Made by a program: the position numbers and the translations under genes
In this document: piece after piece, positions 1-26,061 of the stretch
How the letters are laid out: every line of letters begins with the position of its first letter
Numbering within the stretch: position 1 is the stretch's first letter
Source of the DNA: a virus
Length of the DNA stretch: 26,061 bases
IMG/VR virus record: IMGVR_UViG_3300031673_000422
Location: 1 to 26,061 of that record
Strand: one strand, 5' to 3'
Notes under the pieces: model-generated
Databases searched by the model: none
What the model was told of the DNA's origin: nothing
What the model saw: only the letters and a program-made list of their open reading frames with translations

Positions 1-388
1 CGGCCGTACCAGCAGCACAATTACCAATAGAAATAGTTGCCTGTGTAAATAATTCCGCAGCGCCAGGCGCGTTCGCTATTCCATAAAGATTCTGATGGTC
101 ATAATTATTGCCAGAATCATTATTAAATCTTAAAAATAAAAATTCGCTAGCTGCAACAGTTGTTCCTCTCGCATCAACCATTAATTTCAAATGGTTATAG
201 GTAGCAGGAATAGCTGTGAAATCAAAACTAGCAGCAGGAGCGCCTAGCAGTTTTGTTTCAATTAACACCAATCCCTTCGCTACTATCGCTGCCCAATGTG
301 CTGCCTCATTGTCTCTCCAATAGGTGTTCCCATGTGCCGAAGTCACAAGTTGTCCAGTTACATAAAGTGGAATCGCAGTTCTAGCCAT
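1..388 (-). CDS. Tail fibre / minor virion protein, N-terminal part (cut by window edge)
   Basis: I translated this frame directly: it opens with MARTAIPLYVTGQLVTSAHG and stays open to base 1, so only about 129 codons are visible. The segment around FDFTAIPATYNHLKLMVDAR, followed by FLRFNNDSGNNYDHQ, resembles beta-sandwich repeats of phage tail or fibre proteins, where a short strand-rich domain describes small deviations of a displayed surface. The ATG overlaps the end of the upstream zinc-ribbon gene by 8 bases, so translation is probably coupled. Its place, last in the tail module after the tail-tip protein, fits a fibre or receptor-contact role. That role is inferred from position and sequence style; I see no catalytic motif, and the C-terminus, which would carry any binding domain, is outside the window. 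Confidence 0.7.
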   Translation of the reverse strand, partial: MARTAIPLYVTGQLVTSAHGNTYWRDNEAAHWAAIVAKGLVLIETKLLGAPAASFDFTAIPATYNHLKLMVDARGTTVAASEFLFLRFNNDSGNNYDHQNLYGIANAPGAAELFTQATISIGNCAAGTA

Positions 389-899
389 GTTTCCCTGCCT
401 TTTTTATTTCTTTCTTTAGTGATTTATTCTGTTCATATAAATCATTGATTGTCTCATCTGGTGTCCATGAACGGGGCAAAAGTCCATCCTCCTCGACTAT
501 TGCACGAGAGCCATCTATTGTTCTCTCAATATAATGCGTTCCGCCCCTAGTTTTTATGGGTCTTTCTAGTAAGTGAATTTCAATTTGTTTAATATCGTTC
601 TTAGGCGGGAATACAACAAGTCGAGGTTTACCATGATTTGCATAGTTCCCACAAGAGCAACAATAGAATATGGGTTCATCCCAATACACTGCTTCCGCAC
701 CGCCACACTCACATCTAGCCAGCCATTGTCCGAAGTTCACTTCGGCATAAACGGGTTTGCCTGCTGGTTCTTCATCAATACGACAGGGAACATCAATAAC
801 ACCTCGCACAAGCATTTCATCATATATCTTTTTAATACGCTCTTTAATTGTCTTGCATCCTTCTCGCTTCATATAATCAGTTGCATTAATTATTCTCAT
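381..899 (-). CDS. Zinc-ribbon protein in tail module, function unknown
   Basis: A 172-residue protein whose middle carries a probable four-cysteine zinc ribbon: CECGG at residues 63-67 and CCSCG at 80-84, separated by a short beta hairpin. The N-terminus is basic and helical, and the C-terminus (about 150-172) is a lysine-rich helix ending KKAGKHG. It follows the tail-tip gene by only 4 bases and overlaps the next gene by 8, so it belongs to the tail transcript. Genes in this slot often encode small tail-tip or chaperone proteins, but I do not recognise a named family and assign no function. The zinc site is seen in sequence; metal binding is inferred. Confidence 0.75.
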   Translation of the reverse strand: MRIINATDYMKREGCKTIKERIKKIYDEMLVRGVIDVPCRIDEEPAGKPVYAEVNFGQWLARCECGGAEAVYWDEPIFYCCSCGNYANHGKPRLVVFPPKNDIKQIEIHLLERPIKTRGGTHYIERTIDGSRAIVEEDGLLPRSWTPDETINDLYEQNKSLKKEIKKAGKHG

Positions 900-903
900 A
901 TTT

Positions 904-2415
904 TCACCATGTCATTATTGTACCAACTCCTAATAAAGATACTCCAAGAATCCATACAGAATCGGCAGCAACCGCGAAACTAGGTTCAAACCCCAGTTGT
1001 GTGCTTACTAACTGCCCTGATTTGTTCAACCATTTGTGAGTTATTTTGCTTAATCGGAACACATCATTAATGCCCCATGTAGCAAGATCAAGGGTTACAT
1101 CATCAAATAATTCTAAGTCAAATTGGATAGTCGGCCTGTCCTCGATAAACCCCTGCGGAAATATAGGACTGGTAGATAAGAATCCGGCCAAAAAGTCTGT
1201 GAAGTCTCTAGCTGTATTGGTATCCTGTAACCAGGGCAGATTAAGATTGAATACTTTTGGATCTGTTAAATAACCCGAACCGGTTGCTCTCATGCCTGCC
1301 ACATCCGGCTTTTCTAGGGGTTTCCCTCTTACTTGTGCTAGTGTTAGATATCCACTTACTATATCGGTATTAAGAATAGTGAGCTTCCCTGTTTCTCCAA
1401 AATCATCATAGGTTCTCGTATTTGCTACCGCTGCACCGCCATCATCTTCCTGCGCATTAAATGTGTAATCAGTGCCTAGAAGAGGATCAACAACATCAAT
1501 GGCCGGTACAGAAATATCATTGTACGAATATTGCGGATAGACTGTGTAGCTTTCTCCTGGGCCAATAAGGGGTTTTTCCTCTTGCAGAGTCCATATTACT
1601 TGTAATGCCTGCTCTACGCGCGGATTTGCCTGTACATTAATAATGTTTCGTTGAAATTCCCATGGCTGAGGGATAGCGATGTCCTTTAATAATTCATCTT
1701 CTGTTAATGTCATTACCGGATCGGCAATTCTATGCCGACTGTAATATGTAAATGCCCCATTCCTAGCAGTAAATACGTATCCCATGCCTGAAGATGCGAG
1801 ATCCTCTATTGCTATCTTTGCGTTCTGTTTAGAAGCCCACCAGTATTTAATATTGTCCGGTCCAACATCTAGAGAACGCCCCCAAATAGCCGGCCAATTA
1901 ATATCATCCAGGATGGCGCCAATCCCATCATCTGCAGTAATGTTAGTTTGGATAGCAACATACGGGGAGGCATTATGCAAGAAATCCCAGCCATCGCTTA
2001 TGTCTAAATCAACTATCCCTCTGCGACCATAAGGAGTAATATCGGCTAGTCGTCCAGTGAAAACAGGATAGTTTTCCCCTGCAGTGCCATTTTTGACTTG
2101 TATTCTAACCTTTTTTCCGGGTGATAACATACCATATAAGGGACTAGCAGCATTAAAAGGATCATATCTGCCTGTGTCATTATAAAGTCTAATAACCGCC
2201 TCTCCTTTTGGCATTACTTCAAATCCGTCTGCGCTAGGTCTTATGTAAAATTCCCTGCCTCTCGTTGATTGAAAGTAAAACGCCCACATCGCTTCATTCT
2301 GACCATCAAATATACCGTCATCATCCCAATCAATCTCCATTGCCCAAAGCAGATTATCAGTAGCGGAGAGACCATACTTAAAATTAGAATATTTATCAGT
2401 ACCGTATTTCGTCAT
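904..2415 (-). CDS. Tail-tip / baseplate hub protein
   Basis: A 503-residue protein directly downstream of the tape measure gene, with an ATGA overlap (2412-2415). The segment RYDPFNAASPLYGMLSPGKK followed by VRIQVKNG, and then PVFTGRLADITPYG, is the pattern found in siphophage tail proteins of the hub/baseplate type, in which a beta-barrel domain sits at the base of the tube. Residues about 20-45 contain IDWDDDGIFDGQNE, an acidic loop that looks like a calcium-type site. The rest is strand-rich and ends in a hydrophobic stretch (WILGVSLLGVGTIMTW). It is the only large gene between the tape measure and the fibre-like gene, so it probably combines roles that other phages split over Dit-like and Tal-like proteins. 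Family-level assignment rests on pattern and order, not on a search. Confidence 0.72.
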   Translation of the reverse strand: MTKYGTDKYSNFKYGLSATDNLLWAMEIDWDDDGIFDGQNEAMWAFYFQSTRGREFYIRPSADGFEVMPKGEAVIRLYNDTGRYDPFNAASPLYGMLSPGKKVRIQVKNGTAGENYPVFTGRLADITPYGRRGIVDLDISDGWDFLHNASPYVAIQTNITADDGIGAILDDINWPAIWGRSLDVGPDNIKYWWASKQNAKIAIEDLASSGMGYVFTARNGAFTYYSRHRIADPVMTLTEDELLKDIAIPQPWEFQRNIINVQANPRVEQALQVIWTLQEEKPLIGPGESYTVYPQYSYNDISVPAIDVVDPLLGTDYTFNAQEDDGGAAVANTRTYDDFGETGKLTILNTDIVSGYLTLAQVRGKPLEKPDVAGMRATGSGYLTDPKVFNLNLPWLQDTNTARDFTDFLAGFLSTSPIFPQGFIEDRPTIQFDLELFDDVTLDLATWGINDVFRLSKITHKWLNKSGQLVSTQLGFEPSFAVAADSVWILGVSLLGVGTIMTW

Positions 2416-3674
2416 CTCGCCATCACTGTTCTAAGTCCTCTCTCAACAATGGGGAGTAGCACGCGTTCTGCGTTTGCCATGTCGGATAATGAAACTGCCG
2501 AATTTACATTTATAATTAGATTAATAGCTCCGCCGAGTTTGTTATTAGGCGTTATGTATCCTGAATCACGCCCCATGGTAAGCATTTCGGGGCCTTCTTC
2601 GCCAATAAGATAACTACCACCTGCAGATACTGGCCCGCCAGCCTGTCTAGGAATATAAAAAGAAGAAGCTGCAGAAGTAGCATAGGCTTTTGCTACTGCA
2701 AGTCCATATTGAGAAGTCTTAAGTCGATCTGTCGCTTCTCTGACTCTATCAATGGCTGAAGCTATACCCATTACAAGTCGATATACCCCTTCACCAAATG
2801 CCATCTTAAGTGCCCCGCCTATGTCGCCCTCGGCAAGCTTTGTTATTACTCCAATAATGCCTGAGGTTTCATTGCCTACTATTTTTTCAATCCATGCGAA
2901 AAGAGTTTCAATTCCTGCTTGTACCTCTGGATTATCCCATGCATCTAATAGCTTAGTGGTTATAGTTTCTAATATAGGGCGCAACCTATCACCAATCGCA
3001 ACCTTTAGATTGTCCACGTTGGCTTCTAATCTTGCCATGTTTGCGGCTGCGCCTTCCCCTTGCTCGCCGACTTTCTCCATAGTAAGCGCACCCTGTTCCA
3101 TGACAGCGTTCATAAAAGCAGTTTCGCGGGTCATGCCTACATTAGCTTCCATGAGTTCTTCTATACGATCACGTACCTTACCAGACGAAATACCAAAATT
3201 GTCTAATCGTGGGATTGACTGATTCGCTAACATAAGTGCAAATGCTTCTGCAGCATCCGTAGCAGTCATACCCATGGCAGAACCTAATTGCGTTGACATT
3301 TCTACCAATTTGGCCGATTCTTCGGATGTGCCGGCCAATCCCATGGCCACTAACTTATTTGATGCCTGCATAAGATCCGCATCATTTAACATTCCCCTGG
3401 ATGCAACCCGCAGGTCTTTTATCATTATGTCTGCGTTCTCGCCTATGCTTTCAGCTAGACTGTCAAATGTTCTAGAAAGTTTCTCTACCTGCGCGGATTC
3501 TTTCGCTAGATTAAAAATGGTTTTCCCGATGATAACGCCTGCGCCTACAACGGCAGCACCAGCAATACCGGCGGCCACCCCCAGCTTGCCCATAACGCTA
3601 TTCAAGCCACCAAGTTTTTTAGTGGCTTCGTCTTTTGCGGTAATAACAATTTCTAATACATTTTTAACTGCCAC
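2412..3674 (-). CDS. Tape measure protein (short)
   Basis: The protein of 420 residues starts with GTG. It shows the family layout: an N-terminal amphipathic region (TAKDEATKKLGGLNSVMG), a glycine/alanine-rich hydrophobic segment at about 31-50, long helical stretches with alternating hydrophobic residues, and a C-terminal signature with YLIGEEGPEML near residue 350, typical of tape measures. Tape measures line the tail tube, set its length, and are ejected before the DNA. At about 1.5 angstrom per residue (general knowledge of the family) the tail would be roughly 60 nm, short for a siphovirus. The start lies inside the frameshifted end of the tail chaperone gene (11-base overlap), the classic order chaperone, then tape measure. 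Confidence 0.9.
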   Translation of the reverse strand: MAVKNVLEIVITAKDEATKKLGGLNSVMGKLGVAAGIAGAAVVGAGVIIGKTIFNLAKESAQVEKLSRTFDSLAESIGENADIMIKDLRVASRGMLNDADLMQASNKLVAMGLAGTSEESAKLVEMSTQLGSAMGMTATDAAEAFALMLANQSIPRLDNFGISSGKVRDRIEELMEANVGMTRETAFMNAVMEQGALTMEKVGEQGEGAAANMARLEANVDNLKVAIGDRLRPILETITTKLLDAWDNPEVQAGIETLFAWIEKIVGNETSGIIGVITKLAEGDIGGALKMAFGEGVYRLVMGIASAIDRVREATDRLKTSQYGLAVAKAYATSAASSFYIPRQAGGPVSAGGSYLIGEEGPEMLTMGRDSGYITPNNKLGGAINLIINVNSAVSLSDMANAERVLLPIVERGLRTVMAR

Positions 3675-3852
3675 TTGCTTTTATCCAGCCTTTTAATCTG
3701 TAATACCACTCTTCGGTACACTCTTCCTCAAATTGCCAAGGAGGCATATGACATTCATCAGCCATTATTTTTATAATCACCCATAGAGGCACTACGGCTG
3801 TTGTTCCGTTTCTGAGGGCTCTGATTTCATTGATGATTTCCCATCCGCAGTA
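3664..3852 (-). CDS. Tail assembly chaperone, -1 frame extension (gpT-like)
   Basis: This frame has no independent upstream start: it opens just after a TGA and runs 62 codons to TAA at 3664-3666. It reads YCGWEIINEIRAL, then a hydrophobic stretch, then MPPWQFEEECTEEWYYRLKG near the end, the tryptophan- and acid-rich style of the second part of siphophage tail chaperones. Joined to the first 88 codons of the upstream gene by a -1 slip it gives a 150-residue fusion. An internal ATG at 3765 could make a 33-residue peptide, but it lacks a ribosome site. Position between the chaperone and tape measure genes is exactly where lambda-type G/T frameshifts occur. The reading frame is seen; translation by frameshifting is inferred. 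Confidence 0.72.
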   Translation of the reverse strand, partial: YCGWEIINEIRALRNGTTAVVPLWVIIKIMADECHMPPWQFEEECTEEWYYRLKGWIKASGS

Positions 3853-4115
3853 GGGTTTTCAGTTTGACCTTCTCCTGTTATAAGGTCGATCAGTTCTGTG
3901 AATTGTTCTTCTGAGGCATCAAACAATGCCTCGATTGCTTCGTCTCTGTTTTTTGGTTCAGTTACGAAATCTGCTAAGAAAGCAACCATATCATCAATAG
4001 TTGCTGGGCTTACCCCTTGTCTCATCTTTGCTTTGAACTCTAGTCCTATCTTTGCACGCCTTAAATAACCAGGCGTTTGCGCACTTGGTATTTCAAAAAC
4101 TAATTTACCGGCCAT
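3792..4115 (-). CDS. Tail assembly chaperone, unshifted product (gpG-like)
   Basis: A 107-residue acidic protein with an AAAGGAG ribosome site just before its ATG. The body (about 20-80) is helical, including ATIDDMVAFLADFVTE and EEQFTELIDLITGEG; the last 25 residues are a low-complexity tail (NPTADGKSSMKSEPSETEQQP), typical of the unshifted form, which is made in excess. It lies between tail tube and tape measure, the fixed place of the chaperone that coats the tape measure during tail assembly and is absent from the virion. Together with the -1 frame extension it gives the usual two-product system. Assignment rests on order, size and the overlapping open frame rather than on strong residue conservation. 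Confidence 0.8.
   Translation of the reverse strand: MAGKLVFEIPSAQTPGYLRRAKIGLEFKAKMRQGVSPATIDDMVAFLADFVTEPKNRDEAIEALFDASEEQFTELIDLITGEGQTENPTADGKSSMKSEPSETEQQP
3852..3858 (-). other. Putative -1 ribosomal slippery heptamer A AAC CCT
   Basis: In the register of the 107-codon gene the bases read GAA-AAC-CCT, which fits the X XXY YYZ pattern (AAA, CCC, T). After slipping back one base the codons AAA-CCC continue into an open frame of 62 codons. The site lies immediately after the last stop (TGA) in the -1 frame, which is where a slip must occur. CCC in the second half is less common than AAA or TTT, so efficiency may be modest. The only other phased candidate, T GGG AAA nearer the stop, breaks the rule. 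Confidence 0.6.
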
Positions 4116-4125
4116 TTTTACTCCT

Positions 4126-5376
4126 TTATGGTAATGTTGGTAGTGAGTCGGCTACGACTATAAACGTTGCATATTTCGCTTCGGTCGTATTGTATTGACC
4201 GCGCAATAAGCAATCTATAATATCATTGCCGTTATCCTCGCCTAACTTCTCGAATTTCTCCCATTGACCCGCAACATCCATTTGCAGTTCTTTGTAGGTA
4301 TATGCACCAGCGGTTTCTAATTCTGATCCTCTGGTTCGCATGCGTACTAACCTGCCAGCGTGACCCCCATCTTTCCACAACTGTTTCTCATCGCTTGAAT
4401 TGCCATCCCATTCGAGCGTCATTCTAAGTCGGATACTTGGGTTTACCAATGCCGCTCTCGGGAAATATAACTGACCACTTGCAGCAGGTCTTGCTTGAAT
4501 TCCAGTCTCAACCTCCATGTCAAACCCCATTAGGATGCTATTCATTGCGTTGCCACCAAAAGCACCAGTATCTGGGTCAATGAATAATTCGGTTTTTGAA
4601 AATAAAATATCTTCAACATTTGGAAGCGCGGCCGAATCGGTGAAATCCTGTTGAATTGTTACTGCTTCTGCGGCTTGGTCAGCTAATGTTTCGGTGACCG
4701 TTAGTACATCGTCTGTGCAGGAAACAACAGTCTTAAGCCCATTATTGGCGGCCAGTGTTGCGCCTTCTATCCTTATATTTGAACCATCAGGGAAGTTGTT
4801 TGCGCCTGCAAACTGTCCAGCCACTGTTGGTGTTATCGTTTCAGGCGGTCCGTGAGCAAATACCGCGTCTGCAATGGCGAGTTTCAATCGTTCTGCTTGC
4901 CGTCCTTCAATGGTAGCACTGATCATTAATGGCATTTTTGGTCTGCCTGAAATTTTGAAACTTCTCACAAATCCGTAAGGGATTATTTCCATTTCCTCAT
5001 TATCACCAGCCTCGATAGCAAACGTCTGAAAATCGTTTACTGGTTCTTGATATGAGAATGGATAAGTGTAAATATCCCCAGTTCCACCATCAGCAACAGC
5101 AGTATTATGAAGTAAAATACCACCTGAGAAATAATAAGGTAATTGTTCAAATGTAGCTGGATTCTCTTCAATCTCTAATACTGCGGATTTATAGGGGATA
5201 CTCACGCGCTCAACGTCCACCAGATAACCAATATCTTCGGGTGGGAAGTGCATTACGCGCTGATCCTCAACTGTTCCAGTTGCCCTTAAAACAGCGGTGG
5301 GCAAACCAATAGTGCCTTTAGTTGCAGTTGCCTCCTTATATAATTGAATGCGTCGTAGTCGTTTAATCCCGCTCAT
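4126..5376 (-). CDS. Major tail tube protein with inserted beta domain
   Basis: The 416-residue product resembles siphophage tail tube proteins: an N-terminal segment RRIQLYKEATATKGTIGLPT that starts the tube fold, the FEQLPYYFSGGI region, and a C-terminal part ending in YATFIVVADSLPTLP. Tube proteins stack as hexamer rings around the tape measure. About residues 180-250 look like an insertion: GQFAGANNFPDGSNIRIEG followed by NNGLKTVVSC and LTVTETL, a pattern of small beta domains added to phage structural proteins and likely displayed on the outside of the tube. It has a GAGGTGATGA ribosome site, and its start overlaps the upstream 65-codon gene by 14 bases. The tube call rests on size, fold style and position just before the chaperone. 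Confidence 0.8.
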   Translation of the reverse strand: MSGIKRLRRIQLYKEATATKGTIGLPTAVLRATGTVEDQRVMHFPPEDIGYLVDVERVSIPYKSAVLEIEENPATFEQLPYYFSGGILLHNTAVADGGTGDIYTYPFSYQEPVNDFQTFAIEAGDNEEMEIIPYGFVRSFKISGRPKMPLMISATIEGRQAERLKLAIADAVFAHGPPETITPTVAGQFAGANNFPDGSNIRIEGATLAANNGLKTVVSCTDDVLTVTETLADQAAEAVTIQQDFTDSAALPNVEDILFSKTELFIDPDTGAFGGNAMNSILMGFDMEVETGIQARPAASGQLYFPRAALVNPSIRLRMTLEWDGNSSDEKQLWKDGGHAGRLVRMRTRGSELETAGAYTYKELQMDVAGQWEKFEKLGEDNGNDIIDCLLRGQYNTTEAKYATFIVVADSLPTLP

Positions 5377-5560
5377 TCATCACCTCTTTATTTTCCTTTC
5401 CGCCCAAATAGCTTTTATTGCTCATGGGTTTTTCGTATAGTTTAGTAGAAATTAAATAATCTACTCCACCATACTTTTCTACTTCTTCAATAGATAAATC
5501 TCTTGCGGGAATCCCACGAAGAGATCCATTACCGATATAAATCAGTCCTATTTTCATCAT
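5363..5560 (-). CDS. Small tail-module protein, unknown function
   Basis: A 65-residue protein with two adjacent ATG codons at its start and AAAGGAAAG upstream. It begins MMKIGLIYIGNGSLRGIPAR and continues DLSIEEVEKYGG, a style common to small uncharacterised phage proteins found around tail tube genes (short hydrophobic strand, GIPARDL motif, then a helix). The C-terminal 20 residues are charged and probably disordered; they overlap the start of the tail tube gene, implying coupled translation. No membrane segment or catalytic residues. I assign no function. Confidence 0.7.
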   Translation of the reverse strand: MMKIGLIYIGNGSLRGIPARDLSIEEVEKYGGVDYLISTKLYEKPMSNKSYLGGKENKEVMNERD

Positions 5561-5576
5561 ATCGTTATCTTTCCTT

Positions 5577-5990
5577 TTAGATAGTTATTTTGCCTTTCAC
5601 ATCCAGCTCCATTTGCCAACCAATGTGCGTTTCAGCACCATAAGGCAGATAGCCGAACACACCTCGAAGATCGGTAAATGTATCTACTGCACCGCCAAGA
5701 GTCGGATCGGCGATTAATTTTTCGAGTATCTCTACTCGACAAGCTAAAGCTGCAATATAGGCGGTTGGCAAATTTTGCCTTGTATAGTGAATCTCTATTG
5801 CTATTGTGTCAATGATTTCATCGCAGTGATAAGTACCGCCCAACGTAGTAAACTCCTTAATATAAACAAGAGAGAATGGGAATTGATTTATTTTCTCTGG
5901 CGGCCCAACAGGCGCAGCTTTTATACCACTTGCAATAGTTAGAATCATCGTCTGTAAGTTAGTTACCGCTGTCTCTAAATCATAGCTCAT
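5577..5990 (-). CDS. Tail completion / tail terminator-like protein
   Basis: A 137-residue alpha/beta protein starting in an ATGA overlap with the connector gene. It opens with a helix (SYDLETAVTNLQTMILTIAS), then strands (FPFSLVYIKEF, DTIAIEIHYT), a helix (YIAALACRVEILEKLIADP) and a closing strand (QMELDVKGKITI). That order of elements, the length and the place between the head-tail connector and the tail tube gene are those of tail terminator or neck proteins of the lambda gpU / HK97 gp10-neighbour type, which cap the tube and join it to the head. Primary sequence alone would not prove it; context carries most weight. Confidence 0.65.
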   Translation of the reverse strand: MSYDLETAVTNLQTMILTIASGIKAAPVGPPEKINQFPFSLVYIKEFTTLGGTYHCDEIIDTIAIEIHYTRQNLPTAYIAALACRVEILEKLIADPTLGGAVDTFTDLRGVFGYLPYGAETHIGWQMELDVKGKITI

Positions 5991-6598
5991 ATCGTCACAC
6001 GCCTTAGATGATCTATAATTACTTTTACATCAGGATCAAGTGCCTGGGTATATGTTAATTGTCCTAATTCAGGTATTGCTCCGGTATCTTCAAAACCTTG
6101 CTGTCCCCTTTTAAACCACCTTCCACATTGAACTATCGTGGCTTGTTTCACATCATCCGGTATAGTCGTAGCATACCCAAATTTTCCAACAACCTGTATT
6201 GATTTTGGATATCTCGGCCAACTGTGATAATCGCCGTTAATCAGATCCAACTCTATAAAATTATATGGAATCCCTTCTAGTAATGCATTATAGGGGGTTA
6301 GAAAATAATCAGTAGCAACTAAAAGGGTCAAATCTGTTATATCGCCTGACTCGGCTATTTTTACTGATGTGGGGGTGGCGGCCAATTCTCCGATTAATAC
6401 ATCTATACCGCCATCCCCTTCAAAATAACGCGTTGAATCTGCGGCGACTGCATAAGCACCTGGTTCTCGCTTTGTGAATCGATCAATAGCCCTAGAAGCG
6501 CGTGTAGCCATCAGAGCAAGCAGAGCATCATAATTTACGCCCCAGTTACCATCTGGCATGGCCGCTTTTACTTCTTCAGCAGTGCAATAATCAGCCAC
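5987..6598 (-). CDS. Head-tail connector (adaptor) protein
   Basis: A 203-residue protein starting with GTG directly after the previous stop, with GGAG in the preceding codons as ribosome site. The N-terminus ADYCTAEEVKAAMPDG and the helix LALMATRASRAIDRFTKREP are typical of gp6/gp15-like adaptors that bind under the portal ring; the middle is strand-rich (GIDVLIGELA, YFLTPYNALL) and the C-terminus is helical (DDVKQATIVQCGRWFKRGQQ). Location between capsid genes and tail completion gene agrees. An ATGA overlap joins it to the next gene. The length is somewhat above the classic 100-residue connectors because of the beta insertion at about 50-130. Confidence 0.8.
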   Translation of the reverse strand: MADYCTAEEVKAAMPDGNWGVNYDALLALMATRASRAIDRFTKREPGAYAVAADSTRYFEGDGGIDVLIGELAATPTSVKIAESGDITDLTLLVATDYFLTPYNALLEGIPYNFIELDLINGDYHSWPRYPKSIQVVGKFGYATTIPDDVKQATIVQCGRWFKRGQQGFEDTGAIPELGQLTYTQALDPDVKVIIDHLRRVTI

Positions 6599-6841
6599 TT
6601 ATTTCTCCGCAGTTTGTTTTTTAGGAGGTGCCTTTTCTTTAGCGGGCACCTCTTCCTCGGCTTGCTCCTCCACTTCTGGTTCTTCAAGATCAGACACATC
6701 GCCCTCCCATGCATCCGGTTTTTCCATTATCTCTTCTGGTGTAGAATATCTGGGTCCTTCTCGACCCTCAGACTTTATGCCATATCTACGCGCTAGCATA
6801 ACAGCGATGTCTTTATTCTCTTTATCTTTTTTACCGGCCAT
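6599..6841 (-). CDS. Small charged protein, unknown
   Basis: An 80-residue, lysine/glutamate-rich protein with an AAAGGA ribosome site. Residues 1-40 (KDKENKDIAVMLARRYGIKS) may form a helix; residues 45-80 are almost entirely acidic, proline and lysine residues (EEPEVEEQAEEEVPAKEKAP) and probably unfolded. Small acidic proteins in this slot can be capsid-associated or scaffold-like, but there is no recognisable domain here. It sits between the beta-helix and connector genes and ends exactly at the GTG of the connector gene. Confidence 0.7.
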   Translation of the reverse strand: MAGKKDKENKDIAVMLARRYGIKSEGREGPRYSTPEEIMEKPDAWEGDVSDLEEPEVEEQAEEEVPAKEKAPPKKQTAEK

Positions 6842-6857
6842 TATTTATTCCTTTCTT

Positions 6858-7823
6858 TTAGGTTATCAATTCCTTCGCCACACCACTTAAATCTGCTCCT
6901 GTGACAGCGTTCATATTTCCATACAAGAAGCCTCTATCACTTGCATCAAGCGTTGTCACGCCGTGAAGCATGCAATCTTTGAGCAAGATAGTGCAGTTCC
7001 TATTTCCTGCAATTGCTGGTAGGAGAAAAGCAGAAGCCATCACAAAGTTTTTAAAGTTAGTATTAATGAAATTGCATTTATCGAATATGGTATAGCGGTC
7101 AATTCCAGTACCGTCAACAACTTCCACAAAACCAGCATCTATATGACCAGCACTCATTGTGAAGTTGCAGTGTTTGAATACATTCCTTCTTGCCTCAGTA
7201 TCAAGCAGTAATCCCATCATGCCGGTGGCTGCGGCAATAGTATCTACCCCAATAGTACAATCAACAAAAGTATTTTCTTCAGCCCCGTCTAATTTTAATG
7301 AAGCACCACCGTTAATCGCTTGGCTCGCATGACCGCCACCCGCAAAGTGAACATTCTCAAAATAGTTGCGTCCGCCCGTTACTTGAACATTGATATTCGC
7401 AACTGCTTCATCTACGCCCTGGAAGATGTAGATATTCTTAAAGATACACCCACTCCCAGTAATATTAATCAGCGGGGTCAGGGCAAGCACAGTTTCATTG
7501 TGAATCCTTGCTCTTTGAGCAACCATAGTCGGCGCACATGCACCAATCAAATGTGTATAGCTCTTTGCCCAAGTAAGTGTAGCGGCCAAAGTATCTCCTG
7601 TCGCTCCCCCAAGATAAATTACTTTATCATTTGCTCCATCTGTACATAAAAGATAAGCGGCTGCAACAGATGCTAACGCACTATCCCATGATAGACCAGT
7701 ATTTGTGTCCAAACCGTTTACTGGGTCAACAAAGAATTCCTTACCCTTTCCACCCACCATTGAATCTCCACCATAGATGACCAAATTACCAGCCAACCAT
7801 TTGGAGTATAGTCTCATATCCAT
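6858..7823 (-). CDS. Right-handed beta-helix protein, probable capsid-associated fibre
   Basis: I place the start at the ATG preceded by AAGGAG six bases upstream, giving 321 residues starting MDMRLYSKWLAGN; a longer frame starting five codons earlier has the ribosome site inside it. After about 30 residues comes FFVDPVNGLDTNTGLSWDSA, the opening seen in pectate-lyase-like beta-helix proteins, then repeated short coils such as NITGSGCIFKNIYIFQG, RNYFENVHFAG, NTFVDCTIG, RNVFKHCNFTMSAG, TIFDKCNFINTNF and CTILLKDCMLHG. Each coil ends with an aromatic or Cys/Asn ladder residue. In tail fibres this fold binds or cuts polysaccharide; here the gene stands between capsid and connector genes, so a head-attached fibre or decoration is more likely. 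No catalytic acid cluster can be assigned by eye. Confidence 0.75.
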   Translation of the reverse strand: MDMRLYSKWLAGNLVIYGGDSMVGGKGKEFFVDPVNGLDTNTGLSWDSALASVAAAYLLCTDGANDKVIYLGGATGDTLAATLTWAKSYTHLIGACAPTMVAQRARIHNETVLALTPLINITGSGCIFKNIYIFQGVDEAVANINVQVTGGRNYFENVHFAGGGHASQAINGGASLKLDGAEENTFVDCTIGVDTIAAATGMMGLLLDTEARRNVFKHCNFTMSAGHIDAGFVEVVDGTGIDRYTIFDKCNFINTNFKNFVMASAFLLPAIAGNRNCTILLKDCMLHGVTTLDASDRGFLYGNMNAVTGADLSGVAKELIT

Positions 7824-7842
7824 ATTAAACTCCTTCATTTAT

Positions 7843-7862
7843 TGGGGAGGTTTCCCTCCCCA
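7843..7862 (-). other. Intercistronic hairpin with GAAA tetraloop
   Basis: Perfect 8-bp inverted repeat TGGGGAGG/CCTCCCCA; on the transcribed (minus) strand the loop is GAAA, a GNRA tetraloop. It begins 5 bases after the stop of the 156-codon gene and ends 19 bases before the beta-helix start. No T run follows, so it is not a typical terminator; an mRNA-stabilising or cleavage-protecting element between capsid-level and lower-level genes is a reasonable inference. Confidence 0.65.
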
Positions 7863-7866
7863 TTGT

Positions 7867-8337
7867 TTAATCAATTATCACTGATGGCGGTACTGCGTCC
7901 TTGTACCGGTTGTCAATGATGTAAATGCAAGAAACGATATTCGCTATATTTGAAGCCCCAGCTACCCCCGCCAGACAATCGTATCCTGGCATTATTGAGG
8001 GATCGATCTGGAATATCACCAGCTTATTGGCAACGTCTACAGAAAGCGTATAGCTTGCAGCATCGGCTGCCGCCCGTGTGAAGATATCAGTTGTGCAGTC
8101 TAGGTTATACCAAATCGGAAATGTCGCTACCACTGGCGTTGCTCCCGTAGGAAGCACTGCCGTTGCCATTGACAAGCTAAGTATCGACTGTGCAGCATTG
8201 GCTTGCGTCATGTGAAACACAACCCAAACCCTGTGCGCAGTTTTCATGCTGATGTAGTCACCAGTAATTTCGGCGGTATTAACTTGCGGCTGAAATCCTT
8301 GAACTAATAATCCACCTTGTGGAATTTGAAAAATCAT
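7867..8337 (-). CDS. Small virion protein next to capsid gene, decoration candidate
   Basis: A 156-residue protein with a strong AAAGGAG ribosome site, immediately downstream of the major capsid gene. Segments such as AHRVWVVFHMTQANAAQSI, YTLSVDVANKLVIFQIDPS and IANIVSCIYIIDNRYKDAV suggest a beta sandwich with no signal peptide or membrane helix. Proteins of this size and place are frequently head decoration or cement proteins made in capsid-like amounts. That role is inferred from context, as I recognise no specific family. The hairpin that follows may separate its expression from that of the beta-helix gene. Confidence 0.7.
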   Translation of the reverse strand: MIFQIPQGGLLVQGFQPQVNTAEITGDYISMKTAHRVWVVFHMTQANAAQSILSLSMATAVLPTGATPVVATFPIWYNLDCTTDIFTRAAADAASYTLSVDVANKLVIFQIDPSIMPGYDCLAGVAGASNIANIVSCIYIIDNRYKDAVPPSVIID

Positions 8338-8350
8338 TTTATCTACTCCT

Positions 8351-9664
8351 TTATCTCGCGGCCAGTGTCACGAACGGGCTTACTGTGACTGTTCCATGGA
8401 ACGGGGTCAAAGCTGATACCCATGACGGCTGACCATCTGTGCGATATACAAAGCGAAAGCAGGTCTCGTCTTCAATAAACTTAACATGAATTGAACTTGC
8501 CCGCTGCATACCGCCTTTATCAATCATCCAATACTGCGACAAATCTGCCAGGATGATATCTCCAAGGTCTCCAAGGGTTTGGCAATACTCAACCGGAATA
8601 ACCGGTCGTCCCATGAGAGTGCTATATGGAGAACCAGCCAAGCCATTCGCAGGTAGATACACCGGCACGCCAGTTGCACCCACTGCTACATACATGGAAA
8701 ATAACTGCGGCTCAAGATCCTGATTAATGAACCAGATCGCATTTTGGCGACTTGGTGCCCACATTCTGCTCCACATATTCCAAATATTCTCAGTCACAAC
8801 GGTGTCGGCAGCTTGTCCTGCCTCTGCAGGAGTCGGAATAGTGCAAGGGGCGTTCAAAATCCCAAGCGGCTGTCCCGCGCCCGTACCATTGATAACTGCG
8901 TCTTCAATCTGGAATGTGAACTCCATCTGGAACGCCCAGTTAATTACACCCTCAAGTGCTGCAGCGTCCTCGAGCAGCTCATCGGTTGCATAGCACAAAC
9001 CGATTAATTTATTTAGTTCAAGTAGTAGCTGACCAAACGTTGGCTTAGATTTTACTTTCTCGTAAGCTTCTGCCTTCCAATATGCAAGCACTCCACCCCA
9101 TCGTGAACCTGCCTTGCGGCTAGATTCTGAGAGAGTATTCACGCGCAGGCGATTAGAATTCGCGCTGATCGGGAATCTAGTCACGCGACTAAGAATCTCG
9201 CCTTGGATGTATGTCCGCTTGAGTAACTCGGCTGCAAAATCTTCCTGCACCAAGAATCCACCTTCAGCAGGCACACCCTCGGACAAACCGGTCGCCTTTT
9301 CTTCTTCTGCTCGCAAACGGGGATCAGCAATCGCGCCGGATGTCCCCGCTTTAGCAACACTCATTAACTGTTCGCCAAATGACTTGAATCCTAGAATAGG
9401 ACCGGATTCATCCTCTTCACTGGCAGCCATGCCAGCTCCAGCGGCGCGTGTACCAATCCCTTTTTCCAAATAATCAGTCTGTGATTTTAGAGCCATGGCA
9501 ATTTCTAATTTGCCTTTCAACTCCTCTGCCTCTTTAATAAAAGCTTTAAGTTCATCTGTCGCCTCTGAAGGCATTTCACTTTCTTTGCCTTCCCATTCAT
9601 CGGCCTTTGCCTTAGCCTTTGCAAGCACTTCCGCTAAAGCCAATCTTAATTGTTCGATATTCAT
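8351..9664 (-). CDS. Major capsid protein, HK97 fold
   Basis: A 437-residue protein with the two-part plan of HK97-type capsids. Residues 1-65 form a charged coiled coil (AEVLAKAKAKADEWEGKESE) acting as the scaffolding delta domain; about 70-125 is a flexible linker likely holding the protease cut. The capsid fold begins near 130 with LSEGVPAEGGFLVQEDFAAE, followed by RVTRFPISANSNRLRV, the E-loop-like region with AGSRWGGVLAYWKAEAY, and AFQMEFTFQIEDAVINGTGA for the spine and P-domain. The DAVINGTGAGQPLGILN segment is a hallmark of this family. AGGAG lies just upstream of the ATG; the gene begins 2 bases after the protease stop, so both are co-transcribed. Confidence 0.95.
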   Translation of the reverse strand: MNIEQLRLALAEVLAKAKAKADEWEGKESEMPSEATDELKAFIKEAEELKGKLEIAMALKSQTDYLEKGIGTRAAGAGMAASEEDESGPILGFKSFGEQLMSVAKAGTSGAIADPRLRAEEEKATGLSEGVPAEGGFLVQEDFAAELLKRTYIQGEILSRVTRFPISANSNRLRVNTLSESSRKAGSRWGGVLAYWKAEAYEKVKSKPTFGQLLLELNKLIGLCYATDELLEDAAALEGVINWAFQMEFTFQIEDAVINGTGAGQPLGILNAPCTIPTPAEAGQAADTVVTENIWNMWSRMWAPSRQNAIWFINQDLEPQLFSMYVAVGATGVPVYLPANGLAGSPYSTLMGRPVIPVEYCQTLGDLGDIILADLSQYWMIDKGGMQRASSIHVKFIEDETCFRFVYRTDGQPSWVSALTPFHGTVTVSPFVTLAAR

Positions 9665-9666
9665 TT

Positions 9667-10767
9667 TTACACTCCTAAAACGTCTAGTTGTCTTGTTAGA
9701 ATATCTAATCTATCCAAGGTTAGCTCAGTGAGTGCTGGATCTGTTCCATCGATCTCTAGCGGCTCGGCTGTAATTAACAACTCTCGTAAATCAGAAATTG
9801 CTTTCTCGACTTTAATTACTCTGCTTTCAAAATACCCATCCATGCCATTCTTCATATCCTCTTCTGAAATCAAGAGAATTGAACCCATAGCCTCAATGAA
9901 TTTAAAAGCAGGCGGTTCTTTATCAAACTGGGCGTAGTGTTTTGCCAGGTGGTTATAAACCCCTTTTCTATCAGCAGTTGGTATTTCAACTCCACCTCGC
10001 GCGCCCATCATCGCTGCCATTGCAGCGGCTACACCTCTCCAAACAGCAGGGCCTACTCCACTTTTGCCTCCCCTATGATGAGGCAATTTCACGCCCCCAA
10101 ATGTTTCGGGAGGCATTTGTTCTGCCCAAGCATAGTGGTTAGCGATTCTGCTTTTTTCTGCACTTGACATATCAGCCCAAAGCTCGCTAGTGAAATCTCC
10201 TAGCGTTGGTGCCTTCCATGCTCCGGTTTCGTCTTTGCCAGTGTCCTTAAACGGGACGGCTGCTTTGACTGCTACCGTGGCAGGATTAGCACCCCAATTT
10301 ACATCTGATATATCCCACAACCTGATCTCGCGTAAGTTGCGAACTAGTTGGGGAGGCGCTTTCTTTTCCTCATCAAAATCAAACTTGATAGGATCAAACC
10401 CAAATGACATCTCCTTAATTGCGCCTGCAATAATTCCCTGTAGCACTTCATTTCCCCGAATAGTATCCAGATATTCTCTAGTCACTTGAAGTCCGCCAGT
10501 GGCTTCAGGGTATTCATCCTGTATGCCGGCTGGCAGTTCTCTCCTAGAAACTTCTTTTAATTCTTTTATCGCAGCAACAGGCGGATCTCTGAAACTATGC
10601 TGCCACAAATGGCGAATATGCTTCATTCCTTCCTTGATAGTTTTCTTAAACGCGCCTTTAATTATTCGGTCGCTGCCTAGATCAATATTCCCAAATATAG
10701 CGGCTAACCCCGTGACCGCCCTGCCATCAATTTCCTTGAAGTCGCTTATAAAAGATTTGTACTCCAT
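9667..10767 (-). CDS. Prohead maturation protease (S78 type) with C-terminal extension
   Basis: The start is the ATG at 10767 (MEYKSFISDFKEIDG) with AGGAG four bases upstream; the longer TTG-started frame runs through a terminator and is rejected. The product has 366 residues. Residues 1-170 are the HK97-type protease: GLAAIFGNIDLGSDRIIKGA, catalytic His57 in LWQHS, catalytic Ser121 in KEMSFGF, and DISDVNWGANPATV. It digests the capsid delta domain inside the prohead. Residues about 185-290 form a second domain (SRIANHYAWAEQMPPETFGG, VAAAMAAMMGARGG, VYNHLAKHYAQFDKEPP) seen as a tail on phage proteases; 300-366 are helical, possibly scaffold-like. It is the first gene after a promoter/terminator leader, so its expression is probably conditional. 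Confidence 0.93.
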   Translation of the reverse strand: MEYKSFISDFKEIDGRAVTGLAAIFGNIDLGSDRIIKGAFKKTIKEGMKHIRHLWQHSFRDPPVAAIKELKEVSRRELPAGIQDEYPEATGGLQVTREYLDTIRGNEVLQGIIAGAIKEMSFGFDPIKFDFDEEKKAPPQLVRNLREIRLWDISDVNWGANPATVAVKAAVPFKDTGKDETGAWKAPTLGDFTSELWADMSSAEKSRIANHYAWAEQMPPETFGGVKLPHHRGGKSGVGPAVWRGVAAAMAAMMGARGGVEIPTADRKGVYNHLAKHYAQFDKEPPAFKFIEAMGSILLISEEDMKNGMDGYFESRVIKVEKAISDLRELLITAEPLEIDGTDPALTELTLDRLDILTRQLDVLGV

Positions 10768-10779
10768 ATTACTCCTAAT

Positions 10780-10809
10780 AAAAAAAGCCCACTCCAAAAA
10801 GGAGCGGGC
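10780..10809 (-). terminator. Intrinsic terminator just upstream of the protease gene
   Basis: On the minus strand a 9-bp stem, GCCCGCTCC with GGAGTGGGC (eight Watson-Crick pairs and one G-U), encloses TTTTT and is followed at once by seven Ts. It ends 12 bases before the protease ATG, leaving no room for a promoter between them, so transcripts for the capsid genes must read through it. This suggests an attenuator or an antitermination target. Confidence 0.88.
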
Positions 10810-10830
10810 AATTTGACTGCTCTCGTTAAT

Positions 10831-10848
10831 GCGATCCCGAAGGATTGC
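10831..10848 (-). promoter_or_regulatory. UUCG-tetraloop hairpin in the capsid-operon leader
   Basis: The minus strand reads GCAATCC-TTCG-GGATCGC: a 7-bp stem with one A-C mismatch and the very stable C(UUCG)G loop. It lies about 20 bases upstream of the terminator and just downstream of the predicted transcription start. It could nucleate leader folding or be a protein or antiterminator contact; function is inferred only. Confidence 0.6.
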
Positions 10849-10858
10849 TGTTTAGTTT

Positions 10859-10888
10859 ATTATATCATTAATTCATTAAATCTGTATC
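10859..10888 (-). promoter_or_regulatory. Putative extended -10 promoter for head genes
   Basis: The minus strand holds TGATATAAT (10867-10859), a perfect TATAAT with the TGn extension. An imperfect -35, GATACA, lies 18 bases upstream and overlaps a phased repeat. Transcription should start near 10852 and give a leader of about 85 bases that holds the UUCG hairpin and the terminator before the protease start. The sites are seen; activity is inferred. Confidence 0.6.
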
Positions 10889-10910
10889 TTTCTGTATCAT
10901 TCTGTAACCC
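10881..10910. repeat. Three 10-bp-phased TCTGTA repeats at the promoter
   Basis: On the plus strand TCTGTATCTT, TCTGTATCAT and TCTGTAACCC follow each other with an exact 10-base period, about one helical turn. They cover the -35 region of the putative head promoter and the last codons of the metallopeptidase gene. Such phasing would place three copies on one DNA face, as for an activator or repressor site. Confidence 0.6.
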
Positions 10911-11268
10911 TATAAAATGGTTGAAACATCTCTGGCAAGGCATTAATATCGCCACCAGCTGCCCACCATAACCTTGCATAGGCTTCTGTATATAAACAAT
11001 TTTCTGTTTCTCTAATGCAGGTGGTATTCTCTAATAGGATAGGCAGGAATGCATCTATCAGAGCTTTGAATTCATCAGTTTGCGATGGTCTGTCAAGACT
11101 CCAATCTAATCGGTGCCCTTGTTCATGTATGCAGCTCTGTGTATCCGTGCAAAAGATAAAATCAAACTCGGGACAGTAGAAGCCTCCCCAACCATTTATT
11201 GAAAGTATCAAACCCGCACAACCAAATATTAAAAATACCAAGGCAGCGATTATTCGAATAACTCTCAT
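10897..11268 (-). CDS. Small membrane-anchored HEXXH metallopeptidase-like protein
   Basis: A 123-residue protein with an N-terminal hydrophobic segment (about 3-24, RIIAALVFLIFGCAGLILS) that could be a membrane anchor or a poor lipoprotein signal (Cys17). HEQGH at 48-52 matches the zinc-metallopeptidase HEXXH motif and is followed by RLDWS. TEAYARLWWAAGGD at 94-107 offers Glu95 as third zinc ligand, and LPEMFQPFYRVTE closes the chain. The HEXGH...EAYA...F..FY arrangement is that of compact gluzincin-like peptidases such as the ATLF-like group. Cysteines 32, 40, 46, 84 and 91 suggest disulphides in an extracytoplasmic domain. The ATG overlaps the preceding 36-codon gene (ATGA). Substrate is unknown; a role at the cell envelope during lysis or entry is possible. 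It is much smaller than most such enzymes. Confidence 0.72.
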   Translation of the reverse strand: MRVIRIIAALVFLIFGCAGLILSINGWGGFYCPEFDFIFCTDTQSCIHEQGHRLDWSLDRPSQTDEFKALIDAFLPILLENTTCIRETENCLYTEAYARLWWAAGGDINALPEMFQPFYRVTE

Positions 11269-11375
11269 TCTCTTAAATTATATCTCTTTTCTATAAATCT
11301 CACAATCATTAAAATTGCCTGACGCATTACCATTAATAGCGGTTTTATGTGTTTCCAAAATTCAATTTCACTCAT
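11265..11375 (-). CDS. 36-residue amphipathic or membrane peptide
   Basis: Hand translation gives MSEIEFWKHIKPLLMVMRQA continuing ILMIVRFIEKRYNLRE. The centre (13-26) is hydrophobic and both ends are charged, so it could be a short membrane or amphipathic helix. It starts inside the last codons of the upstream gene (8-base overlap) and its TGA overlaps the ATG of the metallopeptidase gene, so the open frame exactly fills the gap between the two. There is no clear ribosome site; translation would rely on coupling. The perfect nesting of both ends is the main support. Confidence 0.6.
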   Translation of the reverse strand: MSEIEFWKHIKPLLMVMRQAILMIVRFIEKRYNLRE

Positions 11376-12003
11376 GTAAGAAATACCTAAAATGAACATT
11401 CAATGTTTTCGCAGCAGCGGTAGCACACATCGCCCTATAATAGACTGTCTCTCCTGCCGGTATCAATGCGCCACGCACTCGTGGAGATTGTGCAGTAGGA
11501 AGTTTGTTCGTTTCAGTCAGAACCCTATGTCGACTAATTATTGTTTTGGATGCGCCATAACTAATTTCTATCATAAATCGAGTTGCGTCTTGATTCGTCT
11601 CCTCAACCAGCATAGCTGTAATGTGCCCAGGATAAGTAGCAAACTTAGAAGATAGCAATACGGGCACTCCTTGATCGTCTGCAATTTCAGTCCAGCCTGT
11701 CCATGTATTAGCATCTGCATGTGCAGTTAAAATACATAGATTCGCTGTGCTTTCAGGAAAAATAACCGTAGCGTGATTTTCGTGCTCTACTAAAAGTTCC
11801 GAATCAACTACTATCTGCTTTACATAAGCCATTACCAAATCAGTATCAGTAACACCTCCAGCGGCCTCCGCCGTATTCAAAGCACCTAAAACAGAAGCTA
11901 ACGCGGCATTATTCGTACCGCGCATAGCTTCCCCATTAAGACCCGCAACCTCGGCGAGAATTGTTGCTATATCAGGACTTGTCCCAGGATTATGTACTGT
12001 CAT
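11368..12003 (-). CDS. MTVHxPG-tagged virion-type protein 3
   Basis: A 211-residue protein starting MTVHNPGTSPDIATILAEVA. Only the first residues match the two upstream paralogues; the body differs. Residues about 8-55 are helical; about 70-211 are strand-rich and end with VRGALIPAGETVYYRAMCAT and LNVHFRYFLHE, the look of phage structural beta domains that carry an assembly surface. No catalytic motif. It starts in an ATGA overlap with GAGGCGGT upstream. The shared tag on an unrelated body suggests that MTVHxPG is a targeting or docking sequence. Virion location is inferred from context. Confidence 0.7.
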   Translation of the reverse strand: MTVHNPGTSPDIATILAEVAGLNGEAMRGTNNAALASVLGALNTAEAAGGVTDTDLVMAYVKQIVVDSELLVEHENHATVIFPESTANLCILTAHADANTWTGWTEIADDQGVPVLLSSKFATYPGHITAMLVEETNQDATRFMIEISYGASKTIISRHRVLTETNKLPTAQSPRVRGALIPAGETVYYRAMCATAAAKTLNVHFRYFLHE

Positions 12004-12578
12004 ACCGCCTCTACTAAACCATATTCTCTAATCAATGGTCGCCATATTAATTCAAAGTCAATCTTAAAGATTGCCCCTCCACCATCACTTGTGTAATTGA
12101 ATCTAATATAGTTGGTTTCTCCGTACATTGCATTTGCCACAAGTGGGGCAAACAGATCTAAGCCTACTGCCCCATCAATAATTCTTACTTGATCAGCGTT
12201 CAGATAATCTACTTTTACTCCCGCCTGGTCATTTCTTCCAATAAATGAGCCATTGCTACATCCTGATAAGTCCTCTCCTGCGGCTGAGGTAATCGGTACG
12301 GCTGGATTCGTTCCATCGATTAAATCAAATGAGGCAGCCGTAACTGCTGAAACATCTGTAACCAGACTAAATACTCCATAAAGTCTAAGTATTTCAACGC
12401 CACCGACCAAAGTGAATAGGTTTACATTCTGCGCCCCAGTTGGCGTTCCTGTTACTGAAATCGATTTACTTGCCAACGTTCCTAATTGCGAAATATAGCA
12501 ATAAGCTGAGTTAACAACCATGTCGGCTATTGCCGGTGCTGCTAATCCTAACAAACTTCCTGGTTTATGTACTGTCAT
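12000..12578 (-). CDS. MTVHxPG-tagged virion-type protein 2
   Basis: A 192-residue protein with AGGAG before the ATG and the N-terminus MTVHKPGSLLGLAAPAIADM. The C-terminal half is clearly homologous to the neighbouring upstream protein: ADQVRIIDGAVGLDLFAPLV here against SDQARIVDGAVGLELSAPFI there, and both finish with a strand plus IWRPL (FELIWRPL and HEIVWRPL). The two genes are therefore a tandem duplication that has diverged. The composition is strand-rich, without a signal peptide. The likely place is the capsid or neck surface, by context between gp10-like and protease genes; function unproven. Confidence 0.72.
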   Translation of the reverse strand: MTVHKPGSLLGLAAPAIADMVVNSAYCYISQLGTLASKSISVTGTPTGAQNVNLFTLVGGVEILRLYGVFSLVTDVSAVTAASFDLIDGTNPAVPITSAAGEDLSGCSNGSFIGRNDQAGVKVDYLNADQVRIIDGAVGLDLFAPLVANAMYGETNYIRFNYTSDGGGAIFKIDFELIWRPLIREYGLVEAV

Positions 12579-12592
12579 TTAATTCTCCTAAT

Positions 12593-13183
12593 TTAAGTGG
12601 GCGGATAATAACGGTATAAGTATCCGCTGCTGTTCAACGGCCGCCAAACAATTTCGTGGCATACCGTAAAATCAACGGGGCCGCCAGTGGAAGTAAAGTG
12701 AAGCCTCATCCTTGTGGCTGCTCCATTCTTAGCATTCACAATAAATGGGGCAGAAAGTTCCAATCCCACCGCACCATCTACAATCCGCGCTTGGTCTGAA
12801 TCCATTAAATTAACCGCCGCCAAGCTAGTATCAATCCTTCCCAATAAGGAAGCAACCTCAACATTAGTGCAATCCGTTCCATCTAATGTTATATCCACAG
12901 CATTGGTTCTGTCGTAAAGGTCATAATATAATTTTGTTGGTGCTGCTGCCGTATTATCTGCATTCCAGAAATATGACCAAAACCGTAAAACTTCTATTGT
13001 TCCCCATACTGTTGCAAACTCAAAGGAGTAGGCGGCTGCTTGCGTGTCTCCGATAACCTCTACACATTGCCCCATCACTGTTCCGGCTCTGGTGTAATAA
13101 TCATAGAAGCTATTCCAAGCAACCTCCATGCCGAACTTCCAGCTAAGAGTTACAAACGGATCTCCTGGCTCGTGTACGGTCAT
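12593..13183 (-). CDS. MTVHxPG-tagged virion-type protein 1
   Basis: A 196-residue protein beginning MTVHEPGDPFVTLSWKFGME. It is a paralogue of the next downstream gene (same SDQARIVDGAVGLELSAPF block and IVWRPL end) with an extended C-terminus SSGYLYRYYPPT. The middle is aromatic and strand-rich (IEVLRFWSYFWNADN). It starts in an ATGA overlap with the 99-codon gene, so the four small genes form one translational chain. Structural role, perhaps head decoration or receptor-contact protein, is inferred from fold style and location. Confidence 0.72.
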   Translation of the reverse strand: MTVHEPGDPFVTLSWKFGMEVAWNSFYDYYTRAGTVMGQCVEVIGDTQAAAYSFEFATVWGTIEVLRFWSYFWNADNTAAAPTKLYYDLYDRTNAVDITLDGTDCTNVEVASLLGRIDTSLAAVNLMDSDQARIVDGAVGLELSAPFIVNAKNGAATRMRLHFTSTGGPVDFTVCHEIVWRPLNSSGYLYRYYPPT

Positions 13184-13479
13184 TCAACCATAACCTCATA
13201 GATCCATTCAACAACATCATCATCTTCAGTAGCATCAACCCAAACATCGCTTATATTATCAACCTGAAGTCCAACACTGCCCGCCGGGATAATACTAAAA
13301 TGATGTGCTTCTGCTTGTGCCTTTGTGTTGCCAAGATATAAAAGCCCAGTATTAGTTGATCTTGATCGAAACACTGCGAAATTTCCCTGCGGTATATCTG
13401 CAGCCGTGCATTGTTCTGCGGTTCCGGCTGATGCAATCGCATTTGATCCTACCCTAAAACTTGGTCTATTACTTCCCAT
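13180..13479 (-). CDS. Small beta-rich head protein, decoration or cement type
   Basis: A 99-residue protein with a strong AGGAGG ribosome site. The pattern IPQGNFAVFRSRSTNTGLLY, LGNTKAQAEAHHF, IPAGSVGLQVDNISDVWVDA and a closing YEVMV strand is a known style of short phage virion proteins in which an alternating strand and turn unit places one side against the capsid. No catalytic or metal motif. Its ATGA overlap with the following MTVHxPG gene ties both together. Naming it decoration or cement protein is an inference from length, fold style and context. Confidence 0.68.
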   Translation of the reverse strand: MGSNRPSFRVGSNAIASAGTAEQCTAADIPQGNFAVFRSRSTNTGLLYLGNTKAQAEAHHFSIIPAGSVGLQVDNISDVWVDATEDDDVVEWIYEVMVE

Positions 13480-13481
13480 AT

Positions 13482-13898
13482 TTACCTCCTAATTAATCTT
13501 TTCACCATCTTATCATAAAAATCAACAACAGTTTTTCTTGCTTTCTCTACTACCGACTGTAACGTGTACCAACCAGTTCTTTTATGAACACTCGTTTGCG
13601 GCCCAACTTCATCGACCGCCTTGCTGCTAATCACCCAGGGAGCATAGACTGTAGGACTGCCAATTACTCCGGCAATCTCGCCTCCTATTGTTTTCACCTG
13701 TGTGTTTATCCCTCTGCCCAACGTGCCGGTTCTTTTATATGTACTGCCTACTGGGGGGGCAGGATAAGGCGGTACCGTCCCATGAACATAAAACAATGCC
13801 TTTTGAGTAGTATCAGTTAATTCTTTTTTCAATTCCGGTCCGCTCATGCCCTTGAGTTTCTTGTTTAGTTTATCCAATCCTTTAATTGTATATTCCAT
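13482..13898 (-). CDS. HK97 gp10-like morphogenesis protein
   Basis: A 138-residue basic protein with a GAGGAAAC ribosome site. It starts MEYTIKGLDKLNKKLKGMSG, continues with a helix (ELKKELTDTTQKALFYVHG), then the PPYPAPPVGSTYKRTGTLGR turn and strands (VAPW-like YAPWVISSKA), ending in a basic helix (KARKTVVDFYDKMVKRLIRR). This is the layout of the HK97 gp10 / minor tail assembly family, which acts at the head-tail junction. Usually the gene lies between connector and terminator genes; here it is far upstream, directly after the MuF-like gene, which is unusual. Confidence 0.85.
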   Translation of the reverse strand: MEYTIKGLDKLNKKLKGMSGPELKKELTDTTQKALFYVHGTVPPYPAPPVGSTYKRTGTLGRGINTQVKTIGGEIAGVIGSPTVYAPWVISSKAVDEVGPQTSVHKRTGWYTLQSVVEKARKTVVDFYDKMVKRLIRR

Positions 13899-13904
13899 GT
13901 TTCC

Positions 13905-14492
13905 TCATGGTTTTTTCACTATCGGTTGCATCCAGCATTTGCAGTTTACATGCGCCGGTGGTCTTTCGTGAGTGCTTCCATCAAAATCCGAAATAAACAT
14001 TGCATTAAGCGGTACTATTTGCCCATCTAGTCCTAAGCATATCTCACAAACATCGGTTCCCGCAGTAAACCACTGCTTTTCTTCAACCATTTCGCTTGCT
14101 CTCCAAGTTTCCAAATTCCCACCAGCATAGGCGTTAGTCACCTCTGTTACTGCGATCCTCTTCGCCCTGACTGCACCGAATTCGGGCAATAATTGTTTCT
14201 CTAGTTCTCGGAGCGGTTGACCGCTTGCTATCCAATCTGATACTTTCGTCTGTACCATTTTCCTAGTAACGGTAGTGATTTTAGTCACTTCTTCTGCTGA
14301 GAATTGCCTCGCCCATTCTACAACTGCATCATTGACCAGTTCCCAGGATATATCTATTCCTGAGGCTGCCTGTTTGCCTATTTTTACTGCTAGTCCTTTT
14401 ATAAGCGAAAACAGGATATCAAATAAGATATCTGCTTCCTCAAACCAGAAGAAGCCGTCAAAGACTGATTTACTCTCGTGGTTCTGTTCCAT
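13905..14492 (-). CDS. MuF-like minor head protein (SPP1 gp7 family)
   Basis: The 195-residue protein has the MuF core: helix ASGQPLRELEKQLLPEFGAV, RAKRIAVTEVTNAYAGGNLE, WRASEMVEEKQWFTAGTDVC and the metal-binding ends CEIC (149-152) with PPAHVNCKC (His181, Cys184, Cys186). MuF proteins enter the prohead with the portal and are ejected or remain in the head. It is short: only about 60 residues precede the core and no toxin or enzyme domain follows. The ATG lies within the 59-codon gene upstream (23-base overlap) and has no good ribosome site, so it likely depends on coupling. Confidence 0.88.
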   Translation of the reverse strand: MEQNHESKSVFDGFFWFEEADILFDILFSLIKGLAVKIGKQAASGIDISWELVNDAVVEWARQFSAEEVTKITTVTRKMVQTKVSDWIASGQPLRELEKQLLPEFGAVRAKRIAVTEVTNAYAGGNLETWRASEMVEEKQWFTAGTDVCEICLGLDGQIVPLNAMFISDFDGSTHERPPAHVNCKCWMQPIVKKP

Positions 14493-14649
14493 TATAGCTG
14501 GCTACTACGGCGCTGTCGAACTTGTCTATCTTGTCTATCGCTGCTTTATATGCAGCGTACAAAGTGGAAAGAGCGTCTATCAATTCATCTCTAGTAAAAT
14601 TCTCTATCGGTTTATTACGATAATATGTTATTCTTTCACTACCTTTCAT
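14470..14649 (-). CDS. 59-residue small protein between portal and MuF genes
   Basis: Hand translation gives MKGSERITYYRNKPIENFTR followed by DELIDALSTLYAAYKAAIDK and a short polar tail ending NGTEPRE. The ribosome site AGGAGG stands five bases before the ATG, among the best in the window. The YYRNKPIENFTRDELIDAL pattern recurs in small phage proteins I have seen near portal genes, forming a strand followed by a helical hairpin; its function is unknown. It starts just after the portal stop and overlaps the MuF-like gene by 23 bases. Confidence 0.75.
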   Translation of the reverse strand: MKGSERITYYRNKPIENFTRDELIDALSTLYAAYKAAIDKIDKFDSAVVASYNGTEPRE

Positions 14650-14658
14650 TGCTTCCTC

Positions 14659-16047
14659 CTATCCTTTCAACGTTTCCGCTTCTGCTTCATCCAATACCCT
14701 ATTCTTTTGTTTCCGTAGGTAAGTTGTCATCTGTTTGGTTATTTCATTCTCGTCCTTCACTCGACCTCCTGCATCCAAAAGTTTAGATTCTAACATATCG
14801 ATTACTTGTTTTGTCGCTCCTTCCTCCATCACAGGTACGTCAAATTGATTCAAGGTTCTAATCAATACATCGCCACCGCGCAATCGTGATAGGTTAATCC
14901 CTTCTCTGAATTCATTCACCGTAATGCCCCCTGCGGTCAATGCGGCCAAGTATCTTTCCCATAATTTCTGTGCTTCCTCTTGGTATGCCGCTACTTGTGA
15001 AAAGTCCCACTTAACCATAATATTATCGCCGAATTCAGGCACCAGTCGCGCATTAATAATATCATCGTAGTGTTGGTACATCGGAGAGATAGTATCCTGC
15101 CACCAGGCTTTCCTCGCCTCACCGTAATTAGCATAAGTAGCCCGCTTCAATCCAACTGCAGCACCCACCAAGATGGGCGGTACGTCTAGTACCATGCAAA
15201 TACGGGCTTCATTGCGTTCATCTAGTGTCTCGAATCCCATTTCGCTAAATGATAACCCCGTCTTTTGATATTCAGCATCGGCGTCTAGCACTGCAGGAGA
15301 TAGCCATTTCATATAACCACCATAGCGTTGCTCCCACCTGCGCCTAATCGCTTTTACTTGAGCATCCTGTAAATGCTGTGTAGTTTTTAGTATTCCAGGT
15401 GGTATCCCTCCTCTTTCCCAAAACAACTTAATAAAATCAGTAGAACTATTGTCCACATCCCCTATTCTCGCGGCTACCGCCACAGGCGGCCAACCTCGAT
15501 ACATATTCAGCGGGTCAAAGTTCTTAAACACCAGTATATCTTCTTTAGGCACAATAATTTCACCAGTTAAGCCTGGGACTTTATATAAATAATGAGAAAT
15601 AAACTCAGTAGATGATTTAACCGGATTAAGCCAATCTGGTCTCAACGGCCATAATCCTACCGTCCGCCCCGCTGCGGATCGCTCTTTTTCCCAGTATGAT
15701 ACTCCGGCTAAATCTCCATAGATAGCATTTGCCGACCAGAAATCAAATTCCGCCATTTCGCTGTTAGGCGATTGTATTAATTTCCTCAATGGATGATCGG
15801 GGAGTTCCTCTTGTGATTTTTTATCATATACCCTTAAAGCCACCTGACTTGCCGAATTAGCGGTTTTGGCAATGCAAGCGAATATTAATTCATTCTTACG
15901 ATAACCTAATGTGGCCATCGTCTTGAAATCAACTTCTGAATATGATGGTTTGCCCTCCTCCCAGCTACTTACTCTAGTAGCCTGTAGTGCTTTCTCTCCG
16001 CCCATAATAACTCTGAATCCGAATAATAGTCTATCAAATATGTTCAT
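14659..16047 (-). CDS. Portal protein, HK97 type
   Basis: I start it at the ATG at 16047 (MNIFDRLLFGFRVIMGG) preceded by AAGGAG; an N-terminal extension of 28 codons in the same frame lies over the radical SAM gene and is rejected. The 462-residue product shows family segments: RKNELIFACIAKTANSASQV, ELPDHPLRKLIQSPN, the wing region with GLWPLRPDWLNPVKSS, DILVFKNFDPLNMYRGWPPV, LFWERGGIPPGILKTTQHL, and VLDVPPILVGAAVGLKRATY ANY-type clip/stem sequence. Twelve copies form the DNA gate at one capsid vertex and dock the terminase. It overlaps the radical SAM gene by 14 bases and is followed by the small AGGAGG gene. Confidence 0.95.
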   Translation of the reverse strand: MNIFDRLLFGFRVIMGGEKALQATRVSSWEEGKPSYSEVDFKTMATLGYRKNELIFACIAKTANSASQVALRVYDKKSQEELPDHPLRKLIQSPNSEMAEFDFWSANAIYGDLAGVSYWEKERSAAGRTVGLWPLRPDWLNPVKSSTEFISHYLYKVPGLTGEIIVPKEDILVFKNFDPLNMYRGWPPVAVAARIGDVDNSSTDFIKLFWERGGIPPGILKTTQHLQDAQVKAIRRRWEQRYGGYMKWLSPAVLDADAEYQKTGLSFSEMGFETLDERNEARICMVLDVPPILVGAAVGLKRATYANYGEARKAWWQDTISPMYQHYDDIINARLVPEFGDNIMVKWDFSQVAAYQEEAQKLWERYLAALTAGGITVNEFREGINLSRLRGGDVLIRTLNQFDVPVMEEGATKQVIDMLESKLLDAGGRVKDENEITKQMTTYLRKQKNRVLDEAEAETLKG

Positions 16048-16852
16048 AATTGCTCCTTGCATAAATAATTTCTGGTCGTGTCCATAATCGCTGAAACTTT
16101 TTCCACTCTTGATTTGTTTTTCCTTCATCATCTCGCCACAACATAGCGAATGGCATAAAACCCAAATTTAGCGTATCAGTTAATCTTTTCTCCGCTTTGC
16201 TTATTGTATCACCAGGAAAACCAATCAGATTATAACAACAAACATTGTGAGATGGCAATAAGTGTACTTCTATAAGTAGTTTTGATACATGCGCTAATGA
16301 TTCATAATCATCTGGAGTGTCGTATGCAAAATAAATTCTTTGCGGTTTTAGATCAACTAATAATTCAACATGCCAATCTTCCAGCAGGTATGCTTGTAAT
16401 CCGCCACTGAATATTGCCTTCTTCGGTTGTCTTTTCAACATTTGAAATACAGCCCTAATATGCTTTTCAGAACAAGCAAGTAAGTTATCGTCTTGTACAT
16501 TCCAGCCATCTTTTATTTCTAGTTCTTCAAACTTACCTTTGCATCGTTTCCAAACATAGCAAAACCAACATTTATTAGGACATCCTCTGCTGGTTATCGT
16601 GTTCCCCTTGCGTAAAAATCTCCCTGGTATAAATTCCCCCATTACATTCCCATAAGCTGGACCACCCAATTCAACAGGCGCGATCCATTTCCATGCCTTT
16701 GCTAATCGTTCAGCTTCTGGCTTATCCCATGTGAAAGTACAAGACACTAATATTTTGTCGGCTTTTACAAATAGTGTAGGATCTCCAACATAAGCATCTC
16801 GATCATCTGGTGTTTGGTTTGTTTTTCTAGGAAATACCCTGATCGCTTTCAT
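16034..16852 (-). CDS. Radical SAM enzyme, phage-encoded, substrate unknown
   Basis: A 272-residue protein with the canonical CxxxCxxC iron-sulphur motif, CPNKCWFC at 91-98. FSGGL (148-152) probably matches the SAM-contacting GG motif. YFAYDTPDD and NLIGFPGDT are strand and loop elements typical of the partial TIM barrel. Residues 1-75 resemble a Rossmann-like, B12-binding-type domain (DPTLFVKADKILVSCTFTWD and WIAPVELGGPAYG), though no cobalamin DxHxxG motif is present. Further cysteines at 104 and 127 could hold another ligand. AAGGAGG lies 9 bases before the ATG. The gene is lodged between terminase and portal genes and overlaps both neighbours, so it is a settled part of the late transcript. 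Substrate (DNA, RNA, protein or metabolite) cannot be told. Confidence 0.88.
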   Translation of the reverse strand: MKAIRVFPRKTNQTPDDRDAYVGDPTLFVKADKILVSCTFTWDKPEAERLAKAWKWIAPVELGGPAYGNVMGEFIPGRFLRKGNTITSRGCPNKCWFCYVWKRCKGKFEELEIKDGWNVQDDNLLACSEKHIRAVFQMLKRQPKKAIFSGGLQAYLLEDWHVELLVDLKPQRIYFAYDTPDDYESLAHVSKLLIEVHLLPSHNVCCYNLIGFPGDTISKAEKRLTDTLNLGFMPFAMLWRDDEGKTNQEWKKFQRLWTRPEIIYARSNYEHI

Positions 16853-17081
16853 GCACTTTTACCTCCTTCCCTTTCAATAAATAATCGCTGAATGTTTTGT
16901 CATAGCGTTTCTTCTGTTCTTTGCCAGCAATAAATGTACCAGTTATATAACCATTTTTTGTATTCATTTCCATATTTATTTCATCAAGAGTTATTTCAAT
17001 CATTACGCCATTACGTTGCTCGATCACGATACACGCCCTATCTTTCTTATTGCGTGAGAATAATTTTCTAAAGAAGTTCAT
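16827..17081 (-). CDS. Small basic protein, unknown
   Basis: An 84-residue protein, basic at the start (MNFFRKLFSRNKKDRACIVI), then strand-rich (VMIEITLDEINMEMN, GYITGTFIAGK) and ending with a charged helix. It starts in an ATGA overlap with the 39-residue membrane peptide and overlaps the radical SAM gene by 26 bases; the ribosome site for that enzyme lies within its last codons. It could be an accessory partner of the enzyme, but only the tight linkage supports this. No domain recognised. Confidence 0.65.
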   Translation of the reverse strand: MNFFRKLFSRNKKDRACIVIEQRNGVMIEITLDEINMEMNTKNGYITGTFIAGKEQKKRYDKTFSDYLLKGKEVKVHESDQGIS

Positions 17082-17197
17082 TCTTTCTTCTCCCTTAATT
17101 TTCTACCAACTTTTTCTCCGAGAAAACATACTAATCTTAATAAAGGCAAGCCAATGAAACAGGAAAGTATAACAGCAACAATAATTATTTTATTCAT
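17078..17197 (-). CDS. 39-residue single-helix membrane peptide
   Basis: The hand translation is MNKIIIVAVILSCFIGLPLL followed by RLVCFLGEKVGRKLREKKE: one membrane helix (about 3-25) and a positively charged cytoplasmic tail. GGAGG lies nine bases upstream. Its start codon is formed at the end of the duplicated terL 3' segment, and its stop overlaps the next ATG. This looks like a real tiny gene by its nesting, but function is unknown. Confidence 0.6.
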   Translation of the reverse strand: MNKIIIVAVILSCFIGLPLLRLVCFLGEKVGRKLREKKE

Positions 17198-17302
17198 ACG
17201 TGTATGCCTCCAAATTCTGAAAATCCTAATCCACTTACATTATATCTTAAGGCGTCAAACATGTATGCCCCCAAACTTTGAACCACCGAATAATACATTA
17301 TA
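17194..17302 (-). repeat. Tandem duplication of the 3' end of the large terminase gene
   Basis: Copy 1 (17255-17302) encodes the terL end, YNVLFGGSKFGGIHV plus TGA. Copy 2 (17194-17244), in the space after the stop, would encode YNVSGLGFSEFGGIHV plus TGA. Both begin TATAATGTA and share TTTGGxGGCATACAxGTxTGA. The second copy has no open frame upstream joined to it, so it looks like a decayed duplication left by recombination or an insertion event between terL and the following gene. Confidence 0.75.
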
Positions 17303-18613
17303 TGCACCGCTTGAAGCGTCTACCTGATCATCATGTGAACCATCAGGGAAATTATGCGACTCGTCTATATAATCTTTATTCCAGTCTCCTTCAATAAGAA
17401 AGACATTGCCAGATTCAACCATTGATGATAAGGGCTTCGCTCTTTCAATCTTATTCTTTGTGACCGTGTGAGTATAAACCGCATAACCCCCTAAAACATC
17501 TAGCCGGATATGTTCTAAATATAACTTGCTTCCTGCTCCTCCTTCCTGCTCAATATGGATCTCTGTGTTTATCCCATCCATAATAGCAGTGGTTTTCATT
17601 AGATTTTCTAATCGTTTGGCAGTATCACGCACTCGAATCGCATCTACAACCCAACCCTGTCCTTCCGATTCGGCCATTAATATCCCTGCGGTCCAATCGG
17701 GATCAACATTCTTTACAGAAGGTTCGGTAGCTGCCAAATCCCAATATCTGACTTTCCGACTATTTCTCGGATATGTGTTTTTCATGCGCCACCAAGATCG
17801 ACTGAATACCTTTCCGGCAGCCGGTTTTATAAACCAATTTCCCCCCTTGGTCGGATCCTCCCCTAATAAACGAATTCGATCAATATATGGCAAGGACATT
17901 AATCTGCCGAGATATTCAGGATCTCTCTCCATTAATATTTTATTGTCAAATATTGTAGATAAGAAAAATGCCACTGACATTGGAATTGCGCCTCGATGAT
18001 CTGCAAGCAGCTCTTCTCGTGAATCTGCCCAAACAATCTTGTCTCCTGATCTGGCCATCCAGCGAATCTTGCCGTCTTTAGCAGTATCAGCATAACCATC
18101 TTGATCTAACCACCATATTAAGAATTGACAAAGCCAGTTCGGTTCAGGATTAGCTCCTGCTCGGCAATAAGCCCGCATTTTATACATTGCCCTATTTCGA
18201 GAGAGCATATAAAAAAATTGTGTTTCCGTAAATGATTCTAATTGATCAAACTGCAATAATGCAAGTTGCGCACTATTGTAATTGTATTTTGTTTTTTCAT
18301 GCTGTAAGTGTGAGAATGAAATTTCAGCACCAGAAGGAAAACGAGCCCGATGAAACATTTCATTGAGACGCCCTCCAAGAAGAGGGTATAAAGCAGTAGC
18401 CTCGTCCCAAATGCCCCCTGCTTGTGTTACTTCTGGCATAGTTCGCCGAAGAGTTACGCAGGTAAACTTCTCACTCTTAATATGCCTTAATGGTTCTGTT
18501 GTCAAATAGAAGGTTTTTCCACCACCAGGAGCACCCCCAATAATAGCTATATCAGCAGGCGAAGAAGCAATAGCCTCTTGTCTAGGTTGTAGCCGGATCT
18601 CGGTCATTACCAT
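17255..18613 (-). CDS. terL: Terminase large subunit
   Basis: A 452-residue packaging motor. The ATPase part has Walker A GGAPGGGKT (26-34) and Walker B-like LALLQFDQLES near 117-127. The nuclease part has RYWDLAATE (acidic residue Asp292), IHIEQEGGAG (Glu355) and SHDDQVDASSG (Asp428/429/432), the three acidic positions of the RNase-H-like nuclease. It cuts concatemeric DNA and pumps it through the portal. It starts within the TerS gene (32-base overlap), with a second ATG two codons later. Length matches shorter terminases. The last 15 codons are duplicated after the stop. Confidence 0.96.
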   Translation of the reverse strand: MVMTEIRLQPRQEAIASSPADIAIIGGAPGGGKTFYLTTEPLRHIKSEKFTCVTLRRTMPEVTQAGGIWDEATALYPLLGGRLNEMFHRARFPSGAEISFSHLQHEKTKYNYNSAQLALLQFDQLESFTETQFFYMLSRNRAMYKMRAYCRAGANPEPNWLCQFLIWWLDQDGYADTAKDGKIRWMARSGDKIVWADSREELLADHRGAIPMSVAFFLSTIFDNKILMERDPEYLGRLMSLPYIDRIRLLGEDPTKGGNWFIKPAAGKVFSRSWWRMKNTYPRNSRKVRYWDLAATEPSVKNVDPDWTAGILMAESEGQGWVVDAIRVRDTAKRLENLMKTTAIMDGINTEIHIEQEGGAGSKLYLEHIRLDVLGGYAVYTHTVTKNKIERAKPLSSMVESGNVFLIEGDWNKDYIDESHNFPDGSHDDQVDASSGAYNVLFGGSKFGGIHV

Positions 18614-19121
18614 TTAATTTTTCTCTATCTTTTTCTTTATCCCGCTGATTGTCTGGAAGATAAACAGTAACTTGACCTGCCTGAGTAATATCCACCTTAT
18701 CTACAAACACCCCATGCGCTTTTCCAATAAGTTCTAATGCTCTTTGAGAGCTGTATAATTCCACTTTCAGGCCACTCGCAGTAGGAACGATAGATTTTAT
18801 TAAATGTAGTTTTCCTTTCTCTTTGGCTTTCTTGAAATTAAGACTGATCTTTCCTTTGGGATCAATATCCATGCAATCATCTAATGAAGCCCTTGCCTGA
18901 TCTGATAAAAGGGATAACGCCTCATCAGCGGACATTACTATTTCATTTATGCGTTCTTTTATAATTTTGGAAAGGTAATCATTAGTAATCAATCTGTGCC
19001 CTGTCTGCTTTGCTGACCTTTCAGAATAACCCGCCCTTATAGCTGCTTGTGCAGCATTCCAACACTTTAGGTATTCATTAATGAATACCTTTTGTTTCTT
19101 GCTTATCCTTCTACTTGTCAT
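18582..19121 (-). CDS. terS: Terminase small subunit
   Basis: A 179-residue protein of the Terminase_2 type: SRRISKKQKVFINEYLKCWN, AAQAAIRAGYSERSAKQTGH and RLITNDYLSKIIKER form the N-terminal helix-turn-helix DNA-binding domain; the middle is helical for ring assembly; the C-terminal 30 residues (NQRDKEKDREKLNGNDRDP) are charged and unfolded. It recognises the packaging site and stimulates TerL. The ATG shares one base with the upstream stop (TAATG) with TTAGGA as ribosome site. Confidence 0.94.
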   Translation of the reverse strand: MTSRRISKKQKVFINEYLKCWNAAQAAIRAGYSERSAKQTGHRLITNDYLSKIIKERINEIVMSADEALSLLSDQARASLDDCMDIDPKGKISLNFKKAKEKGKLHLIKSIVPTASGLKVELYSSQRALELIGKAHGVFVDKVDITQAGQVTVYLPDNQRDKEKDREKLNGNDRDPATT

Positions 19122-19351
19122 TATCCTAATGCACTTTCGGCTCTAATAGCTGACTGTAAACCCGACTTAAGCTCTCTTAAATAGTCAAACTGTGCTTTTA
19201 TTGTATCAAATTCGGCTTTAATTGTAAAATATTGCTTACTTTTATGCGCTAATTCACCCTTAATTGACACCATTTCAGCAATAGTTTGCTCTAAAAGCTT
19301 CACTTTTGTATCATAATCTAGTGAATAAACATCTTTAATTGATTCATCCAT
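19121..19351 (-). CDS. Small coiled-coil protein upstream of terS
   Basis: A 76-residue, almost wholly helical protein with heptad spacing (TKVKLLEQTIAEMVSIKGEL, FDTIKAQFDYLRELKSGLQS). No catalytic motif. It stops in a TAATG overlap with terS, so its translation drives or is coupled to terS; a regulatory or partner role for the small terminase is possible but unproven. Its own ribosome site is weak (AAGATAC), and a TATAAT element lies 8 bases upstream of the ATG, which could make a nearly leaderless message. Confidence 0.68.
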   Translation of the reverse strand: MDESIKDVYSLDYDTKVKLLEQTIAEMVSIKGELAHKSKQYFTIKAEFDTIKAQFDYLRELKSGLQSAIRAESALG

Positions 19352-19358
19352 GTATCTT

Positions 19359-19387
19359 ATTATAGCAGACTAGGTTGTCTTTCTAAA
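19359..19387 (-). promoter_or_regulatory. Possible promoter for the packaging genes
   Basis: The minus strand has TATAAT (19364-19359) with TTTAGA 17 bases upstream (four of six consensus matches). The predicted start lies at the ATG of the 76-codon gene, so a transcript from here would be nearly leaderless. In an AT-leaning region chance matches are common; treat as weak. Confidence 0.3.
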
Positions 19388-19612
19388 TATGGCATAGTCT
19401 ATATATTCGCCACAACTCCACACGACAAAAAAGCCTTTTTCAAACTCATACATTGCACCCTTTAACTTTGCACTCCAAATCGAACCGCTTCGTGCTTTTT
19501 CAATCTTATATTTTCGAATGAATTTGCCAAGTTCTTCATTTGATAAATTTTCTATAATATTCTTTTCAGATAAATCTAACTCCCTTATTGTTCCGTGGCT
19601 ATATATTTTCAT
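19370..19612 (-). CDS. Small protein, unknown
   Basis: I start it at the ATG five bases after AGGAGG; a GTG one codon earlier is less well spaced. The 80 residues begin MKIYSHGTIRELDLSEKNII, then ENLSNEELGKFIRKYKIEKA and a strand-rich end (WSAKLKGAMYEFEKGFFVVW). It reads as a helix-then-sheet domain with no known motif. It is one of several small accessory genes ahead of the packaging genes. Confidence 0.65.
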   Translation of the reverse strand: MKIYSHGTIRELDLSEKNIIENLSNEELGKFIRKYKIEKARSGSIWSAKLKGAMYEFEKGFFVVWSCGEYIDYAIFRKTT

Positions 19613-19653
19613 CACTTCCTCCTATTATAATAATCTAGTTAGAATTAGGATTT

Positions 19654-19953
19654 TTATTCATCATTCATTTCTCTCATTGCACTATATTGCGTCACTCCAT
19701 ATTTGTTAAGAATATAAAGAATCTTGTCTCTCTCTATCACTTTCCCTTTCATCAAAACTTTCTGGGAGGAGCCAGATTTCACTACCTCATCAATCACACT
19801 CTTGATTCCATGGCGAAGTTCGCACAATTCTTTGCGGCGAACCAAGAGCTCCCTTAGAGCTTCAGTCGTATGTTTACTCTCCGTATTTGCATGAAACGTA
19901 CTATTCCACTCTATCAATTCTCTTAATTTTTCATTCGTTACTTGTTCTATCAT
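19654..19953 (-). CDS. Small helical protein, unknown
   Basis: A 99-residue protein; the ATG follows AGGAGG by five bases, the same AGGAGGAAGTGATG string as the next gene downstream. It is helical, charged and rich in Leu/Glu/Lys (NEKLRELIEWNSTFHANTES, TTEALRELLVRRKELCELRH, ERDKILYILNKYGVTQ). It has no membrane segment and no metal site. No function assigned. Confidence 0.65.
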   Translation of the reverse strand: MIEQVTNEKLRELIEWNSTFHANTESKHTTEALRELLVRRKELCELRHGIKSVIDEVVKSGSSQKVLMKGKVIERDKILYILNKYGVTQYSAMREMNDE

Positions 19954-19963
19954 CACTTCCTCC

Positions 19964-20203
19964 TCATAATAACCTCGGCTGCCTTTCCATTTCTATGTTT
20001 CTGCTCCATCGTCTAGGTTGATCTGCAACATAGAGAGGTCTGTTCGATAATCTTCTATCCAGTTCCCATAAATAGTTTTTGTCTAGCTGTATAAATTTTA
20101 CAATTACATACATGGGCTCACAACCAAACTCATAGCATTCAAGCAAAACCACTTCTTGATTATTGGGTAGACATTCTTTTATATCATGCCATTTTGTTTT
20201 CAT
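19964..20203 (-). CDS. DUF551-like small protein
   Basis: A 79-residue protein. The beginning WHDIKECLPNNQEVVLLECY is reminiscent of DUF551 proteins, whose members start with a Trp, then a LP turn and strands, and are frequent in phage accessory regions with unknown function. The end (RRWSRNIEMERQPRLL) is basic. The ribosome site is weak. The similarity is judged by eye only. Confidence 0.6.
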   Translation of the reverse strand: MKTKWHDIKECLPNNQEVVLLECYEFGCEPMYVIVKFIQLDKNYLWELDRRLSNRPLYVADQPRRWSRNIEMERQPRLL

Positions 20204-20249
20204 AATCTACTTGATTCAAACGTGGTGCAATCAGCTTGTATCAATCTCT

Positions 20250-20420
20250 TTATCCTCTTACTATTTCTATTATTTTCCCTTTGCCATTACATTTTGGGCA
20301 AGTAATAGTTTTATAAACTGGCACAGCGTTTGTTAATCCGCTGTCTGCTTTTGTATAAAATTTTCTATAACCGCGACCATTGCACTCGGGACACGTTATT
20401 TCTCTGTCCCATATATCCAT
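20250..20420 (-). CDS. DnaJ-type zinc-knuckle protein
   Basis: I start it at the ATG at 20420, preceded by GGAG seven bases away; the frame extends further only to a TTG. The 56-residue protein has two CxxCxGxG units, CPECNGRG and CPKCNGKG, about 30 residues apart, which form the zinc centre found in the cysteine-rich region of DnaJ. Isolated copies occur in phage as small zinc proteins of unknown function. It begins 14 bases after the upstream stop. Confidence 0.72.
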   Translation of the reverse strand: MDIWDREITCPECNGRGYRKFYTKADSGLTNAVPVYKTITCPKCNGKGKIIEIVRG

Positions 20421-20434
20421 TTCGCTACTCCAAT

Positions 20435-21079
20435 TCAATCGATATATAATTTAAACAGTTCCTCATAATAGAAAGAGGCTTCTTGTATATATTCTCTTGC
20501 TTTCTGCCGATGATTGAAAGCACTTGCAATCAAATCCAAATCCCGGGTGCTTAATCCCAAACGTGCTTGCACAGCAAACTGTCGGTATTCTTCATCTGCA
20601 AACCCAAACGTTTGATTCAAAGTGGCCAGTGCTAACACAGGATCATCTACTGCAGTACGAGTACAGAATGTATCGATGTCATCCAACAACCAATCGCATA
20701 CTTTCACAAAGTCGGTATTTTCAAACAGGGCAGGTTTTTTCTGCAGTTCCTGCCAGAAGAGAAGCGCAACGTCACCCTGGATATATTCCCCTACTTCTAT
20801 TACTTCGCACTCTTCAAGACTCTGTGCATAGTGAAGCAAAGTATCCTGAAACTTCTTAGCGTCCTCGGACATCTTTGCTATTGCCTCATCAATCGATTTA
20901 GTTGGCGTGGGAATCGGCATGGCTGCTATAGTTTGAACCACATACCTCTCAACATCAACTTCCCACTGTTCCTTTTTCGCCATATTCATAGCTGCCGAAA
21001 TTAGAACAATCGCTATGATTAGCAAGAACGTTGCAACTACTAAATACCGTTTATTTTTACGTATGAATTTATTCATCAT
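20435..21079 (-). CDS. Membrane-anchored helical protein, unknown
   Basis: A 214-residue protein with a basic N-terminus (MMNKFIRKNKRYLVVATFLL), one membrane helix (about 12-31) and a long, acidic, helical outer domain, giving an N-in, C-out topology. Segments such as LHYAQSLEECEVIEVGEYIQ and ASAFNHRQKAREYIQEASFY are typical of helical bundles. The second ATG has better spacing from GGAGTGA. No catalytic site is visible. It sits with the L,D-transpeptidase and another anchored protein, forming an envelope-directed group. Confidence 0.68.
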   Translation of the reverse strand: MMNKFIRKNKRYLVVATFLLIIAIVLISAAMNMAKKEQWEVDVERYVVQTIAAMPIPTPTKSIDEAIAKMSEDAKKFQDTLLHYAQSLEECEVIEVGEYIQGDVALLFWQELQKKPALFENTDFVKVCDWLLDDIDTFCTRTAVDDPVLALATLNQTFGFADEEYRQFAVQARLGLSTRDLDLIASAFNHRQKAREYIQEASFYYEELFKLYID

Positions 21080-21109
21080 TCACTCCTACAAAGAACTTGT
21101 CGCCGTATA

Positions 21110-21442
21110 TCATTCCGCATATTTCTCAAAATCAATTTCAGACCCTGGATAAATGTTCCATCTACCATTTTTATTAGACCACCCTATTCGTGGGAATCGT
21201 TGATAGTGTAAACCAATTTCTATATGAAAATATCTTCCTAACTGCTGCCACAGTGGCATACAGCAACCAGGAATATTTAAACTCCATTTTCTTTCGCCTT
21301 CAAAACCGGTTATACTCCAGAGAACAGCATCATATTTGTAAAATTCATCGTTATATTTATCACCAGATATATCAAACGGTACTATGCCGATTATAACGAT
21401 AATCCATAAAATAATCTTTATCCACTTTTTCTTGTTCATCAT
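21110..21442 (-). CDS. Membrane-anchored small protein, unknown
   Basis: A 110-residue protein with Lys-rich start and hydrophobic helix (KKWIKIILWIIVIIGIVPFD), acting as anchor or signal peptide. The remaining part is rich in Trp, Tyr and Gly (WSLNIPGCCMPLWQQLGRYF, RFPRIGWSNKNGRWNIYPGS), suggesting an outer beta domain. AAGGAGG lies just upstream, favouring the second of two ATGs. It starts six bases after the L,D-transpeptidase stop. No family recognised. Confidence 0.65.
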   Translation of the reverse strand: MMNKKKWIKIILWIIVIIGIVPFDISGDKYNDEFYKYDAVLWSITGFEGERKWSLNIPGCCMPLWQQLGRYFHIEIGLHYQRFPRIGWSNKNGRWNIYPGSEIDFEKYAE

Positions 21443-21448
21443 TCCTCC

Positions 21449-22843
21449 TTATTCATGAATGAATACATGCGTGCCGTTCTGCACTAAATCAAAAACTATT
21501 TTCGCTTCATTAATCGCCATATTGACACATCCCCTACTCATAGGAGTTCCGAAATTGTCGTGCCAATACGTCCCGTGAATGGCATATTCTCCATGAAAGA
21601 ATATTACCCAGGGCGTATTCGGAAAAGCTCTTGTTTCACCCTGCATCGTATAATTTTCATACATCGCATAAATCTTATAGCTACCTCCCAAAGGTGTTGG
21701 CGTTCTAGGCAATCCTGTAGACACAGAAAAAGTATTTAATTTATCTTTACCTCGATTAACCGTAAGTGTTTGGTCGCTTAAATCAACCTCCAACCATATC
21801 TCATCCAATCCAACTACAAAACCCTTATTCACCGATGTGGGCGTTTGGATAGTAATTGTGCCAGGGAATTCAATATTAGTCGCGTCCTCGGATGGTTCTC
21901 CGTCTATTCTAGTAGTATTTATATCAAACTGGACAAACTCTGGATTAGGCGGAATTCGCCATGACGGCTTCCCATTCTCCTCTGTCGGCGGTCGGTAGAG
22001 CATTCTCGGAACATTGACATAATATTCTGTAGCTTCCTCGTTTGTCTCAAATGGGTCAAATTCTATACGATCTAAAAACCATTCTCTCAAATCTACAACC
22101 GGAACATCTTTAATAATCTCACTGGGCGGTATCTTAGATACCATTACATTATCAATTCGTGTAACGTTCCAATGCCGATCCCATTTATTATTCTCATCGA
22201 GATTCGCCATACCCCAACGGCGCGCGGTTTCAAATCCTATTTCCACAGATTCGCCATTATGCACCACTACATTGTAAAGGTCTTTCCGTGCAGCACAATC
22301 CACTACTCTGAATGGCCCCTCCCACTCATTGCCCGGTCTTTTCAACCAAACTAGCGCGCCATGGTCAGCACAAGTCATCAGCGCAACTCCGTCCATCATT
22401 CCTTCTAATGAAAGTTCATTGTATTCTGCGGTAGCCTCCATCACGCCCGGACCGTAGGGCACAGCAGAACCAGTAAATAGATCTGGCATTAAGAGATACT
22501 GAACATCAAAAGTCAACATGCCCGGGATCCATTTGTTATTCGATTCATAGTACCAACCGTTGTACAGACTCGCATCCTCGTATGGTTCGGGCTCTGGATG
22601 CCCTAAATACCGTTCTGGATCCGGCACAAACTTTGCCACAGGCTTGATTTCCTTTGATAGTGCCTCAAACTGTGTGATTTCTGGTAGCGCCACAGATTCA
22701 ATTTCCTCAATAGGATCTATCTGCTCATTCTCTCTTGTGGATATCTCAAACGACATACTTTCTGTGTCCACCGCTATACTGATATCCACTCTCTGCCCAA
22801 GCAGTAAAGTTATCAACAAAATTATTAACTGATGAAATAACAT
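21449..22843 (-). CDS. Secreted L,D-transpeptidase (YkuD) with double-psi-barrel-like region
   Basis: A 464-residue exported protein. Residues 1-16 (MLFHQLIILLITLLLG) look like a signal peptide. About 100-215 include GVALMTCADHGALVWLKR, GPFRVVDCAARKDLYNVVV and VEIGFETARRWGM, a pattern that recalls RlpA/EG45-type double-psi barrels. The C-terminus (about 345-464) is a YkuD domain: IWLEVDLSDQTLTVNRG, TPTPLGGSYKIYAM, HGTYWHDNFG with catalytic His423, and SRGCVNM with nucleophile Cys439. YkuD enzymes make 3-3 or lipoprotein crosslinks in peptidoglycan. In a phage this could alter the wall during infection, help lysis timing, or block rivals; it is not a usual lysin. AAAGGA precedes the ATG. Confidence 0.88.
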   Translation of the reverse strand: MLFHQLIILLITLLLGQRVDISIAVDTESMSFEISTRENEQIDPIEEIESVALPEITQFEALSKEIKPVAKFVPDPERYLGHPEPEPYEDASLYNGWYYESNNKWIPGMLTFDVQYLLMPDLFTGSAVPYGPGVMEATAEYNELSLEGMMDGVALMTCADHGALVWLKRPGNEWEGPFRVVDCAARKDLYNVVVHNGESVEIGFETARRWGMANLDENNKWDRHWNVTRIDNVMVSKIPPSEIIKDVPVVDLREWFLDRIEFDPFETNEEATEYYVNVPRMLYRPPTEENGKPSWRIPPNPEFVQFDINTTRIDGEPSEDATNIEFPGTITIQTPTSVNKGFVVGLDEIWLEVDLSDQTLTVNRGKDKLNTFSVSTGLPRTPTPLGGSYKIYAMYENYTMQGETRAFPNTPWVIFFHGEYAIHGTYWHDNFGTPMSRGCVNMAINEAKIVFDLVQNGTHVFIHE

Positions 22844-22864
22844 ACTAATTCCTTTCTCTACTTT

Positions 22865-22987
22865 TTATTTTAATGAAATATGAACTATCCACCATAAAAC
22901 CGCAACGATCACTGCCTCAATTAAGATCACAACAGCAACATAGAATAGAATTGCAAACCATACTGGCATATCTTTATTCTTTTCCAT
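22865..22987 (-). CDS. 40-residue single-helix membrane peptide
   Basis: The hand translation starts MEKNKDMPVWFAILFYVAVV and continues ILIEAVIVAVLWWIVHISLK: a charged start, one long hydrophobic helix (about 8-37) and a Lys end. It lies directly upstream of the transpeptidase gene and overlaps the zinc-protein gene by 14 bases. Holin-like peptides can be this short, but the class cannot be told from one helix. Ribosome site weak; coupling likely. Confidence 0.55.
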   Translation of the reverse strand: MEKNKDMPVWFAILFYVAVVILIEAVIVAVLWWIVHISLK

Positions 22988-23234
22988 ATTTATCTAGCCA
23001 CGCATGTCCCCTGTCTGACAATCTGTCGGCAATATTGCTAAGGGCTTTTGCCAACCAGTCCCGTAAATCTTTGTCAATAATCATCATGTCTAAGAACTTA
23101 GTGGTTTGGCTAATGCACTCCCCTGCTTCTATAACCATTTCGCGCAAATGTTCTGCGCAACTAGAAAGATCGTGGGGTTCTCCCATTTTTACCCTTTTAA
23201 AACAATATGTACATACTTTTTCTATTAAATCCAT
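22974..23234 (-). CDS. Small cysteine/histidine protein, unknown
   Basis: I favour the ATG at 23234, because AGGAGG lies six bases before it; an upstream ATG at 23291, joined directly to the previous stop, would add 19 residues. The 86-residue form starts MDLIEKVCTYCFKRVKMGEP; CTYC (8-11) with His21, Cys26 and His29 could bind zinc. The remainder is helical (REMVIEAGECISQTTKFLDM, KDLRDWLAKALSNIADRLSD). No function assigned. Confidence 0.62.
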   Translation of the reverse strand: MDLIEKVCTYCFKRVKMGEPHDLSSCAEHLREMVIEAGECISQTTKFLDMMIIDKDLRDWLAKALSNIADRLSDRGHAWLDKYGKE

Positions 23235-23291
23235 CTCATACCTCCTATTATATTCTTCTAATTTCTCTATAAGTATTGCTGGTGCTGTCAT

Positions 23292-23726
23292 CTAAGTTAT
23301 TTTGCAATCATCATGGAAATAGGCTTCCCGCAAATGCTCATAATATCCATCAATGATCATTCTTGTGTAAGGATTATAAAGCACAGATTTTCCACACGTT
23401 CGGCAAATTCCAGCCACTTCTGTTTCAGGTGTGCCCTCTTCTGGTGCCCAAGGGAACGTCCTTTTTTTCAATCCTGCCATAGCAAATCCAAGTCCTATTA
23501 ATGAGTCTTTTACGGTTTCGTATGCTCTGCCATCTTCATAGCACTCGTAACAACACGCCATCTCTTTATCATCCCTGGTTCTTGTGAAATCAAAGCCCCC
23601 TACCAGTGGAATTCTTCCACAATATTTACATTTTGCGACTTCGCCATCAATCTCAATGATTAGGTCATGGGGAAATCTTTTGTGATTTATCCTCAATCGT
23701 AATGGATTTGTTTTTAATTTTTTCAT
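23292..23726 (-). CDS. Two-zinc-ribbon protein, unknown
   Basis: The start is the ATG at 23726: it overlaps the preceding TGA as ATGA and is well spaced from AAAGGA, while an ATG two codons earlier is too near. The 144-residue protein has two cysteine pairs in each half: CKYCG with CCYEC, then CRTCG with HDDC near the C-terminus, a probable pair of treble-clef or ribbon units. No DNA-cleaving residues of HNH type are evident. Small zinc proteins of this kind are common in phage accessory regions. Confidence 0.68.
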   Translation of the reverse strand: MKKLKTNPLRLRINHKRFPHDLIIEIDGEVAKCKYCGRIPLVGGFDFTRTRDDKEMACCYECYEDGRAYETVKDSLIGLGFAMAGLKKRTFPWAPEEGTPETEVAGICRTCGKSVLYNPYTRMIIDGYYEHLREAYFHDDCKIT

Positions 23727-24001
23727 TTCCATCCTTTCGGCATTTCTGCCCAGGCGATAACATTATCGGGTTCTAATATAAAGTCCTTCCCGTTCCAATG
23801 ATTTTCAGCAACAAAGCAATAATTAATACTCCATAGCGTTGTTAAACAGATGCCCCCTTCTGAAGGTTTCTCTCCAGGATACTTATGCCAGACTATTACT
23901 TCTTTTTGTGTATTTGGCTTCGGCAAATCTTTCATCAATTCATCACACTTTTTAGCAAACTCGTTATCCATCAAAAAAGCATCTTTCCCTGCTTTAGTCA
24001 T
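23723..24001 (-). CDS. DUF551-like small protein
   Basis: I start it at the ATG at 24001 with GGAG eight bases upstream; a GTG three codons earlier overlaps that ribosome site. The 92-residue protein ends EVIVWHKYPGEKPSEGGICL, then strands and DNVIAWAEMPKGWK. This (W...P.E.P..G..L ... VIAWAEMP) pattern resembles DUF551-type phage proteins, function unknown. It ends in an ATGA overlap with the zinc-ribbon gene. Confidence 0.65.
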   Translation of the reverse strand: MTKAGKDAFLMDNEFAKKCDELMKDLPKPNTQKEVIVWHKYPGEKPSEGGICLTTLWSINYCFVAENHWNGKDFILEPDNVIAWAEMPKGWK

Positions 24002-24002
24002 A

Positions 24003-24230
24003 TCACCCACTCCATATTACTATTGCCACAGAAGCCATTACGATTAAACTAACCGCAAGCGCAACAAAATTTGATAACTTGATAGTTGTTTCACTGTGCT
24101 CCCTTATTATTTCCCAGTCATGATCTAGATCGCCAGTCAAAATAGGCGGCGGATACATTAATAGATTACTCTTGCAATGACCCAAATAGTCTATAATAAA
24201 ATCTGCTTTTATTTTATCTGGTTTACTCAC
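24003..24230 (-). CDS. 75-residue protein with C-terminal membrane helix
   Basis: A GTG start at 24230, seven bases after AAGGAGG, is better than the longest-frame start. The protein begins VSKPDKIKADFIIDYLGHCK (with fMet at the first codon) and ends LSNFVALAVSLIVMASVAIV IWSG, a tail-anchor helix. The soluble front is polar. It follows the 27-residue membrane peptide with one base between stop and start. Possible lysis accessory or membrane regulator; no family recognised. Confidence 0.62.
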   Translation of the reverse strand: MSKPDKIKADFIIDYLGHCKSNLLMYPPPILTGDLDHDWEIIREHSETTIKLSNFVALAVSLIVMASVAIVIWSG

Positions 24231-24231
24231 A

Positions 24232-24315
24232 TTACCACCTCCTTGTAGGACCTCGCATACACACAAATATTATCATCAATATCAGTACCACCAGAGCAAT
24301 ATCGCCACTATGCAT
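24232..24315 (-). CDS. 27-residue membrane peptide
   Basis: The frame reads MHSGDIALVVLILMIIFVCM followed by RGPTRRW. One hydrophobic helix is followed by a basic end, and AGGAGATAGAGG precedes the ATG. The codons for the last RRW hold the ribosome site of the next gene. Short frames of this kind can occur by chance, but nesting between two other small membrane genes with proper ribosome sites on both sides favours a real gene. Confidence 0.5.
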   Translation of the reverse strand: MHSGDIALVVLILMIIFVCMRGPTRRW

Positions 24316-24325
24316 CCTCTATCTC

Positions 24326-24466
24326 CTAAAATATTATCCTGAATGCCACAACTAGGAGTATAACAGCTAACATTCCTACTCCAAGGATGAACAATGCCAC
24401 TCCGTAGCACATAAACTCAATCCACTGGGGTATATCTGGGGGTATGGGTCTCTTAAATTGACTCAT
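24326..24466 (-). CDS. 46-residue single-helix membrane peptide
   Basis: The frame reads MSQFKRPIPPDIPQWIEFMC, then YGVALFILGVGMLAVILLVV and AFRIIF. A proline-rich polar start is followed by one membrane helix. AGGAG sits eight bases before the ATG. The stop TAG is part of the ribosome site of the next peptide gene. It is the first of three consecutive small membrane genes. Holin-like roles are conceivable but unproven. Confidence 0.6.
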   Translation of the reverse strand: MSQFKRPIPPDIPQWIEFMCYGVALFILGVGMLAVILLVVAFRIIF

Positions 24467-24476
24467 TTTTTATCTC

Positions 24477-25154
24477 CTATGTCCATTCTTGAACATCTGC
24501 CTCTTTTATCTCCTCTATCCGTTTCTGGATATCCTCTGCTTTTATTCTAGGATCAACCTGCGATATAAATACACTTGGATTTGCTTCAACGCCAGCTTCC
24601 TTCATCCGGTTAAGAAAACTTTCGGTTTTTTCATCTGGTGCCGGCGATATATTAGATGTTCCACCAGGAAACACCCTTGCCGGTTCTGCCGATAATATAT
24701 CTGCTATTTCATTAACCAATTCTAATATTCTGTTTTTCTGTTGCGCGGGTATTTCATCCGGCAGTTTCTTATAGAAACTGTTCAATGATTTGATTGTCTT
24801 GCCAATGCGCTTTTCATAGGATAAAAATTCGCCTTGTTTTTCAGGTAGATATTTTGTAACTATTTTATTCCATGAGATATTTTTTCCTTCGGGGACTTCG
24901 TCTAGTAATGGGAATTTATCAAAGAATTGGAGAGCATACCAAAGCGTTCTCTCAGATATTCCAACATCTACTGCAAGGGTTTGCAGTTGATTAGTTAAAT
25001 TGCCAGTAAAATTTTCCCGGATAAGTTTCCCAACATTCCAATATCCTTCCACCAAAAACCACCTGCTATTATGCACCGCCTCTGTTATTGTTGCTTTTAT
25101 TTGCTCCACTAAAAGCATATAATGATCATTTTTGACTATTAAATCTCGTTCCAT
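24477..25154 (-). CDS. DUF1016-N-like helical protein, nuclease part absent
   Basis: A 225-residue protein with GAAGAGGAAAT before the ATG. Residues about 10-85 (VEQIKATITEAVHNSRWFLV, EGYWNVGKLIRENF, GISERTLWYALQFFDKFP) resemble the helical N-terminal domain of DUF1016/YhcG proteins, which normally precedes a PDDEXK nuclease. Here the rest is a helical, charged region (EKRIGKTIKSLNSFYKKLPD, KAEDIQKRIEEIKEAD) without the PDDEXK residues. The N-terminal domain probably binds DNA or a partner. It lies between nuclease and membrane genes. Family likeness is judged by eye. Confidence 0.68.
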   Translation of the reverse strand: MERDLIVKNDHYMLLVEQIKATITEAVHNSRWFLVEGYWNVGKLIRENFTGNLTNQLQTLAVDVGISERTLWYALQFFDKFPLLDEVPEGKNISWNKIVTKYLPEKQGEFLSYEKRIGKTIKSLNSFYKKLPDEIPAQQKNRILELVNEIADILSAEPARVFPGGTSNISPAPDEKTESFLNRMKEAGVEANPSVFISQVDPRIKAEDIQKRIEEIKEADVQEWT

Positions 25155-25163
25155 ATTTCCTCT

Positions 25164-25595
25164 TCATCCTTCCAATAGCCTTAGTTGAATTAATTTTTCT
25201 TCATATTTTAATAAATATTCCATTATCCTACCCCTGGAAAAGCCCCCTCCCCTTTCAAGATATCCTAACCCTATATTGCAATTATTACACAATATGCCCC
25301 TTATTCTTCCTGTTTCATGATCGTGATCAATATTAGTCTCTCTTCCACTGTCTAATTCTTTTTTGCAAATAGCACATTTTCCGTTTTGCTTTTCTATCAT
25401 CTGCTGTTTCTGCTTCGGTAAAATCCCATATCTCCTCTCCAAATCGTATTTTTCTCTTTTCCTTTTGGCTTTGGGGAGTAGATTTTGTTCAGATTTGCAC
25501 ATTCTGCACCAATAACTCAAGCCATCATCGCTTTTCTTGTTTTTGTGAAACTCATTCAATGGTTTTTCTATTCCACATTTAGTGCATAATTTCAT
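25164..25595 (-). CDS. Endonuclease VII / HNH-like nuclease
   Basis: I start it at ATG 25595 (MKLCTKCGIEKPLNEFHKNK), which lies one base after the stop of the 20-codon frame; a start six codons earlier lacks a ribosome site. The 143-residue protein has an N-terminal zinc unit (Cys4, 7, 30, 33) and a C-terminal recombination-endonuclease-VII-like His-Me finger: CAIC (74-77), IDHDHETGRIRGILCNNCN (89-107). In T4, this fold resolves branched DNA; related stand-alone enzymes are often homing or packaging nucleases. Role in this phage not determined. Confidence 0.88.
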   Translation of the reverse strand: MKLCTKCGIEKPLNEFHKNKKSDDGLSYWCRMCKSEQNLLPKAKRKREKYDLERRYGILPKQKQQMIEKQNGKCAICKKELDSGRETNIDHDHETGRIRGILCNNCNIGLGYLERGGGFSRGRIMEYLLKYEEKLIQLRLLEG

Positions 25596-25596
25596 A

Positions 25597-25659
25597 TTAT
25601 CTCTTGCAGTCATCCAATAATAATTTGTACCATTCTTCGGTTCCTGTTAATTCATTCAT
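25597..25659 (-). CDS. 20-codon leader-like mini-ORF upstream of the nuclease gene
   Basis: The frame MNELTGTEEWYKLLLDDCKR starts right after GGAGGAGCG, one of the strongest ribosome sites here, and ends TAA, one base before the nuclease ATG. It is too short to call a protein with certainty but seems built to couple translation into the nuclease gene. A leader peptide is another reading. Confidence 0.45.
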   Translation of the reverse strand: MNELTGTEEWYKLLLDDCKR

Positions 25660-25691
25660 CGCTCCTCCATTCGTTTATTTTACCATGCTTT

Positions 25692-26061
25692 TCATAATAA
25701 TCCCATTTGCTGATTAGCTTTTTCTATCCTCTTCCTGCTCATTTCTATGTACTCAGGGTTCAGATCAATCCCGATATAATTTCTGCCATATTTCAATGCC
25801 ACCACTCCTGTTGTGCCGGCTCCGTTGAATGGGTCCAGAACTGTGCCATCTTTCGGACACCCAGCCAGCACACAAGGCGTTATCAGTTTCGGAGGAAATA
25901 CAGCAAAGTGAGCTTCCTTGAATGGCTTGGTGTTTACAGTCCAGACTGTGCGCTTGCTGCGCATTGGCATTCCATTCTTTTTATTCGGCCACCGTTCACC
26001 CCCCACCCTTGCCAACGTATCGGCATCATATTTTATTGACCCCTTGAATTTAGTGTCTTTC
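25692..26061 (-). CDS. DNA methyltransferase (N6-A / N4-C), C-terminal part
   Basis: The frame is open to the window edge, so about 122 codons are visible and the true start lies outside. GTVLDPFNGAGTTGVVALKY is methyltransferase motif I with the FxGxG SAM-binding loop, followed by YIGIDLNPEYIEMSRKRI (motif II). Preceding it is WTVNTKPFKEAHFAVFPPKL (motif X). With motif X and I at the C-terminal side, this fits the beta-class order of N6_N4_Mtase enzymes; the catalytic DPPY/SPPY would be upstream. It probably marks phage DNA against host restriction. Confidence 0.9.
   Translation of the reverse strand, partial: KDTKFKGSIKYDADTLARVGGERWPNKKNGMPMRSKRTVWTVNTKPFKEAHFAVFPPKLITPCVLAGCPKDGTVLDPFNGAGTTGVVALKYGRNYIGIDLNPEYIEMSRKRIEKANQQMGLL

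Follow-up and report, generated by a model that had tools for sequence, protein, structure and literature searches.

The window analyzed here is the whole stretch of 26,061 nt at positions 1 to 26,061 of the IMG/VR virus record IMGVR_UViG_3300031673_000422, and ORF analysis in window coordinates placed the feature under study on the minus strand, which the original prediction had left unstated. The feature comprises two overlapping reading frames. The first one, at 3792..4115, is a 107 aa ORF (0 frame) annotated as a putative G-like tail assembly chaperone, which starts with the ATG at 4115, ends with the TAG at 3794-3792 and is preceded by the Shine-Dalgarno sequence AAAGGAGT. Its codons 87 and 88 are AAC and CCT, and the base A preceding them completes the heptamer A_AAC_CCT at 3852..3858 (minus strand), which is phased as X_XXY_YYZ (GA[A AAC CCT]) and was characterized as a slippery site from sequence and conservation. 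A count over 15 ORFs of the window gave AAC as 55 of 215 Asn codons. The second frame is a T-like extension of 62 codons in the -1 frame (3664..3852, minus strand), which runs from the TAC at 3852 to 3667, is followed by the TAA at 3666-3664 and was delineated by sequence, relatives and dN/dS. The predicted slip product is a fusion of 88+62 = 150 aa with WQFEEECTEEWYYRLKGWIKASGS at its C-terminal end. In the window, the -1 codon immediately 5' of the heptamer (3861) is TGA, so that the opening of the -1 frame right at the heptamer had been correctly described in the original prediction, as had the coordinates, the 107 codons, the phase of A AAC CCT and the 88 + 62 = 150 residues of the fusion.

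Directly upstream of the chaperone in transcription order is a 416 aa ORF (4126..5376, minus strand), which is a probable major tail tube protein judging from its position, its relatives (76-85% identity) and a match with PF18906 (Phage_tube_2) below the cut-off (E = 0.01). Its one match among phage records is a short stretch of a single Klebsiella phage, in a gene that lies between a tail terminator and a tail assembly chaperone. A structure model of the tube candidate was too poor (pLDDT 32) and was discarded. On the other side, a 420 aa tape measure protein with a GTG start is located at 2412..3674 (minus strand) and was recognized by phrog_1538 (E = 2.2e-6); tape-measure profiles of PHROG were also matched in five of the five distinct relatives described below. 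The start of the tape measure overlaps the stop of the -1 ORF by 11 nt, with the same overlap in all seven records, and in the window the -1 extension and the tape measure occupy different frames. The small ORF therefore sits between the tube-candidate and tape-measure genes, as in the lambda-type G/GT arrangement, and the previously proposed order of tube, chaperone and tape measure is upheld by profiles for the tape measure, and by a weak Pfam match together with synteny for the tube. Apart from the tail module, the minus strand of the window bears a radical SAM-like protein (16034-16852; PF04055 at E = 1.3e-5, short of the curated cut-off), whose gene immediately precedes and overlaps that of the portal, as well as a 464 aa protein (21449-22843) whose C-terminal domain is a YkuD L,D-transpeptidase (PF03734 at E = 1.7e-18), possibly with a lysis or cell-wall role. 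Additionally, three consecutive ORFs at 11368-13183 (minus strand) start with MTVH.PG and look by eye like diverged repeats, without any Pfam match, and a DUF1016_N-like ORF (E = 8.9e-5, below the curated cut-off) adjoins a recombination endonuclease VII family protein (E = 1e-20) at 24477-25613 (minus strand).

A search with the 416 aa protein led to six IMG/VR records that share the tail module, which together with the window make seven records and six distinct sequences; L005 repeats the sequence of L004 in this region, and the alignments and the dN/dS count were made without it. Wider alignment-based and pattern searches of the IMG/VR viral contigs returned only the same six records, the G protein alone as a query had zero close relatives in viral contigs, and a DNA similarity search of phage records gave no match. 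Prokaryote genomes searched by tube and by terminase yielded zero relatives and no host link. The terminase of the window (17255-18613, minus strand) had no match in the six tail-module records (L002-L007), three of which are fragments under 15 kb and two of which are near 40 kb; its absence from relatives that include two of such length hints at modular mosaicism.

All seven records have the same gene order of tube, chaperone and tape measure, with a chaperone ORF of 103-116 aa. In each of them, A_AAC_CCT is invariant and in phase (six distinct sequences), and the -1 ORF that begins at the heptamer has 62-64 codons. Identity to the relatives is 51-76% over the part of the chaperone before the slip and 72-75% for the -1 frame extension. 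The tail of G just 5' of the heptamer varies in both length and sequence, yet the 11 bases AAACCCTACTG are invariant. Both AAC and the codon preceding it (GAA or GGA) also have a fixed third base, where the 0 frame would leave the choice open. Only the window has a TGA immediately 5' of the heptamer; in the relatives, the -1 frame is open for 1 to 12 codons before it, and it is from the heptamer onward that the -1 peptide is conserved (KPYC.WE..NEIRA). Relatives without an open -1 frame or a slippery site at this position had been named beforehand as the observation that would count against a frameshift; the opposite was found, with both being kept in seven of seven records. In L004 and L005 only, a second phased heptamer, A_AAA_AAG, which belongs to a strong class in E. 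coli, is located later in the overlap (in L004 before the 0-frame stop at 7589).

Concerning selection, pairwise counts over the six distinct sequences (15 pairs) in the stretch covered by the -1 frame alone, beyond the last 0-frame stop, gave a dN/dS of 0.05 for the -1 frame, against 0.78 for the 0 frame and 2.49 for the +1 frame. Changes in this region fall at the first, second and third positions of the -1 codons 74, 33 and 191 times, respectively, and stops occur only in the 0 and +1 frames, with none in the -1 frame. In the short double-coded overlap the counts were 0.66, 0.90 and 0.42 and the frames were not separated, as expected under overlapping constraint. The -1 frame evolves as a protein under strong purifying selection.

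Neither part of the fusion showed a significant family, sequence or fold match to known chaperones. PF23857 (Phage_TAC_19) appeared with E = 0.12 in two of the six sequences, and the family is unmatched in the seven records searched. The model of G has four helices and a mean pLDDT of 69, with residues 84-107 below pLDDT 50; no significant match was found for it in PDB, VIA-align or viral predictions, and the top viral row of Foldseek with this model was a tail assembly chaperone at E = 0.68. A sequence search of solved structures gave nothing relevant, and neither lambda G nor lambda T matched the parts encoded in the window. The T domain matches only T4-like Aeromonas proteins (E 3-5), which in the one record examined lie outside a tail context. 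PHROG_25512 matches three of the six T domains (best E = 0.0027), and the agreement between this 77-position profile and the 77 aa Aeromonas protein suggests that they are the same family.

Two candidate stimulators were detected around the heptamer, and both are considered unproven. The first one is a hairpin, GAUGG-GAAA-UCAUC, located 6 nt past the heptamer at 3832..3845 (minus strand), which is a possible but weak stimulator. For the 30 nt that follow the heptamer, this GAAA-loop hairpin is the MFE fold in each of the six distinct sequences, with energies of -3.9 to -8.7 kcal/mol; the window has the weakest one (-3.9 kcal/mol), and there the hairpin is not the MFE fold of the 51 nt. Folds of 51 nt presented z-scores from -2.65 to +0.89, with the window and L007 no better than shuffles, the covariation in the hairpin was not above that of shuffles (62 to 167 of 500 reached the observed value), and a consensus fold of the whole 263-column region contained no convincing larger structure. 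The second one is a Shine-Dalgarno-like sequence, CAGGAGAA, at 3870..3877 (minus strand), 11 nt upstream of the heptamer, with a pairing energy of -7.4 kcal/mol to the anti-SD. It was rejected as evidence for a stimulator, as the observed energy is reached by 23% of the synonymous recodings of the window (23-91% across the sequences).

The production of two versions of the tail assembly chaperone through a one-letter slip of the ribosome is well known in tailed phages. The conservation of the site in seven of seven records and the purifying selection in the -1 frame support the original reading of the locus, and with a probability of roughly 0.92 we consider, from the six distinct, related sequences compared, that it bears a -1 programmed ribosomal frameshift of the lambda G/GT type in the tail assembly chaperone gene. 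Among the other explanations, the one that survives best accepts a slip but locates it elsewhere or describes it otherwise, i.e., as a P-site-only event, as slippage on the C_CCU tetramer alone, or as slippage on the A_AAA_AAG of L004 and L005. The tetramer C_CC.U is measurably shifty with a pseudoknot in E. coli (PMC4066793) and the A_AAA_AAG heptamers of these two records are themselves phased. However, from the -1 stop at 3861 to the 0-frame stop, the overlap of the window contains A_AAC_CCT as its sole phased heptamer or Z_ZZN tetramer, this is the only such site common to the seven records, and its three A bases are all kept though needless for a C_CCU tetramer. We consider such a slip unlikely.

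An even less likely explanation is that no fusion is made and the -1 ORF works as a small gene of its own, translated through internal initiation or through reinitiation once the 0-frame stop has been reached. Reinitiation at overlapping genes is frequent in phages, and each record has in-frame ATGs in its -1 ORF, one of them, at codon index 31, being found in all seven. These ATGs, however, lie approximately 31 codons into the -1 ORF and their pairing with the anti-SD is weak (-3.1 to -3.7 kcal/mol at index 30/31, where random positions have a mean of -2.1 and a 5th percentile of -6.6 kcal/mol), while the conservation of the -1 peptide starts upstream of them, at the heptamer. Moreover, a separate gene would leave the slippery heptamer without a role. 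We therefore regard this explanation as very improbable. Finally, that heptamer and open frame are both incidental is next to impossible: among 38 minus-strand ORFs examined in the window, 14 have a -1 frame that continues without a stop for 15 codons or more beyond their end, mostly because the next gene occupies that frame. In the case of the chaperone ORF, however, the next gene is the tape measure, whose frame is not that of the -1 extension, and a phased X_XXY_YYZ within such an overlap was found in the chaperone ORF alone (1 of 38). The seven-record conservation also speaks against chance, which is taken as refuted by the selection on the -1 frame.

Under a programmed -1 frameshift, most ribosomes would reach the TAG at 3794 and release the 107 aa G-like chaperone with its disordered tail. 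A minority would slip at the heptamer, where the P-site Asn-tRNA (on AAC) and the A-site Pro-tRNA (on CCT) would move back by one base and re-pair with AAA and CCC; these ribosomes would then continue in the -1 frame to give the GT-like fusion. The G part would coat the tape measure, while the T part would recruit tube subunits, by analogy with lambda. What the sequences show is the phased site with its conservation, the conserved -1 protein under selection and the order of the genes, whereas we infer that ribosomes slip here, how often they do so, that two tRNAs move in tandem and what the two products do. A low slip level would suit a chaperone that is needed at a low GT ratio.

The heptamer had also been described as rare because of its CCC half. 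In E. coli, CCN and GGN are poorer A-site codons for shifting than UUN and AAN (Sharma et al., 2014; PMC4066793), and motifs in which X and Z are both purine or both pyrimidine shift better (PMC4066793). In that study, A_AA.C_CC.U lies outside the 21 motifs picked for gene searches, and only A_AA.C_CC.A, G_GG.C_CC.A and C_CC.G_GG.C are named as staying below twice the background despite a strong pseudoknot (PMC4066793). Its absence from these three failures is the sole ground for placing A_AA.C_CC.U above twice the background with the IS3 pseudoknot, and therefore the motif should be active in E. coli but of a weak class, with a purine X, a pyrimidine Z and a CCN A site. Tail-chaperone sites named in the papers covered are GGGAAAG for TP901-1 (PMC4493119), AAAAAAG/AAAAAAC for Paenibacillus phages (PMC6003738), T6G/T7G for P2-like phages (PMC3931495) and GTTTTT for Vandenendeviridae (PMC12846349); all of them have A or T in the A-site half, whereas the window has CCT. 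Full-text searches, with the 2004 heptamer table of Xu, Hendrix and Duda outside their coverage, gave no printed A_AAC_CCT at a phage tail site. On the other hand, PRFect reports all four bases at each of the X, Y and Z positions in annotated actinophage tail chaperones (PMC10885494). The claim of rarity can thus be kept as far as the poorer shifting of CCN in E. coli and (PMC4066793) the lack of a printed tail-site example in the texts covered are concerned, and has to be softened in view of the actinophage bases reported by PRFect (PMC10885494). We consider the heptamer an uncommon, mildly unusual slip site for a tail chaperone. It is rather doubtful that A_AAC_CCT is a genuinely efficient slip site in its host, through properties of the Asn- and Pro-tRNAs or an unrecognised stimulator; if it were, CCN would be a good A-site slip codon outside E. 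coli. The locus extends the tail-chaperone frameshifts by a case that has evolutionary support and carries C in the A-site half of its heptamer. Predictors demanding A or U in that half would miss it, and the conserved domain encoded in the -1 frame would be lost altogether in a standard annotation.

Comparison with phage lambda reveals a common layout between the two systems. The order of tail terminator, tube, G, T and tape measure (U-V-G-T-H in lambda) is shared, and so is a -1 overlap at the 3' end of G with a phased X_XXY_YYZ; the same test, run on lambda as a control, recovered GGGAAAG and the T frame. The stop of T overlaps the start of the tape measure in both, by 8 nt in lambda and by 11 nt in the window. 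They differ in the heptamer itself (G_GGA_AAG in lambda and A_AAC_CCT in the window), in the length of the T extension (about 144 and 62 residues, respectively) and in the tape measure, which at 420 aa is short in the window, unlike that of lambda, and no sequence similarity is detectable between them. In lambda, gpG and gpGT are made at a ratio of about 30:1, the short product binds the tape measure and the long one recruits tube subunits (PMC5009743). A further comparison is with L008 (IMGVR_UViG_3300043331_000614), a distant tape-measure relative that was not included in the alignments and in which the same test found the same layout. Like the window, it has a tube-like ORF, then a small ORF in the chaperone position (101 aa, 3166-3471) with a -1 extension of 76 codons, and then an 860 aa tape-measure-like ORF. 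Unlike the window, it bears conventional heptamers in tandem (C_CCA_AAA / A_AAA_AAA) and a different T sequence. The small tail module of uncultured phages described here (seven records) could allow motif strength and the required chaperone ratio to be compared directly with the L008 layout and its conventional heptamer.

Follow-up and report, generated by a model that had tools for sequence, protein, structure and literature searches.

A conserved phage leader RNA with a terminator and an overlapping candidate antiterminator, at the edge of a variable cargo slot in a head gene operon

Within the 26,061-base IMG/VR virus record studied here (the window, which is the entire record), we observe an uncharacterised class of leader: a unit of about 100 nt, running from a -10 promoter box to a Shine-Dalgarno sequence, that stands before the head maturation protease gene and probably sets how much of the downstream head genes is transcribed. 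As read from its sequence, the leader works like known attenuators with an overlapping antiterminator, and it lies at a moron-like slot for variable genes. What is new is the leader class and its unusual genetic setting, the attenuator being a kind that is already known. The timing of phage head genes is commonly ascribed to late promoters or to operon-wide antitermination factors. Here, a small conserved RNA is predicted inside the head operon, bordering a cargo slot, and in one genome it appears to have been relocated to a position in front of another head gene. Should it act as a switch, it would illustrate how a phage can keep exchanging passenger genes in its most highly expressed operon while head production stays undisturbed, and it would put a compact new transcription switch on offer.

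Nearly all long gene-like ORFs of the window are carried by the minus strand, as is the unit itself (10867-10765). The elements listed by a first-pass annotation, namely an extended -10 box, a hairpin of C(UUCG)G type, a terminator whose 9-bp stem is followed by seven Ts, the AGGAG motif and the start codon (ATG) of the protease, are all present, and they are arranged as follows.

10859-10867, minus strand: predicted extended -10 promoter box, TGATATAAT, with TATAAT invariant across all copies
10780-10851, minus strand: predicted leader, or short terminated RNA, of about 72 nt (covariance model R1, 120.9 bits)
10831-10848, minus strand: hairpin P1 with a UUCG tetraloop, GCAATCC-TTCG-GGATCGC (three pairs changed on both sides among the copies; in the L035 copy, a GCGA tetraloop replaces UUCG)
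10802-10822, minus strand: putative antiterminator hairpin, GAGCAGTC-AAATT-GCCCGCTC, mutually exclusive with the terminator (seven pairs in 8/8 distinct copies, two of them with double changes, and two conserved 1x1 mismatches)
10787-10809, minus strand: terminator stem-loop of nine pairs, seven of them G-C (97% of cells paired over eight distinct copies)
10780-10786, minus strand: T-tract of the terminator, T7 by sequence (TTTATTTATT in most relatives)
10772-10776, minus strand: Shine-Dalgarno AGGAG of the downstream gene, at a similar distance past the T-tract in all copies

The predicted transcription start in the window is A10851, the eighth base after TATAAT (the seventh in most copies), and the spacing from TATAAT to ACAGC is 6-7 nt. 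There is no good -35 element upstream of the window's -10 box and no -35 conservation across the copies, in which the sequence 5' of the -10 box is not conserved. By itself, TGnTATAAT occurs at chance frequency in the window (3 found versus 2.06 expected), and the significance of the unit therefore derives from its being kept whole in relatives rather than from the -10 string. The terminator, on the other hand, ranks first among the minus-strand terminator-like sites of the whole window; in a 40-kb relative, the leader terminator is also among the best coding-strand terminators, and in both genomes the leader terminators stand directly before core genes. Predicted promoter, leader, terminator and gene thus follow in the order expected of an attenuator, and because the gap between T-tract and Shine-Dalgarno is too short for a promoter, any transcript that reaches the downstream head genes has to run through the terminator, as had been argued in the first-pass annotation. 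That annotation had also considered control by ribosome occupancy, which we regard as unlikely because no copy has a conserved ATG, GTG or TTG with a Shine-Dalgarno sequence 5' of the terminator.

A single copy of the unit is present in each of eight related IMG/VR contigs (with two identical), those of L026, L027, L024, L028/L045, L029, L030, L031 and L035, which with the window makes nine contigs and eight distinct sequences. Seven contigs were found by pattern scans of the viral collection, and the covariance model then added the divergent L035. Model scores in the relatives are 83.7-129.9 bits, and searches of whole records return one strong copy per genome, including a single strong match in the window. 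The RNA part is 79-90% identical to that of the window, versus mostly 66-71% for aligned neighbouring genes, and the boundaries of conservation fall at the -10 box on one end and at the Shine-Dalgarno on the other. The double changes at three P1 pairs compare with 0 in slid controls. Conserved pairing, the lack of which had been named in advance as a ground for refutation, was looked for and is present. A closing stem proposed by RNAalifold, between a copy of the -10 sequence and UUUAUUUAUUA, was rejected as it is broken without compensation in some copies.

Outside these contigs, Rfam 15 contains no family that matches the leader above its gathering threshold, and a permissive threshold yields chance-level matches only. 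A nucleotide search of phages and plasmids returned only short Listeria matches, covering 27 bases around the terminator arm; in the genome collection there was no match by DNA pattern and none by portal alignment, and the literature, as searched, does not describe a leader of this kind. The earlier suggestion of an uncharacterised phage leader RNA class is thus upheld by conservation in relatives and by the lack of an Rfam match. A pattern match in L025 was judged to be chance. At L057 (record G002, 4025-4120), we observe two hairpins, the second followed by Ts; the stretch scores weakly against the leader model (E 0.08), lacks clear sequence similarity and could be another small RNA.

The most conserved part of the leader is the linker, GAGYNGUCAAAUUGCCCRCUC, which, in a feature that the first-pass annotation did not describe, can form a hairpin using the 5' arm of the terminator. 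Specifically, GAGYNGUC can pair with GCCCRCUC, which is that arm, so that this pairing excludes the terminator. The successive positions are G-C, A-U, G-C, Y-R, mismatch, G-C, mismatch, C-G and A-U, closed by a three-base loop, and across the eight distinct copies, 100% of the cells of the seven pairs are paired. Slid positions give 0 double changes, and 1/500 column shuffles reach the observed score. GAGC/GCUC becomes GAGU/ACUC in L031 and L035, and an A-U pair becomes U-G in L031; the changes at paired positions are all compensated, and the lone changes are those at mismatch and loop positions. As the right arm of the terminator accepts both forms (through G-U or A-U), the terminator does not itself demand the change in the upstream base. 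However, L031 and L035, which both have GAGU/ACUC, cluster in three of four trees built with FastTree, so that the shared change may be one event; this would leave about two independent compensations, and the conservation evidence for the antiterminator is thin for this reason. Linker and arm together fold with an unexceptional energy, one reached by 5-13% of shuffled linkers, and the antiterminator alone has approximately -1 to -3 kcal/mol versus -14 to -19 for the terminator. When the nascent RNA is cut before the 3' arm, the outer antiterminator pairs fold in most, but not all, copies. An antiterminator that is mutually exclusive with the terminator and kept in relatives is thus indicated by the alignment.

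The leader forms the right end of a cassette whose genes and neighbours in the window are listed here.

11265-11375, minus strand: 36-aa small gene (MSEIEFWKHIKPLL..IVRFIEKRYNLRE), the constant left end of the cassette, with homologues in all eight other contigs
10897-11268, minus strand: genome-specific 123-aa cargo gene
9667-10767, minus strand: head maturation (prohead) protease, 366 aa (PF04586, phrog_80)
8351-9664, minus strand: major capsid protein (PF05065, phrog_10)
13180-13479, minus strand: 99-aa structural-block gene, without a leader here (in relatives, the leader precedes its homologue; the empty site is just upstream, at 13480-13500)
11368-12003, minus strand: upstream neighbour gene, whose homologue abuts the protease in L021 and L022

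In the relatives, the order is a Mu F-like head gene, a tail-completion gene, a slot containing a 36-aa-type gene and variable cargo, the leader, the 99-aa gene, further genes, the protease and the capsid gene, with some of the compared contigs stopping before the protease. This placement of the leader before the 99-aa gene and after a hypervariable cargo slot goes beyond the first-pass annotation, and it does not support the special tie to the protease that had been proposed there: in eight of the nine contigs, the leader precedes a gene other than the protease, and it is therefore not specific to the protease, its constant position being before a head-block gene and after cargo. In the window, no leader separates the tail-completion gene from the directly adjoining 99-aa gene, and the cassette of 36-aa gene, 123-aa cargo and leader lies between the 11368-12003 gene and the protease. 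The 11368-12003 homologue of L021 and L022, by contrast, leads directly into the protease through an empty site in which TTCTTACAT is joined to TAGGAG. With both empty sites visible, the simplest reading is that the whole cassette changed place in the lineage of the window, from its usual location to just before the protease, and that it was joined at similar ATTA(A)GGAG strings.

The 36-aa gene overlaps the stop of the gene upstream, and its homologues (30-37 aa) either open the cargo slot on the left or lie inside it, with the leader downstream (8/8 other contigs). Between these constant parts, the cargo varies by genome: L024 and L027 have only the small gene, L026, L029 and L030 add approximately one gene to it, and L031 and L035 add several. 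Comparison of these phages thus reveals a variable gene group placed in a late operon, with empty and filled sites, as is characteristic of a moron. Morons usually have expression of their own, and promoter-like sites do occur here. No integrase is found in the nine records. In the window, the 123-aa cargo ORF has a hydrophobic N-terminus with a cysteine and an HEQGH motif, making a membrane-anchored metallopeptidase-like protein possible; it has no relatives in viral contigs or phages and no match in Pfam, PHROG or NCBIfam.

The reading that we prefer, while holding it at slightly short of even confidence, is that the leader terminates conditionally: a phage or host factor would open it by stabilising the antiterminator, and the entry of polymerase into the head genes would thereby be controlled. 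Transcription would start at the A of ACAGC (10851), as placed by the invariant TATAAT, and the RNA would present P1, the conserved linker and the terminator in turn, ending a few nucleotides short of the Shine-Dalgarno sequence that serves the following head-block gene. As the antiterminator is weak alone, the default would be termination, yielding the RNA of ~72 nt. A factor recognising P1 and/or the mismatch-bearing antiterminator would stabilise the latter and let polymerase pass, whether it came from the local promoter or from upstream, and the resulting read-through would time or scale head gene expression. With the leader as the right end of the cargo slot and the 36-aa gene usually as its left end, the leader would also insulate cargo from head genes. 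No regulator is found among those window ORFs that were compared with Pfam. We consider a bolder extension of this model improbable, in which the leader would be a portable RNA switch, carried along with variable cargo and the gene of a small peptide, that imposes its own conditional termination on any head gene behind it; moving the cassette would then re-wire control, and a new antitermination partner would act in trans, perhaps the 30-37-aa peptide encoded alongside.

A phage small RNA gene would also account for an own -10 box, a compact RNA, a strong terminator and a sequence-conserved linker, all of which are typical of such genes, and the P22 ant moron likewise contains a small RNA gene, sar (PMC2629481). 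Here, the local promoter would produce an RNA of ~72 nt that acts in trans, with the linker GAGC.GUCAAAUUGCCC as its targeting or protein-binding part, and the head genes would be reached by leaky or modified late transcription. We regard this as unlikely, although it deserves serious consideration: the unit always ends at a head-block Shine-Dalgarno, which a small RNA does not need, the compensated pairs overlap the terminator arm so that a single-stranded seed is not left, and the longest antisense match of the linker in other mRNA of the window is 10 nt, while shuffled linkers mostly reach 8-10. The hypervariability of the cargo between 36-aa gene and leader, which ranges from absent to several genes, can instead be taken to mean that the leader is an unregulated boundary of a moron-like cassette, where the terminator would end the cargo transcript, read-through of a fixed fraction would keep a constant cargo-to-head ratio and the -10 box would be a minor re-start promoter. 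In agreement with this, a small gene is followed by an unrelated terminator directly before the protease in both L001 and L040, which are more distant relatives, and this suggests a recurrent need for termination at the protease boundary under any of the three readings. Nevertheless, a fixed boundary leaves unexplained the conservation and compensation of P1 and the linker next to a cargo that shows neither, and the position of TATAAT upstream rather than downstream of the terminator; moreover, L024 and L027 retain the full leader without cargo beyond the 36-aa-type gene. We consider this reading somewhat less likely again, but also worth serious consideration.

The put RNA acts through the zinc-binding domain of the RNA polymerase β' subunit and needs no protein. 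A put-type RNA, which the first-pass annotation had entertained, would bind RNA polymerase and make it ignore this and later terminators, and the leader does resemble HK022 put: it is a short structured RNA of similar length (~70 nt) with which a phage transcript would begin, near a phage promoter (putL is promoter-proximal), and it is linked to termination (PMC9378689). However, put consists of two long stem-loops that act on other terminators further downstream, whereas the second hairpin of the leader is itself the terminator, with an alternative pairing, and the window has no strong downstream coding-strand terminators to suppress. We therefore consider a put-type RNA very improbable. A chance arrangement of promoter-like and terminator-like strings without function could draw on the background frequency of TGnTATAAT in the window and on the lack of an Rfam match, but it is scarcely credible and is refuted by conservation, the whole unit being kept in nine contigs with its pairing retained.

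Among known systems, the conditional terminator that we prefer comes closest to the RAT model, in which a weak antiterminator hairpin is stabilised by a factor (PMC12502629). As in the BglG-SacY-LicT systems, the leader has a weak, mismatch-bearing hairpin that overlaps the 5' part of the terminator and precedes a gene. However, no resemblance to RAT sequences is apparent by eye, those systems serve sugar uptake rather than a phage head operon, and their cognate CAT_RBD protein (PF03123) has no match in the nine phage records, which are incomplete; a host protein is possible. With the lambdoid pR'/tR'/Q system, the leader shares a phage promoter and a terminator shortly downstream, before late genes (PMC6606751), but it is instead located mid-operon, after terminase and portal. 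We observe no conserved Q-binding repeat 5' of the -10 box, no -10-like pause string at the start of the RNA and no Q-type protein in the window. In the P22 ant moron, variable non-structural genes occupy a fixed point in the late operon and are believed to affect late transcription as it enters the gene that follows (PMC2629481). The cargo slot has variable genes at a fixed late-operon point in common with such morons, but here constant parts (36-aa gene and leader RNA) flank the cargo, and the whole cassette has apparently moved in one genome.

Type III toxin-antitoxin leaders have a promoter, a short RNA, a terminator and a gene. Although the leader shares this order, its anatomy speaks against such a system, as it contains no tandem repeats and the downstream genes are head genes rather than a toxin, and we rejected this assignment.

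Several further observations concern these genomes. The terminators before the protease in the more distant relatives lie at L001:2925-2970 and L040:6855-6890, and the small genes preceding them (65 and 53 aa) look alike. L022 contains a second TTAATGATATAATAAA promoter-like string (L022:228-259), nearly identical to that of the leader, before a cargo gene without a leader. In L035 (12927-12960), the 99-aa gene has TAG at codon 8, where the relatives have TGG, reflecting either a real nonsense change or a sequencing error. A radical SAM protein gene (16034-16852, minus strand) lies in the window with terminase on one side and portal on the other. Finally, a head gene of L001 (2-2048) seems, by eye, to be split by an intein-like insert, and one HNH-like and one LAGLIDADG-like gene lie close to it.
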